Shown piece after piece: positions 1 to 64,000 of a DNA stretch of 64,000 nt. The stretch's first letter is position 1. Every line of letters begins with the position of its first letter. The position numbers and the translations under genes are program-made. A model generated the notes under the pieces. That model was given only the letters and a program-made list of their open reading frames with translations. It was not told where the DNA came from and did not search any database. The DNA comes from Natronorubrum halophilum (GTDB lineage: Archaea; Halobacteriota; Halobacteria; Halobacteriales; Natrialbaceae), in contig NZ_QQTY01000003.1 in the NCBI RefSeq assembly GCF_003670115.1, positions 496,001-560,000 of the forward strand. The letters run 5' to 3'.

Positions 1-1401
1 CTCCTCGGTGACGGGATCGTCCAACCTGAGGCCGGACTGCGATTCCTCGGTTCCGAGCAGATGTAACATCCGTCCGTAGTCGTCGACCCCTGGAACGAGC
101 GTGAGATACCGCTCGGTATCGACCGAATCGACGGGGATCTCCGGAACCTGGGTCAGGTCGCCCGGAAGTCGACTGGCGTCCCGTTCGTCTCCCGAGCCAC
201 TCACGTCCACGAGCATGATCTCGGGAAGCGGTTCGGTATCCGTCTCATCCTCCCCGACCGTCCCGCGATACATCGTCGGCGCGTCGTTGTGGAGGAGCAA
301 CGTCTCGCCCGCGTAGTCGTCGAAATCGACGACGACGTCGGCACGGTGACTCGAGCCGAGCTCGAGGCGGTCGTCGATCTCGACCGGTTCCGAGAGCAGA
401 CCGCCGTCGGTTCCGATCTGGACGAACGGTGGGCCGTCACTGCCGGTCTCGCCCGACGACTCGTCGTACTCGAGCAGCTTGAGGTTGTAAAAGCGGCTGT
501 TGGCACCGTTGAGGAGCCGGAACCGGTATTTCCGCGGCTCGACGGATAGCCGAGGCCAGGCTTTCCCGTTGACGACCGACGTATCCCCGTAGAACTGCGG
601 AACGATGCTCGGTTCGGGGTGTGAACTGTCGTCACCGCCTTGCTCCTCCGGGACGGCCGTCGGGTAGAACAACGACCCGTCCTCGTTGAAGCTTCGGTCC
701 TGAAGGACGAGCGGGATCTCGTACTCGCCTTCGGGCAGGTCGAGATTCCGTTCGTGGTCGTTCCGAAGGAGATAGAAGCCCGCGAGGCCAGCGTACACGT
801 TTAGCCGCGTGATACCGAGCGAGTGGTCGTGGTACCACAGGGTCGCCGGCGGCTGGTCGTTCACGTAGTAGTAGTCCTTTTTCTCGAACGCAGGCCCCGT
901 TTCCTGGAAGTTCCGGGTGAACCAAGCCTGGGCCTTGCCGTCGCTCTCGGCTTCGACGTTCCCTCCGTGAAGGTGAGGTACGACCCGCACGCCCGGCGCA
1001 TCGTACGGAACCAGATCGCTGTGAACCGTCGTGTCCTCGGGGAGGAGGTGGTCGTCCGGCAGTTCGTTTTGCCACCGAACGTAGATCGGTTCACCCTGCT
1101 CGGCTTCGATCGTCGGGCCGGGATACTGGCCGTCGTACCCCCAGACGGTCGTCGCCGGGAGGTCGCGGTGTATCTTCTGCTCGACCTCACGTATCTCCAT
1201 CTCGTAATAGGGTTGTCCGTCCTTCGTTCCGGTCGGGTCCATGACATTCGGACGCGGGACCTCGTCGACCCACTTCTCGAGCCCGGAGGTCGTACGACCC
1301 GCTGAACAACCTGCGAGAACCGAGATACCCGTGGCACCGGTTGCCAGGAGAACCTCTCGGCGCGATACACCCGTTTTGAGCGTCTCAACGTGGTCTCCCA
1401 T
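1..1401 (-). CDS. Multicopper oxidase, Tat lipoprotein (3' end outside window)
   Basis: Translating the minus strand from the ATG at 1401 gives 467 residues that run off the left edge. The N-terminus has a twin-arginine motif (R14-R15) and a hydrophobic stretch ending in a lipobox with Cys32, so a membrane-anchored extracellular protein is expected. Two His-x-His pairs, H143/H145 in a PHLHGG context and H191/H193 in WYHDHS, match the first two trinuclear-copper motifs of CotA/bilirubin-oxidase-type multicopper oxidases. The C-terminal motifs that carry the type 1 copper ligands lie outside the window, so completeness cannot be judged. The family oxidises phenolic or metal substrates with reduction of O2 to water. 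The natural substrate here is unknown. Confidence 0.93.
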   Translation of the reverse strand, partial: MGDHVETLKTGVSRREVLLATGATGISVLAGCSAGRTTSGLEKWVDEVPRPNVMDPTGTKDGQPYYEMEIREVEQKIHRDLPATTVWGYDGQYPGPTIEAEQGEPIYVRWQNELPDDHLLPEDTTVHSDLVPYDAPGVRVVPHLHGGNVEAESDGKAQAWFTRNFQETGPAFEKKDYYYVNDQPPATLWYHDHSLGITRLNVYAGLAGFYLLRNDHERNLDLPEGEYEIPLVLQDRSFNEDGSLFYPTAVPEEQGGDDSSHPEPSIVPQFYGDTSVVNGKAWPRLSVEPRKYRFRLLNGANSRFYNLKLLEYDESSGETGSDGPPFVQIGTDGGLLSEPVEIDDRLELGSSHRADVVVDFDDYAGETLLLHNDAPTMYRGTVGEDETDTEPLPEIMLVDVSGSGDERDASRLPGDLTQVPEIPVDSVDTERYLTLVPGVDDYGRMLHLLGTEESQSGLRLDDPVTEE

Positions 1402-1693
1402 AGTACACGTGAGCGTACGAACTCCCGGCAGATAGCGGGTCAAGCCGGTTCTTAGCGCGTGGGAAGCGGAGTGAACGTGTTCGCGACCAGCCCTATATCT
1501 GTGCACCCGCTACTTCGTGGGGGACGTCTCTCTTTTCACCCCATTTCGTGTCCGCATTGGGATACTCTCCTCACGTATTTCGGAATCGTCCTCGAGAATG
1601 ATACGTGCTGAGTTGCCGGTGCTGTAGGGAGGTGCTACAACGGACGTAGTGGGTACAAGATCCACAATATATACAGTAGATACGATATTTGCA

Positions 1694-1720
1694 ATAGGTA
1701 TAATAGGCTCAATAGGTATA
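1694..1720 (+). repeat. Three phased 9-bp ATAGG repeats
   Basis: Units ATAGGTATA, ATAGGCTCA and ATAGGTATA start at 1694, 1703 and 1712, exactly 9 bp apart. They are flanked by looser matches (ATATTTGCA before, GTATCTACA after). The unit is the same as in the long array at 17562-17669 next to parA, 16 kb away. Confidence 0.8.
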
Positions 1721-1996
1721 GTATCTACAAGCGGTTCAGTAAGAACTGTCGAGAAGTTCGAGAATGGTATAACGAGACGCGCGAGAGCGCGTGCGACCGC
1801 ACTCAGAACGTGGGTGCTGATTACAAGTGCGTCAACACACGATGGCTGGCATGTCCGAATACTGTCGTTAGCAACGAAGTCCCCGATAACAGTGACGCCG
1901 TCTAATCGGGAGAAGGCACACGAGTAAAATCGTCGGAGTCGTCACCGGACGTACGTACCATACGCTATATCCTTTCTCTCAACTGCTCTCGGAATC

Positions 1997-2002
1997 TTTA
2001 TA
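1997..2002 (+). promoter_or_regulatory. TATA box of the PadR-type gene
   Basis: TTTATA lies 24-29 nt upstream of the ATG at 2026, the spacing expected for a leaderless haloarchaeal transcript. It supports that start codon. Confidence 0.6.
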
Positions 2003-2025
2003 CAGCGATGGACTGAAGCACCAAT

Positions 2026-2319
2026 ATGTACGATCTCACGGGATTCCAGCGTGATCTCCTGTACACGATCGCCGGACAAGACGAACCACACGGACTCGCG
2101 ATCAAAGAGGAACTCGAGGACTACTACGAGAAAGAGATCCACCACGGACGACTGTACCCGAACCTCGACGAAATCGTCGACAAGGGTCTCGTCGAGAAAG
2201 GGGAAGTCGACCGCCGGACCAACTACTACACGATCACGGCTCGCGGGAAGCGTGAACTCGAGGCCCGGCGCGAGTGGGAAGATCAGTACGTCGGCGAGAT
2301 GTTGTCGGACTCCGAGTGA
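2026..2319 (+). CDS. PadR-family transcriptional regulator
   Basis: This 97-residue protein consists of one winged-helix domain. The first 70 residues follow the haloarchaeal PadR pattern: an N-terminal helix with FQRDLLY, then HGLAIKEEL, then a recognition segment ending in LYPNLDEIVDKGLVEKG and a TNYYTIT wing. The last 25 residues form the short dimerisation helix. PadR proteins are small-molecule-responsive repressors, often of efflux or stress genes, but the target here is unknown. A TATA box at the leaderless distance supports the ATG at 2026. The gene stands alone, facing a membrane-protein gene on the other strand. Confidence 0.88.
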   Translation: MYDLTGFQRDLLYTIAGQDEPHGLAIKEELEDYYEKEIHHGRLYPNLDEIVDKGLVEKGEVDRRTNYYTITARGKRELEARREWEDQYVGEMLSDSE

Positions 2320-2426
2320 GCCTCGCCGGAGTCAACCGTCGAGTTGTGGGTTCACAGGCGCTCGAGGCGGTTGAGCCCGTTGGGCGGGAACTCAATAACA
2401 CACTCGCCTGATTCGGTTGGCGTCAG

Positions 2427-2906
2427 TTATCGTTCAGGTTCCAGTTGGGACGGCACGGACGGGTACCACGGTCTCGTTCCGCCCGAATAGTGTTTGTACA
2501 GCTTGACGACGAGGGCGGGGAGACCACCGATGAGCAGTACGTATCCCAGCGTCTCGAGGCCGGCAGCGAAGACGACGGCGAAGCCACTGACGGCCCCGAC
2601 GACGAGGATGAGCTTCAGCGTGATCGTCCAGCGGAACGCACGCTGACGCGCTTCCGCACCGAGCTCGCGAGGCGCGACCGTCGTCCAACTGACGGGATCC
2701 CATGGAGAGTAGCCGTACTGAACGTCCCGAACGAGCGACGCGACCGCGTACAGCGCGACGACGCCTCCGAGTGCGACCGCTGCCAGTTCCTCGTTCGACC
2801 GATAGACGAGACTGACGACGTACAGCGCGAGGGCGACTGCAGTCACGCGGCCAGCTAGCTTTCCGAACGCTGCACCGTTCCTGATCCCTGTTATTCTCGC
2901 TGCCAT
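2427..2906 (-). CDS. Small integral membrane protein, unknown function
   Basis: A 159-residue protein with four predicted membrane segments, at roughly residues 15-35, 42-60, 95-118 and 120-138. A polar loop between segments 2 and 3 contains YGYSPWDPVSW. Composition and codon use are ordinary for a haloarchaeon, with a GC-rich third position, so it is probably a real gene. I recognise no family and infer no function. It is convergent with the PadR gene. Confidence 0.65.
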   Translation of the reverse strand: MAARITGIRNGAAFGKLAGRVTAVALALYVVSLVYRSNEELAAVALGGVVALYAVASLVRDVQYGYSPWDPVSWTTVAPRELGAEARQRAFRWTITLKLILVVGAVSGFAVVFAAGLETLGYVLLIGGLPALVVKLYKHYSGGTRPWYPSVPSQLEPER

Positions 2907-3432
2907 TTTTGGTTAGATGTATATACGTGGCAGTCAGTTATAAAATAGAGTCCCGATACCCTTACACCAAGAAGTTACAATCGCCGAGACACTGGGACAG
3001 ATAGTGCAGTTCCGATGGTACAACTCTGCGTGCCTGCGTTCGAGACGATGCACGGCCAGAAGACTGACACTGACGCACCTGCCTACAGATTGAACGCGCC
3101 TGACGCAACCGCTGCCGAAGCACACGCCGCCGGCGAAAGAGTTGCTGCGCTAGCGCAGGCGAGGCCGACGACGACTCTCCATCCCCAGCATGTGAACTGA
3201 GTGTCCATGGGCGTAGCCGTCGGCGTGTTCGGTCCAACGTCGGCTTGTCAGTCGGATTCCAGCGGTCGTTTGCCAGTGAATTTCCGGAGTACCTTCGTAG
3301 CCTCATTCCACTCGCCGACTACGAACGTGGAGACGTCCCGGAACGGACGGTTACGACGGCGTGCGAAGAATCTGATGCCCCCTCGCGCACATAGCTATTT
3401 ATCCGCTCGTGACGTTACGTTTACAGACAACC
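2907..3432. other. Intergenic, no convincing gene
   Basis: Some 500 bases upstream of the E1-alpha operon. Short open frames exist on both strands but show no domain, start context or codon bias, so I call none. The right end holds the operon promoter. Confidence 0.5.
3396..3402 (+). promoter_or_regulatory. TATA box of the E1/lipoyl operon
   Basis: TATTTAT lies 31-37 nt before the ATG at 3433 but only about 10 nt before an in-frame ATG at 3409. A transcript started from this box would exclude the upstream ATG, which argues for translation from 3433. Confidence 0.5.
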
Positions 3433-4473
3433 ATGGTGGCTGTTAGCAAATTACAAGAGATGTATGAGAATATGGTGACAGCGCGTCACTACGAGGAGCG
3501 CCTGCAGGAGGAGTACCTCGAGGGAAAACAGCCGGCGTTCGATATCTCCGCCGGGCCCATTCCCGGCGAGTTGCACCTCGCCGCGGGCCACGAGGCGTCC
3601 GGCGCGGGCGTCTGTCAGCACTTACGGGACGACGATACGGTCACGGCTCCGCACCGCCCCCACCACATCGCTATCGCGAAGGGCGTCGACCTCGAGCGAA
3701 TGACGGCCGAGATATTCGGCCGGGAAACCGGCCTTAGCGGCGGAAAAGGCGGTCACATGCACCTCTTCGATCCTGACGTCAACTTCGCCTGTAGCGGGAT
3801 TATCGCTGAAGGCTGTCCCCCCGCGGTCGGTGCCGGACTGGCCGCAAAGAAACGCCACAGCGACGCCGTCGCCGTCGCCTTCCTCGGAGAAGGTGCGATC
3901 GATCAGGGCGCGTTCCTCGAATCGCTCAACCTGGCGAGCGTCCAGAACCTCCCCGTCGTCTTCGTCATCGAGGACAACGACTGGGCGATCAGTATGCCAA
4001 AAGAGCGCGTCACCGATGTCGAAAACGGCGCACAACGCGCGGACGGCTTCGACCTTCCGGGCGCTCGCGTGGATGCCGACGACGCCATCGCGATCTACGA
4101 CGCCGCCGGGGAAGCCGTCAGGCGCGCCCGCGACGGAAACGGACCGACGCTCCTGGAAGTGCAGGTCCACCGGCGGATGGGACACTTCATGGGCGACGCC
4201 GAGGGATATCGTCCCGACGCGGACAAGAACGCGGCCGCGAAACGGGATTCGATCGAGCGACTCGCGGCGGACCTTCGCGCGCACGATGTCGACGACGAGA
4301 CCATCGAGGAACTCCGGTCTCGCGCCCACGAGCGCGTTGAAGCAGCTATCGAGTGGGCCAAAGAGCAACCCGAACCCGATCCGGCGGACGCCTACGAGGA
4401 CGTGTTTTCGGACCCGCCGTCCGGAGCGACCGAGGGCGACCGCTCGGTTGCGGAGACGGGGGGTGATGACTAA
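3433..4473 (+). CDS. TPP-dependent 2-oxoacid/acetoin dehydrogenase E1, alpha subunit
   Basis: The 346-residue protein is the thiamine-diphosphate-binding half of a heterotetrameric E1. The cofactor motif runs from GEG (residues 152-154) to the Asn of EDN (residue 182), as in acetoin and branched-chain or pyruvate E1-alpha. The HRPHHI and GGKGGHMHLFD segments before it are characteristic of the AcoA/PdhA group. E1 decarboxylates a 2-oxoacid or cleaves acetoin and passes the acyl unit to a lipoyl domain. The stop overlaps the start of the E1-beta gene by one base, so the two are co-translated. The true substrate cannot be fixed from sequence. The acetoin-dehydrogenase-like glycine-rich motif makes acetoin a reasonable guess. 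Confidence 0.93.
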   Translation: MVAVSKLQEMYENMVTARHYEERLQEEYLEGKQPAFDISAGPIPGELHLAAGHEASGAGVCQHLRDDDTVTAPHRPHHIAIAKGVDLERMTAEIFGRETGLSGGKGGHMHLFDPDVNFACSGIIAEGCPPAVGAGLAAKKRHSDAVAVAFLGEGAIDQGAFLESLNLASVQNLPVVFVIEDNDWAISMPKERVTDVENGAQRADGFDLPGARVDADDAIAIYDAAGEAVRRARDGNGPTLLEVQVHRRMGHFMGDAEGYRPDADKNAAAKRDSIERLAADLRAHDVDDETIEELRSRAHERVEAAIEWAKEQPEPDPADAYEDVFSDPPSGATEGDRSVAETGGDD

Positions 4474-5507
4474 TGGCGCAACAGGAGCGAGAACGACAGA
4501 CGGATCGATCGCTAACGATGAGTCGGGCGATAGTCGAAGCGATCGCCCACGAGATGCGCGAGGACGACGATGTCTTCTACATGGGCGAAGACGTCGCGGA
4601 CTACGGCGGTATCTTCGACAGCACGGCGGGTCTCCTCGAGGAGTTCGGTCACGACCGCATCATGGACGTTCCGATCAGCGAAACGGCGTACATTGGCGCC
4701 GCTGTCGGGGCGGCGCAGGCGGGAATGCGACCGATTGCGGAGCTCATGTTCGTCGACTTCTTCGGAGTCGGAATGGATCAGATCTACAACCAGATGGCGA
4801 AGAACACCTACATGAGCGGCGGGAACGTGAGCGTCCCGATGGTGCTCACCGCCGCCGTCGGCGGGACGTACAACGACGCCGCCCAGCATTCCCAGACCCT
4901 CTACGGTACGTTCGCCCATCTTCCGGGCATGAAGGTGGTCGTCCCGTCGACCGCCTACGACGCGAAGGGGCTGATGCACAGCGCGATTCGCGACGACGAT
5001 CCGGTCGTCTACCTGTTCCACAAGCGGTTGATGGGAATCGGCTGGCTGCCCGCGCCGGACGGCCCGAAAACGGGCGTTCCCGAAGAGCCGTATACGATTC
5101 CGTTCGGCGAGGCCGACGTCAAGCGCGAGGGCGCTGACGCGACCGTCGTTACGCTCGGCCTCCACGTCCACCGCGCGCTCGAGGCCGCCGAGTCGCTCGC
5201 CGACGACGGCATCGACGCGGAGGTCATCGACCTCCGGACGCTCGTTCCGCTCGACATCGACACCGTTCGCGAATCGGTGGCGAAGACCGGACGGCTCGTC
5301 GTCGTCGACGAGGACTACCGCTCGTACGGCGTTACCGGCGAGATCATCGCTCGGGTGGCCGAAGACGGACTCGCCGATCTCGAGGCCGTCGAGCGGGTTG
5401 CGGTTCCGGACGTCCCGATCCCGTACGCGCGGGCGATGGAAACCGAAGTGATTCCGGACGCGGCGGATATCGCGGCCGCCGTGCGGAACGTTCGATCGAA
5501 CGAATGA
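4473..5507 (+). CDS. TPP-dependent 2-oxoacid/acetoin dehydrogenase E1, beta subunit
   Basis: The 344-residue protein pairs with the preceding alpha subunit. Recognisable beta-subunit features are MGEDVADYGG near residue 38, the PISETAYIGAAVGAA stretch, AELMFVDFFGVGMDQI, and the C-terminal transketolase domain with VIDLRTLVPLDIDT and VVVDEDYRSYG. Together these provide the pyrimidine side of the TPP site and the E1 interface. The start overlaps the alpha stop by one base and the end overlaps the lipoyl gene by four bases (ATGA), a tight three-gene operon. Confidence 0.93.
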   Translation: MAQQERERQTDRSLTMSRAIVEAIAHEMREDDDVFYMGEDVADYGGIFDSTAGLLEEFGHDRIMDVPISETAYIGAAVGAAQAGMRPIAELMFVDFFGVGMDQIYNQMAKNTYMSGGNVSVPMVLTAAVGGTYNDAAQHSQTLYGTFAHLPGMKVVVPSTAYDAKGLMHSAIRDDDPVVYLFHKRLMGIGWLPAPDGPKTGVPEEPYTIPFGEADVKREGADATVVTLGLHVHRALEAAESLADDGIDAEVIDLRTLVPLDIDTVRESVAKTGRLVVVDEDYRSYGVTGEIIARVAEDGLADLEAVERVAVPDVPIPYARAMETEVIPDAADIAAAVRNVRSNE

Positions 5508-5767
5508 GTTCGGACGATGATCGCGTCGCCGTCACCACGGCCGACGCGTGGCCCGAGGACGCCGACGAGGACGCCGGAGTCGTCGTCAACTGGTTCATGA
5601 GCGAGGGCGGTCACCTCGAGGACGGCGACTCGATCTGTGAGTTCCAGGTCGAAAAGGTGAGCGTCGACGTTCCGGCCCCGGTAACGGGAACGCTCGACGA
5701 AATCGTGCTCGAGGAAGACGACGAGTTCGAGCGCGGGGACACGCTCGCCTGGATTCGTTCGGACTAG
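5504..5767 (+). CDS. Stand-alone lipoyl (biotinyl/lipoyl) domain protein
   Basis: An 87-residue protein made only of a lipoyl domain. The expected modified lysine is K51 in FQVEKVSVDVPAP. The surrounding two half-barrels (VVVNWFMSEGGHLEDGD before, TGTLDEIVLEEDDEFERGD after) are complete. It should carry the acyl group made by the upstream E1. Unlike a normal E2 there is no peripheral-subunit-binding or acyltransferase domain, and no E2 or E3 gene follows. Its start overlaps the E1-beta stop (ATGA), so it belongs to this operon. The catalytic E2 must be encoded elsewhere, or the complex is unusual. Confidence 0.9.
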   Translation: MSSDDDRVAVTTADAWPEDADEDAGVVVNWFMSEGGHLEDGDSICEFQVEKVSVDVPAPVTGTLDEIVLEEDDEFERGDTLAWIRSD

Positions 5768-5863
5768 ACGCCTCCCGACCGCCAACGCATCAGACCCTCC
5801 ACCAGGCGTCTACGGCGACCGTCCTTCGGCACGCTTTTGCTCGGTCGAACTGAACCGCAGACT

Positions 5864-6886
5864 GTGAGACGATCGCTTCGGTTCTTCGCGGGCGTCGCGG
5901 CCGGGACGGCCGTCTTTGCGGGCTACCTGTACACGGTCGGAGCCGATACCGTTCTCGCTCGAGCGACCGCGATCGCGCCGTGGGCGTTCGGCGTCGTGGT
6001 CGCGCTCGTGGTGCTGGAGGGGGTCGCGGATTCGATCGGCGTCTGGGCCTCGCTATCGCCGCTGAACGGCGGCGTATCGGGCCAACAGAGCGTTCAGTTC
6101 GCGCTCGCCGGCGACTTTTTCGACATCCTCAGCCCGGCCGGTCCCGTAAGCTCGGAGCCGATCATGGCCCGGTTCATCAGCGTTTCGACGGACACGGGGT
6201 ACTCGGACGCGCTCGGCGTCCGCTCGGTGGCGAAGTACGTAAAGTCCGGGGCGCAGCTGAGTCTCGCCGGCGTGCTCGGCCTCGTCGTCCTCTTCGGAGC
6301 GCCGGACGCCACCGCGTTGCTCTCGACGCTTGGATTGTCGATCGCCGGCCTGGTGGTGTTCGGCGGCGTCGTTTTGGCGTCACGGAGCTACGTTTCCCAC
6401 GGTATCGTCGCGGTGTTCGCACCGATCGTGACCCGGGTTTCCGGCCTGTACCGAGAACAGCCCTACGACCGTTCCGTCGTGGTGGCGGCCGTCAACCGAT
6501 ACTGGGAACGAGTCGTCGGCTTTCGCGAGACCCCGGAGTTAGTCCTCCTCATCGCGCTCGGCGGTGTCCTCGAGCAAGTCCTCACGGGGGCTGCCCTCTG
6601 GGTGGCGCTCACCGGCGTCGGAGTCGATGCCGCGTTCCTGCCGATCCTCGTCATCGTGCCGCTTCCACAGATCGCCAGCGTCGTTCCCATTCCGGGAAGC
6701 CTCGGAGCGTACGATGTGTTGCTCGGTGGTGCGCTCGTTCTGGTGACCGGGGCCGCGGCGACCGCCGCTACTGCGGCGGTTCTGGTCGTTCGAACGGTCA
6801 CCCTTCCGTTCGGCGCGATCGCCGGCGGTATCTGCGTCGCGTACCTGCGCGGTTGGCGGCCGACCGATAGCGCACTCGAAACCTGA
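5864..6886 (+). CDS. Flippase-like / lysylphosphatidylglycerol-synthase-type membrane protein
   Basis: Starting at the GTG at 5864, the protein has about 340 residues and seven or eight hydrophobic segments. The sequence resembles the YbhN/AglD-type flippase-like family, with conserved SVAKYVKSGAQLSLAGV and, near the C-terminus, PIPGSLGAYDVLLGGALV. Members are thought to move lipids or lipid-linked sugars, but no substrate is deducible here. A TTG further upstream (5837) keeps the frame open. I prefer GTG because a T-rich box lies about 27 nt before it, as in leaderless genes. It follows the lipoyl gene by about 95 bases and is probably transcribed separately. Confidence 0.75.
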   Translation: MRRSLRFFAGVAAGTAVFAGYLYTVGADTVLARATAIAPWAFGVVVALVVLEGVADSIGVWASLSPLNGGVSGQQSVQFALAGDFFDILSPAGPVSSEPIMARFISVSTDTGYSDALGVRSVAKYVKSGAQLSLAGVLGLVVLFGAPDATALLSTLGLSIAGLVVFGGVVLASRSYVSHGIVAVFAPIVTRVSGLYREQPYDRSVVVAAVNRYWERVVGFRETPELVLLIALGGVLEQVLTGAALWVALTGVGVDAAFLPILVIVPLPQIASVVPIPGSLGAYDVLLGGALVLVTGAAATAATAAVLVVRTVTLPFGAIAGGICVAYLRGWRPTDSALET

Positions 6887-7067
6887 GCGGCGCTCCCGTT
6901 CGGCCCGTCGGAAAACCAAGCTTATCGAGCGAGAAGAAGAAATCGGCCACGAATCCGTCACGGACGCTCTCGTACTCCGCCCGTTTTGAGAGCGTCGTCG
7001 GCACCGATACGGCGGGATTCGTCCTCGAGTCGGGCCGATCTCGATCGGCAAATCCTCGCCGCATCCG

Positions 7068-7904
7068 CTACTGCTGCGCGCGGAAGAGATACATCGTCAC
7101 GGGCCCGAACACGACGACGAGCACCGCAGACATGAGCAACACGACGCCGACGTCGCCGACCGTCGCGGTGCCATGCATCAGTCCGCGCATCGCGGTGACG
7201 AGGTGACTGACCGGGTTGATATCGACGAACGCCTCGAGCCAGCCGGGCATCGTCCGCGGATCGACGAAGACGTTGCTGACGAACGTGAGCGGAAACAGGA
7301 CCATCATGCTCGCGGCCATGAGCGATTCGGGCGTTCGCATGACGAATCCGAGCGCGGTCCAGACCCACGACAGGCTAAACGAGAACACCAACAGGAGCGC
7401 GACCGCGGCCAGTACTCCGGCGATCCCGCCGTCCGGACGGAATCCGAGTATCAGGCCGAGCACGATGACGATCGTCGAGGCGATCGTGTATCGGACGGCG
7501 TCGCCGAGCAGCGCGCCGACGATGACCGACGGTTGCCACACCGGAACCGTTCGGAAGCGGTCGAAGACGCCCTTGTCGATGTCGTTGTTCAACGTGACGC
7601 CGGTGTAGATGGTGATGAACACGACGGTCATCGCCAGGATGCCGGGTAAGAGCGCCTGCAGATACTCTCCCGTCGAGCCGGCGAGGGCACCGCCGAACAG
7701 GTAGGTGAACATCACCAGGAACATGATCGGAAAGACGGTAACGTCGAACAGCTGTTCGGGGACGTGCTTGATCTTCAGCAGCGCCCGCCAGCCGAACGTG
7801 AGCGACGCGGACAGGGCGCTCGGAGGGGTCGGCCGATCGCCGGTCGCGACCGCCGAACGCAGGGTTTCGACGTCGGGCTCGTCGGGTAAACTCTCGGTAG
7901 TCAT
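7068..7904 (-). CDS. ABC-2 type exporter permease (DrrB-like)
   Basis: This protein of about 278 residues has the ABC-2 membrane fold: six hydrophobic segments after a soluble N-terminus of about 40 residues, with the family loop [18 protein letters not shown] between segments 2 and 3 and [15 protein letters not shown] before the last. It should form a drug or lipid exporter with the ATPase encoded just upstream. I chose the ATG at 7904 because it overlaps the ATPase stop as ATGA and follows a GGAGGAG ribosome-binding site. An ATG 15 bases earlier is also in frame. Confidence 0.9.
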
Positions 7905-9043
7905 GGCGTCTCCTCCCATCGGTCGCTCTCGGAGCCGCCGCCGTCGTCGTGAGCCGGATGATCGGTCAGCGCGAGGAAGACCTCGTCGAGACTCGGCTGT
8001 CCGAGTGCGAAATCGGTGATCGCGATATCGGCTCGAGACAGTTCCACGAACGCGTGAGCGATGCGATCGGTCTCGGCGACTCGAGCCGACAGCGCCACCG
8101 GGTCGGACTCGAGATCTACGGGCACGTCGAGTATCCGGGTCAGCGCCCGTCTGGCCTCCTCGCGCTGCTCGGGATCGCGAACTCGAACGTTCAGGACACC
8201 CGAACCGACCGAGGATTTGAGTTCGCTCGGCGTTCCCTCGGCGATGATCCGCCCGTCGTCGATGACGGCGATCCGGTCGGCTAGGTGGTCGGCCTCGTCC
8301 AGGTACTGCGTGGTCAGGAGCACCGTCGTTCCGTCGGCGACGAGGGCTCGGATGATGTCCCAGACCTGGGATCGGTTCCGCGGATCGAGCCCGGTGGTCG
8401 GCTCGTCGAGGAACAGGAGCTCCGGCGTGACGACGATGCTCGCCGCGATATCGAGTCGGCGTCGCATTCCGCCCGAGTACGTCTTCACCTGCCGCGTCCC
8501 CGCCTCCGTCAGGCCGAAGGCCTCGAGGAGTTCGTTCGTGCGCGCTTTGGCCTGCGTTCGCGAGTAGCCGAGCAACCGGGCCAGCAAGACGAGGTTCTCG
8601 CGTCCGGTGAGGTCCTCGTCAACCGACGCGAACTGGCCGGTCATGCTCATCCGGCTTCGCACCTCGTCGGCGTCGCTCACCACGTCGTGGCCGAGTACCC
8701 GTGCCGAGCCCGCGTCGGGACGCAACAGCGTCGCGAGCATGCGGATGGTGGTGGTCTTCCCGGCACCGTTCGGTCCGAGGAGGCCGTAGATGCCGCCCGC
8801 CGGGATCGTCAGATCGACCCCGTCGACGGCTTTCGTGTCTCCGAAGTGTTTGACGAGTCCTTCGGTTTCGATGGCGAGCATCGGTTCGGTGTCGCCGCTC
8901 TCGTCGATTACCGTTCCGTCGGTTCGATCGCGATCGCCACCGACTGCCGGGGGATCCCGGCGACTCGTCTCTCTCGAGAACGGCTCCGAAAGTCTCGATA
9001 GCCCGTCGAAACCGCTGACGTTTCTCGAGAGCGGGGAGCTCAT
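7901..9043 (-). CDS. ABC exporter ATP-binding protein (DrrA/daunorubicin-resistance type)
   Basis: The protein has about 380 residues. Walker A is GPNGAGKTT, the signature is [10 protein letters not shown], and Walker B is [12 protein letters not shown]. The C-terminal extension of about 90 residues, ending in [16 protein letters not shown], is typical of the DrrA subgroup. It energises the DrrB-like permease downstream. GGAGG ten bases before the ATG at 9043 supports that start. The first 50 or so residues are low-complexity and unlike the family, so initiation at the internal ATG at 8881 (MLAIETEGL) is a real alternative. Confidence 0.92.
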
Positions 9044-9189
9044 CGTGCGCTCGCCTCCACGGGTGTGGATCGCGGCCGGTCGCAAGCGGGATGACACGCC
9101 GTCAGCGTCTCGATTGGGGTACAGTTGATCATCGTTCTCTCCTCATTGTTTCATACGCTTCCAGAGCGTATATACTCGATCCACACCCG

Positions 9190-9264
9190 GAGTGAAAGTG
9201 GTCAACTGGTGCCTCGAGACAGCCGAAATAACTCGGTACGGGACCTCTCGAGCCACTTTCACTC
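9190..9264. repeat. Perfect 12-bp inverted repeat upstream of the ABC exporter
   Basis: GAGTGAAAGTGG at 9190-9201 is repeated in inverse orientation as CCACTTTCACTC at 9253-9264, 51 bases apart. It lies upstream of the DrrA-like gene, so it could be an operator pair or a large hairpin. No T-run follows that would suggest a terminator. Confidence 0.6.
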
Positions 9265-9373
9265 ACCGTCGGTAAACGGCTCGCGACCGGCGGTCAGTGC
9301 GTCCGACCATCCCCGCGCGCTCGTCGGTATCGTGGTCTCGACTCGCTCGATACGCGAGGCGGAGTTCGGGGTG

Positions 9374-9730
9374 TCAGCGGATGTCATTCTCCGCACGGTG
9401 TTTGATGAACGGACGAATCCCGTTCTCACGGGCCTCTACCCAAATCCGCTGATCATTGTATCTCTTGTCTGCAAGATGAATATCGACTTCAGCCGCGTTA
9501 CGATTGAGCTCTCGAGAGGTCACGAAGATGCTCGTAGTAGGCGTGACCCAACGGTGTCCGGTCACGGACCGACGCGTGAATGAAGCTGCGAGCGCCCTCG
9601 TTAACAGCCAGATTTTGTGAGGTCCGAGATCTGTCTGTAAGTCCCAGTAGGCGTTTTCGTGCATCTCATAGCCACCCACACGATCCAACGATCTCTCCAC
9701 GTTGGTTCGATACGCCGAAATGTCAATCAC
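9374..9730 (-). pseudogene. IS5-family transposase remnant
   Basis: The translated C-terminal part contains HLADKRYNDQRIWVEARE followed by NGIRPFIKHR. This matches the ADKxYD...GIRPLIKHR block near the end of haloarchaeal IS5-type DDE transposases. The upstream part of the frame does not read as the expected DDE core, and the length of about 118 residues is far short of a full enzyme, so this is a decayed fragment. It marks the left edge of the AT-richer accessory stretch. Confidence 0.65.
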
Positions 9731-9774
9731 ACAAGATATATCTGAGTGGTCACGCGATCTTAGTCAACGAACAC

Positions 9775-10218
9775 TCATTTTCCGCAATAAGTACTGCTAA
9801 TTTCAATCATATCTTTACCACGCATGGTAATATATATTTCATCTTCCATCTCTGAGACCGAACTGCAAGTATTCTTGTAACGATATTCTTGCTCTATTGC
9901 CTCATTTGAAGCCGTTACAGAGTACTCTCCTGGGTTGAGAGCGTCTTCTTCAGTGATCGACGTTACAGACCCCTCTTGAGGCGCAGATAGTTCAAAGTCT
10001 TGCCCAAATACAGATTCTCCATCAGATTCTACTATGATCTCTACATTTTGCTTAGCGTCTGTTCGATTAATAACAGTAATATCGACGCCAGTATCCCTAT
10101 TTTGGATGATATCTAAACAGCCACTAAGCGATCCAGCAACGCTTATCCCGCTTATCTTGAGATATTGGCGTCGTAATATGATCTTCTTAGGAGCCCGCTG
10201 TAATATGGCACGTATCAT
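9775..10218 (-). CDS. Putative Tat lipoprotein, unknown function
   Basis: From the ATG at 10218 the protein has 147 residues. It begins with a twin-arginine-like segment (RRQYLKISG) and a short hydrophobic stretch ending in a lipobox (SLSGC). The mature part is about 110 residues with an Ig/beta-sandwich-like flavour: ITVINRTDAKQNVEIIV, then GEYSVTASNEA, then two late cysteines. Codon use is markedly AT-rich compared with flanking core genes. A TATATTTA box about 30 nt upstream of 10218 supports this leaderless start over a frame-extending one at 10308. It resembles in plan the lipoprotein at 38368-38793. Function unknown. Confidence 0.6.
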   Translation of the reverse strand: MIRAILQRAPKKIILRRQYLKISGISVAGSLSGCLDIIQNRDTGVDITVINRTDAKQNVEIIVESDGESVFGQDFELSAPQEGSVTSITEEDALNPGEYSVTASNEAIEQEYRYKNTCSSVSEMEDEIYITMRGKDMIEISSTYCGK

Positions 10219-10490
10219 AATCGTTTGTTGGCGTGTCCACGTAAATATAATTCTCGTCAGTACAGATGTACCATGCGAGAAATGGGATTTCGTGCGAACC
10301 AAAAACATTCTGAAGTTCTTTTAGATATATCGATGTTCATCTTGACTCCGTAAGCTTCATCCTGTGATGTTGGGGGCCGATAACTGGTATCCTGGAGATT
10401 AATACCCCATTCTAATGAGGAGAGTTCGTCCGGAAGTACAAGGAATAGAAAGATCGGCTGGCACAGAGTTCTACGTGTTGGCTTGGGCGC

Positions 10491-10697
10491 TCACCGGTAT
10501 CCACCGACGATGAGGAAGAGTCCATAGAGGATACCGAGTATGATAAACACACCACCGCTTATCCCATAGAGCTCTCCCGAGGTGTACTCGAGTTGATCGC
10601 CATATCTCATTATCCCCGCAGATACCAAGAGTGTCAGCCCCGACCCGGTGAGAACTGTTGCAACGTCGAACCCGAACGGGTTACCAATGTCAGCCAC
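10491..10697 (-). CDS. Small two-helix membrane protein
   Basis: A 68-residue protein with two hydrophobic segments, residues 12-30 and 45-65, joined by a polar loop (RYGDQLEYTSGEL). No family is recognised. Small proteins of this kind are common in haloarchaeal accessory regions. The start MADIGNPFGFD has no clear ribosome-binding site, consistent with a short-leader transcript. Confidence 0.5.
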   Translation of the reverse strand: MADIGNPFGFDVATVLTGSGLTLLVSAGIMRYGDQLEYTSGELYGISGGVFIILGILYGLFLIVGGYR

Positions 10698-10898
10698 ACT
10701 TCACATAACGCATTGATGATAAATAGAACTTCTGCTTGTAGAACTATTGAAGCAGACGATAAGCAGCCGTAGTGAACGTGGTTTTCACGCAAAAACACAT
10801 CTGAAAAATGGGGCTTCAACGGAGTCATTGGATGAGTCTGAACGCGACCATCTCGAGCACCCCTCGGCCCCGAGATACACACTGTCTCGGGTATACGG

Positions 10899-11672
10899 TC
10901 AGATTCCGGGCGTCTCCTCGATCCGAGGCACGCCATCGACGATGATCGTTTCGCCAACGATGTGCGACGAGGAGGGGCTCGCGAGGAACTGCGCGACGTC
11001 GGCGATCTCCGACGGGTGCGCGATCGAGCGATCGACCAAATCGCGGTCGATCTCCGCCGCGGAGACGCCCAGGTAGGACTCGACGGCTGGTACGGCGACG
11101 AACCCCGGAGCGATGCAGTTGACCCGGACATCGTCGCTCGCCCACTCGTCGGCGAGCGTCGTCGTGAGGTTGATCACGGCCGCCTTCGCGGCGCTGTAGT
11201 GGCTCAGCTGCGGCGTTCCCCGCCGGTTTGCGGCGCTCGAGAGTCCGAGGTTGATCACCGTTCCACCGCCCTCCTTGAGGAGATCGCCGGCGGCTTGCGT
11301 ACAGTGGTACGTGCCGTGGAGGTTGACGTCGATGACCGCCTTCCACTCCTCCTCCGGGATGTCATCGAACTCCGTTATGAACCTCGTGCCCGCGTTGTTT
11401 ACCAGCGTATCGATCGAGCCGAACGCTCCGGCCGTCGCCGTGACGAGTTCGTCGACGGCCTCGCGATCGGTCACGTCACACTCGACGGCGAGTGCGGTGC
11501 CGCCCGATTCCTCGATTCGCTCGGCGACGGGATCGACGTTCGTCCGGTCGCGGGAGCAGACTACGACGTTCGCCCCGTCGTCGGCGAACCGAGTAGCGAT
11601 CACTTCACCGATTCCACTCGAAGCTCCCGTGACGACGGCAGTCGTCCCGTCGACGCTGGATCGTCGGCTCAT
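10899..11672 (-). CDS. SDR-family NAD(P)-dependent oxidoreductase
   Basis: A 257-residue classical short-chain dehydrogenase. The cofactor motif TGASSGIG is at residues 15-22, NNAG is near residue 92, the catalytic Ser lies in the LGLSSA region, and YSAAK provides the Tyr and Lys. The C-terminal IIVDG strand is also typical. Enzymes of this length (FabG-like) interconvert alcohols and ketones. The substrate is unknown. It is divergent from the HTH-10 gene at 11849, and the two share a 176-bp promoter region. Confidence 0.9.
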   Translation of the reverse strand: MSRRSSVDGTTAVVTGASSGIGEVIATRFADDGANVVVCSRDRTNVDPVAERIEESGGTALAVECDVTDREAVDELVTATAGAFGSIDTLVNNAGTRFITEFDDIPEEEWKAVIDVNLHGTYHCTQAAGDLLKEGGGTVINLGLSSAANRRGTPQLSHYSAAKAAVINLTTTLADEWASDDVRVNCIAPGFVAVPAVESYLGVSAAEIDRDLVDRSIAHPSEIADVAQFLASPSSSHIVGETIIVDGVPRIEETPGI

Positions 11673-11848
11673 CTACGCCCCTCCGTATCCGATCTGATAG
11701 GGACGATACGTCGGCGGGTTCTCGCCCCCTCATACGCCTCGTTTTTCGGCTTCATTGTCGGTGTCCGTAGTAGTCCTGCAAACGGGATAACGACGCGCGG
11801 AAACCGGTTTCCGCATTTAAGCCGCTCCGCAGCCAACGTCGACGTGAT

Positions 11849-12484
11849 ATGGCTCACGTCCAATTGAAACTCGACGCTTCGGCGTCGACGGACTGGTTGG
11901 CCGATCTCTCGGCTACGCTTTCGGAAACCACGTTTAACGTCTTGGCGACCGTTCCGACGAACGAGGATCTGCTCGGGATCGTCGAAGTACGGACGCCGGA
12001 TGGCGAATCCCTCGTTCGCTCCATCGAAGAGACACCGCAGGTGCACTCCTGCGAAGTGATTCACGCCGACGATCAGGTGGTCTTATTCCAATTCAGGAGC
12101 GAAATGACGGAGTCATACGAGGTGCTTCTCACATCGGAAACCGTCCCGCAGTACCCCGTGGCTCTTCAAGACGGGTGGTTTTCCGCTCAACTGACGGCTT
12201 CGCAAGAGCAGCTGTCGGAGTACGTCGAGACGCTCTCGGAGATCGGTATTCCGTACGAGATCGTGTCGTTGGTCCACTCGTAAGACTCGAGTGAAGTGCT
12301 CACGGAGCGTCAATGGCAGGTCGTTACCGAAGCGGTTGCGCGCGGGTACTACGACACTCCTCGGGAGTGTACGCTCGCCGAGCTCGCGGAGACGTTCGAC
12401 GTCGATAAATCGGCGGTGAGCAAATTGCTCCAGCGGGCCGAACGCCGCCTCGTCAAGAAGTTCGTCACCGAGGCGGCCCCGTAG
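11849..12484 (+). pseudogene. HTH-10 (Bat-like) regulator interrupted by one in-frame stop
   Basis: The N-terminal sensor half (144 residues, to GIPYEIVSLVHS) ends at TAA 12281-12283. The same frame resumes immediately as DSSEV followed by LTERQWQVVTEAVARGYY and the full helix-turn-helix (LAELAETFDVDKSAVSKLLQRAERRL), ending at 12484. There is no frameshift: removing the single stop gives a normal protein of about 211 residues. A TATA box near 11815 places the start at 11849. Options are a recent nonsense mutation, two separately translated halves (a GTG at 12296 could start the DNA-binding part), read-through, or a sequencing error. Divergent from the SDR gene, its probable target. Confidence 0.85.
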
Positions 12485-12894
12485 CTCGGACAACCCACGA
12501 CGCCAAAGTCGAATCGCCGTCCCTCGCCTCTCCTGCCATCAGAACGAACAGCCCGTCGTCGACCGGGTAGGGGCCAGAACTTGGCGCTCGAATTCGATAA
12601 AGTCGGTCGACAACGCGGGGCCCGTGGTGATCGGTGAACGCCGGCCGAACAGCTGATCTCTCGGGCGTGGGAGGCGATCAGTCGAGCGCCTCGAGATCGG
12701 TAACAGTCAGGTCCACCGGTTCGGCTGACGCTCGCACCTTTGTTCCGATCGATGCCGGAACTCGACGGTCCATCGAAAATCCAGCAGGCGATCGAACCGA
12801 AACTGTACCGAGACACTCCTTTCAGGCAGCTATGCGGTCATTCGCGTATGTTTGACTAAAGGGTTAAATAAGATAGCGACATACATTCAACCGG
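12485..12894. other. Intergenic, promoter of the ArsR operon at right end
   Basis: No domain-bearing frame is present in these 410 bases. Near the right end TTAAATAA (about 12864-12871) lies 24-31 nt before the ArsR start and is the likely TATA element. Confidence 0.5.
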
Positions 12895-12903
12895 ATGGTT
12901 GAA
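12886..12903. promoter_or_regulatory. Palindrome over the ArsR start codon (putative operator)
   Basis: TTCAACC-GGAT-GGTTGAA is a perfect 7-bp inverted repeat with a 4-bp spacer. The ATG of the ArsR gene (12895) sits inside it. Together with the upstream TATA element, this position would allow autorepression by blocking initiation. Confidence 0.6.
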
Positions 12904-13233
12904 CGACTACCGAACGATCCGGACCTCGACGCGATTTTCGGGGCGCTGGCCCACCCGACTCGACGGGCGCTCATCGAGCAACTGGCCGGCGGTCCCGAGA
13001 GCGTCGGCGATCTAGCCGAGCCTCACGACATGTCCTTGGCGGCGGTGTCGAAGCACCTGCAAGTGCTCGAGGACGCGAACCTCATCGAGGTCGAGAAGGA
13101 CGGTCGCGTACGCCGCTGTCACCTGGACGGCGCGCCGCTTTCCGACGCCTTCGACTGGCTGACCCGGTACCGCGTGTTCTGGGAGGATCGATTCGACGCG
13201 CTCGCAGACCATCTGGAGGACGAAGACCAATGA
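12895..13233 (+). CDS. ArsR-family winged-helix regulator
   Basis: The 112-residue protein has the ArsR core: IFGALAHPTRRALIEQLAGG, VGDLAEPHDMSLAAVSKHLQVLEDANLIEVEKDGR (recognition helix) and a C-terminal dimer helix with YRVFWEDRFDALADHL. This subgroup has no metal-binding cysteines and usually accompanies SRPBCC (AHSA1) proteins, as here. The stop overlaps the next start by four bases. The palindrome over its own start codon suggests autoregulation of the three-gene operon. Confidence 0.92.
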   Translation: MVERLPNDPDLDAIFGALAHPTRRALIEQLAGGPESVGDLAEPHDMSLAAVSKHLQVLEDANLIEVEKDGRVRRCHLDGAPLSDAFDWLTRYRVFWEDRFDALADHLEDEDQ

Positions 13234-13739
13234 CAGACCACGAGACGGCCGACGAAACCGAGTTCGAACCGAGCGAGTACGACCTGACCATCGAGCGAAC
13301 GTTCGACGCGCCGCGCGAGCGCGTCTGGGAGGCTTGGACCGACCCCGAGCAGGTGGCTCAGTGGTGGGGTCCGAAGGGGTTCACCGTACCCAACTGCGAG
13401 ATGGACGTGCGGCCGGGCGGATCCTTCAGTATCGACATGGAAGCCCCCGACGGGACCATCTACCCGGACGAAGGGGTCTTCCACGAGGTCGACGAACCCG
13501 AGCGACTCGTCGTCACCAGCCGCGCATTCGAGGACGACGACGGCGACTTCCAGCTCGAGGTTCGCCAGACTGTCACCTTCGCTGACCGCGACGGCGCGAC
13601 GGAACTCACACTCGAGGCGGAGGTCCTCACGGCCACGCCCGAAGTGGCCGAGGCGATCGACGGGATGGAGCAGGGATGGAGCGAGAGCCTAGACAAGCTC
13701 GAGGCGTACGTCGGCCAGTCGGCGAGTGATGCGAAGTGA
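13230..13739 (+). CDS. SRPBCC / AHSA1-type ligand-binding protein
   Basis: 169 residues with the START-like fold of the activator-of-Hsp90 (AHSA1) family: LTIERTFDAPRERVWEAWTDPEQVAQWWGPKGF at residues 20-52, then VRPGGSFSIDM, GVFHEVDEPERLV, and the C-terminal helix GMEQGWSESLDKLEAYV. Proteins of this kind bind hydrophobic ligands in a central cavity. Their exact role in ArsR-linked operons is not established. It overlaps both neighbours (ATGA at the start, GTGA at the end). Confidence 0.9.
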   Translation: MTDHETADETEFEPSEYDLTIERTFDAPRERVWEAWTDPEQVAQWWGPKGFTVPNCEMDVRPGGSFSIDMEAPDGTIYPDEGVFHEVDEPERLVVTSRAFEDDDGDFQLEVRQTVTFADRDGATELTLEAEVLTATPEVAEAIDGMEQGWSESLDKLEAYVGQSASDAK

Positions 13740-14380
13740 CGGCCATCACGGCGAACATCTCGACGTCGCTGGACGGCTACGTCGCCGGACCGAACGACGG
13801 TCCCGAGAATCCGCTTGGAGACGCCGGAGAGCGACTCCACGAGTGGGTCTACGGCCTCGAGAGTTGGCGCGAGGTCCACGATCTCGACGGCGGCGAATCC
13901 GGTCGGGATGACGAGATACTCGAGGAGTCGACCGAAAACGTGGGTGCCGTCGTGATGGGGCGGCGGATGTTCAGCAACGACGACGGTCCGTGGGGTGACG
14001 ACCCGTTCGAGGGGCACTGGGGCGAGGATCCGCCCTTCGGCGTGCCGGTGTTCGTCCTCACTCACCACGCTCGAGAGCCGCTCGAGATGGACGGCGGAAC
14101 CACGTTTACCTTCGTAACCGACGGTATCGAGAGCGCCGTAGCGCACGCGATGGAGGCTGCGGGCGACCGGGACGTCTCGGTGGCGGGTGGGGCACGCACC
14201 ATCCAGCAGACTCTCGAGGCGGGGTTGCTCGACGAGCTACAGCTACACCTAGTACCCGTGTTACTGGGCGACGGAATCCGCCTGTTCGAACGATCGGATG
14301 GCGAGCAACGAGAACTGGAACGCACGAGGGTAGTCGAGTCCCCGAACGTCACCCACCTCCGGTACCGAATCACGGAGTAA
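13736..14380 (+). CDS. Dihydrofolate-reductase-like (RibD C-terminal) protein
   Basis: 214 residues related to the RibD C-terminal / YyaP-YwjB group of the DHFR superfamily: ITANISTSLDGYVAGPND at the start, VVMGRRMF, the nucleotide-binding stretch DVSVAGGARTIQQTLEAGLLDE, and a final ELQLHLVPVLLGDGIRLFE. It probably reduces a pteridine- or pyrimidine-like substrate with NADPH, but the true substrate is unknown. The start is the GTG that overlaps the preceding TGA stop. Third gene of the ArsR operon. Confidence 0.88.
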   Translation: MTAITANISTSLDGYVAGPNDGPENPLGDAGERLHEWVYGLESWREVHDLDGGESGRDDEILEESTENVGAVVMGRRMFSNDDGPWGDDPFEGHWGEDPPFGVPVFVLTHHAREPLEMDGGTTFTFVTDGIESAVAHAMEAAGDRDVSVAGGARTIQQTLEAGLLDELQLHLVPVLLGDGIRLFERSDGEQRELERTRVVESPNVTHLRYRITE

Positions 14381-14691
14381 TAGCATGAACGCAGTACGAC
14401 GAAGGTGATCGATAGAAACGCCGACCGAGGGGTGGAGCCGGTGACGGACACCACGACGAGCGACGTACGACCGCGAGTCGCGTGCTCGAGGCACCACCCA
14501 ACGGCGTTATTGAAATCCTATTCTTCGGCTGTGTTTTAGCGTGAAACACACGCTCACTATACGTGAGAAGTGAACGGCGGAATCTCTATCAGTTATCGAT
14601 GATGTTCGTTGAGCCGTGCTGCATATACAGCGCGCTAGCGCGCTCTCTTCTTGAATAGAGGCTATTTAAGAATCACAGGTAATGAAGAGAG
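14381..14691. other. Intergenic region before the EamA gene
   Basis: No gene seen. It holds the palindrome at 14629-14644 and a TATTTA box at 14663-14668 placed for a leaderless start at 14692. A CTATCAGTT segment near 14587 resembles one near 15333 on the other side of the EamA gene. Confidence 0.45.
14629..14644. promoter_or_regulatory. Perfect 16-bp palindrome upstream of the EamA gene
   Basis: AGCGCGCTAGCGCGCT is fully self-complementary and lies about 20 bp upstream of the TATA-like box of the downstream gene. That is the region where haloarchaeal activators or TFB/BRE elements act. It is a candidate operator, or a chance GC-rich palindrome. Confidence 0.4.
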
Positions 14692-15150
14692 ATGTTTTTC
14701 AGTGGTGATGCAAATTGTACACTGATGGGTTTCCCCGAGACAGATTCGGCTGTTTTCTTTGGTACGGTTACAATGGTCACGTGGGGTATCTGGGTAGTCT
14801 TGGGCAACGCTGCGTCGGAGTCCATCGACCCGAGGACGGCCGCCGCGATCTCCTATCTCGTTGCGGGACCTCTCGCGCTCGGATTCATCCTCGTTTCAGA
14901 CGCATCGCTCGCCGTTACTGCGAGGGGAGGACTGCTCGCTGGCACGGCCGGATTGTTCACCGGAATAGGACTTATTTCGATGTACGTCGGCCTCTCCGGA
15001 GGGTCAACAACAATCGTCTCTACTCTCGGTGCGATGTACTTTGTTATCGCGGCCATCATCGGTATGGTCGTCCTCGGAGACGACGTTACGATAACGAGAC
15101 TTGCCGGGATAGCGTTCGCAGTTATTGGGGTCGTCTTGGTTACCCGATAG
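14692..15150 (+). CDS. Half-size EamA/DMT-family transporter
   Basis: 152 residues with five hydrophobic segments covering one EamA domain, typical of 'small' drug/metabolite transporters that dimerise. Full-length family members have two such domains. Recognisable stretches are TWGIWVVLGNAAS, ISYLVAGPLALGF, GLSGGSTTIVSTLGAMYFVIAAI and LAGIAFAVIGVVLV. A TATA box 24-29 nt before 14692 supports that start. The ATG at 14725 (MGFPETDSAV) would also give a complete domain. Substrate unknown. Confidence 0.75.
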   Translation: MFFSGDANCTLMGFPETDSAVFFGTVTMVTWGIWVVLGNAASESIDPRTAAAISYLVAGPLALGFILVSDASLAVTARGGLLAGTAGLFTGIGLISMYVGLSGGSTTIVSTLGAMYFVIAAIIGMVVLGDDVTITRLAGIAFAVIGVVLVTR

Positions 15151-15455
15151 ATCTGCCCGACGCAATTGTTGGGCATGGGATAGTACTCCCAAAAACGTGA
15201 GTCAAGGCGTGCCTTCCGTTCGGAAGAATAAACGAGTTCCCCTCAAAACGTTGTTCTTAGTAGTGAAGGTATTTTCAAAGTGGTTTTTTGTTGACTTCCG
15301 CGGCAACTGCGTATGCTCATTGACCGACGAGATCCCTATCAGTTCGAAATGATGTTTTGAACGGCGTATGAGATCCTGGGCGCGTATCTCGCACGAGATA
15401 TCGTCGGTATCATCGACCGGTACAGAGTCAGTGTTTATACCAGTTCGCCTCTATT
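15151..15455. other. Intergenic, AT-rich
   Basis: No gene seen. GTTTATAC near 15431-15438 is a plausible TATA box for the next gene. Confidence 0.4.
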
Positions 15456-15902
15456 ATGACTGGTATGTCATCACGAGTAACCGGATTTGAGGAAACGTTC
15501 TGGAAGCGTCATTCGAATCCAAAGAGCGGATGGAGTCGGACCATACTACTCCCAGCCATCCTATACGCGATTTATCATCGCAGTTGGAAGGTAGCGATAG
15601 CAGCCGTGATATTCACCGTAATTAATCCACTACTGTTCGATCCCCCTAAGGACAACGACGCGTGGATGACTCGTGTTGTCCTCGCTGAGCAATGGTGGAA
15701 GAAAGAAGGTCATGGATTCATAGGTCTTTCGTATCCAAACGTTCTTACTGTAGTGAACATTCCAACGACAATCTACGCAATCGTAGCGGCATACCGCAAG
15801 AAACCAGTTCAGTTAGCACTTGCTGGAGGGGCGTCTATGTTCCTAAAATTCTGGTACGTAGCCGAACTTGTGCGCGAGTATGAAGCCGAGAACAAAAACT
15901 GA
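15456..15902 (+). CDS. DUF6653-type small membrane protein
   Basis: 148 residues with three hydrophobic stretches (about residues 30-42, 47-61 and 96-112) and conserved-looking blocks FEETFWKRHSNPKSGWSR, NDAWMTRVVLAEQWW and FLKFWYVAELV. A paralogue lies at 56002-56439, where the same blocks recur but one Trp codon has become a stop. I recall this layout from uncharacterised haloarchaeal and bacterial proteins annotated DUF6653, and no function is known to me. A TATA box near 15435 fits starts at 15456 or 15465 (MSSRVTG). Confidence 0.7.
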   Translation: MTGMSSRVTGFEETFWKRHSNPKSGWSRTILLPAILYAIYHRSWKVAIAAVIFTVINPLLFDPPKDNDAWMTRVVLAEQWWKKEGHGFIGLSYPNVLTVVNIPTTIYAIVAAYRKKPVQLALAGGASMFLKFWYVAELVREYEAENKN

Positions 15903-15960
15903 TGAATACCTTCGAAGAGACTTGCTGACTACACCCTCTGTATCTTGCACGGGCGTCTTA

Positions 15961-16060
15961 CAGCGGTAGCGTGGCGAAAGCCACCCGTTTACGTGTGGGA
16001 TGAAGCCGACAACTGGGAATCTATCCACGTTCGTAGCCACGGCTGGTGGTTGATGATTGC
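15961..16060 (+). mobile_element. Possible right-end/terminal segment of an IS200/IS605 element
   Basis: The stretch with GCGAAAGCCACCC, GTGTGGGATGAAGCCGAC and small stem potential resembles, from memory, the conserved tail found after TnpB genes of haloarchaeal IS200/IS605 elements, where guide RNAs of TnpB are encoded. No tnpB lies beside it. It directly precedes the broken tnpA at 16098, so it may be a solo end left by deletion. Confidence 0.3.
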
Positions 16061-16097
16061 GTAACATCTTTAGGTGGATCGTTTCTATATACTGACA

Positions 16098-16375
16098 ATG
16101 CCTCGTGGGTTCGACAGGGAACGTACAAATGTCGACAAACTCCAGTACCACTTCATCTGGTGCCCGAAGTCAAGCAAAGCGTAGCTTTGCGTACCTCGCG
16201 GGATCTTCGATCCCGCTCAGTACCGCAAGTCGGTACTCGAAGGCGAGGTACGTGACCGTCTGGAAGAACTCATCGAGGCGAAAGTCGATGAACTCAACCT
16301 CGAAATCTTGGAGTTGGCGATTCGCCCCGATCACGTACACTTGTTCATTACGGGCGACCCAACTCTCGCCCCGAA
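16098..16375 (+). pseudogene. IS200-family transposase (TnpA, Y1) remnant
   Basis: The frame opens with MPRGFDRERTNVDKLQYHF-IWCPK, the usual N-terminus of archaeal IS200 TnpA. After a 51-bp insertion carrying a TAG stop (16182-16184), the same frame resumes with YRKSVLEGEVRDRLEELIEA and reaches the HUH metal motif HVHLF. The catalytic Tyr region is missing because the sequence passes into an unrelated gene fragment at about 16373. It is dead by both stop and truncation. Confidence 0.85.
16170..16220. repeat. 51-bp double-hairpin (REP-like) insertion inside tnpA
   Basis: The 51 bases between codons for the conserved Lys and Tyr of tnpA hold two perfect stems: GCAAAG/CTTTGC (16174-16190) and GCGGGATC-TTC-GATCCCGC (16198-16216). 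The length is a multiple of three, so the reading frame is kept apart from the stop it introduces. Similar small stems occur at 19243-19261. Confidence 0.75.
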
Positions 16376-16621
16376 CCCGCCGAGTACCGTCAGCGGTTTA
16401 TCGACGAGCGCTTCGCCACGAGGAGCGTGCTGGTCGACGGCTTCCTCGCCGGATTCTGGAGCGTCCACGAGGAGCGCGGTCGCGCCGCGCTGGTCGTCGA
16501 GCCGTTCGAATCGCTGTCCGACGAGGACCGTATCGCTCTGGCCGAGGAGGGAAGCCGACTGCTCCCCTTCGTCGCTGGCGACGTGGAAACAGAGGGCGTC
16601 GAATTCTCCGACCTGACGTGA
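16373..16621 (+). pseudogene. C-terminal fragment of a winged-helix DNA-glycosylase-like (AlkZ-type) gene
   Basis: Reading from GAA at 16373 gives EPAEYRQRFIDERFA, VLVDGFLAGFWSV, ALVVEPFESLSDEDR and EGSRLLPFVAGD, ending at the TGA at 16621. This matches the last 80 or so residues of winged-helix DNA-binding (AlkZ/YcaQ-like) proteins. Everything upstream has been replaced by the IS200 remnant. The codon bias is that of a normal GC-rich haloarchaeal gene, so it is a broken resident gene, not part of the element. Confidence 0.7.
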
Positions 16622-16685
16622 CCGTCCGTCCCCGACGTACTTTGTCGGGAATCGTATCGAGGGACGACCTTGTACTGTCTCGAGG

Positions 16686-17113
16686 TCAGTTCTGAGCCGT
16701 GCCGGTCGTTCGTCGAAGTTGATCCCAACTCGTATACCCTCTCACGAGCAGGTAGGCGACGACGAGGGCGATCGTGAGTGCGCGTCGACGGCGACCGTCA
16801 CCGTCGCTCCCGCTGCGTCGCTCGCGAAGATGGCGAGGTAGAGCGCAGTCGCGGCTTTGTGAAAGATTACCAGCTCCCAGACGCCGGGATACTGGTGCGG
16901 TCGATACGCGAGCAACACGAAGAGCCCGGCGAAAACCAGAAACCCGAACATCTGCCAGGTAGCAGCGACGGCGGCGTCCGCCCTGGTCGATTGGATGGAT
17001 GCTGCGGCGGCCGCGAACGAGAGTACCGCGCCGAGTGCGGTAAGTACTAACAGCCCGGACGCCACACGCCGTTTCCACCTCGGAACGCCATTGAACGTAT
17101 CGGTCTGTGACAT
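16686..17113 (-). pseudogene. Four-helix membrane protein with a C-terminal frameshift
   Basis: From the ATG at 17113 (MSQTDTFNGVPRWKRR) the frame gives three clear hydrophobic segments, but after VTVAVDA it turns into a low-quality tail that stops at 16742. In another frame the continuation reads LTIALVVAYLLVRGYTSWDQL and stops at 16686, supplying the fourth helix. A two-base insertion, or one-base loss, near 16775 explains both. No family is recognised. Confidence 0.6.
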
Positions 17114-17296
17114 CTTTCTCGAGAGGAAGGACACCGAGCCAGCCGATATAGCTATGTTCGATGAACACGGCTCGGGAGAAAGTCCGGTTCGCCGTCGCCT
17201 CGTTCGCGTCCAACTCGGCTGCGAACCGAGGAAGCAAGCACCAGTAACGTGTACCGGGGCTCTGAACGCGCGCCGTCTATCGGAGAGGGCCCCGAC

Positions 17297-17561
17297 TACA
17301 ATAGGTACAACGTTTGAAATAGGTAGGATAGGTGCAATAAGTACAATCGATTGGAGAGGATTCGCCGAAGTAGGCGATCAAATAGATGAAGTAGCCAAAG
17401 TAAACGCGTTAGGGGAAATAGTTGGAGAAGGTACAATAGGTGGTATGGCTCGAATAGGACGAATAACTGTAACAGGTAGCTCAGGCACAATAGGTAGAAT
17501 AGCTATACGCGACGTTTCAGACGGGGCAGTTGTGATAGGTTCTGTGGGGTGGGTAGGACCA
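17297..17561. repeat. Loose, partly phased ATAGG repeats upstream of the main array
   Basis: At least eight copies of the ATAGG/ATAGGT word and related ATAG words occur here, several at multiples of 9 bp, in DNA clearly richer in A+T than the flanks. They appear to be degenerated units of the array that follows. Confidence 0.65.
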
Positions 17562-17669
17562 ATAGATGGTATAGCTAAAATAGATGCTATAGGTGTAATA
17601 GATGGAATAGGTGAGATGGGTGCAATAGGTGCGATAGGTGAAATAGGTGCGATAGGTGCAATAGGCGCC
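17562..17669 (+). repeat. Array of twelve contiguous 9-bp units beside parA (candidate partition site)
   Basis: Twelve 9-bp units run without interruption from 17562 to 17669, consensus ATAGGTGNA with ATAG the most constant part. The last ones read ATAGGTGCG, ATAGGTGAA, ATAGGTGCG, ATAGGTGCA and ATAGGCGCC. A 9-bp period places successive units on slowly rotating faces of the helix, so a protein could polymerise along it. The array ends about 175 bp upstream of the ParA start. Directly repeated iterons beside a ParA gene are the usual form of plasmid centromeres or replication iterons. The role here is inference. Confidence 0.8.
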
Positions 17670-17697
17670 TCATCCACCACACCTGGCCCACGCTACT

Positions 17698-17812
17698 TAC
17701 CTATTGTACCTACTCGACCTATTACAGCTCCAGTAGGTAGAACTAAGACGATAGAATAAGATGTAGTCTTTGACAGCTGAAATAGAAGATATCGGAACAA
17801 TAGGTGCCTATC
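17698..17812 (-). repeat. Inverted ATAGGT units between the array and parA
   Basis: ACCTATTGT, ACCTACTCG and ACCTATTAC (starting about 17699, 17708 and 17717) are the same 9-bp unit in the opposite orientation, still 9 bp apart. One forward copy, AATAGGTGCC, follows at about 17799. The arrangement gives the locus a partial two-fold symmetry next to the parA promoter. Confidence 0.6.
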
Positions 17813-17843
17813 GTACCTTGCCCGGATCGGGTGAAGCTCACCA

Positions 17844-18734
17844 ATGGAAGCCACAACAACCGAACCACGTGCCGTTAGCGTGGTCATCTTGAAAGGCGGT
17901 GTCGGTAAATCAACAACCTCGATGAATCTCGCGCGCCAGCTCGCCGAGCGCGGTGAGACCCTCTACGCCGACCTCGACCCGAACGGTCACGCGACGAACG
18001 GGCTCGGTTTCGAAGCGGCGTACCAGGGCGACATCAATCTCGGGGACGTCATCCTCGAGGGCGACGCAACGCCCCACGATCTCATTCGGACGACCGAGCA
18101 CGGATTCGATCTGCTTCCGTCGTCGGATACGCTCGAGGACGTCGAAAAAGATCTCGCCGGCGCGATGCAGGGGTCGGCGCGGATCAAAACGAAAATCGTC
18201 GATCCGCTGCTCGGAACCGAATACGAGTACCTGGTTTTCGATTGCCCGGCGTACCCGGGGATGCTCAACAACAACGCCCTCGTCGCGACGGGGAACGTTA
18301 TCATCCCGATCGAACCGGGATCGAGCGCGATCGGCGGCTACAAGCGAACGATGGAACGACTGATCGAACCGGCGCGGGAGTACATCGACGTCGACGTCCT
18401 CGCGGTCGTTCCGAACAAACTCGCCGACCGAATCGATCAACAGACGGAGGATCGGGAACTGCTCGAGAACCTGAACACGGCGACCTACGAGGTAAACCCC
18501 GGCCAACCGCTGCAGGAAGCGGTTCCGGACTTCGCTCGGATTACGGCCGCCGAGTTCGATGCGATCGATGCCGGTGACACGTCGCCACCGAAACCGGGGA
18601 TCCGGCACCGGTCTGCGCTATCGCGGTCGCTGCAGCACAATCAACCGTTACAGGACTACGACCCCGAAAACGACCAGATCCCCTACTACGAGGAACTCGC
18701 CGAGATCGTCGCAACTGAGGGTGGGAAACGATGA
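17844..18734 (+). CDS. ParA/MinD-type partition ATPase
   Basis: A 296-residue deviant-Walker ATPase. KGGVGKST is at residues 17-24 (the signature lysine is K17). The switch I region YADLDPNGHATNGLGF and the Walker B region YLVFDCPAYPGM follow, with VVPNKLADRIDQQ near residue 190. It has no N-terminal HTH, so it resembles small type Ib or archaeal plasmid ParA proteins, which segregate DNA by cycling on the nucleoid. The next gene overlaps its stop by four bases and probably encodes the partner. The 9-bp repeat array just upstream is the candidate cognate site. Confidence 0.93.
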   Translation: MEATTTEPRAVSVVILKGGVGKSTTSMNLARQLAERGETLYADLDPNGHATNGLGFEAAYQGDINLGDVILEGDATPHDLIRTTEHGFDLLPSSDTLEDVEKDLAGAMQGSARIKTKIVDPLLGTEYEYLVFDCPAYPGMLNNNALVATGNVIIPIEPGSSAIGGYKRTMERLIEPAREYIDVDVLAVVPNKLADRIDQQTEDRELLENLNTATYEVNPGQPLQEAVPDFARITAAEFDAIDAGDTSPPKPGIRHRSALSRSLQHNQPLQDYDPENDQIPYYEELAEIVATEGGKR

Positions 18735-19180
18735 GCAATCCGTTCGACGATCTCAAAGAGGACGACGCGGATTCGACCGAATCGGCGGATGCGCTCGAGA
18801 GCGAGCCAGAGACGGATTCGGACCAGGCTCCCGACGAGCCGTCGATAACGGATGCAGAGACGAGCGATGAATCGGCCACGGAACAGCCGGAACATCGTGA
18901 CGAATCCGACGAGAAAACCGACGAGCCACTGTCGGCCGCAGAAGCGGGTCCGGCGTTCGAATACAGCCAGGTTCAACAGAAGCCGTTCTACGCTCGGACC
19001 GAGACGGTAAACGAATTCGAGAACAAGATCCGGACGACGATCGTTCCAACGCTCGCCGAAGCGGAGATACTCGACGAGGAAACCCGCGAGATTCACGATG
19101 CGGTCCTCCGTCTCGCAAGCGAACAGCCCGAACGAATCGCCGAACTCATACTCGAGGAACGGCGAGAATCGGGACGGTAG
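18731..19180 (+). CDS. Putative ParA partner protein (acidic, disordered N-terminus)
   Basis: 149 residues. The first 70 are a very acidic, Ser/Asp/Glu-rich low-complexity tail. From about residue 78 comes a helical domain (FEYSQVQQKPFYARTETVNEF, IRTTIVPTLAEAEILDEETREIHDAVLRLA). It starts four bases inside the parA stop (ATGA), so it is translationally coupled. In ParA systems this position usually holds the DNA-binding adaptor (ParB/ParR-like). No HTH or ribbon-helix-helix is obvious, so the DNA-binding role is inference. Small archaeal proteins of this shape are often found after ParA. Confidence 0.75.
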   Translation: MSNPFDDLKEDDADSTESADALESEPETDSDQAPDEPSITDAETSDESATEQPEHRDESDEKTDEPLSAAEAGPAFEYSQVQQKPFYARTETVNEFENKIRTTIVPTLAEAEILDEETREIHDAVLRLASEQPERIAELILEERRESGR

Positions 19181-19242
19181 AACGGTGGAGTCGGCCACGC
19201 TCTCTTCCTTTCCCGCTCGTTTCGCTCGTGTTTGAGGATAGC

Positions 19243-19290
19243 GCGGAACCTTTGGTTCCGCTGACCATGCGAACGGCGAAGCCGTGAGCA
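19243..19290. repeat. REP-like hairpins after the par genes
   Basis: GCGGAACC-TTT-GGTTCCGC (19243-19261) is a perfect 8-bp stem with a 3-nt loop. A smaller stem ACGGC-GAA-GCCGT follows at 19273-19285. The design (8-bp GC-rich stem, three-base loop, second small stem) is the same as in the insertion at 16170-16220. It could also terminate parA transcription, though no T-run follows. Confidence 0.55.
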
Positions 19291-19380
19291 GAAGGGGACT
19301 CCGCACTATTGTTTCGTTGAACGATCGGAGATCGAACAGGTACGAACGGTTTATGGGTTTCAGGCGTTCTACAGAGTACA

Positions 19381-19629
19381 ATGACGCAGAGATCACTGTT
19401 ACAGAGTCGCGTTGTGCATATGGGAATTCTCAGTGTTTTCATTCTAATCGCACTAGTAGAACCACTTCAGGAAGCGTTACCGCGATGGAGGGGGATACTC
19501 GCGGTCGCAATTCTTTTCGCGTGGATGCTCGGACAGCGCTACGAACGCGAGATTATCGTCGACGCTGGGGTGGCCGACAAAGAAGAGGTCGTTCAGGTCG
19601 AACGCGATAGGTCGAGTTGGTTCTTTTGA
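19381..19629 (+). CDS. Small membrane protein
   Basis: 82 residues: a short basic start, two hydrophobic segments (about residues 14-27 and 37-50), then a soluble acidic tail (EREIIVDAGVADKEEVVQVERDRSSWFF). No family recognised. It lies 200 bp after the putative par operon in the same direction, behind the REP-like hairpins. Confidence 0.5.
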   Translation: MTQRSLLQSRVVHMGILSVFILIALVEPLQEALPRWRGILAVAILFAWMLGQRYEREIIVDAGVADKEEVVQVERDRSSWFF

Positions 19630-20856
19630 AACGAGGAAACGGCGGCTACTGCCCCCTGGTCTTCTACTCGTAGGGCCCCGGTTCAACCGTAACGACGCGT
19701 TCGGCCTCCGGCTCGCCGGCCCGTCGTGCGAGATAGGGGCCTCCCTTATCGAGGCGATTACTGGAATCTCCGTTCTCAACCGTCGTCACGGCGTCGAAGA
19801 TCCACCGCTGTCTCGCAAAATCACCTGTTTCAAATACAGTTTGGAGAACCGAGAGGTCCGTCCTGACTATCGTAGAAAACTGTTTATAAGTGCGTCACAG
19901 ATACAAACGATAGCCGCTCAATGGTTCCTCTCCGAGTTACGTTGCCACTAACTGACTCCGATTTAGAACGGCTATTAATAGGACGGATATGTTTCCATCA
20001 ATCCGGAATCGAGTAGATTGTGCCAGATACGGCTGACTCCGACGGATTCGATCGTCTTCGAAGCACTATTTCTACGAGAGCTAATCGGAGGCGCGATCTC
20101 GAGACCGGTGCGTTTCTCGTCGATAGAGCCGACGACCTTAGTCAGCACTCCGTCGACGAGATCCTGATTTCGATTCGAAAACTGGAAATGAAACGCTGGA
20201 GTAATAGTTTGATATATGATATGATGGCCAACCGGATCTCTTTCAAATATTTTACTCGCACAAAACCAACAGCGATTGAACGCGGTTCCAAGCTTTCGCC
20301 GTCCGGCGCACCGTTACAACCGAGAGCCGACCGAAGATCGGACCTGAACAGATTGCATTGATCTACGGTCGCGAGACGCTCACCGACCGGATGACGTTCT
20401 CGGAACGCGCGATCGGGAGGTGTAGGAATCTTGTTTCCGTCGAACGCTGCCTCGAGGGTTGTGGTGAGGCCGGTAGTACTGTACATACGGGAACGATCGG
20501 CGTATATTCGGCGAGTTGCACCTGCGTGAAGTTGATATCCTCCCGTTTTAGGACAGAGCTTCGCCCGGCCCATACATAAACTCAATATGACGATATCAAT
20601 GCGCCTCTCCCTACTCCACAGTTTCGGAGGATAGGATAGTTTTGGGGACTGATTTCCGTTAATTCGCGTTGGTCCTCACTATCTGGCATCGATTTCGAAT
20701 CCAATTTCCGGAACTATCCGACGATCATGAGAAATCACATGGGTACTGGCCCTGCTAAACGGTATTGCCACTCGAGAGTGGCGGACTCAGTGCGAGCTAC
20801 GCAGTTAGTTGGGCGGAATCAACGCTGAGGTGATTAGCTCGTACACTCGCCAGCTG
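19630..20856. other. Long gene-poor accessory stretch
   Basis: About 1.2 kb without a convincing gene apart from the doubtful frame at 20020. Composition is mixed and several short AT-rich blocks occur (19870-19920, 20210-20260). It ends at the transposase remnant at 20857. It looks like debris of past insertions. Confidence 0.5.
20020..20361 (+). CDS. Doubtful hypothetical protein
   Basis: A 113-codon frame starting with GTG. Residues 1-75 are compatible with a soluble helical protein (DDLSQHSVDEILISIRKLE), while the C-terminal third is Arg/Pro-rich like a shadow frame. No domain and no promoter support. It may be a truncated gene whose end has been replaced. Confidence 0.2.
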   Translation: MPDTADSDGFDRLRSTISTRANRRRDLETGAFLVDRADDLSQHSVDEILISIRKLEMKRWSNSLIYDMMANRISFKYFTRTKPTAIERGSKLSPSGAPLQPRADRRSDLNRLH

Positions 20857-21577
20857 TCAAACTGGCGCGTAGTCGATCTCACCGTCGACGCCAGCTTTCA
20901 ACAGGAAGTCGGTGAGTCGCCAGATGTTGTACAACAACACGGCAAACACGAAGTAGAACAACCGGACGCGGTAGTCTTTCAAGGACGTCTTCGCGAGGAA
21001 GCCGTTCTTGATCGACTTGTATTCGTTTTCGATCCCCCAACGGCAGCTGTACCATCGACAGAAGGGCTCTGCCTCGTCCGGTCCAACCATATGATTCGTC
21101 GCGAAGACTGCCGTTCCCTCACCTTCCGTCGACGGCACGTACAAGAACCCATCGATTGGCTTCCTGCTTCGACGTGGACGGAAGCTGATTCCACGGCGAC
21201 TTCCTGTTCGTCGTCGCCCATCACCTCGATAATCTCCCGCTCCGGACTGTTGATTCGCTTCGGGATGAGTTCACGTCAAGGTTCGACAAGGTCTGAAATA
21301 CCTGCTGGGAGTCGAATTCATGGTCGCACAGCACGATTTCGATGGGGACGTGTTCCTGTGCTCGTTTCACCAGGCGTCGAACGACACGGTGAATCTGGTT
21401 CGGCGGATTTTTGTCCCACTCTGAACTTTCCCGAATCGGCTCTCCATCGAGTATTAGCGGGACGTTCTGCCCGACGATGGATATCGTCGCGGATTTGAAC
21501 GTCCGGCGCTCCATGTCTTTCGTGCCGCTGACCATCGACATCCCTTCGACGTCACCGTACGGAATAGGACATTTTAA
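20857..21577 (-). pseudogene. DDE transposase remnant with two frameshifts (ISH/IS4-like)
   Basis: Three minus-strand frames join into one degraded transposase. 21577-21270 encodes VPLILDGEPIRESSEW, HVPIEIVLCDHEFDSQQVF and the first DDE-type Asp context. 21270-21140 reads on as LIPKRINSPEREIIEV. 21140-20857 encodes YVPSTEGEGTAVFATNH, the RWGIENEYKSIKNGFLAKTS block with the catalytic Glu, and a hydrophobic C-terminus. The N-terminus is missing: the frame runs open upstream of 21541 to within 30 bp of the next gene. The family is probably the IS4-like group of haloarchaeal ISH elements, by the RWGIE-Y/K motif. Confidence 0.8.
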
Positions 21578-21602
21578 GCTAGGACTGGACGTATAACGAA
21601 CA

Positions 21603-22856
21603 ATGCGAGAGAGAACTGAAACCGCGGAGGTCGTCGTCGTCGGCTGCGGTCCAGGTGGCGCAGTCCTCGCCTACCTTCTGGCTCGGAGTGGGATCGACGT
21701 CGCGCTCGTTGAGCGTGCCGCCACGTTCGAGCGCGAGTATCGGGGGTTCGGTTGGAACCCTGGTGTGGTTCGTCTCTTCGACGAGATGGATCTCCTCGAC
21801 GACGTTCTTGATCTGGCTCACGAGACTGTCACCGATGGTGCGTTCTCGCTGTACGGCGAGGAGATCTCGGTTCTCGATTTCGACCTGCTCGACACCGACT
21901 ATCCGTACGCGCTGATGATGGAGCAGCCAGCGCTGCTCGAATGCCTCGTCGACCGTGCCAGTTCCTACGACAACTTCACGTTTCACCCCTCGACCACTGT
22001 CAGGGACGTCCGCACGGACACCGCAGGTAGGATTCAGGGGATCGAAGCCCGAGACCGGGACGCCGGCGAGGACGTCGCGTTCGAAACGCAGTGCGTTGTC
22101 GGCGCCGATGGTCGATACTCGACGGTTCGAACCAGCGCTGGCATCGACCCGGGACTGTTCGAATCGCCGGTCGATCTCGTCTGGTTCAAGCTCCCCCGCG
22201 GCGATATCGATGCGACTACGCAAGGTCGAATCGACCGCGACGGCGTTCTTCTGTACTTCGGTCTCGGTGGTGATGACCTCCAAATCGGTTACCTCGTCCG
22301 AAGCGGCGAGTGGCCCTCGATCAAGCAAGCCGGGTTCGACGCGTTCCGGGAGCGGATCGCCGAGATCGACCCGCAAGTCGCCTCAGCGATGGCTGCACAG
22401 TTGGACGGATTTCGGGACACCACGCTCCTCGATGTTGCTCCGGGAATCGCGGACACCTGGTCCAGTGACGGACTTCTTCTCATCGGTGACGCCGCACATA
22501 CTGCAAGTCCCATCGGCGCACAGGGAAACCCGCTCGCCGTCGAGGACGCCGTCATTGCTCACAGCCTTCTCGTCGAGGAACTCACTATCACGGAGGAAAT
22601 CCTCGAACGCATCGGTGAATTCGGGGCACGACGACGCCCACACGTCGAACAGATCATTTCGCGTCAACGACGTGGTGCAGCCAATCTCGCTTACTGGCTC
22701 GATTACGGTGGCTACGTCCCCCCAAGGCTCGCTCGAGGAATGGCGAAGACGGCACCGTTGATAGTCCCGCATTCGAAGTCGGTGCGGAGCACAATCGAAA
22801 CGTTCGCACTCGGCGACCGCTCGGTCTCGGTCGACCGATCCCACTTCACTGACTAA
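21603..22856 (+). CDS. FAD-dependent monooxygenase (PHBH family)
   Basis: A 417-residue class A flavin hydroxylase. The Rossmann motif GCGPGGAVLAYLLARSG is at residues 15-31, a DG-type motif CVVGADGRYSTVR lies near residue 163, and the second FAD motif LLLIGDAAHTASPIGAQGNP near residue 292. These enzymes use NAD(P)H and O2 to hydroxylate aromatic or similar substrates, or to epoxidise lipids. The substrate is unknown. It starts just 26 bp from the transposase remnant, so its original promoter may have been displaced. Confidence 0.9.
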   Translation: MRERTETAEVVVVGCGPGGAVLAYLLARSGIDVALVERAATFEREYRGFGWNPGVVRLFDEMDLLDDVLDLAHETVTDGAFSLYGEEISVLDFDLLDTDYPYALMMEQPALLECLVDRASSYDNFTFHPSTTVRDVRTDTAGRIQGIEARDRDAGEDVAFETQCVVGADGRYSTVRTSAGIDPGLFESPVDLVWFKLPRGDIDATTQGRIDRDGVLLYFGLGGDDLQIGYLVRSGEWPSIKQAGFDAFRERIAEIDPQVASAMAAQLDGFRDTTLLDVAPGIADTWSSDGLLLIGDAAHTASPIGAQGNPLAVEDAVIAHSLLVEELTITEEILERIGEFGARRRPHVEQIISRQRRGAANLAYWLDYGGYVPPRLARGMAKTAPLIVPHSKSVRSTIETFALGDRSVSVDRSHFTD

Positions 22857-23074
22857 CCCGCAACGGAGCCAGAGCGAAACGGTGAACTCTGTACTCAAAA
22901 TATTACGAATTAGAGGTAGACAGCTTAGAGGGTGTTCTCGGGGAGATTTAAGCGATAACTAGAATGTATCCCTGAACAATACTAGAACGAAAGGTACGCA
23001 TCAGATCCATCCTCCGAGATTGTGCCCTACCGAGGATCTATGTTTGAAAGGACCCCGTGAGAACGGTCAGTCGA

Positions 23075-23860
23075 CTACTCCACTGTTCGCCTCACATTTT
23101 CGACGACCTCATCGTGGGCGTTTCCGTTCGACGCGATGACCCCTTCACAACCTGGTTCCCAGGGCCGCCCTGCGAGATCCGTCACCGAGCCACCAGCCCG
23201 TTCGACCATGTGGATCCCGGCGATAGTATCCCACGGGTTTGGATCCGGTTGTGCGGAAACCGCCGCATCGAGCGCGCCGGAGGCGACCATGCCGAGCGTC
23301 GCCTGGGCGCATCCAAAGCGACGCAAGTCGCCAAACTGCAGTATCAACTCCCGGAGGAGGGTACCGAACTTCCGGTCGCGTTCGGGACCGTATCGAAGGA
23401 TCGGCGCGACGGTAAACCGATCGAGATCCGTTCGAGTACTGACGGAGATCGGTTCATCGTTCAGCGTTACGCCGGTGGAATCCGCTACAAACGTGTCATC
23501 GAGAGCCGGAGCGACGGTCACCGCTGCGACGGTCTCGTGGTCGCGGACGGCTGCGACGGTCGTCGTCCACAGCTGTATCCCGCGGACGAAGTTCGTCGTT
23601 CCGTCGATCGGGTCGATCACCCAAGCGTTTCCGTCCTCGGGAACGGACTTCAGTTCGTCTTCCTCTTCACCGACGATAGTCGCGTTCGGATACGCATCGC
23701 GAATGGTCTCGATAACGCGTTGTTGCGTCTCGGTATCCGCTCTGGTGACGAGATCCATCTTCGAGTCCTTGGTCTCTACGTCCAGTTCAGTGCGGAACAG
23801 ACCGCGTGCGATCTCGGCTCCGTCAACCGCCGCTTCGTACGCCGTGTCGAGTCGTGTCAT
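23075..23860 (-). CDS. Inositol-monophosphatase-family phosphatase
   Basis: 261 residues with the lithium-sensitive phosphatase motifs: GEEE near residue 64, the metal-binding block DPIDGTTNF near residue 82, and NPWDTIAGIHMVERAGG near residue 210. Family members dephosphorylate inositol-1-phosphate, fructose-1,6-bisphosphate or related compounds with Mg2+. It is the last gene of an apparent five-gene operon with a sugar-type ABC importer, so a phosphorylated derivative of the imported compound is a plausible substrate. Confidence 0.92.
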   Translation of the reverse strand: MTRLDTAYEAAVDGAEIARGLFRTELDVETKDSKMDLVTRADTETQQRVIETIRDAYPNATIVGEEEDELKSVPEDGNAWVIDPIDGTTNFVRGIQLWTTTVAAVRDHETVAAVTVAPALDDTFVADSTGVTLNDEPISVSTRTDLDRFTVAPILRYGPERDRKFGTLLRELILQFGDLRRFGCAQATLGMVASGALDAAVSAQPDPNPWDTIAGIHMVERAGGSVTDLAGRPWEPGCEGVIASNGNAHDEVVENVRRTVE

Positions 23861-23925
23861 TGGGATCGTGGATAGTTCGTGACCGTTAGTTGTAAGCCTT
23901 CATCGGAGGGGTCCTCCGAGGGCGA

Positions 23926-25107
23926 TTAGACGATTCGCGACCCGTTCTTCTCGAACAGCCACGATTCCCCGGTCTGGATGTCGACGTGAATCTGATCGGT
24001 CTCCCTCGAGATTTCGCCCTGCGAGGTGACCGCCGATAGATCGGTACCGTTCGCGGACAGGTGGACGGCATCCCGATCACCGAGCGGTTCGACGACGTCG
24101 AGGTCGGCGACGAACGCGCCCCGGTCGTTTTCGAGGTCCAGATACTCCGGTCGGATCCCGTAGATAACCGTCTCCCCCACGTACTGCTCGAGGTGTTCGG
24201 CCTGCGTCTCCGTGGCCGGGATCGAGTGGAAGTCGGACTCGAGGGCGAACCCGTCGGCCGTCCGCTCGACGGTGCACTCGAGGAGGTTGGGTGACGGCGA
24301 GCCGATGAACCCCGCGACGAAGCGGTTCGTCGGTTCGTTATAGATGTCGTACGGCGTGCCGATCTGCTGGACGTACCCCTCGTTCATCACGACGATCTTG
24401 TCTCCGAGCGTCATCGCCTCCTCCTGATCGTGCGTAACGAAGATCATCGCCGTGTTCAGCTCCCGCTGGATCTTCTTGACCTCGACTCGCATGTGGTCGC
24501 GGAGGTTCGCATCGAGCGCCGAGAACGGCTCGTCGAGCAGGAACGCCGCGGGCTCCATCACCATCGCGCGGCCGAGCGAGACGCGCTGTTGTTGGCCGCC
24601 CGAGAGCGCCGACGGTTTCCGATCGAGGGTCTCGGAGAGATCGAGGGTTTCCGCGACGTCCTCGACGCGGCGTCGCTTCTCTTCGCTCGAGAGGTCGGTA
24701 TTCATGTCCAATCCGAAGCGGATGTTCTTTCGAACGCTCATGTGCGGGAACAACGCGATGCTCTGGAAAACGAACGCGAGGTTCCTGTCTTTCGATTTTA
24801 GTCCGGTGATGTCTTCGCCGTCGAGGGTGATGGCACCCCTGTCCGGCTCCTCCAGCCCGGCGATACACCGGAGCGTCGTCGTCTTTCCGCAGCCGGAGGG
24901 CCCGACGAGGACGACGAACTCGCCCTCGTCGATCGCGATGTTCACGTCGTCGCAGGCGACGACCGAACCTTCGTTGAACGTCTTTCGAACGCCGTCGATC
25001 CGAACGCGGTTTCCCGCGACACTCCCGGTAACGGTATCTTGGTTACGACTCGATGCTCCGGATCGTTCCGTTCGGTCGCCCGAACTGTTGTCTTCTGTTT
25101 GTTTCAT
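23926..25107 (-). CDS. Carbohydrate-type ABC importer, ATP-binding protein (MalK/UgpC-like)
   Basis: 393 residues. Walker A GPSGCGKTT, Q-loop FVFQSIALFPHMSV, signature LSGGQQQRVSLGRAMV, Walker B FLLDEPFSALD and switch His (THDQEEAM) are all intact. The C-terminal 130 residues form the TOBE/regulatory domain of the MalK/UgpC class. It starts 11 bp after the second permease and powers uptake through the two permeases. The first 35 residues are polar and low-complexity, a haloarchaeal extension. Confidence 0.93.
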   Translation of the reverse strand: MKQTEDNSSGDRTERSGASSRNQDTVTGSVAGNRVRIDGVRKTFNEGSVVACDDVNIAIDEGEFVVLVGPSGCGKTTTLRCIAGLEEPDRGAITLDGEDITGLKSKDRNLAFVFQSIALFPHMSVRKNIRFGLDMNTDLSSEEKRRRVEDVAETLDLSETLDRKPSALSGGQQQRVSLGRAMVMEPAAFLLDEPFSALDANLRDHMRVEVKKIQRELNTAMIFVTHDQEEAMTLGDKIVVMNEGYVQQIGTPYDIYNEPTNRFVAGFIGSPSPNLLECTVERTADGFALESDFHSIPATETQAEHLEQYVGETVIYGIRPEYLDLENDRGAFVADLDVVEPLGDRDAVHLSANGTDLSAVTSQGEISRETDQIHVDIQTGESWLFEKNGSRIV

Positions 25108-25118
25108 GGATTCTTTAA

Positions 25119-25952
25119 TTATACGTTGAACGCACTTTCCAGGTGACTGCGCGCGGCGAGGTAGATGATCGTCGGTGGGATTCCGATGATGAGCGTTTCG
25201 GCCATCAGTTTCCCCCAGTAGACGCGTTCACCTGACCCGCCGCCGATGGTTCCGTACAGGACCGGCACGGCCGGAACCGGCCCCGTGCCGGTAGTCAGCA
25301 GGTTGGCGAAGAGGAAGTCGTTCCATCCCGTCAGGAACGCGAGGAAGCCGACGGCGACGATTCCGGGTGCCGCCAACGGGAGGATGACGCGAAGGAACGC
25401 CGTGAACTGCGTACAGCCGTACACCTGCGCGGCCTCTTCGATATCCGTCGGGAGGTTCTCGAAGAAATCCCGGAGGATCCAGATGGAAAACGGAGTGACG
25501 AACACCTGGTACGCCAGGATCATCCCGAAGACGGTATTGTATAGCCCCAGCGCGGTCCACAGGTCCATGATCGGGATGACCAGGAGGATGTACGGGAACA
25601 TCATCGCCGAGATGATCGCGTAGAAGCCGGCCGTTTTCCCGTAGAACTCCTTCCGGGCGAACGCGTAAGCGCCCGGGATCGTGATAGTCAGCGCCAGCAA
25701 CGCGGTGCCCGCGCCAATCAGGAAGCTGTTGAGGAGGTTCTCCCGCAGGTCCTCGAACCCGGTCGACCACGCCTCCAACGTCGGCTCGTACGGCACGAGG
25801 TGCGGGTCGGTAAAGAACTCGCTCGGCGGCATGAACGACACCGAGAGGATGAACAGGAGCGGAATGAGGTTCGCGAGCACGAGGAACGCGACGACGCCGT
25901 ACGCGGCCGTCTTCAGCGTCACGGCGGTCGCGTCGTAGCCGGTCGCACTCAT
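25119..25952 (-). CDS. Carbohydrate ABC transporter permease (MalG-type)
   Basis: 277 residues, six membrane segments. The EAA loop (EEAAQVYGCTQFTAFLRVILPLAAPGI) near residue 195 contacts the ATPase. The periplasmic loop after segment 1 has the PSEFFTDPHLVPYEPTLEAW pattern of the MalG/UgpE family. Overlaps the preceding permease gene by four bases. Confidence 0.92.
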   Translation of the reverse strand: MSATGYDATAVTLKTAAYGVVAFLVLANLIPLLFILSVSFMPPSEFFTDPHLVPYEPTLEAWSTGFEDLRENLLNSFLIGAGTALLALTITIPGAYAFARKEFYGKTAGFYAIISAMMFPYILLVIPIMDLWTALGLYNTVFGMILAYQVFVTPFSIWILRDFFENLPTDIEEAAQVYGCTQFTAFLRVILPLAAPGIVAVGFLAFLTGWNDFLFANLLTTGTGPVPAVPVLYGTIGGGSGERVYWGKLMAETLIIGIPPTIIYLAARSHLESAFNV

Positions 25953-26878
25953 GCTCCCGCCCCCTCACTCGCGCGCTCGAACTCGCGGATGAACACGAAG
26001 ACGAAGCCGAGGGTCATCAGGAGCAGGACGATCCCGATGGCGTACGAGACGCCCATCTGGCCCCGTTCGTAGGCGAACTGGTACAGCAACACGGCCAGAA
26101 TGGATGTGTCGTATCCCGGACCGCCGTTCGTGAGCTGGAGCACTTGCGAAATTTTCGTCATGTTCCAGATAATCCGGATGCTCAGCGCGACCAGGATGGC
26201 ACTTTTCAGTTGGGGTAGCGTAACGCGGAGGAACGTCTGGAGCGGGTTCGCCCCGTACATGCGGGCGCTCTCGTACAGTTCCTCCGGGATACTCTCGAGG
26301 CTAGCCGAGATGATGAGGAACATGAACGGCCAGAACGTCCACGTCGTCACGAATATTACGACTGCCAGCGACATGGACCCGCTGCTACCCCAGTAGATCG
26401 TCTCCTCGAGGACGTTCCACTGGGTGAGATAGCCGAAGACGGGGCCAAAGTCGGGCTCGAGCAGATATGCCCAGATGGTCCCGATCACCAGCGGCGGCAT
26501 CGTATAGGAGAGCAGAAACGCCGCGCTGACGAAGCTCTTTCCGCGGCGGAGTTCCCGGACGGCGAGCGCCGCTGCGAGCGCGACGACCAGCTGGAATAGC
26601 GTCGTGAGCGAGAAGATCACGGTCGCCTTCAGGGACGTGTAGAACGGTTCCCAGTTCAACAGGAACTCGTAATTCGCTAGCCCGACCCACGTCGGGTCGC
26701 CGCCGAAGGGCCACTCGTTGAAACTCATGTAGATCCCCTGCATGAAGGGGAGCCACATGAGCACGACCAGAAACAGCAACACCGGCATGATCAGCAGGTA
26801 CGCGAACCAGTTCTCGGAGAGCACGGTCCGATAGCGTTCGGTTCTGCCGCCGACGTCGAAGAGGTCTCGTGTCGACAT
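25949..26878 (-). CDS. Carbohydrate ABC transporter permease (MalF-type)
   Basis: 309 residues with six membrane segments. The EAA loop reads LYESARMYGANPLQTFLRVTLPQLKSAI, and FNEWPFGGDPTWVGLANYEFLL follows segment 1, as in UgpA/MalF-like permeases. It begins 1 bp after the binding-protein stop and overlaps the second permease by four bases. Confidence 0.92.
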   Translation of the reverse strand: MSTRDLFDVGGRTERYRTVLSENWFAYLLIMPVLLFLVVLMWLPFMQGIYMSFNEWPFGGDPTWVGLANYEFLLNWEPFYTSLKATVIFSLTTLFQLVVALAAALAVRELRRGKSFVSAAFLLSYTMPPLVIGTIWAYLLEPDFGPVFGYLTQWNVLEETIYWGSSGSMSLAVVIFVTTWTFWPFMFLIISASLESIPEELYESARMYGANPLQTFLRVTLPQLKSAILVALSIRIIWNMTKISQVLQLTNGGPGYDTSILAVLLYQFAYERGQMGVSYAIGIVLLLMTLGFVFVFIREFERASEGAGA

Positions 26879-26879
26879 G

Positions 26880-28265
26880 TTAGATATCCACCTGGTTGCG
26901 TATCTCTTCGGCGGTCCGGGTACAGGCCTCTTCAGGGCTGATCTTCCCGCGAACGGCCTCCTGGAACCGCGGTCCGGCGATATTGTACTGGATCGCGTTC
27001 ATCTCGGGGTGGCTCGACCAGCCGTGTTCCATCCCTTCGACGGTGGTCTCGAGCGTCGAGAGATAGTTACTCCGGGAGAGCGCCTCGTCGTCCGCGAGGT
27101 CCGGCCACACGTCCTTTCGGACCGGGAGCGTCGCCAGCGACTTCGGAACCTCCCGCTGGAAGTCCGCCGAGAGCAGTTTGTTGATCCACTGGATCGCCAT
27201 CTCCTCGCGCTCCTCCCAGACGTCCGCCGAGACGCCGTCGGGCTTTCGCATGAGCGCGATGCACTGCGTGAAGAAGTCGCCGCGATTGCCCGCGTCGCCC
27301 TCCCAGGGCGGCCCGAACACGATGGTTCCGTCCCCGATCATGTCCTCCGCTCGGCTCATGAATTGGCCGAAGCCCTTCGTGCTTCCCTGATACATACTCA
27401 CCTCCCCCTGAATAAGCATCTGGGCGGCACCTTCGTTCGATGCCGTCGCCGCCTTCTCCGAGGAGAGGCCGTGTTCCCGGTAGAGATCGACGTACTGTTT
27501 GGTCGCTTCCTTCCAGATGTCGTTGTCGTAGTTGACGTCCGACCAGTCCTCGTTGAGGTACATACCGTCGTACCCTCCCTTCGAAGCGGTCCACGTCACG
27601 AGCGCCTCGTCGGTGACGTCGCCGTGTTCGCCGTAAATCTGGAACCCATACGTTCCGGGGCCGTCCTCCTGGAGTTGCGTCGCTACCTGGACGAGGTGTT
27701 CGTAGTCTCTGGGTGGAAAATCGTCTTCGATCGAGAGGCCGGCCGCTTCGAAGTGATCCGCCCGCGCGATAAACGGCGCGCCGACCTCGAGACCGATGGG
27801 AATTTCGTACAGGTCCTCGTCGAATCCGCGATAGCAGCTCTGGGCCATCTCCATCGCCCACTCGACGTGCTCGAGGGCCCCGTCGTCGAGTCTGTCCTCG
27901 TACTCGCTGACGGGCTTGACCCAGCCGGGTTCGATGAACTGACCGGTAAGCGAGTTCGTCGAGTCGTAGAGCAGCGGCCGATTCCCGTTTTGGATGTTGT
28001 TTTTCCACTTGCCGCCGTTGATGTCGTCCCAGTTCGACCAGTTCATCTGGATTTGTGCGTCCTGCTCGCGCCGGAACTCCTCGATTGCGGTCTCCATCAA
28101 CTCCGCAGCGACTTCCGATTGCGAGTGAAAGTATTCCCAGTATTCGTCGGAGCTATCTGATCCGCTCGATCTGTCGATAATACCACTAAGGCAGCCTGCA
28201 GACCCGGCAACTCCGGTCATTCCAGCAGCTGCGATATACTGGCGTCTTCGCATCTGGCTTGCCAT
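26880..28265 (-). CDS. Extracellular solute-binding lipoprotein (family 1)
   Basis: 461 residues. A twin-arginine motif (MRRRQY) and a lipobox ending at Cys25 (GSAGC) mark it as a membrane-anchored binding protein folded before export. The mature part is a type 1 solute-binding fold of normal length with many Trp residues, typical of sugar or glycerophosphodiester binding. First gene of the importer operon. TTTATC about 25 nt upstream (around 28290) is a suitable TATA element for a leaderless start at 28265. Ligand unknown. Confidence 0.93.
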   Translation of the reverse strand: MASQMRRRQYIAAAGMTGVAGSAGCLSGIIDRSSGSDSSDEYWEYFHSQSEVAAELMETAIEEFRREQDAQIQMNWSNWDDINGGKWKNNIQNGNRPLLYDSTNSLTGQFIEPGWVKPVSEYEDRLDDGALEHVEWAMEMAQSCYRGFDEDLYEIPIGLEVGAPFIARADHFEAAGLSIEDDFPPRDYEHLVQVATQLQEDGPGTYGFQIYGEHGDVTDEALVTWTASKGGYDGMYLNEDWSDVNYDNDIWKEATKQYVDLYREHGLSSEKAATASNEGAAQMLIQGEVSMYQGSTKGFGQFMSRAEDMIGDGTIVFGPPWEGDAGNRGDFFTQCIALMRKPDGVSADVWEEREEMAIQWINKLLSADFQREVPKSLATLPVRKDVWPDLADDEALSRSNYLSTLETTVEGMEHGWSSHPEMNAIQYNIAGPRFQEAVRGKISPEEACTRTAEEIRNQVDI

Positions 28266-28292
28266 ACAGGCACATATATACCATCCGTGATA

Positions 28293-28318
28293 AACATTCT
28301 GGTGATATCATAAATGTT
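28293..28318. promoter_or_regulatory. Inverted repeat in the divergent importer/dehydrogenase promoter region
   Basis: AACATT (28293-28298) and AATGTT (28313-28318) form a 6-bp inverted repeat around GATATC. It overlaps the putative TATA box of the binding-protein gene and is therefore a candidate site for the IclR regulator encoded nearby. The arms are short and chance cannot be excluded. Confidence 0.35.
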
Positions 28319-28435
28319 CATAAGGTATGAGAAACCCGTCCCATGCCGGTTGGACAGGATTAATAACCCTACCGCAATTTCGTTAGGGCACTGTCACGGG
28401 AGCGGTACGTTCACCCCCGTTGACGGAATCTACCA

Positions 28436-29401
28436 ATGAGTAACGATACACCGGACGTCCTCGTCCTACGCTCTGATACTCACGGATTGCCAGCGCGCGA
28501 GTACGCCGATCTACTCGACGAACGACTATCGGACTACGACGTCCGACTCGCCAGGACGCCCTCCGAGGAGCGCGAACTCATCGAGCACGCCACCGTCGTC
28601 TCCGGCGTCGACATCGATGAGGATCTGTTGAAGCACGCGGAGGACCTCCAGCTGTTCGCGGGCGTCGCTGCGGGCTACAATCACTTGCCTCTCGAGACCC
28701 TCAGAGAGATGGACGTCGCCGTTACCAACGCCTCCGGTATCCACGCGCCGAACATCGCGGAGCAAGTTGTCGGATACGTGTTGACCTTCTCGCGACGGCT
28801 CCAAGAGGGACGGAGACGAAAGAACCGCCACGAATGGCGCCATTATCAGGGCGACGAACTGATGGGGAGTACGGTCACCGTCGTCGGTCTCGGCGCGATC
28901 GGAACGGCCGTCGTCGAACGACTCTCCGGATTCGACGTTGATACGATCGGGATCAGGTACACGCCAGAGAAGGGAGGGCCGACGGACGAGGTCGTCGGAT
29001 TCGAACGTGAGGCCGTCCACGACGCTCTGGCACGAACTGAGTACCTGATTATCGCCGCACCGCTGACGGATACGACGCGGGAACTGCTTTCCAGTTCCGA
29101 GTTCGAGACGCTTCCCCCGAACGCGAAGGTGATCAACGTCGGTCGAGGACGGATCATCGATACCGACGCGCTCGTTTCCGCGATTCAAACGAACCAGATC
29201 GATGGGGCCGCACTCGACGTAACCGATCCCGAACCGCTCCCCGCAGACCACCCGCTGTGGCGGTTCGAGAACGTCATTATCACCCCCCATAATGCCGGTC
29301 ACAGCCCGAAACACTGGGATCGATTAGCCGCTATCGTTGCCGACAACGTTGCGGAACTGTCCCGAACGGGCGACGTCGAAAATCTCACGAATTTAGTCTG
29401 A
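28436..29401 (+). CDS. D-2-hydroxyacid dehydrogenase (NAD-dependent)
   Basis: 321 residues. The NAD motif VGLGAIG lies near residue 143. The catalytic set is complete: Arg in NVGRGRIIDTDAL, Glu in DVTDPEPLP, and His in ITPHNAGHSP. The family reduces or oxidises 2-oxo/2-hydroxyacids such as glyoxylate, hydroxypyruvate or sugar-derived acids. It is divergent from the ABC importer and followed by an IclR gene, so a role in catabolism of the imported compound is likely but unproven. Confidence 0.92.
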   Translation: MSNDTPDVLVLRSDTHGLPAREYADLLDERLSDYDVRLARTPSEERELIEHATVVSGVDIDEDLLKHAEDLQLFAGVAAGYNHLPLETLREMDVAVTNASGIHAPNIAEQVVGYVLTFSRRLQEGRRRKNRHEWRHYQGDELMGSTVTVVGLGAIGTAVVERLSGFDVDTIGIRYTPEKGGPTDEVVGFEREAVHDALARTEYLIIAAPLTDTTRELLSSSEFETLPPNAKVINVGRGRIIDTDALVSAIQTNQIDGAALDVTDPEPLPADHPLWRFENVIITPHNAGHSPKHWDRLAAIVADNVAELSRTGDVENLTNLV

Positions 29402-29605
29402 ACGGAGATCAAAAACCGAGAGCGCTCCATCCGGTTTTCGAACGTCCTTTCGACTCCGACCTCCGGAACGACGAACCGCTCGACTGAGCCGTGTTCACGC
29501 GGAATCACCCTTCTTCGAGGAATTGCGTTCATCGAGGAGACGTCGATTCAGCGGGTCGTCGAGGAGAGAGATATCGTTAAAGGAGTACGAGTCGATGACG
29601 TCGAT

Positions 29606-30388
29606 ATGATCAATAACACGGGAGGGACGGAGGCGAACAAGACGCTCGGATCGGTCGAGAAAGCCTTCACCGTTCTCGAACAGCTCAGACAGATGCGGAA
29701 AACGGGGGTCTCCGAACTGGCGAAGCAACTGGACCTACCCAAAAGCACCGTTCACATCTATCTTCAGACGTTACAGAGCGAGGGTTTCGTGGTACAGGAC
29801 GACGGCGAATACGCGCTCAGCTATCGGTTTCTGGAGTACGGTGGCGATTACAGAAACGAGTCGCGACTCTACCAAGTCGCGAAACCGGAAGTAGACAAAC
29901 TCGCGTCCGAAACCGGTGAAGTCGCGAACCTCGGAATCGAAGAAAACGGCCTGCGAGTCCTCCTCTACAAATCGGACGGACCGGAGGCCATCCACGACAA
30001 CGCTCCGATCGGAGAGTATGCGCATATGCATTGGACGGCGCTCGGAAAGGCGATGTTAGCTCACTATCCGACGAGCCGTGTCGAGTCTATCATCGAAACC
30101 CACGGGTTGCCCCGTGCGAACGAACACACGATCACGGACGCCGACGAACTCGTCACGGAACTCGAGCACATCCGCGAGCGCGGCTATTCCGTCGAGGACC
30201 AGGATAGAAGACAAGGCGTGCTCACGATTGGCGCACCGATTACGGATCGAAGCGCGGACACCGTTATCAGTGCCGTCTCGGTTTCGGGACCGAAGAGCCA
30301 TCTGGACGATCAGGAACGGTTCGAAGAACTCGTTAGTGCAGTAAAGAAAACGGCGAACGTTATCGAACTTCGCTACTCTCACTATTGA
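29606..30388 (+). CDS. IclR-family transcriptional regulator
   Basis: 260 residues. The N-terminal winged helix (KTLGSVEKAFTVLEQLRQM, then VSELAKQLDLPKSTVHIYLQTLQSEGFV) occupies residues 9-62. The rest is the IclR effector domain with AHMHWTALGKAMLAHYP and VEDQDRRQGVLTIGAPI. Haloarchaeal IclR proteins control carbon-source genes. The neighbouring importer, phosphatase and dehydrogenase are the obvious targets. It starts 204 bp after the dehydrogenase. Confidence 0.93.
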   Translation: MINNTGGTEANKTLGSVEKAFTVLEQLRQMRKTGVSELAKQLDLPKSTVHIYLQTLQSEGFVVQDDGEYALSYRFLEYGGDYRNESRLYQVAKPEVDKLASETGEVANLGIEENGLRVLLYKSDGPEAIHDNAPIGEYAHMHWTALGKAMLAHYPTSRVESIIETHGLPRANEHTITDADELVTELEHIRERGYSVEDQDRRQGVLTIGAPITDRSADTVISAVSVSGPKSHLDDQERFEELVSAVKKTANVIELRYSHY

Positions 30389-30829
30389 TCTCGAGCGACC
30401 TCCGTTTGAAGGATGTCCGGTTCGATTCGGTCTGTGCAATATCGTTGAACGAGTGTTGATCGTCCGTCTAGAGAGTTAACACGTCCGCGGGGATAGCGAC
30501 CAGCACATTACAGTCGTATGTCTGTAATTCGTCTGTTCACGGGATCCCTATTAACGGCTTAGCCGTAGTATTTCACATAAGGGTGATCTTATTTCGGCGT
30601 ACAAAACCCCATTATTACCGGTAGCGTACCGATAGCAATGGCGGTACGCAGATAGTGTTCAAGATCGTTGAATGGCAGGTCCCCAGCTTCCTGAACGGTT
30701 ATCCGTTGCGGACGGCAGAGATCTGTTCACGTTGGACCGGCGTAATCACGAGCGATAGTGGGATCTCACACAGATTCTCAATGACAGTTAGTGTCGCCCC
30801 TCCACACGACATGTCTAGCTCAGAACTAT
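30389..30829. other. Intergenic, no gene seen
   Basis: AT-rich patches between the IclR gene and the IS6 remnant. No recognisable coding or RNA feature. Confidence 0.45.
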
Positions 30830-31170
30830 CTCAGTAGGTATTGTCCTCTCGAGTGCTTGATTCGGCTTCTACTGGTTGTAGCAATGCACGACCCACCCAA
30901 GACACTCGCGGATCTTCGCCCGACTGCCGACCCACGAATTATGAACGCGGTCGACCCACAATTTTGAGGGTGTGAAACCACTTTTCGACGTGGTTCCGGT
31001 CGGTATAGTCGACCTGACCGTACAGCGTTGATCGAGAGAGTGCAGTCAGATGTTCGTAGCCATCGACGAGAAACACCGTCTCGAAGAGATCGCGTTTCCT
31101 GGTCAGTTGACGTAGGAATACAGCGACTAGATCGATGCCTCACTGTCCGAAGACTGCGAGACTGAGAACG
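30830..31170 (-). pseudogene. IS6-family transposase remnant
   Basis: Minus-strand translation gives DLVAVFLRQLTRKRDLFETV, then FLVDGYEHLTALSRSTLYGQ and DRNHVEKWFHTLK. After a one-base frame change it gives VDRVHNSWVGSRAKIRECLG and YNQ-stop-KPNQALE. These blocks are those of the C-terminal half of haloarchaeal IS6 transposases, including the last catalytic Glu (VEKWF). The N-terminal half is missing, and a frameshift plus a stop are present. Confidence 0.75.
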
Positions 31171-31399
31171 AGCGTTGAGCCGAGTCTATTGCATTATTTG
31201 TACAATACCAGTTACCGTTTATCCTGGCAGAAGTCTCATCAATGACGAATAGTGCTGGCTATATATTGTAATAAACGTCGAAATTATGTTATTTCTTACT
31301 GCCACGTTACTCGGTCAGCACGGCATCGATCGAGCAACTGCGTTTCTCCATAGTACGTAGATAGATCCGGTCGCTGATGGCCGTCGGTACCGAATTCGA

Positions 31400-31650
31400 T
31401 CACTCCGATCCGGTCTGCCGGTTCGTAGCCGGCGGCTTGACGCCCAGCCGTTTTTCAACGAAAGCGGCCACGTGGGCGGCGAACGCCTCGACCTCGTCCG
31501 TAACTTCTCCGACAGGCGAGACGAACAATCGGAAGCCTCGATAGTGAACTCGAGAGGGGAATCCGGCCGTCCAGACGTATCCGAGGCGCGTTCGTCGAAT
31601 GCGTTCCTGGAGAAATTCGTCGGATCGATACCGTCCCGACGGTGCTGATG
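31400..31650 (-). other. Start-less coding remnant before the Usp gene
   Basis: A minus-strand frame of about 80 codons reads SDEFLQERIRRTRLGYVW, FPSRVHYRGFRLFVSPVG and EVEAFAAHVAAFVEKRLG, and stops at 31400. Composition and helix pattern look genuinely coding. It begins just after an in-frame TGA and has no ATG, GTG or TTG at its head, so it looks like the C-terminal part of a lost gene. Family not recognised. Confidence 0.4.
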
Positions 31651-31682
31651 GCGCTCACGAGTATCGGACGACAGCGATCCGA

Positions 31683-32567
31683 TCACGACGATCGCGTCAC
31701 GACCAATACGGGAACGTCGATCGTCCGCAGGAGGGCCGAGGTGACGCTACCAAGGACTCGGCGACCCAGATTCGACCGACCGCGTGCCCCCACGATGACG
31801 AGGTCGATATCGGCATCGTCGATGTACTCGCGAATCCCGGCGGCGACACCGTCGAACGACGTCGTCCGCACGACGGCAGTCGTGACGGTTGGGACCTCGT
31901 CTCCGATCTCCATCGCCACGTCCTCGACGATCTCTTCGCCGTCGGCCTCGAGTCGATCGACGAACTCGTGCTCGAGGCCACCCGCGTTGAAGGCCCCTCC
32001 TGCAGCCTGCAGATCGACGACGTTGAGCACGTGGACTGCCGAATCGTATCGCCGTGCGACCGCGGCACCGTGTCGGGCGGCGTCGGCGGCGATTTCGCTT
32101 CCGTCCGTTGAAACGAGCAGGTCGGAGTAGTCGGTCGTCGCGTCGGGAGCGCCTTTCGGAACGACGAAGACGGGGACGTCGCTTCGGTGGAGGAGCCGTT
32201 CCGTGACGCCGCCGAGGAGTCGCTTTCCGACCCCCGTTAGCCCCTGTCGTCCGACGACGATCAGTGTCACGTCTCGTTCGGCCGCGTATTCGGCGATCCG
32301 GATCGCGGCCCTCCCCTCCATCAGTTCCGTCGTCACTGGCTGATCGATATCGGACGCGAGACCCTCGATTTCTTCGAGGACGGCTTCACCGCGCTCACGG
32401 AGTCGCGCCTTTTGGTCGGCGGATCTCGCGAGTCGGAGCGCCTTCCGCTCGACGACGTGCAAAATGTCGACGGTCGCGTCGAAGACGCGAGCGAACTCGA
32501 GTCCACGTTTCGCCGCCCGCTCGGCCTCGTCGCTTCCGTCGACGGCGATCAAAATTCGGTCGTACAT
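31683..32567 (-). CDS. Double universal stress protein (two UspA domains)
   Basis: From the ATG at 32567 (MYDRILIAVDGSDEAERAA) the protein has 294 residues and two tandem Usp domains. Each ends in the ATP-binding G-x2-G-x9-G-S/T type motif: VGRQGLTGVGKRLLGGVTERL (first) and VGARGRSNLGRRVLGSVTSAL (second). Usp domains bind ATP or nucleotides and respond to stress; the client is unknown. The open frame continues 21 codons upstream, but MYDRILIAVD is the universal Usp start. It is divergent from the single-domain Usp at 32922. Confidence 0.9.
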   Translation of the reverse strand: MYDRILIAVDGSDEAERAAKRGLEFARVFDATVDILHVVERKALRLARSADQKARLRERGEAVLEEIEGLASDIDQPVTTELMEGRAAIRIAEYAAERDVTLIVVGRQGLTGVGKRLLGGVTERLLHRSDVPVFVVPKGAPDATTDYSDLLVSTDGSEIAADAARHGAAVARRYDSAVHVLNVVDLQAAGGAFNAGGLEHEFVDRLEADGEEIVEDVAMEIGDEVPTVTTAVVRTTSFDGVAAGIREYIDDADIDLVIVGARGRSNLGRRVLGSVTSALLRTIDVPVLVVTRSS

Positions 32568-32892
32568 GCCCGAATCTTCGACTCCCACGCTCTTCGTTCT
32601 TCGCCAGCGGACAGAGACGACGCTACTCATCGGATCGTTCTCAGTGACGCGACGTAAGCACCGTCTCGCGAGTCAGTCCCGCAACCATCCGTTCTCGGGT
32701 TGTGGTCCGCCACCCGTCTGTGTCCGCGCGGTCTAACTCGCAGATGAGCGCGTGCACAGTCTCACGTTCGGACAGGGGGCCATCTTTTCACCGATCGGCG
32801 TTTCCGGAACTGACCGATTTCACGGGACGGTGTACGGTTGGCCTCTACAGTATCGGAACCCCGTTTTTCGCCCTTCGAATCCGCGTGACAAG

Positions 32893-32898
32893 TTTATA
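32893..32898 (+). promoter_or_regulatory. TATA box of the single-domain usp gene
   Basis: TTTATA lies 24-29 nt upstream of the ATG at 32922, consistent with a leaderless transcript. Confidence 0.6.
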
Positions 32899-32921
32899 CC
32901 GGCTGGTCGAGTCCGTTCGTC

Positions 32922-33347
32922 ATGGCCGACCGAATTCTCGTTCCATACGATGGCTCGCCACAGGCGACGGACGCCCTCGAGTTTGCCTTCGAGACGTTTC
33001 CAGATGCGACTGTTATAGCGCTGTACGTCATCGAGGTACCGGATGGTCGCTGGGCACAGATCGTGGGTCCCGAACTACAGATACCCGTTACCGAGCGAGC
33101 ACAGGAGTACGCAGCTGACATCCTCGAGCCCGCGACGGAAATCGCAACTGAGCACGGCCGCAGTCTCGAAACGGACGTCGTCACGGGCGAGCCCGATCAC
33201 CGCATCGTTGCGCAGGCGGAGGAAGAATCGGTCGACCTGATCGTCATCGGAAGCCACGGGCAGAAGGGAGTTTCGCGCGTTCTGCTCGGGAGCGTCGCGG
33301 AAAAGGTCGTTCGCCGGTCACCGATTCCCGTCCTCGTGGTCCGGTAG
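32922..33347 (+). CDS. Universal stress protein (single UspA domain)
   Basis: 141 residues, one complete Usp domain: RILVPYDGSPQATDALEFA at the start and the nucleotide-binding motif IGSHGQKGVSRVLLGSVAEKVVRRSPIPVLVV at the end. It sits 355 bp from the divergent double-Usp gene. The two may be controlled together. Confidence 0.92.
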   Translation: MADRILVPYDGSPQATDALEFAFETFPDATVIALYVIEVPDGRWAQIVGPELQIPVTERAQEYAADILEPATEIATEHGRSLETDVVTGEPDHRIVAQAEEESVDLIVIGSHGQKGVSRVLLGSVAEKVVRRSPIPVLVVR

Positions 33348-33384
33348 ATGGCGAATCGTCGTTTCGAAGAGTGATGGGACCCCA

Positions 33385-33969
33385 TCACAGCCGCCGCTTG
33401 TTGTCCTCGTCGTACGCTCGAAGGTCCTGCTCCGCGAGTTCGATCGTTCGGTCGATACGCTTTCGCTTCGTCTCGTCCGTCTTAGCCTCCTCAAATAGCG
33501 CGATGAACGCGTGCTGATCCGTGTTCGAGAAGTTCTGGAAGTTCTCCCACGCGGTCTCGTTCTCCCGCAGTGCCGCTTCGAGTTCGGTCGGAATTTCGTG
33601 ATCATCGGCCAACCGGTACGCCGCGTCCCACTCGCCCGATTCCCTGGCCGCTTCGACGAGTTTCATCCCGACCGGGGTCATTTTCCCCGTCTCGGTCATC
33701 GATTCGACTCGCTCCTTGTTCGCCTTCGACCACTTGCTGTCGGGCTTCCGGGGCGTGAATCGACGCGTGTACGTCTCGTCGTCGATGCCCTTGATCAGGC
33801 CGTCGATCCACCCGAAGCAGAGGGCTTCCTCGACCGATTCGCCGTATTCGATGCCTGATCGCTCGGCGTCGACTTTGTAGTATCCGACCCACAGCTCCTC
33901 GGCCGTGGCGTGGTGCTCCTCCAGCCAGTTGCGGAACTCGTCGCGAGAGTCAAAGAATATCGGATCCAT
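33385..33969 (-). CDS. YdeI/OmpD-associated family protein
   Basis: 194 residues matching the YdeI family: FFDSRDEFRNWLEEHHATAEELWVGYYK at the start, ALCFGWIDGLIKGIDDETYTRRFTPRK in the middle, and a C-terminal helical part with FQNFSNTDQHAFIALFEEAKTDETKRKRI. Bacterial relatives have been linked to peptide or antimicrobial tolerance, but no biochemical activity is established. Single gene, convergent with usp. Confidence 0.88.
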   Translation of the reverse strand: MDPIFFDSRDEFRNWLEEHHATAEELWVGYYKVDAERSGIEYGESVEEALCFGWIDGLIKGIDDETYTRRFTPRKPDSKWSKANKERVESMTETGKMTPVGMKLVEAARESGEWDAAYRLADDHEIPTELEAALRENETAWENFQNFSNTDQHAFIALFEEAKTDETKRKRIDRTIELAEQDLRAYDEDNKRRL

Positions 33970-34133
33970 GGTTCAAGAAAGGCGTCTCGCGTCTATAACC
34001 CTTCTCCGGACGTGAGTGCCGGTGTCGATCCCTCAGCGGAAGGTAACGTCGTACCTGCACCCGATAGTCCAGCGAGATCGGTGCCACTCGATTCCTCGGT
34101 GGTTCACGTGCTCCTTCGTCGAATGACCACAGT

Positions 34134-34167
34134 GCGGTTCGGAGCGAACGGAGTGAGCGAGAACCGC
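34134..34167. repeat. REP-like stem near the end of the methyltransferase gene
   Basis: GCGGTTC (34134-34140) pairs with GAACCGC (34161-34167) around a 20-nt loop containing AGCGAACGGAGTGAGCGA. It lies about 35 bp past the methyltransferase stop and could act as a terminator stem or be a mobile repeat. Confidence 0.4.
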
Positions 34168-34202
34168 GGACTCTGCGATGGGCGTGTAAATTATTTCAGT
34201 AG

Positions 34203-34832
34203 TTACTCTAGTCCCTCATCGTCGGGAGTTTCAGCGACAAGGACACCTACTTGATCGTGCACGCGCTCGACTGCCGTGACCACGAATCCGACGTCAGTAA
34301 GTCTGTCCACGAGCATCCCGACGGTAGCCCCATCAACTCCGTGGCCGAATAGCGGTTCGTCAGGATCGGGCGATCCGAAGAACATCGCGTCACCGAGGAC
34401 GAATCGGCGTGGACCGAGATCGGCGATGGCCTCGATAGCCTCGCGTTTCTCCTCATCGGGGAGGTGGTGCAGCGCGAAATTCGAGACCACGGTGTCTACT
34501 TCGCCGTCGTAGTGCGGGTCGCGGAACTCGCCATAGCCGAACTCCACGTTCTCGAGACCGCTGTCGGTAGCTTTCGACCGGGCCTGCTCTATCATTCCCT
34601 CACTGATATCCCGACCGACGACGTGGCCAGCATCCTCGGTCAGCGCGAGCGCAATTAGGCCTGTCCCCGTTCCGAGGTCGAGGACGACGTCGTCGGGGCG
34701 AGGGTCTGCGTGTTCAATAACAAGTGAGGCGCACGCGTTGTAGATCGGCTTTTCGTCGCTGCCGTGTTTGTCGTCGTACTGATCGGCAATCTGCGAGAAG
34801 CGATCGGCGAGGTCCTCGAAGGACTCCTCCAT
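34203..34832 (-). CDS. Class I SAM-dependent methyltransferase
   Basis: 209 residues. Motif I is VLDLGTGTGLIALALTE near residue 50, motif II/III lies around ENVEFGYGEF, and SNFALHHLPDEEKREAI marks motif IV. These belong to the UbiE/COQ5-like methyltransferases. The substrate is unknown. Its start overlaps the stop of the thioredoxin-reductase-like gene by one base, so the two form an operon. Confidence 0.9.
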   Translation of the reverse strand: MEESFEDLADRFSQIADQYDDKHGSDEKPIYNACASLVIEHADPRPDDVVLDLGTGTGLIALALTEDAGHVVGRDISEGMIEQARSKATDSGLENVEFGYGEFRDPHYDGEVDTVVSNFALHHLPDEEKREAIEAIADLGPRRFVLGDAMFFGSPDPDEPLFGHGVDGATVGMLVDRLTDVGFVVTAVERVHDQVGVLVAETPDDEGLE

Positions 34833-35779
34833 TATTGCAACCCCCCTTCGAAGTCTTCCATGGACAGTTCCCCATTCACGGTCGTTCCGACTGCGTATCC
34901 ATCGGCGACGGCGGATGGGATGGACGGCGGACCCCCGCTCGAGGCATCGCCAGCAATGAACAGCCCCTCGACCGATGTGAACCCGATTCCACGCTGGGAG
35001 CGCGTTGCATCGACGAGTCCAGCCTCATTCACTTCGAGACCGAGCTGTTCTGGTATCTCGCTGTGTTGCTCCATCGGCGGAGGGTAGAACAGAGCGTGGC
35101 GAGCTACGTCGCGGCCATCCGCGAGGGAGACGCTTTCGAGTTCACCGTCGGAGCCGTTGAGTGCAGTAATCGGTTCGTCCTCGATTTCGATTCCACGTTC
35201 GACGAACATCGACCGCGATTCGTCATCGAAGACGTCCTGCCCGTTGGTAAATACGAGGAGGTCCTCACTCAGGTTGTAGATGAGCTTCGCGTAGTCGACC
35301 GTGTGTTGGTTCGTAACCATCACGCCGAGGGACTCACCACGGACTTCGTAGCCGTGACAGTAGGGGCAGTGATGTACGCCACTCCCCCAGAACTCCTCAA
35401 AGCCGTCGGTATCTGGAAGATCATCCCTGACACCAGTCGCTAATACTACCTTCCGACTCGTGATGGTCTCGCCGGAATCGAGGGTGCTGGTGAATCCGTT
35501 GTTGTCTCGGCTGACATCCGTTATTTTCGTGTCGCGGAACTCGCCTCCGTACTTCACTACTTCCTCACGACCGAGATGGCGGAGTTCCTCCGGCGAAATA
35601 CCGTCTCTCGTCAGGTAACCGTGGGCTTCATCTGCCGGACCGTTACGGGGTTCACCGTTATCGCAGACCAAGACGCTACGGAGCGAGCGTCCTAACTGGA
35701 GGGCTGCACTCAAGCCTGCAGGCCCGCCGCCGATGATGAGAACGTCATATTCCAAATCGCCGCCACCAGTTGTTTGCAT
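34832..35779 (-). CDS. Thioredoxin-reductase-like FAD/NAD(P) oxidoreductase
   Basis: From the ATG at 35779 (MQTTGGGDLEYDVLIIGGG) the protein has 315 residues. FAD motif GGGPAGLSAALQLGRSL, redox-active CPYCHGYE in the second nucleotide-binding domain (the CxxC of thioredoxin reductases), and a late FAD motif LFIAGDASSGG are all present. It should reduce a disulfide or small-molecule partner with NAD(P)H. A frame-extending ATG 81 bases upstream adds an atypical hydrophobic lead. I prefer 35779 because of its match to the family and a TATA-like box (CTTATGCTTA) at the leaderless distance. Confidence 0.88.
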   Translation of the reverse strand: MQTTGGGDLEYDVLIIGGGPAGLSAALQLGRSLRSVLVCDNGEPRNGPADEAHGYLTRDGISPEELRHLGREEVVKYGGEFRDTKITDVSRDNNGFTSTLDSGETITSRKVVLATGVRDDLPDTDGFEEFWGSGVHHCPYCHGYEVRGESLGVMVTNQHTVDYAKLIYNLSEDLLVFTNGQDVFDDESRSMFVERGIEIEDEPITALNGSDGELESVSLADGRDVARHALFYPPPMEQHSEIPEQLGLEVNEAGLVDATRSQRGIGFTSVEGLFIAGDASSGGPPSIPSAVADGYAVGTTVNGELSMEDFEGGLQ

Positions 35780-36000
35780 AGATAGTGCAAATAGGAAAGT
35801 AAGCATAAGGCTGTCGGTCCCGGGGGATAAGAGCGGACAGATACAATTGAAAACATACATACTGCTTTAAGCGGCGATTTCTATACATTTGGAGATACCG
35901 TCCAGATTCAGCTCGATCTTCGGTAGTCGATCCGAGCGCACAGGACATGTGCACTTAGACTGCAAGCTTTATCTGGTCGGAGCACCAAAAACCGGTAACA

Positions 36001-36399
36001 ATGCCAGACGCTGTGCAAAAGCAACTCGAAGAAGAACGGGAGTGTGAGGGTCTCCTCGACTGTATGTTAGGGCTGAATGAGATGGACAGACGTGTATTCA
36101 GACTAATGGTGGAATGCTCCGAGCCAATTACCATAGATCAGGTCGCGAAGTTTATCGATCGCGAACGGACGACTGCATACCGTTCGGTCAAACGGCTTCA
36201 AGAAGCAGGAGTGGCCGTGGAAGAGCAGGAAAGTTGCCCGAAGGGGGGATATCACCACGTGTATCGGGTCTCCGACCCCGACGAGATTGCGGATGAACTT
36301 CAACGAATGCTCAATGAGTGGTACGCCACCACTGGACAACTAATTCAGGAGTTCCGAGAGACGTATGGAGAGGATCGTTCACCTGAAGTAAATCAATAG
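36001..36399 (+). CDS. Winged-helix transcriptional regulator (TrmB/MarR-like)
   Basis: 132 residues. LNEMDRRVFRLMVECSEPIT, IDQVAKFIDRERTTAYRSVKRLQEAGVAVEE and a wing with GGYHHVYRVSD form a TrmB-like DNA-binding domain. The last 40 residues are a helix likely used for dimerisation. CTTTATC near 35968 is the probable TATA box. It is divergent from the flavoprotein/methyltransferase operon and is its likely regulator. Cys49 and Cys78 could give redox sensing, which is speculation. Confidence 0.85.
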   Translation: MPDAVQKQLEEERECEGLLDCMLGLNEMDRRVFRLMVECSEPITIDQVAKFIDRERTTAYRSVKRLQEAGVAVEEQESCPKGGYHHVYRVSDPDEIADELQRMLNEWYATTGQLIQEFRETYGEDRSPEVNQ

Positions 36400-36975
36400 T
36401 TTTCTAATTTGCCATTTAACCACAGGACAAACTGATGATACAATGAGGCCACCGATTGACCGACGCGTTCGTCGCTGCTCTCGAGTTCCGTAAACACCTC
36501 CTGAAGGGACGGACTTGTGTACCGCACTCACCGATCTCAGACTTCAAATCGAAACGTTTGAGAACGGCTATCCAGAGTGTCATCCCTTGCTGAGTCCGCC
36601 GCTCGAGAGAGGTAACGCTGTTTCGTAGCGCAAGAATCCACGCAATCTTCCACATCCATTCGACAGTCACGTTCTGTGGGTTCGATATCGACGCTTGGTT
36701 GATGAAAATAACCACGAGTCAACTGAGATTCGACTCAAAACTATTCATCCTTCGAAACTGTGGATTGAGCTATCGTCTCCATTTGATATAGCATTATATA
36801 CTTTATCCAACATCGCACCGGAGTTGGCTGCATATTGTTTAGCTCGTGTGTCCGTGCAACGACACCCTAGTAAACAGTAGTTTTACGTTACTGTCAATTG
36901 TAGTGAGGCGTACGAGAATGACGGTCTTAGAATCACCACAACACCGAGGAAACGGTCTTCTCGAGCGGGTGGGCG
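36400..36975. other. AT-rich gap before the integrase
   Basis: Nearly 580 bases without a convincing gene. The first half has the look of a decayed coding stretch. I see no tRNA gene and no obvious attachment-site duplication here. Confidence 0.45.
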
Positions 36976-38205
36976 ATGAGTAGCGAGCAAATCAACTGGT
37001 CGCGAATGTCACTCGAGGAACTTCAGATGACGTGGAACACCGAAGTCGAACCAGCCCTCCAGCGTGGCGGCGTCGATCTCGACGAGCGACCCACGTACCA
37101 GGAGGTCGCCGACGCCGGCTACGGTGGCATCGCCTACGCGCTTCGCGAACACCACGAGCTGACGCTGACCGAGTTTCTCGAGACCGTCGGTTACGTGGAA
37201 CCCGATTCTACCGAGTCTTACGAGTGGGGTATCGACGACGAAATCACCATCGACGCGCTCGAGGCGTTCCTGCGACGGATCGAAAACAAGCGCGCCGAGT
37301 CAACGGCCCGCTCGAAACGATATCGACTCGCGACGTACGTCCGCCTGTACGAACGGATCCACGCGACGGCGTCGATCGTCGACCGTGTACGAGACGCCGA
37401 CAACCAATACGACGAACTCCGGCGCGTCGAAGCCGTTCTCTATGAACTCGACGACGAACTCGAGAGTCCCGAATCGAAGCTCCGGTATCTGAGCGACATT
37501 CGTCAGTTCTATCGACACATCGAGACGCGCCACGCCGGGGCGTTCAACCCGACGGAAAACGTCGACCACGGCGAGATTTGGGAGCAACAGATACCCGATA
37601 ACCGGGATAATCCGGCCCTCTCGAGCGAGCAGGTCGCCACGCTGTACACCGCCATCGAGAGTCCCGACGAACAGCTACTCGTGCTCGGGCTGTGTGCGTG
37701 GGGACTTCGCCGAAGCGAGGTCGCCTCACTCCACGTCTCCCAACTGGTACTCGAGGGCGAGGATCCACACATCACGTTCGAAGAACGAAAGAACGGGCCG
37801 GGGACGGTCGCGTTGATCTACGGCGTATCCGAACTGGCCGATCGAATCGACGTTCTCGGCGGCGACGATCGGGAGTGGAACGGTTATCTGTTCCCCTCGA
37901 GGAAGTCCTCGAGCGGTCACGTTACGGGCGAGACGATACAGGCGCGATTCAAACGCGTGGCCGACCGGGCCGACGTCCGGGTTCGCGGCGAGCGGCCGAC
38001 GTCGAAGACGGGGCGTCGGTACTGGTATACGACGTACAACCAGGCGATGACGGATCTCCTCGAGAATCTGGACGTGATCGCAGGCGAGCAAGGAAGCTCC
38101 GACGCGTCGGTGGTACTGAAAAACTACCTCTCGGAAGCCGAACGGCGGAAGTATCGGCGGGAGTTCATGCGAGAACGGCTTGCAGAGGCGTTCGAAAATG
38201 AGTGA
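36976..38205 (+). CDS. Tyrosine recombinase / integrase (haloarchaeal type)
   Basis: 409 residues. A SAM-like N-terminal core-binding domain (about residues 80-190: YRLATYVRLYERIHA, LRYLSDIRQFYRHIE) is followed by the catalytic domain with box I ALSSEQVATLYTAIES and LGLCAWGLRRSEVASL (catalytic Arg), the beta-strand lysine in FEERKNGPGTVAL, the second Arg in TSKTGRRYWYTTY, and the Tyr in VVLKNYLSEAERRKYRREF. The box II His appears replaced by Trp/Tyr, as in several archaeal integrases. Such enzymes integrate or resolve plasmids and viruses. No attachment sites are visible nearby. Confidence 0.88.
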   Translation: MSSEQINWSRMSLEELQMTWNTEVEPALQRGGVDLDERPTYQEVADAGYGGIAYALREHHELTLTEFLETVGYVEPDSTESYEWGIDDEITIDALEAFLRRIENKRAESTARSKRYRLATYVRLYERIHATASIVDRVRDADNQYDELRRVEAVLYELDDELESPESKLRYLSDIRQFYRHIETRHAGAFNPTENVDHGEIWEQQIPDNRDNPALSSEQVATLYTAIESPDEQLLVLGLCAWGLRRSEVASLHVSQLVLEGEDPHITFEERKNGPGTVALIYGVSELADRIDVLGGDDREWNGYLFPSRKSSSGHVTGETIQARFKRVADRADVRVRGERPTSKTGRRYWYTTYNQAMTDLLENLDVIAGEQGSSDASVVLKNYLSEAERRKYRREFMRERLAEAFENE

Positions 38206-38339
38206 TACAATGAAAGGACTCGACGCGGAAGGCGCGGAACAAACATTTCAACGATTCATACAGTTCACTTGCCCTCCGGCAGCATTCTTCGTTTCACGCG
38301 GTGATCTCCACTTGGATACTGACAGACGAACAAAGAGAC

Positions 38340-38344
38340 TATAT
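38340..38344 (+). promoter_or_regulatory. TATA element of the lipoprotein gene
   Basis: TATAT ends 24 nt upstream of the ATG at 38368, fitting a leaderless transcript. This makes an overlapping 5' frame (38198 onward) less likely to be the gene. Confidence 0.5.
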
Positions 38345-38367
38345 CACTATGACTGTCATGTTTCAGT

Positions 38368-38793
38368 ATGGAGCTCTCCAGAACTCGTCGCTCGCTACTC
38401 ATAGCCTGTGGAACGGTTTCGGCCCTCGCTCTCACCGGGTGTATAGAGCTCCTCGATTCCAGGAAACTCGCACACGATGTCGAAGTCTTCAATCGGGACG
38501 ATATAGCGCACACACTCGCTGTTACAGTCACAGATGACGGTCAAGGTGTCCTCTACCAACGGGAATTTGACGTAGAGGGTGAACACGCCGAAGAGAAAAC
38601 GGACCCATTCACCGGGACTCCGACGACGGTTTCCGTGGCAGTAAACGATGGCAGTCCGACGACGTACCCATGGCCGGATGTTAACTGTAAAGAGGAGCGG
38701 GGCATATGGTCAGTGGGTGGCGCTAAAGTCTACCTGACGTCCGAAGAGACGGTACACATCAACCCCTCCTGTAACACAGTGTACGCGGAATAG
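38368..38793 (+). CDS. Tat lipoprotein with Ig-like mature domain, unknown function
   Basis: 141 residues. SRTRRSLLIACGTVSALAL followed by TGC is a twin-arginine signal with lipobox, so the product should be a lipid-anchored extracellular protein. The mature part (VEVFNRDDIAHTLAVTVTDDG, YQREFDVEGEH, PTTVSVAVNDG) looks like a single beta-sandwich, with two cysteines that could pair. Its plan closely resembles the protein at 9775-10218, though identity is low. Confidence 0.7.
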   Translation: MELSRTRRSLLIACGTVSALALTGCIELLDSRKLAHDVEVFNRDDIAHTLAVTVTDDGQGVLYQREFDVEGEHAEEKTDPFTGTPTTVSVAVNDGSPTTYPWPDVNCKEERGIWSVGGAKVYLTSEETVHINPSCNTVYAE

Positions 38794-38810
38794 CTTATCA
38801 GCGATGTTTC

Positions 38811-38881
38811 GATCTGCGTATCGTGTTCTCGAATCGTTGTGATGTGGAGATCAAGGATAGCCTTCGCTCAGGATCGACTAG
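38811..38881 (+). repeat. Direct repeat copy A (about 71 bp)
   Basis: Begins GATCTGCGTATCGTGTT and contains ATCGTTGTGATGTGGAGA. It matches 39233-39303 with about 80% identity by eye and lies just after the lipoprotein stop. Confidence 0.75.
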
Positions 38882-39018
38882 CAATGTGACTTCAGTTGTT
38901 GAATCGTCGGTTCTGTCGAGACAATCTTTTTTGCACATTAATTTGCATGAAACTATGACTCGTTACAACTGCAACCTATCACCAGAATCGTTATTGGGAG
39001 ACCGTTCGTACGTGGAGT

Positions 39019-39222
39019 ATGGCTGAAAAGAATGTGGTGGATTTTATCGAAGAGTGGCAGACCGGGGCCTTCCTGATCATTCTTTCCGTCGTTTCCGGCG
39101 CTGTACTGTTGCTCGGGTTCAGATTTGTCCTGCCTCCATCACCTATTGCTATACTGAGCGTGTTCCTTGGTGGAATAACAGTAGCCTTCGTCGTGTTGTC
39201 GTACATCATGTACGGTCGATGA
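39019..39222 (+). CDS. Small two-helix membrane protein
   Basis: 67 residues: a short acidic N-terminus (MAEKNVVDFIEEWQ) and two hydrophobic segments, residues 17-37 and 43-63. No family recognised. It is bracketed by the two copies of a direct repeat (38811 and 39233), so the gene may have arrived, or been duplicated from a neighbour, as one segment of about 420 bp. Confidence 0.5.
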   Translation: MAEKNVVDFIEEWQTGAFLIILSVVSGAVLLLGFRFVLPPSPIAILSVFLGGITVAFVVLSYIMYGR

Positions 39223-39232
39223 GCGAGGGGCC

Positions 39233-39303
39233 GATCTGTGTATCGTGTTTCGGATCGTTGTGATGTGGAGAGCAAGAACAGCGTTCGTTCAGATATCAAC
39301 TAC
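39233..39303 (+). repeat. Direct repeat copy B (about 71 bp)
   Basis: Begins GATCTGTGTATCGTGTT and contains ATCGTTGTGATGTGGAGA. It lies 11 bp after the stop of the small membrane protein, as copy A lies 18 bp after the lipoprotein stop. Confidence 0.75.
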
Positions 39304-39525
39304 TAACGCGGCGTTCAACCGCTGAATCGGCAACTGCTCCATTTCGTCTCGAGCCACTTGGCCTCGAGGCGGTTCGCGGGTACGGCAGCGGCCGAAGCTG
39401 TGGGAGCCGAGACGCTGCGCCATCCGCGTGAAAGGGTGTCACGTCGACGAACGAACGGCGCCACTCGTTCGGGCGACCACCTCTCGAACGGGATCACGAG
39501 AGCGGTCTGGACGCCGCGGTCCAGT

Positions 39526-42500
39526 TCAGTCCTCGCTATTCGGTTGATCCGCCGGCTGACCGCCGTCGCTGACCGTGGGTGCGGTCGAACTGCTCGGTGC
39601 GTCGAACGAGACGTCGGGACCGAGATACTTCGTCCAGACCACGAGCAGGCTCGGGAGAACAAGCACGCTCGCGAGGAACGCGTAGATGATCGTCATCCCG
39701 GTGATGATACCGAACTGCTGTAGCGGCGGGAGGATGGCGAACGCGAGGACGCCGAATCCGCCGACGGTCGTCGCCGCGCTCCCCAGCAGTGCGCCGCCGG
39801 TTCCGGTGACGGTTCGGGACATCGCCTCCCAGACCGATCCGGTGCGTTCCAGTTCCAGACTGTACCGCTCGCTCATGTGGATGCTGTAGGCGACACCGAG
39901 CCCGACGGTGAGGCTCGTGATCATCCCCGTCATGACGTTGAACGGGATCTCGAGCAGGTACATCGTCCCGAGAATCCACGAGACGCTGAACACGACGGGG
40001 AGGAGCGTCACCACGCCGAGGGTCGCGCTTCCTTTCGTGATTCGGTAGGCGATCATCAGGAAGGCGAAGACGGCCACGAGCGTGATCAGCAGGCTCTCGA
40101 TGACTGTGTCCATCAACTGCTCTTGGACGATATCGAACAGGATCGTCTGTCCGGTCGCGGTGGCTTCGAGTCCGTTCCCGTCGATGCCGTTGGCGATGGA
40201 TCCCATCTCGCTCGTCACGTCGCTCATGGCCGCGGTCCCGCTCGTCGAGACGACCATCCGAACGGCCTCGTACTCACCGTCGTCGGTCCGGTGAAGCACC
40301 TGACTCGCGGCTTCTTCGTCGGTCTCGTACAGCTGGTCGTACAGCGCCGTGACGTTCTCGTCGGGAACCCCGTCACCGTCGGTGTCGGCCGCGGTGAACG
40401 ATTCGTTGAACGAGTCGTTCTCGGCTGCGACCTGTCGCATCGTCCGGAGGGGACTCTGGACGTCGGCCTCGCCGCTCGAGAGGGTGACGGCGACGTCGCT
40501 GTCAGCGGCCTCGGTCTCGGCCTGGGAGAGCCGCTGTAACGTCTCCGGATCGGTTACGTTCCCCTCGACGAGAATCTGCGCCTGGGAGTCCTCCCTGACG
40601 AAGTTCTGGTTGACGAACTCGAGGTTCTCCTTCATCGAGTAGTCGCCGGGCTGGAGCGGTCCGGGGAGGTTGTTCGTCCACTCCGGCGGGTCCTCCGCGA
40701 TGAAGTCCTCCTGATTGAAGCTGGTGTCGACCTGCGTCGCGCCGTACGCACCGCCCGCACTCACGAGGACCGCGACGAGGATGACGACGATCGGAATCCG
40801 TCGCGCCGCCGTCGAACCGGTGGACAAGAGCTGGCTGAATCGGCCACCGCCCGTTCCGAACGCGCGCTTTCTCCGATCGAACCCGCGGTTCTCGAGGAAC
40901 CCGTCGAGTTCGATTTTGAGCGCCGGGATCAAGGTCACGAACACGAGCAGGGCGGCCGTGATGCCGACCGCGCTCACGATGCCGAAGTCCTGAATCGGCG
41001 GTACCGGACTCGTGAGGTTCGAGAGGAATCCGATGGCCGTCGTCGCCGTCACCAACACGAGCGCGATACCGACGCCGGCCAGCGCCACCCGCATCGAGCC
41101 GCGGGCGTCGTCGCTGTCGTACGCACCGCCCGCGTGACGCTGTTCGCGGTGGCGCATGAATATGTGGATCGCGTAGTCGATCGAGAGCCCGATGAGCAGT
41201 ACTGGGACCGCGATGAACATCTGGTTGAAGTCGATCCCGACCCAGCCCATGAAGCCGAACGTCCAGACGAGGACGGTGGCGATGCCGAACAGGCCGAGCA
41301 GGATGTCCAGCAGATCGCGGTAGGCGACGATCAGGGCGACGACGACGAACAACAGCGCGAGCGGGCCGACGATCGCTAAGCTGTCGCCCATCGAGTTGTT
41401 GATCTCTTCGCCCATGATGCCGCCGCCGAAGACGATGACGTCGGACCCGCTGGACTCGAGTTCGTCGTTCGCGATGGACTGCATAGCCAGTTGCGCGTCG
41501 ACGAGCGCGTCGGACGCCGTCCCCTCCTGGCCGCCGCCACCGTCGGTCTGGTGTGTGACCAGTAACATCGTCGCGTTCGCGCTCGTCGAACCCGTCTCGT
41601 AGCTCGTCGGCATGAACGCCAGTCCGTTCATCTGCCCGGCGGAGTCCTCGCTCAGGACGGCACCGAGCGCGCGTTCGTACTCCGTGGCGTTCATCGAATC
41701 GATCGCGTCGATCTGTTCGTCGAGCGACGCCGACGAAGCGTTCTCGATGGCCGCCTGCTGTTCCTCGAGTTGCGCGCCGAGTTCCTCGAGTCGATCGGCC
41801 GATGACTCGAGGTCGGCGCTGCGCTGTTCGAGGGCCTCGTACTCGTCGGCGAGGACGCCCTGGGTACCGAGTCGATAGGCCTCCTCGACCTGTGACTCGT
41901 TCTCGGCGTCACGGAGGAGCTGTGTCGCCTCGTCGAACGTCGCGTACTGCGACTCGTTCAGGTCGACCGGCGAGTTCTCGTCGGCGGCTTCGAACTGCGC
42001 ACGCGGCGATGCCGACGGGTCCTCCTGGAGCGTCTCGAGCGCCGCGCGGAGTTCCTGCTGGGTGGCGTTCAGTTCGTCGCTCCGTCGTTCTATCGCGGCG
42101 CGTTCCTCCTGAACGGTCGCGTTCACCTGTTCGAACTCCGCCGCCGTCGCCTCCAGTTCGCGCTGTTGATCGCCGGTCAGCGACGATATCGCGACGAGGT
42201 TCGCTACGCCGACCGTCGGCTGGTCGTCGACGAGCGTCCGGTTGACCGTTTCGTTTTCCCGGAACAACTGTTGCAAGCGGAGCGTCTCGAGCAGCGATTC
42301 TTGGGAGAGTACGTTCTCACCCCTGACGATCACCTGCGCCGACGACGTGTTGTCCGGACCGGTCGAGAAGTTCTCCTCGACGTACTCCATTTTCTGCGCT
42401 TCCTCGGTGTCGCTCTGGAACTGATCGAGCGACGAGGACTGCTCGATCATGCCGGCACCGGCACCCGCGACGACCGTGAGAATGAGCATGATGGCGATCA

Positions 42501-42552
42501 CGGGTCGACTGTAATCCGTGACCACCCCGGCGACTCGGTCGGTCCAGCTCAT
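39526..42552 (-). CDS. RND/MMPL-family exporter (HAE3-like)
   Basis: A 1008-residue protein built from two halves. Each half has one membrane helix, a large extracellular loop and five more helices. Typical stretches are GLSIDYAIHIFMRHREQ in the first half and GLGVAYSIHMSERYSLELE in the second, around the proton-relay helices. The first loop (about 350 residues) is coiled-coil-rich (QQELRAALETLQEDPSAS and EQRSADLESSADRLEELGAQ). Relatives move lipids, hopanoids or drugs. Archaeal substrates are unknown. It is divergent from a TetR gene with two operator-like palindromes between them. Confidence 0.92.
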   Translation of the reverse strand: MSWTDRVAGVVTDYSRPVIAIMLILTVVAGAGAGMIEQSSSLDQFQSDTEEAQKMEYVEENFSTGPDNTSSAQVIVRGENVLSQESLLETLRLQQLFRENETVNRTLVDDQPTVGVANLVAISSLTGDQQRELEATAAEFEQVNATVQEERAAIERRSDELNATQQELRAALETLQEDPSASPRAQFEAADENSPVDLNESQYATFDEATQLLRDAENESQVEEAYRLGTQGVLADEYEALEQRSADLESSADRLEELGAQLEEQQAAIENASSASLDEQIDAIDSMNATEYERALGAVLSEDSAGQMNGLAFMPTSYETGSTSANATMLLVTHQTDGGGGQEGTASDALVDAQLAMQSIANDELESSGSDVIVFGGGIMGEEINNSMGDSLAIVGPLALLFVVVALIVAYRDLLDILLGLFGIATVLVWTFGFMGWVGIDFNQMFIAVPVLLIGLSIDYAIHIFMRHREQRHAGGAYDSDDARGSMRVALAGVGIALVLVTATTAIGFLSNLTSPVPPIQDFGIVSAVGITAALLVFVTLIPALKIELDGFLENRGFDRRKRAFGTGGGRFSQLLSTGSTAARRIPIVVILVAVLVSAGGAYGATQVDTSFNQEDFIAEDPPEWTNNLPGPLQPGDYSMKENLEFVNQNFVREDSQAQILVEGNVTDPETLQRLSQAETEAADSDVAVTLSSGEADVQSPLRTMRQVAAENDSFNESFTAADTDGDGVPDENVTALYDQLYETDEEAASQVLHRTDDGEYEAVRMVVSTSGTAAMSDVTSEMGSIANGIDGNGLEATATGQTILFDIVQEQLMDTVIESLLITLVAVFAFLMIAYRITKGSATLGVVTLLPVVFSVSWILGTMYLLEIPFNVMTGMITSLTVGLGVAYSIHMSERYSLELERTGSVWEAMSRTVTGTGGALLGSAATTVGGFGVLAFAILPPLQQFGIITGMTIIYAFLASVLVLPSLLVVWTKYLGPDVSFDAPSSSTAPTVSDGGQPADQPNSED

Positions 42553-42835
42553 ACGTCGAACCGGCCTCCGCGAACCGTGTTGCTGTTCACGTTACTCGGA
42601 GTGAACGAGCGCCGATCGCGACCTCGAGGGATCGATACGGCGACCGTCAGCGGTCGGAACCGAATCGAATTCATTGCCGAACGCTCCGTCGAGAGCCGTA
42701 TTCGAACCGACGCTGCCGGAGCGTAATTCGCGACCGGTTCGACGCTGTTCTCCGCGATGGGCGAAAGGATTCCGTGGCTTCGATCGGTACCGTCCCCCTT
42801 TCGGTGGCCCGTCTCGGTTCCTCGATCATATAGTG
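42553..42835. other. Leader region of the RND exporter, no sure gene
   Basis: A TATA-like CATAAG (around 42855-42860, minus strand) lies almost 300 bp upstream of the exporter start, leaving an unusually long leader. A minus-strand frame starting with ATG near 42829 and a longer one starting with TTG at 42848 both end with TGA overlapping the next start as ATGA. They may be leader ORFs, but the protein sequences are Arg-rich and featureless. Confidence 0.3.
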
Positions 42836-42853
42836 ACTGAATATTCAATCAGT
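42836..42853. promoter_or_regulatory. Operator-like palindrome 1 (TetR candidate site)
   Basis: ACTGA-ATATTCAA-TCAGT: 5-bp arms around an 8-bp centre. It lies immediately downstream of the TATA-like element for the exporter side, where a bound repressor would block the promoter. It shares TTCAATCA with palindrome 2. Confidence 0.6.
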
Positions 42854-42931
42854 GCTTATGAACTTTCTCACTTCAGGCCGTCCCGTCAACGTCCGTCGGC
42901 CGAATTGAAGGACGCGCAGCCGTCGTTTGTG

Positions 42932-42949
42932 GTTGACCGTTCAATCAAC
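42932..42949. promoter_or_regulatory. Operator-like palindrome 2 (TetR candidate site)
   Basis: GTTGA-CCGTTCAA-TCAAC has the same architecture as palindrome 1 (5-8-5, shared TTCAATCA). It abuts TTTATA at 42951-42956, the likely TATA box of the TetR transcript. Two matching sites in a divergent promoter region fit a TetR regulator controlling itself and the exporter. Confidence 0.6.
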
Positions 42950-42950
42950 T

Positions 42951-42956
42951 TTTATA
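42951..42956 (+). promoter_or_regulatory. TATA box of the leader-ORF/TetR transcript
   Basis: TTTATA is 27-32 nt upstream of the ATG at 42983, so a leaderless transcript would begin translation with the leader ORF and not with TetR itself. Confidence 0.55.
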
Positions 42957-42982
42957 GGTAGTGAGAGTATACGGTAGTCAGA

Positions 42983-43153
42983 ATGGAGGGTGTTACAGAA
43001 TCGAATCGGAGACGGCCCAGTGCCGAAATAGCCGGCGGAGTACCGGTGCGAGACGGATGGCTATCGACTATTCGTTCGGACGGCGGTCGCGTATCGTTCC
43101 GACGAACGACCTTCGGACCGCACTTTCGATCGGCCGGGAAGCGATCACGATGA
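42983..43153 (+). CDS. Leader ORF translationally coupled to the TetR gene
   Basis: A 56-codon frame starting at the leaderless distance from a TATA box. Its TGA (43151-43153) overlaps the TetR ATG (43150-43152) as ATGA, the standard coupling overlap. The peptide (MEGVTESNRRRPSAEIAGG..., ending FRSAGKRSR) is Arg-rich with no domain. Either its translation delivers ribosomes to TetR, which otherwise has no ribosome-binding site, or the overlap is chance. Confidence 0.4.
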   Translation: MEGVTESNRRRPSAEIAGGVPVRDGWLSTIRSDGGRVSFRRTTFGPHFRSAGKRSR

Positions 43154-43758
43154 CGCAATTCCCATCGTGTTTCGAGGATCCGGACGATACTCGAGCCGCC
43201 ATCATGAAAGCGACGTACGACGCGCTCTGTGAGCACGGCTACAGCGAACTGACGATCCAGCGGATCGGGGACGAGTTCCCGAAGAGCAAATCGCTGTTGT
43301 ATCACCACTACGATAGCAAAGACGAACTGCTCCTGGATTTTCTCGAATTTATGCTGGATCAACTCGAGGGACAGATGCCGACATATCGAGACGGGGGAGC
43401 CGACGAGCACGTCGAGGAGATCGTCGATCAAACGTTCGGGTTCGGAGATCTGGAGACGAGCACCGATTTTACGCGAGCGTTCGTCGAGTTGCGCGCGCAG
43501 GCTGCTCACGACGAGGACTACCGAGAGTATTTCACTCGAAGCGATCAGTTCGTCCGAAAACACGTCGCACACACGATCCGGTCGGGTATAGAACAGGGCC
43601 TCTTCCAGGACATCGATCCCCAGGAAACGGCGGCGTTCTTCCAGATCGTGTTCGCCGGTACGATGACCCAACGCGTAACCAGTAACGACGACGTACTCGA
43701 AGCGGCGCGTAGCGCGTTCGAGCGATACGTCCGAGAGTGCCTCCTCAAAACGGAGTGA
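43150..43758 (+). CDS. TetR/AcrR-family regulator
   Basis: 202 residues. The HTH region is DTRAAIMKATYDALCEHGYS, LTIQRIGDEFPKSKSLLYHHYDSKDELLLDFLEFML (residues 11-70). The rest is a helical ligand-binding domain with a C-terminal FQIVFAGTMTQRVTSNDDVLEAARSAFERYV. The frame is open upstream to 42961, but the residues there are not TetR-like, and the start at 43150 gives the family length. It is divergent from the RND exporter and probably represses it. Confidence 0.92.
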   Translation: MTQFPSCFEDPDDTRAAIMKATYDALCEHGYSELTIQRIGDEFPKSKSLLYHHYDSKDELLLDFLEFMLDQLEGQMPTYRDGGADEHVEEIVDQTFGFGDLETSTDFTRAFVELRAQAAHDEDYREYFTRSDQFVRKHVAHTIRSGIEQGLFQDIDPQETAAFFQIVFAGTMTQRVTSNDDVLEAARSAFERYVRECLLKTE

Positions 43759-43890
43759 GGGGGCGGCGCACGAACGGTCCTCGGAGGCGATTTCGACGCG
43801 TTCGAGGCCGCCTTCGACGAGACAATCGGAACCGAAGGCAGCAGGCGATCGAAGCCCCGTGATGGCCTCGAGAGATCGTACGAACGAGCG

Positions 43891-44880
43891 CTACGCGGTT
43901 TGTGGACCGAGAAACGAGAAGGGTTCAGCGGTGGCCATCTGATCGGACGCGTCGCCAGCAAAAACGTTGGACTGCTCCGGTCCCAGTCGCAGCACCTGAG
44001 CGTCGGATTCGGGCGAGAAATCGATCTCGTCGAGTTCCAGCCAGAACGCGTTGGGCATGAGGGCCGACTCGAAGTAGTAGATCCGATCTTTGTGATCCGC
44101 AACGGTTCGCCAGCGCGTCGAGGAGATATGCGGCGCATCCGGCGTGCTGATACCGTGGGGGACGGACACGTTGCGGATCACGCTGAACACGCTGGCGGTC
44201 GCGGTGGCGCGGTCCGCGACCTGTGGAACCGCATCGACGTAGAAGCGTGCCCTCGCGAACCGGTCGGCCGGCCGGTTCGTGCCGGGTAACATGACCGTTC
44301 CACCGATCTCGTCCCAGTACTCGACCAGTGCGAGTTGCTTGTCGAACGTCGGCGAGTTGGTCATCACCTGATAGTCGCGGCCGTGGTGAACGACCAGTTC
44401 GCCGTCGATGTACTCCATGATCGCGCTGTCACCGGTCGCGTCCGACAGGGATAGGTGCAGCGCCGCCAGCCGATCGTCGCCCGGGACCTGTTCGGTTACG
44501 ATCGCGAAATCTTCGTTGCGGGCATGCTCTACGGCCTCGGCGACGGTGGCGAAGTTGTCGAGCATGTACTGCGCCCACAGCGAGATCGACATGGCGGGCG
44601 TTTCGCCGTCCCAGTCCGAATACGCCGATTCGGGCAGCCACAGCAAATTGGCCATGAGGCCCGCTTCGTTCATGCCGTCGGTCGTGGCGATGTCGTAGGC
44701 GGTAGCAACCACGCTCCCGTATTCAGCCGTCCAGGTCATCGAAGCCGGACCGACCTCTCCGCTGCGTTCACTGCCGCGGGGTAGTGCCCAGATATTGGTG
44801 CCGATATCCTCTTTCCAGTCCATCGAGCGGCCCGTGATCACACGGCCGTCGCGGCCGAGGTAGACTAAGCGAGTACACAT
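43891..44880 (-). CDS. Linear amide C-N hydrolase, choloylglycine-hydrolase family
   Basis: A 329-residue Ntn-hydrolase. After Met removal, Cys2 is the nucleophile. R18 and D21 (GRSMDW) and N175 (MTNSP) match the catalytic residues of conjugated-bile-salt hydrolases and penicillin V acylases at the same positions, and NEAGLMANLLW is the substrate-loop signature. Enzymes of this family cleave amides such as bile salts, penicillin V or N-acyl-homoserine lactones. The archaeal substrate is unknown. Its start overlaps the stop of the small gene at 44880-45119 by one base. Confidence 0.92.
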   Translation of the reverse strand: MCTRLVYLGRDGRVITGRSMDWKEDIGTNIWALPRGSERSGEVGPASMTWTAEYGSVVATAYDIATTDGMNEAGLMANLLWLPESAYSDWDGETPAMSISLWAQYMLDNFATVAEAVEHARNEDFAIVTEQVPGDDRLAALHLSLSDATGDSAIMEYIDGELVVHHGRDYQVMTNSPTFDKQLALVEYWDEIGGTVMLPGTNRPADRFARARFYVDAVPQVADRATATASVFSVIRNVSVPHGISTPDAPHISSTRWRTVADHKDRIYYFESALMPNAFWLELDEIDFSPESDAQVLRLGPEQSNVFAGDASDQMATAEPFSFLGPQTA

Positions 44881-45119
44881 CAGGCAACGACCCCTTCAGC
44901 CACGACTGTCTCTCGCCTGGCGCCTCCCTCAGAGAAGAGGTTCGTCGGGATTGCTTCCGGACCGGACGATACGTGATCTCCGTCTTCGGTTCGGACGACG
45001 ACCGTTGCGTCATCGAACCGTCGAAATTCGTGTTCCTGGCAGTCGTAGCGTTCATCACGGACGTTCTTCGTGCCGTCTCCGAAATCGAACGTGAGTGCAA
45101 ACAGCGTGATCATCTGCAT
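44880..45119 (-). CDS. Small acidic protein coupled to the amide hydrolase
   Basis: 79 residues, mostly polar, with FDFGDGTKNVRDERYDCQEHEF and DDATVVVRTEDGDHV. No family recognised. It ends as TGATG over the hydrolase start, so the two would be co-translated. The N-terminal 45 residues look like a small beta domain, but the C-terminal part is low quality and the gene is uncertain. Confidence 0.4.
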   Translation of the reverse strand: MQMITLFALTFDFGDGTKNVRDERYDCQEHEFRRFDDATVVVRTEDGDHVSSGPEAIPTNLFSEGGARRETVVAEGVVA

Positions 45120-45350
45120 AGACGTACCTCGGCCGAGATGTTAAATGATTTACACCGACGGTTGAACTATCACGACAGTCGGCTCCCAGAGTACGCTCTC
45201 GAGGTTGCGTCGAGATCAGGCTTCAGATCCCTTTCAACCAGAAGCTGAAGACAGTGAGAACCGTTCTGAGTTTGATCGCCATCACGGTCGTCCACCGGGA
45301 ACGATCCATCGTTCGTTCGAGTCCGCCACGAGTCTTGATCCGTGGACAGA

Positions 45351-48179
45351 TCAGTCGTGGTCCACCCACGCGCCAGCGTCGTCGCCGTAGACGCGTTCTT
45401 CGTCCTGTCCAGCATCGAGAAGGCTGTCGAGAACGCCGGTTGAGAGCGTGGGATCCGGGTCGAACGATTCGGACACGAGGTAGGACTCGAGGCTCTGTCG
45501 GAACTGCCGGACCACGGGATCGTCTCCGGAGAGATCCAGCGTACAGACCGCGAGTTTGCCGTCGCCAACGGCGGTTTCGAAGTAGACGCCTAGCTTGTGG
45601 TTTCGGTAGATCGTATCGATGATCTGTACGGTGGGCTCGAATTCGGCGGGTGCATCGTCGAGAACGATCGGTCGCGAGCGCCGCAGGAGGGGCCACCACT
45701 GCCAGTTCGTGTGACCCTCGGTAGGAAAGGCGTTGAACAGCGGATGATCCGCATCCGTCGTCATCCCGAGGGTTCCCGGCTTGCCGTTTCGTTTGAAGAT
45801 CTCGTAGTTCCAGAAATCCGGCTGGAACGCCCCCTCGAGACTGTATCGGAGCGCGCTCGACTCCGGGAGCAAGAGGATCGTCTCCCCGTCCTCCAGTCGC
45901 GCTCGAGTCGCCTCGTCGAAGCGCCGAGAAACGCCGATTTCGTCGGCGTCAACTGTAGCCTCAGGGGTCTCGGGATAGACCCAGATCGGATAAGCTGTTC
46001 GCAGGTCGACAGCGGAACCGTCCTCGAGTTCTTCGCCCTCGATCGTGAGGGTTATCTCGGCCCGAGCGGGCGCGTCGACGGCATCGAGCGAGGCATCGAT
46101 CGTCCCGAGGGTCGCTAGACTGCCCTGTTCGACGTCACTCCGTTTGAGGTCGCCGGTGGCGATTTTCGTCCCGTCACGCGTCGCGATCGACCAGGTTGCG
46201 TTCGCGTCCGCGATCGTTCCGGGACCGTAGTTAGCGAGCATCGCCTCGGCCGTGAAGTTGTCGTCAGTTGTGACGGCGTACCGGTCGAACGAGAGAAGGG
46301 GGACGCGCGCGTCACAAAAACGACGCCATTCGTGGGGCTCGATCAGCCCCTTCGACTCCATGAACGAGTCGAGAATACCGATCATCGCAGTTCCTTGGCC
46401 CGGGAAGTCGTCGAGGCCGAGCAGCTGGAAGCCGCCGAAGCCGTCCGTCCGGAACGCGGCTTCGATATCTTCGCGATAGCACGCGACCGAAAGCGCCCCG
46501 GACGCGGCCTGAAAATCCGTATCGGAACCGTCCATGTAGCGGTCGGCAAGTGAGCGCTCGAATCGCTCGAGATTCCGGGCCCGAAGCACCCCGCGATACT
46601 TCCGTCTCTCATCGTAGTCGGGGTAGATCTGGTACTGGCCGATTTCGTGACCCACGACGGGGAGGTCGTAGGGCTCGAGTTTTTTCTCGTAGTCGACGGT
46701 CGTCGACGGCGGGGAATCGTTAACGTGTCCGGTTCCGCGGATGGGCGTTCGGTCGACGTCCCAGTGGCTGGCCGCGGGATCCTCGGGAACGTTGGCGGTG
46801 ATAAAGAAGTTGTCAGCCGCTCCGGGGTGTGGCGAGGTGAGGAAGTTGTTCGCCCCGTAGGCGTACAGCCGGCGGTCGTCGAGCGCTCGACAGTGGCGGA
46901 CGAGTTCGGCCATCCGATCTTCGTCGCCCTTGTTTTCGTTGCCGAGTGTGAAACAGACGAACGAGGGGTGGTTGCCGTAGGCCTCGAGAATGCGCTCGGC
47001 CTCTCGCCTGTAGTATGCGTAACCGTCATCGTCGTCGAGCGAGGTGCCGAAGTTCCACTGGGAGCACTCCGGTTGCAGATAGATCCCGACCCGGTCTGCC
47101 GCCTCGAAGGCGGCCTCCGGCGGACACCAGCTGTGAAAGCGGTAGTGGTTGATGCCGTACTCTTTGGCGGTCTCCATGTGGTCGATCCATTCGGCGGTCG
47201 TCGTCGGCGGATACGCGGTGTCGGGGAAGACACAGCAATCCGTCCGACCGCGCAGGAAGATCGTCGTTCCGTTGATCGCAAACTGCGTCCCGTCGGCTTC
47301 GAACTCGCGGAGGCCGAACGTGGTCTCGAACTCGCTGACGTAGGCGTTCCCGCTCCCCGCTGTCTCGAGCGAAACGGTCAGGTCGTAGACCGCCGGCGAG
47401 AACTCGTCCCACGTGAGCGCGTCGGGCCCGAGGTCGTACGTGAACTCGAGAGTCGTTCGACCCGGCTCCGATCCGTCACCGGCATCGACCGAGACGGACC
47501 GGTCGACGGCGTCTACGACGTGGGTCTCACCGGTGGTCACGCTCCGGGCAGCGGCCGTGAGCGTTCCCTGCTGAGCGGTCTCCGTGACGTTATTGAGGCG
47601 TACCGTGAGGTCGACCGCGTTCTCGCTCGGGTCCGGGTTCGTTCGGACGCTTTCGATCCAGACTGGTGGTGTCGCGTCCAATCGGAGGTCACCGACGACG
47701 CCGTTCCAGTTGGTCTGTGTGTGTTCGGTGCTCGCGTGCGATCGGCGAACGCCCGGACGATCCATCGAATCGTCAGCGTTGTCGACTCGGATGGCGAGTT
47801 CGTGCTCGCCGGGCCCGATCGCCCCAGTGAGGTCGTAGACGTGCGGGGTACTCAGACACTCTCGTGAGCCGATGTGTTCCCCGTCGACCCAGATCGCCGT
47901 CGGTCTGGTTCGCTCGAGCGAGAGCGTCACGCGTTTGTCCGCCCAAGAATCAGGGAGAGAGACGGTGCGGCGGTACCACGCTGCCCCCTCGTACCGGTGA
48001 GTCCGCTGGAGGTGATCGCGCGGTTGATCATCGACTTCGTTCCCGTAGCCGTACTCGTCAGTCGTCCCGGGGAGGAAAATGGTCCCGTCGACATCGTCAT
48101 CGGACGGCTCTTCGACATATCCGTCGCGCTCGGGATCGAGCCGAAGATCCCACGGTCCCGATACTGAAAGTGGTTGCAC
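45351..48179 (-). CDS. Family 2 glycoside hydrolase (beta-galactosidase/glucuronidase-like)
   Basis: About 942 residues from a GTG at 48179. The order is sugar-binding jelly roll (WYRRTVSLPDSWADKRVTLSLER, GIGPGEHEL-type region), Ig-like domain, then a TIM barrel with GINHYRFHSWCPPEAAFEAADR. The acid/base Glu is in FTLGNEN and the nucleophile Glu in VVGHEIGQYQ. There is no signal peptide, so it acts on imported oligosaccharides. TATA at 48205-48208 is 25-29 nt upstream of the GTG, supporting a leaderless GTG start. The same frame stays open another 1.5 kb upstream, but there it is only the antisense-like shadow of the BCCT gene. Confidence 0.9.
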   Translation of the reverse strand: MQPLSVSGPWDLRLDPERDGYVEEPSDDDVDGTIFLPGTTDEYGYGNEVDDQPRDHLQRTHRYEGAAWYRRTVSLPDSWADKRVTLSLERTRPTAIWVDGEHIGSRECLSTPHVYDLTGAIGPGEHELAIRVDNADDSMDRPGVRRSHASTEHTQTNWNGVVGDLRLDATPPVWIESVRTNPDPSENAVDLTVRLNNVTETAQQGTLTAAARSVTTGETHVVDAVDRSVSVDAGDGSEPGRTTLEFTYDLGPDALTWDEFSPAVYDLTVSLETAGSGNAYVSEFETTFGLREFEADGTQFAINGTTIFLRGRTDCCVFPDTAYPPTTTAEWIDHMETAKEYGINHYRFHSWCPPEAAFEAADRVGIYLQPECSQWNFGTSLDDDDGYAYYRREAERILEAYGNHPSFVCFTLGNENKGDEDRMAELVRHCRALDDRRLYAYGANNFLTSPHPGAADNFFITANVPEDPAASHWDVDRTPIRGTGHVNDSPPSTTVDYEKKLEPYDLPVVGHEIGQYQIYPDYDERRKYRGVLRARNLERFERSLADRYMDGSDTDFQAASGALSVACYREDIEAAFRTDGFGGFQLLGLDDFPGQGTAMIGILDSFMESKGLIEPHEWRRFCDARVPLLSFDRYAVTTDDNFTAEAMLANYGPGTIADANATWSIATRDGTKIATGDLKRSDVEQGSLATLGTIDASLDAVDAPARAEITLTIEGEELEDGSAVDLRTAYPIWVYPETPEATVDADEIGVSRRFDEATRARLEDGETILLLPESSALRYSLEGAFQPDFWNYEIFKRNGKPGTLGMTTDADHPLFNAFPTEGHTNWQWWPLLRRSRPIVLDDAPAEFEPTVQIIDTIYRNHKLGVYFETAVGDGKLAVCTLDLSGDDPVVRQFRQSLESYLVSESFDPDPTLSTGVLDSLLDAGQDEERVYGDDAGAWVDHD

Positions 48180-48204
48180 GGGTATCGTTTCCAGCGGGAA
48201 TTCA

Positions 48205-48208
48205 TATA
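48205..48208 (-). promoter_or_regulatory. TATA element of the glycoside hydrolase gene
   Basis: CTATATGA on the minus strand, 25-29 nt before the GTG at 48179, decides the start of a gene that has no ATG in its N-terminal region. Confidence 0.5.
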
Positions 48209-48325
48209 GCTGCTCCGCCCTCGGCTGTCTTTTGCCGCGCGAAGAATTCCGTGACAGCAGCGGCGTAGTTTCCGTCGGGAACGACGATCGTGGTCGACGA
48301 CAAGCGATGGGGAGGACCTCGAGGT

Positions 48326-49945
48326 TCAATCGTCCTCGGACGCCGACACCCCGGTCGACGCCGACGTCGACTCGGTCTCCTCGAGGAAGACCGCCCGCTG
48401 ACCGCCGAACGTCAGTATCATTACTGCGACGGCGAGCAGCGTGATGATCGCGAAGGGGCCGCCGGCGATGATGGCGGCCTGCTGGAGCGCCTCGGTGCCG
48501 CCGCCGACCATCAGCAGCGAGGCGAGTGCACCCATCAGTCCGCCCCAGATGACGCGATTGATCGTCGACGGCTCTTCCTTCCCGCCGGTGGTGAGCATGG
48601 CGAGTGCGAGCGTCGATGAGTCCGCTGAGGTGATGAAGAAGGTCGTCACCAGTACCAAGAACAGAACCGTCAGGAGCTCTCCGGCCGGAAGCGCTTCGAA
48701 TAGCGGATACCCGGCGACGGCCTCGTCGAAGCCCCACGCCTCGAGCGTTCCGAGGATATCGGTCTGTCCGGAAGACTGCATGTAGATCGACGTGCCGCCC
48801 ATCGTGGCGAACCACGGGATCGTGACGCCCGTCGAGGCGAGAACGCCCGTCGCGGCGACCTGGCGGACGGTCCGTCCGCGGGAGATGCGGGCAATGAACA
48901 GTCCGACGAACGGTGCCCACGAGAACCACCACGCCCAGTAGAAGATAGTCCAGGCGCCGACGAAGTCGCCGTCGGCCCCGACCCCGCCGGTTTCGCCGGC
49001 ACCGAGGTAGAGGCTCATCGTGACGAACTCGTTGATGTAGCCGCCGAGGGCCTGGGTCCCGACGGTCACGATGTAGATCGTCGGTCCGAGGATGAACGCC
49101 GCCGCGGTCAGGATGGCGAACAGGCTCATGTTGAAGATCGAAATTCGAAGAATGCCCCGTTCGACGCCGAGTGCGACGGAGAGGGTGAACGCGATTGTCA
49201 GGCCAGTGATGACGAGCACCGTTCCGGTGTCTCCCAGCCCGACGCCGGCGCTGTACTCGAGACCGACGAGAAACTGGTTGCCGACCAGCCCGAGCGTGGT
49301 CGCGATGCCGCCAATGGTCGCGAACACCGCCAGGATGTCGACCGCTTTCGCCCACGGGCCGTCGAGGTTGTCGAAGCCGACGATCGGGCCGATAATCGTC
49401 GAAATCCGCATCGGCGCGTCCCGCCGATAGGCGAAGTACGCGATCGGAATCGCCACGATCACGTACGCCGACCACGCCGACAGGCCCCAGTGGAAGAACG
49501 TGTACTGGAGGGCGGCGACGGCAGCGCTCGTCGACTCCGCTTCTGCGCCCGATAGCGGCGAGGGCGAGGAGTAGTGAAAGATCGCTTCCGCCGGACCCCA
49601 GAACACGATTCCGGCGGCGATTCCCGCGGAGTACAACATCGCGAAGTACGCGGAGAAGCGAAACGCCGGCGCTTCGTCTTCGGCACCGAGTTTGATGTTG
49701 CCCCACGGCCCGAAGATCAGATACAGGACGAACACCACCAGCAGGAACATCGAGACGAGGTAGGCCCAGCCGAGTGACTCCCAGAGGAACGCGTTCGTCC
49801 CCTCCATGCGATCGAACGCCGCGTCGGGCCGGAGGAGAAACGCGGCCACGACGATTGCGGTTGCGACGAACCCGACACCGAAAACGGTGTAATCGAGCTC
49901 GTCGAGGAACGTTCGAATCGACGTGCCTTCGTCGCGTTCGCTCAT
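48326..49945 (-). CDS. BCCT-family betaine/choline/carnitine transporter
   Basis: 539 residues, twelve membrane segments. The betaine-binding Trp segment WAWWFSWAPFVGLFIARISRGR (helix 8 signature) and GIAAGIVFWGPAEAIFHY (helix 3 region, where BetP has its glycine-rich unwound stretch) are clear. The acidic tails at both ends fit a salt-in cytoplasm. Sodium-coupled uptake of glycine betaine is the most likely activity. The genes to the right encode the enzymes that would degrade it, so this may be a catabolic and not only an osmotic importer. Confidence 0.93.
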   Translation of the reverse strand: MSERDEGTSIRTFLDELDYTVFGVGFVATAIVVAAFLLRPDAAFDRMEGTNAFLWESLGWAYLVSMFLLVVFVLYLIFGPWGNIKLGAEDEAPAFRFSAYFAMLYSAGIAAGIVFWGPAEAIFHYSSPSPLSGAEAESTSAAVAALQYTFFHWGLSAWSAYVIVAIPIAYFAYRRDAPMRISTIIGPIVGFDNLDGPWAKAVDILAVFATIGGIATTLGLVGNQFLVGLEYSAGVGLGDTGTVLVITGLTIAFTLSVALGVERGILRISIFNMSLFAILTAAAFILGPTIYIVTVGTQALGGYINEFVTMSLYLGAGETGGVGADGDFVGAWTIFYWAWWFSWAPFVGLFIARISRGRTVRQVAATGVLASTGVTIPWFATMGGTSIYMQSSGQTDILGTLEAWGFDEAVAGYPLFEALPAGELLTVLFLVLVTTFFITSADSSTLALAMLTTGGKEEPSTINRVIWGGLMGALASLLMVGGGTEALQQAAIIAGGPFAIITLLAVAVMILTFGGQRAVFLEETESTSASTGVSASEDD

Positions 49946-50208
49946 CGCGAGTTACCCCGTTTCGGGAATCGCCAACCTATGTCGTTTCACGCGGTCCACT
50001 GACCGCTGATCGGCGGTGTTTCGTCCGTCGGGTAGCGTTGTGTGTCTCGCCATAGCACATCATGCTGTTAGATACCAATAACCATTATCAAGATTCGTCT
50101 GTATCACCTGTGCTGTTTATAATCAATTCTGCGGACGCGCGTCTGGCTATCGGAGTAGGAGGTGGTGAAAGCGAAACAAAACAGCACCGGTTCCGGATAG
50201 AACGTCCG

Positions 50209-51444
50209 TCAGGCGTTGACGTGTGTCACCTCGTACCCGCTGTCGCGGATCGACCGGATGATCGCCCGCGACTGGGCCGAGCCGCTCGTCTCGACCTGAA
50301 AGACGAGCGTCGCCTCACCGACGTCGAGTTCGGGAGCGGAGCGGTCGTGACGGACGGCCTGAATGTTCGCGCCGTGTCCAGCGATGATCCCCGATACCTC
50401 CTCCATCTTTCCGGGACGGTCGGTGATCCGAACGCGCAGCCGTAACAGTTGCTCGCGGTCGGTCAGCGCGTGAACGAGAACCGTCTGGAGCATCGTCATG
50501 TCGAGGTTGCCGCCGCACAGCAACGGCATTACCGTCTCGCCGGTTACGTCCAGATCGTCGCTGAGAATCGCGGCGACCGAGGCCGCGCCCGCTCCCTCGA
50601 CGACCTGTTTCGCACGCTCTAACAGTAGCAGAATCGCGCGGGCGATTTCGCCGTCCGTAACGGTCACCACCTCGTCGACGTGCGACTCGATGAGCGAGAG
50701 CGTCAACTCCGAGACGCCGCCCGTCGCGATGCCGTCGGCGATCGTGTTCACCGAATCGAGCGTGACCGGATCGCCCTTCTCGAGGCTCTCCGGGACCGTC
50801 GCGGCGTCGGCGGCCTGGACCCCGACGATCCGTATTTCCGGAGCCAGTTCGGCGAACGCGGTCGCGATCCCCGAGATGAGACCGCCGCCGCCGATCGGCA
50901 CGACGACTGTGTCCACCGCCGGGAGGTCCTCGTACATCTCGAGCCCGAGCGTTCCCTGTCCGGCAACGATCGCGGGATCGTCGTACGCGTGGACGAACTC
51001 CGTACCCTCGTCGCCGACGAGACCCGTCGCGTGGTCCATCGCCGCCTGAAAGTCCGTTCCGACGAGTTCGACGTCCGCGCCGTAGCCGCGAGTCGCATCG
51101 ACTTTCGCCTGTGGGGCACCCTTCGGCATGACGATCGTCGATCCGACGCCGAGCGTGGTCGCCGCGAGCGCGACTCCCTGCGCGTGATTACCCGCACTGG
51201 CCGCGACGACCCGATCGACGCCGCCGTCCTCGAGACACCGTTCGATCTTGTTGTACGCGCCGCGCGTTTTGAACGAACCCGTCCACTGGAGGTGTTCCAT
51301 CTTGAGGTGGACCTCGCCGCCGGTCAGGTCGTCGAGCGACGTGCTCCGCTCGACCGGCGTGCGTTTGATGATCGACTCGTCGTCGAGCCGGTCGCGAGCA
51401 GCCTCGATGTCGGCGAACGTGACGGATTCGAACTGCCGGGTCAT
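50209..51444 (-). CDS. ilvA: Threonine/serine ammonia-lyase with ACT domain
   Basis: 411 residues. The PLP lysine is K59 in GSFKTRGAYNKI and the phosphate loop is PIGGGGLISG near residue 180. The C-terminal 80 residues form an ACT domain (LRVRITDRPGKMEEVSGIIAG). Enzymes of this TdcB/IlvA-short type deaminate threonine to 2-oxobutyrate and serine to pyruvate. It starts 4 bp after the dimethylglycine-dehydrogenase-like gene, in the same operon. In that context serine, formed from the glycine and C1 units released by betaine breakdown, may be its main substrate; this is inference. Confidence 0.92.
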   Translation of the reverse strand: MTRQFESVTFADIEAARDRLDDESIIKRTPVERSTSLDDLTGGEVHLKMEHLQWTGSFKTRGAYNKIERCLEDGGVDRVVAASAGNHAQGVALAATTLGVGSTIVMPKGAPQAKVDATRGYGADVELVGTDFQAAMDHATGLVGDEGTEFVHAYDDPAIVAGQGTLGLEMYEDLPAVDTVVVPIGGGGLISGIATAFAELAPEIRIVGVQAADAATVPESLEKGDPVTLDSVNTIADGIATGGVSELTLSLIESHVDEVVTVTDGEIARAILLLLERAKQVVEGAGAASVAAILSDDLDVTGETVMPLLCGGNLDMTMLQTVLVHALTDREQLLRLRVRITDRPGKMEEVSGIIAGHGANIQAVRHDRSAPELDVGEATLVFQVETSGSAQSRAIIRSIRDSGYEVTHVNA

Positions 51445-51448
51445 GCGA

Positions 51449-53965
51449 TCACCGGAGCATCTTCTCGCGATCCGGATCGAACAGCGGTTCGTCCCGGACG
51501 GTCGCCGGATAGCGCTCGTTCTCGTACTCGATCTCGACGTCGCGACCCGCCTCCGCGTACGCCGGCGGGAGGTAAGCGTACGCGATCCCCGAATCGATCG
51601 TGTAGCCGTAGCCCGCCCGCTCTACGGGACCGAGGACCGCGCCGTCGTCCGGGTCGATCACGGGGTGGCCGCAGTCGACGAGCGCACCCGGTTCGTCGAG
51701 CGTGATCGGCGCGATCTCGCGCTCGAGCCCCGACTCGCGCGCCCGCATCAGCGCCTCTTTCCCGACGAAGTCGGTCTCGAGGTCGACCGCGAAGCCGATC
51801 CCCGCCTCGTACGGGTTGTACTCGGGGGTGATGTCGGACCCCCACAGCCGGAACCCCTTCTCGAGGCTCGTCGACTCGAGGGCGGCCCAGCCCATCGGGA
51901 CGATGCCGTGTTCCTCGCCGGCGTCCTCGATCGTCTCCCACAACTGCGCGCCGTACTCCGTGGGGGCGTACAGCTCCCAGCCCAGTTCGCCGGCGTAGGA
52001 GAGCCGGAGCATCGTCACGGGGATGCTCCCGAGGGACGTCTCTCGGGCGGTGTAGAACGGGAACGCGTCGTTCGAGAGGTCCGCCTCCACCAGCGGCTCG
52101 AGGACGGTTCGCGCTTCGGGGCCGAAGACGCCGATGCCACAGCGACTCGAGTCGTGGACCGTGATCGAGACGGAGCCGTCGTCCGGGGCGCGCTCGCGGA
52201 TCCACCGCGAGTGCAGCGTCGCGGAGTTCCCGCCGCCGGTGAACAGCACGTATCGGTCGTCCGCGAACCTGGCGACCGTCACGTCCGCGAGGATCCCGCC
52301 GTCCTCGTTGCACATCGCCGCGTAGCGGATCCGACCCAGCGAAACGTCGACGTCGTTCGTCAGGAGCCCCTGGAGGAGGTCGGTCGCGCCGTTGCCGGTC
52401 ACCTCGATCCCGGTGTAGGTGGTCATGTCGACCATCGCGACCCGGTCGCGGACGGCCTGGTGCTCGACGCCCTGCGCTTTCGACCAGCCGAGGTCGAGCC
52501 AGTCCGGCCTGTCGGGGACGTCGTACTCCTCGAGCAACGTCTCGTTCGACGCGTACCACTGGGGTACTTCCCAGCCGCCCGAATCGTAGAACTCCGCACC
52601 GAGTTCCGCCTGCCGGTCGTAGAACGGGCTCCGCCGGAGTCCGCGCTGCCCCTGGGGCTGCTCGCGGGGGTGGATCAACTGGTAGACCTCCTGATATTGC
52701 TGAGCGCCGCGTCCCCAGGTGTACTCGCGCGAGCCCGCGTGGGGCTGGAACCGAGAGATGTGCGCTCCCGAGGCGTCCACGCGGTCCCCGTCGAGACGGG
52801 GAATTCCGTCTTCCATCCAGTGGGCGATCACGCTCCCCGCGCCGCCCGACTGAGTCACCCAGATCGCGAGCGCCCACCAGAGGCCGTCGATCTCCTCCGT
52901 CGGTCCGAGAATCGGGTTGCCGTCGGGCGTGAAACAGAACATGCCGTTGATCCCCGATTCGAACTCGGCGTCCCGGATCGACGGGACGAGTTCGCCGGCC
53001 GCTTCGGCGGCCGTCCTCTCGTGGTCGGGGTGCGTGTTCTCGTGGAAGTGCGCTGCCGTGAACTCGCGCAGCGACGGGTACTCGAGGCCGAGATCCTCGA
53101 GTTGCTCCGGCCCGTAGATGTCCGCCGGATCGACGAGCAGCGGCTCGTGATTGTACGAGCCGATGCCGTAGCGCTCGCCGTGTTGGCGGAAGTACAGCGA
53201 GGCGTCCTGGTGGCGCAATACGGGCTGTTCGATCTCCCGACTCGCGCCGTCGAGTTCGGGTAATTCGTCGGTGACGAGGTACTGGTGGGCGCAGGGAACC
53301 AGCGGAACGTCGACGCCGACCATGTCGCCGAACAGCGGTCCCCAGATGTTGGTCGCGACGAGCACCTCGTCGGCCTCGATGCGACCTCGATCGGTGACGA
53401 CGGCCTCGATACTCCCGTCGGCGACCTCGAGGTCGGTCACCGTGGTCTCGCCGTGGAAACTCGCTCCCGAATCTCGGGCTCGTTTCGCCATCGTCGCCGA
53501 GGCGTCGACGGCGTGGGCTTTGCCGTCCGTCGGCTGGTAGTAGCCGCCCAGGATGGTCTCCTCGTTCACCTGCGGGACGCGGTCGGCAACCGCATCGGGC
53601 GAGAGGAGTTCGCCGCCCTCGAGTCCGTAGGCGCGGCCCCACTCGAGCTTCCGTTTCAGGTACTGCCACCGGTCGTCGGTGGAGGCGACCTCGATACCGC
53701 CGCTCGTGCGAAAGTCGCCGAGTTCCGAGTAGAGATCACGCGTGTAGGCGGCGAGTCGCGTCATGAGCTTGGAACTCGAGGTCTGAAAGACCAGTCCGGG
53801 CGCGTGCGAGGTGGAGCCGCCGGTCTCGAACAGCGGACCCTGATCGACCACGACGACGTCTTCGCGTCCGAGGCGAGTCAGGTGGTAGGCTGCGCTGCAA
53901 CCGACGCAGCCGGCACCGACGATTACGGTTCCCGCGGTGTCGGGGATCGTGTTCCCTGTACTCAT
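51449..53965 (-). CDS. Dimethylglycine/sarcosine dehydrogenase-type FAD + aminomethyltransferase protein
   Basis: 838 residues. The N-terminal FAD domain has VIVGAGCVGCSAAYHLTRLG (residues 14-33) and SHAPGLVFQ, whose His corresponds to the residue that binds FAD covalently in mammalian dimethylglycine dehydrogenase. The C-terminal 400 residues are GcvT-like (DMTTYTGIEVTGNGATDLLQ), binding folate that accepts the C1 unit. Such proteins demethylate dimethylglycine or sarcosine. The start is the ATG at 53965; the frame is open for 258 bases upstream but without homology. First gene of the operon with ilvA. Confidence 0.92.
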   Translation of the reverse strand: MSTGNTIPDTAGTVIVGAGCVGCSAAYHLTRLGREDVVVVDQGPLFETGGSTSHAPGLVFQTSSSKLMTRLAAYTRDLYSELGDFRTSGGIEVASTDDRWQYLKRKLEWGRAYGLEGGELLSPDAVADRVPQVNEETILGGYYQPTDGKAHAVDASATMAKRARDSGASFHGETTVTDLEVADGSIEAVVTDRGRIEADEVLVATNIWGPLFGDMVGVDVPLVPCAHQYLVTDELPELDGASREIEQPVLRHQDASLYFRQHGERYGIGSYNHEPLLVDPADIYGPEQLEDLGLEYPSLREFTAAHFHENTHPDHERTAAEAAGELVPSIRDAEFESGINGMFCFTPDGNPILGPTEEIDGLWWALAIWVTQSGGAGSVIAHWMEDGIPRLDGDRVDASGAHISRFQPHAGSREYTWGRGAQQYQEVYQLIHPREQPQGQRGLRRSPFYDRQAELGAEFYDSGGWEVPQWYASNETLLEEYDVPDRPDWLDLGWSKAQGVEHQAVRDRVAMVDMTTYTGIEVTGNGATDLLQGLLTNDVDVSLGRIRYAAMCNEDGGILADVTVARFADDRYVLFTGGGNSATLHSRWIRERAPDDGSVSITVHDSSRCGIGVFGPEARTVLEPLVEADLSNDAFPFYTARETSLGSIPVTMLRLSYAGELGWELYAPTEYGAQLWETIEDAGEEHGIVPMGWAALESTSLEKGFRLWGSDITPEYNPYEAGIGFAVDLETDFVGKEALMRARESGLEREIAPITLDEPGALVDCGHPVIDPDDGAVLGPVERAGYGYTIDSGIAYAYLPPAYAEAGRDVEIEYENERYPATVRDEPLFDPDREKMLR

Positions 53966-54069
53966 ATAACATACTGTCGTGCCCCACGAGATCGCATAGC
54001 TCTCCGGGTGAATAATCTGGGACGTATATACGCTGATGGAACGAATCCTACGGGTTGCCCCGAAACGAT

Positions 54070-54639
54070 TCACCTGGTCGCGTCGCGCAGCGCGAGCGTA
54101 TCGTCTGCAAGGTATCGATCGAGGACGTGTGCGTCCTCCTCGAGCGTCTTCAGATGGCGGCGCAGGAGTTCGCTCGTCGCCACATCGCCGAACCGGTCCG
54201 CCAGTTCGATATGGTCGCGCCACTGCACCGCGAGCGTTGCGTACCCGTCGAGGTCACGCTCGAGCGACGAGCGGACATCGTAGTGATGGGCGTCTTCGAT
54301 GAATATTGGCGCGTGTTGGCGGATGCCCATCGGCCCACAGGCCGGCACACCGCCGAGCGCGGTGATCCGAATAGCGATGTCGTCGGTCATCTCCGTGAGC
54401 CGGTCGGCAGCATCCTCGAGGAAGTCACCGAGTGGCCCCGACTCGGCCCCCTCGACGAGCCAGTAATGCTTGCGCACCTGATTGAAGAGGATATACAGCC
54501 CCGATACTTCGCTGTTCAAGGCTGTGACCAGCTGTTCAGCCACGTCCCGTTCGAGACGGAGCGCACTATCGTCGACCGTCTCCCACTCCTGACGGACGTG
54601 AGACGGGTCGGGTCGTCTGAGGTGTGGTGTACTCGTCAT
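54070..54639 (-). CDS. Dps-family protein 3, degenerate ferroxidase site
   Basis: 189 residues with the Dps four-helix bundle (LNSEVSGLYILFNQVRKHYWLVEG and the DFLEDAADRLTEMTDDIAIRITALGG helix). Compared with DpsA at 55231-55779, ferroxidase ligands H52, H64 and E83 are replaced by Y59, G71 and I90. The ligands E68 and D79 are kept as E75 and D86. It probably cannot oxidise iron alone. The start overlaps the stop of Dps 2 by four bases, so the three dps genes form one operon. Confidence 0.9.
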   Translation of the reverse strand: MTSTPHLRRPDPSHVRQEWETVDDSALRLERDVAEQLVTALNSEVSGLYILFNQVRKHYWLVEGAESGPLGDFLEDAADRLTEMTDDIAIRITALGGVPACGPMGIRQHAPIFIEDAHHYDVRSSLERDLDGYATLAVQWRDHIELADRFGDVATSELLRRHLKTLEEDAHVLDRYLADDTLALRDATR

Positions 54640-55217
54640 CGTTCCTCCAACACCGCCGCGCGAACGAGCGTATCGTCTTCGAGTAACTGCTCGATGACGT
54701 GGGCGTCCGCTTCGAGGTCTTCGAGGTGGTCACGGAGCAGTTCGGCCGTGCCCGGATCGCCCCTCTTTTCTGCGAGAGCGATGTGTTCCCGCATACTGAC
54801 GATCAGGGTCGCATACCCCTCGAGATCACCGTCCAGGGAGGTACGAAGATCGTATAGATCCTCGGCCTCGAGATGAACTTCGGCCCGTTCCTGAATCGTC
54901 GGCGGCGTATTTGGCGGGACCCCTCCGAGTTCGACGATTCGAATCGCGAGGTCGTCGGTAACCTCGCGCACGCGTTTGTAGGCATCCTCGAGGAAGTTAG
55001 CGACCTCCTCGTGTTCGGCACCTGCAGCGGTCCAGTAATGCTTGCGAAGCAGGTAGAACAGGTTGAACGATCCCGCGTGGTCGACGCTCAGGGCGTCAAT
55101 GATTACTTCAGCGTCGGCGCGGTCGACCCGGAGTGCGTTCTCCGCGATGGTGCCCCACTCTTGACGGCGCTCGCCCGTATCGGGCTCCCGAACGAGCCTG
55201 CCTTGTTTTTGTGCCAT
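54636..55217 (-). CDS. Dps-family protein 2, degenerate ferroxidase site
   Basis: 193 residues from the ATG at 55217 (MAQKQGRLVREPDTGERRQEW). The bundle is complete (LSVDHAGSFNLFYLLRKHYW and NFLEDAYKRVREVTDDLAIRIVELGG). Ferroxidase ligands equivalent to H52, H64 and E83 of DpsA are Y61, A73 and I92. E77 and D88 are kept. An ATG at 55244, inside the end of dpsA, is an alternative start. It probably assembles with DpsA or serves as a DNA-binding or structural subunit (inference). Confidence 0.88.
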   Translation of the reverse strand: MAQKQGRLVREPDTGERRQEWGTIAENALRVDRADAEVIIDALSVDHAGSFNLFYLLRKHYWTAAGAEHEEVANFLEDAYKRVREVTDDLAIRIVELGGVPPNTPPTIQERAEVHLEAEDLYDLRTSLDGDLEGYATLIVSMREHIALAEKRGDPGTAELLRDHLEDLEADAHVIEQLLEDDTLVRAAVLEER

Positions 55218-55230
55218 TCGGGTCACCAGT

Positions 55231-55779
55231 TCAGTGAGTGGCATCCTCGAGGACGAGCGTGTCGTCTTCGAGGTAGTGTTCGAAGTGGTGAGCGTCTTCT
55301 TCGAGGTCGACGAGGATCTCGCGCAGTATCTCGCCGGTCGCGGGGTCACCGAGGTTCTCGGCGAGGTCGATGCTGCCGCGCATCGACTCGATGATCTCGC
55401 CGTACGTCTCGAGGTCGTTCTCGAACATGGTGCGGGCGTCGTAGACGTCTTCGCCCTCGAACTCGACGGTCGCGCGCTCCTCGAGGTTCGACGGACCCGA
55501 GACGGGGACGCCGCCCAGCGCCTGCGCGCGCTCGGCGATCTCGTCGGCACCCTCTTCGACGTGCTCGTAGGCCTCCTCGAGGAACTCGTGCAGCGATAGG
55601 AACTCGGCGCCCTCGACGACCCAGTGGTGCTTTTTGAGCTGGTGGTAGAGGACGTACGAGTTCGCCAGTTCGGAGTTCAGTGTCTCGACGATCTGTCCGG
55701 CTTTGTCCTGATCGAGCCGGAGCGCGTTTTCGTCGACGGTGCCGGCCTGTTGACGGACGGTCGTCTCTTGAGTACTCAT
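55231..55779 (-). CDS. dpsA: DpsA, ferritin-like DNA-protecting protein (intact site)
   Basis: 182 residues matching haloarchaeal DpsA along the whole length (VDENALRLDQDKAGQIVETLN, LYHQLKKHHWVVEGAEFLSL, HEFLEEAYEHVEEGADEIAER). The ferroxidase residues H52, H64, E68, D79 and E83 are all present, so it should oxidise Fe(II) with peroxide and store iron in a dodecamer. A TATA element at about 55804-55811 (minus strand) supports the start at 55779. First gene of a three-dps operon. Confidence 0.95.
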   Translation of the reverse strand: MSTQETTVRQQAGTVDENALRLDQDKAGQIVETLNSELANSYVLYHQLKKHHWVVEGAEFLSLHEFLEEAYEHVEEGADEIAERAQALGGVPVSGPSNLEERATVEFEGEDVYDARTMFENDLETYGEIIESMRGSIDLAENLGDPATGEILREILVDLEEDAHHFEHYLEDDTLVLEDATH

Positions 55780-55873
55780 CGAATGAGGGGTAGTGCTCCA
55801 CAACCATATATCTTTCAGGAGGCACACATTTTCGGGAGACCTAAACCTGTTTTGTAGATCCGGTACTCTCAGA

Positions 55874-55888
55874 GGCCTTGCTGAAATC
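55874..55888. repeat. IS-terminus-like sequence (left)
   Basis: GGCCTTGCTGAAATC is near-identical to 60813-60827 and inversely related to 56497-56511. It resembles the terminal inverted repeats of haloarchaeal insertion sequences, from memory. No transposase lies between this copy and the next one. Confidence 0.4.
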
Positions 55889-56001
55889 ATTAGAAAAAGA
55901 CAGGAGCGAACCACCAGTGATCAATACAGAACGCTCACACATCTCCCAAGGCGATGATACGATGCCGAATCTATTTGCAGCCAGCACCTTACTCTGTAGG
56001 T

Positions 56002-56439
56002 ATGCCCTCGCTTGAAGAGTTTGAGCAAACCTTCTGGGAGAGACACTCGAACCCAAAAAGCGGCTGGAGTCGCGTACTCGTGCTTCCCGTCCTTCTTTAC
56101 GCGGTATATCATCGGAATTGAAAACTCGCGGGTACCGCGATGGTATTCACAGCCATCAACCCGTTGCTGTTCTCACCATCAGAGAGCAACGATGCGTGGA
56201 TGACTCGAGTAGTGCTTGCCGAAGAATGGTGGACAGAAGAGCAAGAACAGCGTGTTCTCGGATTATCGTATCCGAACGTTCTCAACTTGATCAACATCCC
56301 TGTAACGGGATACGCATTCGTCTCCGCCTATCGGAAAAAGCCGATTCGAGCAACGCTGAGCGGGGTAGCTTCTATGGTACTGAAATTCTGGTATGTCGGG
56401 AGTCTCGTCCGCCGACACGACGCAGAAATGTCAGAATGA
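56002..56439 (+). pseudogene. DUF6653-type membrane protein with in-frame TGA
   Basis: Reading MPSLEEFEQTFWERHSNPKS from 56002, the frame meets TGA at 56119-56121 (YHRN-stop-KLAGTAM) and then continues to NDAWMTRVVLAEEWW and FWYVGSLVRRHDAEMSE, stopping at 56439. In the paralogue at 15456-15902 the same position is TGG (YHRSWKVAI), so a single G-to-A change explains the stop. The rest is well conserved, so the inactivation looks recent. An ATG at 56140 could still make the C-terminal two thirds. Confidence 0.85.
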
Positions 56440-56496
56440 GCTTTTGATGTCAATATGCACTCATACCTATCACACTACTTCCTATCAGCGGCAGAT

Positions 56497-56511
56497 GGTT
56501 TCAACAGAGCC
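56497..56511. repeat. IS-terminus-like sequence (right, inverted)
   Basis: GGTTTCAACAGAGCC, whose reverse complement GGCTCTGTTGAAACC is close to the sequence at 55874-55888. The pair encloses about 640 bp containing the DUF6653 pseudogene. Confidence 0.4.
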
Positions 56512-56534
56512 ATTACAACCAACTCTCAAAGTGC

Positions 56535-56813
56535 TTGAACCGGCTTTCCCGATTGCGACTGATCGATCAACACGTCTCGATCACCGGTGAGTGTACATTC
56601 CAGCGGTCATCGCTTGGCTACGATGCGTTCTCGAAACTCAAATCCCACGTCGAAGAGCTTCGCTGGACGCCGACCGGAGGCGGAGAACGGACGCACGAAT
56701 ACGCGTTGTTCTCCCGAAGCGGCTTCACGCCGGCCGTCGAGGAGGCCGCTGAAGAACGGGACGATCTGCGATTGTTCGCCGTCGAAGACGTCGTCACTGC
56801 GCTGAGTTCGTAA
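56535..56813 (+). pseudogene. C-terminal fragment of an archaeal AAA ATPase (DUF234-type)
   Basis: The frame encodes TGECTFQRSSLGYDAFSKLK, HVEELRWTPTGGGERTHEYA and LFSRSGFTPAVEEAAEERDD. This is the end of the large archaeal ATPase family with a C-terminal DUF234/nuclease-like domain. Walker motifs and the entire ATPase part are absent, replaced by the IS-end-bearing sequence to the left. Confidence 0.7.
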
Positions 56814-56863
56814 TCACATCGATCAGCCAGCGTCGCTCCGGATCAGCGTCTTTGCCGAGACGA

Positions 56864-58009
56864 CTACTCGTCGAAGCGCTCGAGCGAGAACATCTCGATG
56901 GAATGCTCGGTCTCTCTCTCCGTCGCGAGGTCCGCGAGCACTTCACCGATCGCGCTGGCGAACTTGAACCCGTGCCCGGAGAAGCCGGCGCCGACGACCA
57001 CTTGCGGGTAGTCGGGAAGCGTATCGAGTATGAAGTGTTCGTCCGGCGAGTTCGTGAACATGCAGGTGGCGAGGCGCATCGTCGGCCCGGCGCCCTCGGG
57101 GAAGTAGTTCTCGGCGAACTCCCGGAGGATGCGCTCGTCCTCGGGCTGGGGGTCGGTCTCGTAGTCGTCGGGATCGACCCGCTCGTCGCGGTGGTGGTAG
57201 CGGCCGAGTTTCATCCCCGGTACGTCGTAGATCGGCAGCCCGTAGAACCGGCCCTCGGGAACGCTCAGGTTCCACACCGGGAACTGATCCGGTTCGAACC
57301 GCGACGGCGTCTCCGGCTGGAACCACGCGAGCACCTGGCGCTCGGGGACGGCGAGCCCCTCGAGCGCGTCCGCGAATTTGGCGTTCCACGCGCCGGCGGC
57401 GAGCACGAGCTTTGCGGCTTCGTAGGTTCCCCTATCCGTCTCGACGCGGACGCCGCCGTCAGCCGTGTCCGTCCACCCGTCGACCCGTTCGCGGGCGCGG
57501 ATCTCGCCGCCGGCTGCCTGCGCTTGCTCGACGTGTGCGACGATCGCCTGTTCCGGGACGACGAACCCGCCGTCGGGCTGATAGACCGCCAGGTGGTCCT
57601 CGGGTAACTGATAGCCCGGAAAGCGTTCGGTCACCTCGCGGCTCGTGAGCACTTCGTGCGGGATATCGTACCGCTCGCACGATTCGAGCGAGCCCCCGAA
57701 GACGATGTCGTCCTCGGCCCCGGCGTCGATCGATCCCGTTCGGTGGATAACGTCTCGTCCCGTTCGTTCGGCGAGGTCGTCCCAGAGTTCGTAGGCTCGT
57801 TCGACGAGCGGAATGTAGGAGGGGTGTTCGTAGTAAGCACGTCGAATGATCCGCGTGATGCCGTGGGACGAACCGCTCGTGTGGGGAATATCGTACCGCT
57901 CGAGCCCCAGCACGTCGAGTCCGCGTCGAGCCAGATGGGCGGTCGTCGCGCTTCCCATCCCACCGACGCCGATCACGATCACGTCGTATTGATCGTCAGG
58001 TGTTCCCAT
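56864..58009 (-). CDS. Monomeric sarcosine oxidase / N-methylamino-acid oxidase
   Basis: 381 residues from the ATG at 58009 (MGTPDDQYDVIVIG). FAD motif VIGVGGMGSATTAHLARRG, GSSHGITRIIRRAYYEHPSY near residue 45 (active-site Arg/Tyr block of the family), and CMFTNSPDEHF near the C-terminus, whose Cys binds FAD covalently in monomeric sarcosine oxidase and N-methyltryptophan oxidase. With the neighbouring Rieske and dimethylglycine dehydrogenase genes, sarcosine to glycine plus formaldehyde and peroxide is the likely reaction. The peroxide may explain the nearby dps genes. Confidence 0.92.
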   Translation of the reverse strand: MGTPDDQYDVIVIGVGGMGSATTAHLARRGLDVLGLERYDIPHTSGSSHGITRIIRRAYYEHPSYIPLVERAYELWDDLAERTGRDVIHRTGSIDAGAEDDIVFGGSLESCERYDIPHEVLTSREVTERFPGYQLPEDHLAVYQPDGGFVVPEQAIVAHVEQAQAAGGEIRARERVDGWTDTADGGVRVETDRGTYEAAKLVLAAGAWNAKFADALEGLAVPERQVLAWFQPETPSRFEPDQFPVWNLSVPEGRFYGLPIYDVPGMKLGRYHHRDERVDPDDYETDPQPEDERILREFAENYFPEGAGPTMRLATCMFTNSPDEHFILDTLPDYPQVVVGAGFSGHGFKFASAIGEVLADLATERETEHSIEMFSLERFDE

Positions 58010-58213
58010 ACTCCACACGGGTTCGATAACGGCCCCCTTGATGGTTTGCCCGTGTCACCTGCGATACTCAAGTAGTACTCGCAGAACCCCCTCCTTGGTG
58101 GTCGCCATCCTCCCGTATCCCCGTTCCGTTCGGTCCGACAAACGGTACTTATACGTCCTCACTACCTGCGATCAAGCCTTATTGACTGGTACGACAACAC
58201 ATGGCATATACTC

Positions 58214-59356
58214 ATGACCAGGTGGAACAACGGTCTCGACGAAGTCGAACGCGTCAGCGAAGATATCACCGACGAGACGAACGCACTCCCGGCGCAGTAC
58301 TTCACCGATCGCGAGGTCCATGAGATGGAAAAAGAGAAGGTGTTCGGACGGTACTGGATCTACGCTGGTCACGCGAACTGCGTGCCCGAACCGGGCGACC
58401 ACTTCACCCGAACCATCGGCGACAGCGAACTCATCGTCGTTCGCGACCACGAGGGCGAGGTTCGGGCGTACTACAACGTCTGCGCCCACCGCGGCTCCGC
58501 GATGGTCGAGGAGACGCCGATGACCGACCCCGGCAACGCGCGACGCATCCGCTGTCCTTACCACCTCTGGACGTACGACCTCGACGGATCGCTCACGAAT
58601 ACGCCCAAGAGCTTCGAAGACGCCCGGTTGAACCCGGATCTCGAGGACGGGGAGGTCGCCGAACTCGATGCCGATCGAAACGCCCTTCTGGAAGTTCGCT
58701 CCGACCGAATCGGCCCGTTCGTCTTCGTCAATCTCCACGATGATCCGCCGCTGTCGCTCGAGGAACAGGCCGGAGCGATGAAAGACGAACTCGAGGCGCT
58801 TCCGCTGGGCGAGTACCAACTCGCGAGGCGATACGTCTCCGAGGTCGAGTGTAACTGGAAGGTCTTCGGCGGGAACTACTCGGAGTGCGATCACTGTCAA
58901 GCGAACCACCAGGAGTGGGTCGAGGGCCTCGAACTGATGGATTCGGAACTCGAGGTCGACGACTACCACTGGGTGCTCCACTACAAACACAAAGAGGACG
59001 TCGACGACGAGGTGCGCATCCACGACGAGCACGAGGCGAAGTTCTACTACTTCTGGCCAAACTTCACCGTCAATATGTACGGCACCGCCAACGGGTACGG
59101 CACCTACATCATCGACCCGATCGACGAAAACCGGTTCCAGCTCGTCGCCGACTACTACTTCCAGGATTCGGAGCTGAGCGACGAGGAGGCGGAGTTCGTC
59201 CGAACGAGCCGACAGCTCCAGGAAGAAGACTTCGAACTGGTCGAACGACAGCAACGCGGACTCGAGTCGGGCGCCATCGCACAGGCACAGCTCGGGCCGA
59301 ACGAACACACCGTCCACAGGCTGCACTTGCTCGCACAGGAGGCCTACGAGGCGTGA
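58214..59356 (+). CDS. Rieske-type oxygenase, probable glycine betaine monooxygenase (GbcA-like)
   Basis: 380 residues. Rieske ligands are C90-x-H92 and C114-x2-H117 (CAHRG and CPYHLW). The mononuclear iron motif is E224-x2-H227-x4-H232 in NYSECDHCQANH. The C-terminal SRPBCC domain is full length. The E-C-x-H-C arrangement is that of the betaine/carnitine/stachydrine demethylase group. Glycine betaine to dimethylglycine is inferred from the neighbouring transporter, dimethylglycine dehydrogenase and sarcosine oxidase. No ferredoxin reductase gene lies within the window. Confidence 0.92.
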   Translation: MTRWNNGLDEVERVSEDITDETNALPAQYFTDREVHEMEKEKVFGRYWIYAGHANCVPEPGDHFTRTIGDSELIVVRDHEGEVRAYYNVCAHRGSAMVEETPMTDPGNARRIRCPYHLWTYDLDGSLTNTPKSFEDARLNPDLEDGEVAELDADRNALLEVRSDRIGPFVFVNLHDDPPLSLEEQAGAMKDELEALPLGEYQLARRYVSEVECNWKVFGGNYSECDHCQANHQEWVEGLELMDSELEVDDYHWVLHYKHKEDVDDEVRIHDEHEAKFYYFWPNFTVNMYGTANGYGTYIIDPIDENRFQLVADYYFQDSELSDEEAEFVRTSRQLQEEDFELVERQQRGLESGAIAQAQLGPNEHTVHRLHLLAQEAYEA

Positions 59357-59379
59357 CCGCGATCGACCGCTTCTGAGTC

Positions 59380-59736
59380 ATGAGCCGACACCACTCGCAC
59401 GCGTTCGAAGCCACCTGTTCGGACTGTGGCGTCACGAAAGCGGCCGAATCACCGAACGAACTGATCGAATTCTACCGCCGCCACAGTCGACACACGAGCC
59501 ACGAACTCGTCTGGACGCGAGCCGACGTCGCGTTCGAGCTTCCCGCCGCGGACGACCTCGAGTGCGTCGTCGTCAAACTCGAGACCCACTACGACGAGGG
59601 CGTCCCGGTCGGGATCGTCGCCGCCGCGATGAGCGATCGGGGAGCCACCATCGGTGAGACCCTCGAATCGATCCGGGACGTGCGTCTCACCGGCGCGCTC
59701 TACGAACCGCGGGACGATCACGTCGCAGTCGTGTGA
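59380..59736 (+). CDS. Small protein with zinc-ribbon-like N-terminus
   Basis: 118 residues starting 23 bp after the Rieske gene. HAFEATCSDCGVTKAAESPNELIEFYRRHSRHTSHELVW has a CxxC with following His residues, as in single zinc fingers. The C-terminal half (VKLETHYDEGVPVGIVAAAMSDRGATIGETLESI) is a small helical domain. Likely co-transcribed with the Rieske gene. Function unknown. Confidence 0.75.
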   Translation: MSRHHSHAFEATCSDCGVTKAAESPNELIEFYRRHSRHTSHELVWTRADVAFELPAADDLECVVVKLETHYDEGVPVGIVAAAMSDRGATIGETLESIRDVRLTGALYEPRDDHVAVV

Positions 59737-59792
59737 CCGCTCGCCGTCAACCCCGTTCCGCCGTCGCTGGCGTGTTCGAGCCCGTTTTGCCG

Positions 59793-60443
59793 TCACTGGT
59801 GTTCTCGAGCGAGCGTCGCCCGAATCAGTTGTTCGGTGCCGCGACGGATTCGACCGCCGGCGGCGGTAGGCGAGATATCGAGCCGGGCGGCGAGGTCCTC
59901 GAGCGATATCTCGCGCGGCTCCTCGAAGTATCCCTCCTCGTACGCCGCCATGATCGCGTCGTACTGTTCGTCGGTGAGTTCCGCGGCGACGCCCCTCGTC
60001 CACTCGTCCTGTCGAAACATGCGATGAAGCTCGAACGCGTATCCTTCCCGCTCGCAGTACGCACAGAGGTCGGCCAGCGCGTTCCGATCCGGCAAGTGAA
60101 GCCGGACGTCCCACCCGCGGCTGTTGCTCACGCACTCGAGGAGAATGCCGTTGAGTTCGATCGTCTTGGTCGAAATCAGCTTCGTCCGCTCGGTGTGGCG
60201 CAGTTGATAGATCCGATTCGAACCGGACTCGTCGACGAGCGTCCACCACGCGACCGTGTGGTCCTGCTCGAGCGCCCGATCGAACGTTTCGTCGACGCCG
60301 CTGACGACGAAAAAGAACCGCCCCGTCTCAGGGTCCGTCGTCGAATGGCTCACGACTTCGATTCGTGCGTCCGGATACTCGCGAATCGTCGGCGCCAACG
60401 CGAGATCCGGATGATCGATACTGATATCCGAAATGAGGCTCAC
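59793..60443 (-). CDS. HTH-10 (Bat-type) transcriptional regulator
   Basis: 216 residues: an N-terminal sensor-like domain and a C-terminal HTH-10 (LTDEQYDAIMAAYEEGYFEEP, REISLEDLAARLDISPTAAGGRIRRGTEQLI). Haloarchaeal proteins of this type, e.g. relatives of Bat, activate nearby catabolic operons. It is convergent with the Rieske operon and the probable regulator of the betaine genes. Confidence 0.9.
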   Translation of the reverse strand: MSLISDISIDHPDLALAPTIREYPDARIEVVSHSTTDPETGRFFFVVSGVDETFDRALEQDHTVAWWTLVDESGSNRIYQLRHTERTKLISTKTIELNGILLECVSNSRGWDVRLHLPDRNALADLCAYCEREGYAFELHRMFRQDEWTRGVAAELTDEQYDAIMAAYEEGYFEEPREISLEDLAARLDISPTAAGGRIRRGTEQLIRATLAREHQ

Positions 60444-60812
60444 GGTTCGGTCCCTCGTCTGTGTCGAATTATCGGCGTTTGCCGATCTCCGTGCGACGAA
60501 TACCGCTCACAGGCGTCACCCGCTCGCTGTCCCGGGAACGTGTTGGGAGCCGGTGTCCCTCCCGGAGCCTCGTGCTCGAGTGGCTGCGATCGAACCCATC
60601 GACTGTTTCCGCGGAACCGATACATTGCCATGTTAACACACACCTTTGACAGATTCTTAAGCGTTCGGTTCACATCCACTCAGGGAACTGAAATAACGGG
60701 ACGAAAAATGTATAATCCCGAATTGCAGTTGGGGTTCTCTGTGACATCCACCTAGACGTGACCACAAGAGCTTCCGTCCCGCGTTAGGAGGGAATACTCT
60801 TTTGAAATTGAT

Positions 60813-60827
60813 GGCCTTGCTGAAACC
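60813..60827. repeat. IS-terminus-like sequence
   Basis: GGCCTTGCTGAAACC, 14 of 15 bases identical to 55874-55888. It may mark a solo end or an excised element just upstream of the hydrolase pair. Confidence 0.4.
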
Positions 60828-60921
60828 CTCAAACGGTTATGGGTTTCGACAATCGTGCTGAATTCATAACTCATATCGCACAAATTTTGTTCTTTTGCAT
60901 GTGGGGAGTTAACGCCTCTCG

Positions 60922-60937
60922 GAGCGTACATACGCTC
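60922..60937. promoter_or_regulatory. 16-bp palindrome 10 bp before the first hydrolase
   Basis: GAGCGTA-CA-TACGCTC, perfect 7-bp arms. Its position just before the start codon would let a bound protein block initiation. The second hydrolase gene lacks this site. Confidence 0.5.
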
Positions 60938-60947
60938 TCCGATTAGC

Positions 60948-61745
60948 ATGGAAACAGTCACCTCAGCAGATGGAACACCGGTTGCCTTTGAACGAACGGG
61001 AAGCGGGCCTCCCCTGGTATTGGTGCATGGGATGGCCAGCAATCACGCACGATGGGAACTGTTTGATGTCCGGCCTAGGCTCGCAGAACACACAACCGTC
61101 TATGCCATGGATCGCCGTGGACACGGCGAGAGTGGCGACATCGAAGAGTACGCGCTTGAACGAGAGTTCGAGGACGTAGCCGCAGTTGTGAACGCTATCG
61201 ACGAGCCAGTACACCTCTTCGGGCATTCTCACGGCGGGCTCTGCGTGCTGGAGGCGGCCCTGAGAACCGACAATTTGCGTAGTCTCATCATATACGAACC
61301 TGCCGGGCCCTGGGAAGAAGAACATCTCTACTCCGAGGAGATGAATGAAGAGTTGGAGGCGCTGGTAGCGAACGGCGAGAACGAACAGGCACTCCTACTG
61401 TTTCTGCGTGAGGTCGTCAATCTGCCGGAGTCACGGATCAATGACCTCAGGGCAGCGCCGAACTGGGCAGCCCGGGTGGAGGAGGCCCCTACATTGCCCC
61501 GAGAATACCGGGCACCCGTATCCTACGCGTTCGAGCCTGAACGGTTTGTAGACATGACCACACCGACGTTATTGTTAGTCGGTGGTGAGAGCCCACAATG
61601 GAGTAAAGACGTGGCAGAACAGTTTCACGAAACGCTCCCGAATAGCCGAATTTCGGTGCTAGAGGGACAGGGACACGTGGCTATGAATACTGCGCCAAAC
61701 CGCTTCGTCGAGGAGGTGTTTGCGTTCGTACAGGAGTTCCGGTAA
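60948..61745 (+). CDS. Alpha/beta hydrolase 1
   Basis: 265 residues. HGMASNHARW holds the oxyanion loop, the nucleophile elbow is GHSHGG (Ser), the acid is probably the Asp before VAEQF, and the His is in GHVAMNTAP. Family members include esterases, peroxidases and C-C hydrolases. The substrate is unknown. It is a close paralogue of the next gene (shared METVTSADGT and VAMNTAP), but its codon use is less GC-rich. Confidence 0.9.
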   Translation: METVTSADGTPVAFERTGSGPPLVLVHGMASNHARWELFDVRPRLAEHTTVYAMDRRGHGESGDIEEYALEREFEDVAAVVNAIDEPVHLFGHSHGGLCVLEAALRTDNLRSLIIYEPAGPWEEEHLYSEEMNEELEALVANGENEQALLLFLREVVNLPESRINDLRAAPNWAARVEEAPTLPREYRAPVSYAFEPERFVDMTTPTLLLVGGESPQWSKDVAEQFHETLPNSRISVLEGQGHVAMNTAPNRFVEEVFAFVQEFR

Positions 61746-61834
61746 CGTTACTGATGGATTTTCTCTGCCGAACCTGTTCACCCACGTGTGCGGAAGAGCC
61801 ACATAGTTTGCTAACGTACCGGAACCGAGGAAAG

Positions 61835-62638
61835 ATGGAAACAGTCACGTCAGCGGATGGCACATCGATCGCGTTCGAACGATCGGGAAGTGGGCCTCCG
61901 TTCGTGCTCGTCCACGGAACGACCGCGGACCACACCCGATGGGAACCAGTTCTTTCCGCTTTTGAAGAATACTTCACCGTCTACGCACTCGACCGGCGTG
62001 GCCGCGGTGAGAGCGGTGACGCCGCGAAGTACGACCTGAAACGCGAGTTCGAAGACGTAGCTGCAGTCGTCGATTCGATCGACGAAACCGTCGTCCTGCT
62101 TGGGCACTCCTACGGGGCGCTCTGTTCCCTAGAGGCGTCCCTGCGGACTGACAACCTTCGGGCGCTCGTCCTGTACGAGCCACCGATTCCGGTCGGCGGC
62201 CACGAGATCTCCCAGGAAGACGAACTCGCGGAGATGGCGTCGTTGCTTGACGGGGGCGAAGACGAACAGGCACTCGTCCTCTTCTTGAACGAAATCGCTG
62301 ACATCCCATCGGCACAGATCGACGCGCTTCGGGCGGCGCCGAATTGGCAAGACCGTGTAGACGCCGCCCACACCGCGTCTCGCGAGACGCGGGCGCCCGA
62401 CAATTATCACTTCGATCCCGCCCGGTTCGAGCAGATGACGGCGCCGACGCTGTTGCTGATGGGTGGAGAGAGCCCACGCTGGTTCAAGGACGCGGTAGAG
62501 ATGGTCGCCGACGCACTCTCGGACAGCCGAATCGTCGTCCTGGAGGGCCAGGAACACGTCGCCATGAACACCGCGCCTGACCTCTTCGTTGCCGCAGTGC
62601 TATCGTTCATCGACGACTTGAACCCTCACGCAGATTAG
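61835..62638 (+). CDS. Alpha/beta hydrolase 2 (paralogue of the preceding gene)
   Basis: 267 residues from the ATG at 61835 (METVTSADGTSIAFERSGSG). The elbow is GHSYGA, the oxyanion region HGTTADHTRW, and the catalytic His is in EHVAMNTAP. It aligns over the full length with hydrolase 1. A frame-open ATG at 61754 adds 27 residues absent from the paralogue, so I reject it. The 89-bp gap separates it from gene 1. Confidence 0.9.
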   Translation: METVTSADGTSIAFERSGSGPPFVLVHGTTADHTRWEPVLSAFEEYFTVYALDRRGRGESGDAAKYDLKREFEDVAAVVDSIDETVVLLGHSYGALCSLEASLRTDNLRALVLYEPPIPVGGHEISQEDELAEMASLLDGGEDEQALVLFLNEIADIPSAQIDALRAAPNWQDRVDAAHTASRETRAPDNYHFDPARFEQMTAPTLLLMGGESPRWFKDAVEMVADALSDSRIVVLEGQEHVAMNTAPDLFVAAVLSFIDDLNPHAD

Positions 62639-62757
62639 TCCTATTCACGATAGAGCCCGCGTACTGAACGCTGAAACTTATCACAGAAAAGATGATACTT
62701 TGTTAACTCTACCGAGTGTATAGAGCACGTTATCCCGGTCGGAAGCGTGGAACTGAC

Positions 62758-63474
62758 ATGGACGATACATCTGATCGCCTCGAGACGCAAGACGAGGAGG
62801 TTGCGGCCGATGCCGGCACTGATCCGGAAACGTTCCTCTCGCTCCTCCCGCATTTTTATCGAGGCAGTGTGAGTCAGGCGGTAAGCGCACAGGATCGCCT
62901 CGACCGAACAACCGACTGGGCGATCACCCTTATCGCCGCCTTGCTCTCGGTCGTGTTCGCAAGTGAGGACATGCCAGCGTACCTCCTGCTAATCGGGCTG
63001 ATACTGCTGGCTATGTTCCTCTTTTTCGAAGTCCGACGCTATCGATTCTATGACGTGTGGCGGTCTCGAGTCCGGTTCGTCCAGGAGAACACCTTCGCAA
63101 ACGCCTTCGATCCCGCGGGCGTCGAACACCATCCGAACTGGAGAGAAGAGATCGCCGACGACCTCCGTCAACCGACGTTCAAGGTTTCGTACCTCGAAGC
63201 CCTGTCTCGTCGGGTCCGTCGGGTGTACGCGTTACTCTTTATCGTCGTCGGGGTCGCCTGGGTCTCCAAGATCACTCTCTTTACCCCCGAAGCACAGTGG
63301 ACTGAAGCCGCGGAGCTCCCGGGAATCCCTGGCCTGGCCGTCGCAATAGTGATAGCTTTGTTTTATATCGCAGTCCTTTTAGTTGCGTTCTGGCCTCGCA
63401 AACGCGAGGCGAAGGGAGAGATCCACGACGTGGAGCCTGGCCATTGGAAAGAAACGGACGATGAACGTCAGTAA
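62758..63474 (+). CDS. DUF2270-family membrane protein
   Basis: 238 residues from the ATG at 62758 (MDDTSDRLETQDEEVA). The pattern FYRGSVSQAVSAQDRLDRTTDWAITLIAALLS, then FEVRRYRFYDVWRSRVRFVQENTFANAF, then two C-terminal membrane segments, is that of DUF2270 proteins. Four membrane segments in total. No function is known. An upstream ATG at 62716 would add 14 residues, but I prefer 62758. Confidence 0.85.
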   Translation: MDDTSDRLETQDEEVAADAGTDPETFLSLLPHFYRGSVSQAVSAQDRLDRTTDWAITLIAALLSVVFASEDMPAYLLLIGLILLAMFLFFEVRRYRFYDVWRSRVRFVQENTFANAFDPAGVEHHPNWREEIADDLRQPTFKVSYLEALSRRVRRVYALLFIVVGVAWVSKITLFTPEAQWTEAAELPGIPGLAVAIVIALFYIAVLLVAFWPRKREAKGEIHDVEPGHWKETDDERQ

Positions 63475-63619
63475 TCCGTTTCGGTTGCGAATACCGCCGA
63501 CCGATTACGTGCACAGTGGTAAACGAGACGCTGATCGCTACAATCAGCGAGTCCTCGTCGCCTCCGTCTACAACATCAACTGGACGACTCCGCGTTGAAT
63601 CCCGTCACCGTCTCGAGGT
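63475..63619. other. Intergenic between converging genes
   Basis: No gene seen; the two neighbours converge here. No clear T-rich terminator. Confidence 0.4.
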
Positions 63620-64000
63620 TTAATAGAGCCGGCTGAAACTATTTCTGATTCTTGCGACGTAATCGACGAAGTCGTGATCTGTCCGTTCGCGCGGGCGCTC
63701 TAAGTCGATAGAGACGGTCGTCCGAACGGTTCCAGGGTCGGAATCCATGATGACCACGCGATCAGCCAGCGTCACCGCTTCGTCGATGTCATGCGTGACG
63801 AACACGACGGTCTGACCGGTCTGTGTCCAGATATCGAGTAGTTCGGCGTGCAGGCGGTCGCGCGTCCGAGCATCGACACTGCCGAACGGTTCGTCCATCA
63901 ACAGGATCTCTGGATCGACGGCGAGGGCGCGAGCGATCCCGACACGCTGTTTCATCCCTCCCGACAGTTCCTTCGGATAGGCGTCCTCGAAGCCATCGAG
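63620..64000 (-). CDS. ABC importer ATPase, nitrate/taurine type (N-terminus outside window)
   Basis: The C-terminal 126 residues are visible: signature [16 protein letters not shown], Walker [13 protein letters not shown] and switch His in THDIDEAV, ending with the short TauB/SsuB-like tail ([22 protein letters not shown]). The absence of a TOBE domain and the SGGMKQR signature fit the nitrate/sulfonate/taurine family. The Walker A and the rest of the operon lie to the right of the window. Confidence 0.92.

Follow-up and report, generated by a model that had tools for sequence, protein, structure and literature searches.

A 9-bp repeat array upstream of parA as the probable plasmid centromere of a haloarchaeal partition system

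We propose that the 9-bp repeat array upstream of parA in Natronorubrum halophilum is the parS centromere of a three-part ParABS plasmid partition system organised like bacterial type Ib, and that the array, together with a nearby palindrome, also acts as the operator of the operon. We hold this reading to be very likely, with protein binding, fold, and partition itself inferred. The array lies in a 64,000-nucleotide stretch of DNA (hereafter the window) that corresponds to positions 496001-560000 of the 708-kb contig C3, in a host genome of 4.67 Mb and eight contigs. The register of the array, the class-wide linkage of such arrays to one operon, the divergence of their repeat words, the covariation of word and partner protein, and the palindrome were all observed directly. 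That the site serves in gripping and sharing out large plasmids is very probable because the same layout, with different words, adjoins the same gene pair across the class Halobacteria.

The array and the adjoining operon

The features of the locus, in window coordinates, are:
17301-17669, forward strand: main array of 41 slots of 9 bp, 32 of them RTAGS-like, densest in the twelve at 17562-17669
17697-17723, reverse strand: three inverted units TTACCTATT, GTACCTACT, and CGACCTATT, sharing the register of the main array
17733-17759, forward strand: final in-register forward units GTAGGTAGA and ATAGAATAA (17733, 17751), overlapping the promoter region
17739-17747, forward strand: conserved AGAAYTAAG element, at the same position in relatives, inferred to be a candidate TATA-type promoter of parA
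17798-17813, no strand assigned: palindrome CAATAGGTGCCTATCG with the array word as half-site, candidate autoregulation operator
17844-18734, forward strand: parA, encoding a ParA/MinD-type ATPase with a deviant Walker A motif (LKGGVGKST; Pfam AAA_31 1e-27, CbiA 8e-12)
18731-19180, forward strand: partner gene (149 aa), overlapping parA by 4 bp; its product is proposed to bind the centromere (no binding data)
18974-18997, forward strand: codons for partner residues 82-89 (QQKPFYAR), a proposed DNA-reading strand, as the word varies together with these residues but not with the remainder of the domain

A single 9-bp register spans 17301 to ~17759 (~450 bp, about 50 slots). Between 17301 and 17669, RTAGS was matched at four or more of its five positions in 32 of the 41 slots in phase 0, the counts in the remaining eight phases being 0, 0, 1, 4, 1, 3, 1, and 0. 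Autocorrelation at 9, 18, and 27 bp in the 700 bp upstream of parA was far above that of dinucleotide shuffles (z = 31), and periods 7, 8, 10, and 11 gave z from -2.1 to 0.7 in the same region. The first-pass annotation had described a perfect run of twelve 9-bp units at 17562-17669; its coordinates are correct and the phase is strict throughout, but the sequence is not perfect, since eleven units start with ATAG and the seventh (17616) with ATGG, the other positions vary, and TRF returned 9.7 copies with a 75% match. Also present are the looser forward copies that it reported before the run, extending from 17301, and the inverted copies behind the run, with CCTAY at 17700, 17709, and 17718; the point missed was that both share the register of the run. 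A 29-bp tandem repeat at window 59752-59810 (two copies, TRF score 76) is unrelated to the array.

Arrays scattered through the genome with no link to parA had been named as the observation that would refute a partition role. This was tested in the host genome and not met, the array being single: a search of the whole 4.67 Mb for four in-phase RTAG words gave no second occurrence. An exact genome search for ATAGGTGNA pairs proved too strict a criterion.

The array had been placed upstream of a ParA ATPase gene and a coupled partner gene, and both are there as annotated. Judged by its sequence, the parA product is a Walker-type partition ATPase; it has 296 aa, more than typical small ParA proteins, its Walker A motif begins at residue 16, and it has no N-terminal helix-turn-helix. 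The partner carries an NPFDDL motif at its N terminus, followed by an acidic disordered tail and a helical C-terminal domain. An F-x-x-L at the partner N terminus was seen by eye in nearly all relatives, and in most of them the junction between parA and partner is -1, -4, or -8. Searches of Pfam, NCBIfam, PHROGs, and PDB sequences gave the partner no family match, and hits to Lin-8 and similar entries were rejected as low-complexity only. In the AF2 model the partner core consists of an extended stretch and then helices at 19-39, 47-60, and 62-77 (pLDDT 88.5), a predicted order of elements compatible with ribbon-helix-helix proteins; a monomer model cannot show a two-chain ribbon. Foldseek searches with two AF2 partner models returned no PDB match at E ≤ 0.001 and no meaningful viral match. 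No conserved arginine finger was seen in 77 N-terminal tails, 20 of which lack Arg altogether, the conserved features of these tails being their acidity and the N-terminal F-x-x-L motif.

The palindrome also recurs, ATAGGnnCCTAT lying within 110 bp of parA in 33 of 91 loci. At locus L088, which has the array word TACGAATC, the palindrome is CGATTCGTACGAATCT, the locus's own word. Probably one protein reads both array and palindrome, because the palindrome half-site equals the local word, L088 included. Between promoter and palindrome (window 17770-17786), TTGACAGCTGAAATAGA resembles a conserved, GTCCGCTGAAACAGAC-like element that many relatives carry at this position.

Distribution of the arrays in Halobacteria

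Among the 391 genomes of Halobacteria sampled, 190 encode the partner family. In a wider sample of 393 genomes across the phylum it was present in 38, every one in the order of the window, and none of the sampled genomes outside that order had it. Upstream of parA in 32 close ParA relatives, RTAGS/SCTAY words are spaced by multiples of 9. Same-strand word pairs in these relatives and the window numbered 119, 130, 77, 68, 52, and 52 at 9, 18, 27, 36, 45, and 54 bp, respectively, and 0-20 at other spacings; next to no such excess was found within their genes. These counts pool related plasmids.

The first-pass annotation had suggested a search of other haloarchaeal replicons for 9-bp arrays next to ParA homologues, and the search bore the link out. 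Periodicity at 9 bp upstream of parA exceeded z = 4 in 84 of 95 loci (median 9.6), and it persists down to ~35% ParA identity. Inside parA the median was 1.1, with two loci above 4; the other control regions passed this value in 10 of 76 cases downstream of the partner and in 4 of 66 at 1.4-2.1 kb upstream. Sixty divergent loci had been picked by the partner protein alone, blind to the array, and the set of 95 includes a few near-duplicates (L015/L068, L011/L076, L010/L078, and L020/L072). The 11 loci with z < 4 include a partial match (L033) and a ParA without the partner family (L128). High values were obtained for pNRC100 of Halobacterium salinarum NRC-1 (z = 32) and pSVX82-3 of Haloferax lucentense (z = 15.7). 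Downstream period-9 signals at L007, L009, L069, and L082 were rejected as arrays, as their words are G+C-rich or simple repeats unlike the local word, and were read as coding periodicity. At least one downstream array is genuine, that of L089: this locus has no array next to parA on the upstream side, but one immediately behind the partner gene (TTATTCTACCTATTCTACC...) and a second ~1.9 kb upstream of parA.

No 9-bp array was found in the ParA systems without the partner family that served as controls, namely that on contig C6 of the host genome (L128) and those of the haloviruses ChaoS9, phiH1, and PhiCh1. The C6 locus (91641-92255) encodes a ParA of a different kind (EAGGVGKT Walker motif) and an unrelated partner, and three orc1/cdc6 genes lie nearby, at 74-83 kb. 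In the three viruses (L145, L146, and L147, respectively) the ParA gene overlaps a short partner gene behind it, of a different sequence type, whose product (e.g., NVNMYLPEDLVEEL) looks ribbon-helix-helix-like by eye.

Nine of the 60 sampled loci lie on contigs longer than 2 Mb, and some copies may be integrated or may serve a chromosome, the cargo then not being a plasmid. In genus g29 the partner occurs on first-numbered, mostly multi-megabase contigs (G035:C1:1302577, G067:C1:1304165, G319:C1:1619916, and G246:C1:1074321). It may be a resident chromosomal copy there, given the multi-megabase contigs and the nearly equal coordinate in two genomes.

Geometry, word divergence, and competing readings

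Inverted words begin at 3 mod 9 from forward words in 366 pairs, compared with 61 pairs in the next-best phase, which is the phase of the operator palindrome. Each slot may be a pseudo-symmetric 8-bp site, ATAG|CTAT, plus a spacer base, on which a dimer could sit either way round; forward RTAGS and inverted SCTAY would then share one register because they are the two halves of one such site. The omega protein binds its heptads as a dimer in either orientation (PMC5016525).

The period is conserved and the word changes between subfamilies, the subfamily words being TAGG/CCTA, CTAAG, ATAGA, AATAGC, TACGAATC, ATAAT/AATGT, and ACAGT. The unit seen in the window is not peculiar to its plasmid: many plasmids of Natrialbaceae have a TAGG-type unit, and what stays constant is the spacing of 9 bp. 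The host genome itself holds a second ParA/partner pair (L127/L143, contig C7 52794-54072, 43% ParA identity). This pair has a 9-bp array too, whose word is of another kind (TACA/ACAC type, z = 8.7), and the two systems form a natural compatibility pair.

Across 76 loci, word distance was correlated with distance in partner residues 82-89 after ParA and rest-of-domain distances were removed (partial r = 0.31, reached in none of 1000 permutations), the value for the rest of the partner domain being -0.07. The top three single columns of the whole domain were Q83, A88, and P85. This covariation strongly suggests that word and partner are matched; it is not proof, because permutation leaves shared ancestry incompletely removed. 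The partition site, one of two options offered in the first-pass annotation, is thus well supported on comparative grounds, by class-wide operon linkage, by a conserved period with diverging words, and by the covariation of word and partner residues.

The other option, replication iterons, has been weakened and now seems improbable. In that reading an initiator binds the array, which serves as the origin of the replicon, and the array's link to parA comes from the clustering of replication and partition genes. Iterons are indeed tandem repeats, and on pHTUR02 of Haloterrigena turkmenica (L149) a divergent orc1/cdc6 gene lies ~1.6 kb upstream of parA. However, the array tracks the ParA partner family and not Orc1, its word covaries with the partner, and the closest Orc1 gene on the contig of the window is ~280 kb off (230 kb, with the array at 513 kb). 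On pHTUR02, origin and partition site may be neighbours.

Marginally less probable still is that the array is an extended operator and nothing more, the partner being a repressor and the array tuning transcription of parA and partner. The array does end where the promoter region lies, and the palindrome between promoter and start codon shares its half-site; yet ~50 slots over 450 bp, reaching far upstream of the promoter, are more than repression needs, and at L089 an array is downstream of the operon. The latter position favours a centromere, because a cis site may lie there and an operator hardly can. Bacterial type Ib partners combine centromere binding with repression (PMC5016525), and since one protein serves both roles there, we interpret the operator role as probably a part of the answer and not an alternative to it.

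That the array encodes an Ile-Gly-x protein, or is a neutral satellite born of slippage, is refuted in the main: a 254-aa open frame does cross it (16995-17759), but units inverted in register, words that turn over while the period stays constant, and the linkage to one operon throughout the class fit neither coding nor slippage. The earlier warning that this frame could be mistaken for a collagen-like gene was apt, and we rejected the frame as a protein. It showed no conserved coding, its array part matching only other arrays (32-41% identity, three loci, with the low-complexity filter off only).

Relation to described systems, proposed mechanism, and significance

The centromere reading places the locus closest to bacterial type Ib systems, whose layout it shares: a site upstream, an ATPase, and a small DNA-binding partner (PMC5016525, PMC9499535). 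The locus meets the type Ib criteria of a deviant Walker A ParA without an N-terminal helix-turn-helix and of a small partner downstream in the operon; that of short direct or inverted repeats upstream of the operon is met in sequence layout only. The partner has no ParB domain match, and the site is a tandem array and not a palindromic parS, so the criterion for type Ia or chromosomal ParB-CTPase systems is not met.

Small ParA systems with tandem-repeat centromeres are an established type in bacteria. The delta/omega system of pSM19035, with its parS heptads, has a ParA-type ATPase, a small partner with a disordered N-terminal tail, and contiguous short repeats in both orientations that overlap promoters, one dimer binding each repeat as we propose for the haloarchaeon (PMC9499535, PMC5016525). 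It differs in being bacterial, in its 7-bp repeat with 7-10 copies per site, and in its partner, which has been shown to be a ribbon-helix-helix protein and has no detectable sequence similarity to the haloarchaeal one. In TP228 (ParF/ParG/parH), a centromere upstream of the operon is likewise combined with a separate operator beside the genes, but AT-rich spacers part its repeats and the ParG tail has an arginine finger (PMC5016525). ParB/parS of pCXC100 (Leifsonia) is also of type Ib, with tandem direct repeats upstream of parA (cited in PMC5016525). It differs in having direct repeats only, in being bacterial, and in its partner of known ribbon-helix-helix type. The repeat unit of this parS is reportedly also 9 bp.

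The described archaeal systems are SegAB and AspA-ParBA, and both differ from the haloarchaeal array system. In SegAB, too, the gene of a ParA-like ATPase overlaps that of a small DNA-binding partner, but SegB sites are palindromic, many, and scattered over the chromosome, with no 9-bp array (PMC5120986, PMC12284271); this pattern does not apply here, as the window array is single in the genome and the partner has no PDB sequence match to solved DNA-binding proteins. AspA-ParB-ParA of the Sulfolobus plasmid pNOB8 is archaeal too, and its site binder spreads as a left-handed helix on DNA, but it comprises three proteins, one 23-bp palindrome, and a winged helix-turn-helix binder (PMC5120986).

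Protein binding, a ribbon-helix-helix-like fold, filament formation, ParA activation, repression, incompatibility, and partition function remain inferences. We envisage that each 9-bp slot would hold one partner dimer and that dimers packed at this interval would join into a continuous filament, left-handed around the DNA (one dimer per 9 bp, with 10.5 bp per helical turn, gives ~-51 degrees per step and about seven dimers per turn). Acidic N-terminal tails with F-x-x-L would project from this filament and engage nucleoid-bound ParA-ATP, and the contact of tail and ParA may pull sister plasmids apart. This picture is drawn by analogy from pSM19035, in which at least four contiguous repeats are needed for ParA activation (PMC9499535). 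The activating contact must differ from that of bacterial type Ib, because the tail has no conserved arginine finger; the N-terminal F-x-x-L motif is a candidate. Word and reading strand would diverge together, so that co-resident replicons could avoid cross-reaction.

Haloarchaea carry several megaplasmids alongside a polyploid chromosome. How haloarchaeal replicons segregate, and what archaeal centromeres look like, are open questions according to a review (PMC5120986). Term searches of two later texts, a review on the archaeal cell cycle from 2024 and an overview on Haloferax volcanii from 2025, gave no mention of a haloarchaeal centromere. A possible role of long tandem repeats of Haloferax in the partitioning of replicons was raised in a 1995 paper (cited in PMC3404096). 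We found no description of a haloarchaeal centromere in the literature examined; early work on pNRC100 and pHH1 was outside its scope, and a prior account is not excluded. The 1995 repeats are said to be CRISPR repeats.

On balance, we favour the view that the arrays belong to an undescribed class-wide haloarchaeal partition system with a constant 9-bp register that a new family of centromere-binding proteins reads; residues 83, 85, and 88 of these proteins would set word and compatibility, so that the replicons of one cell could be sorted into partition groups from sequence. The array words would then give a means of predicting plasmid compatibility, and the family offers a natural experiment in which a DNA-binding protein and its site co-evolve with the spacing fixed. 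With a site recognisable by its 9-bp period, and present on the model plasmid pNRC100, the question of haloarchaeal segregation becomes directly testable.
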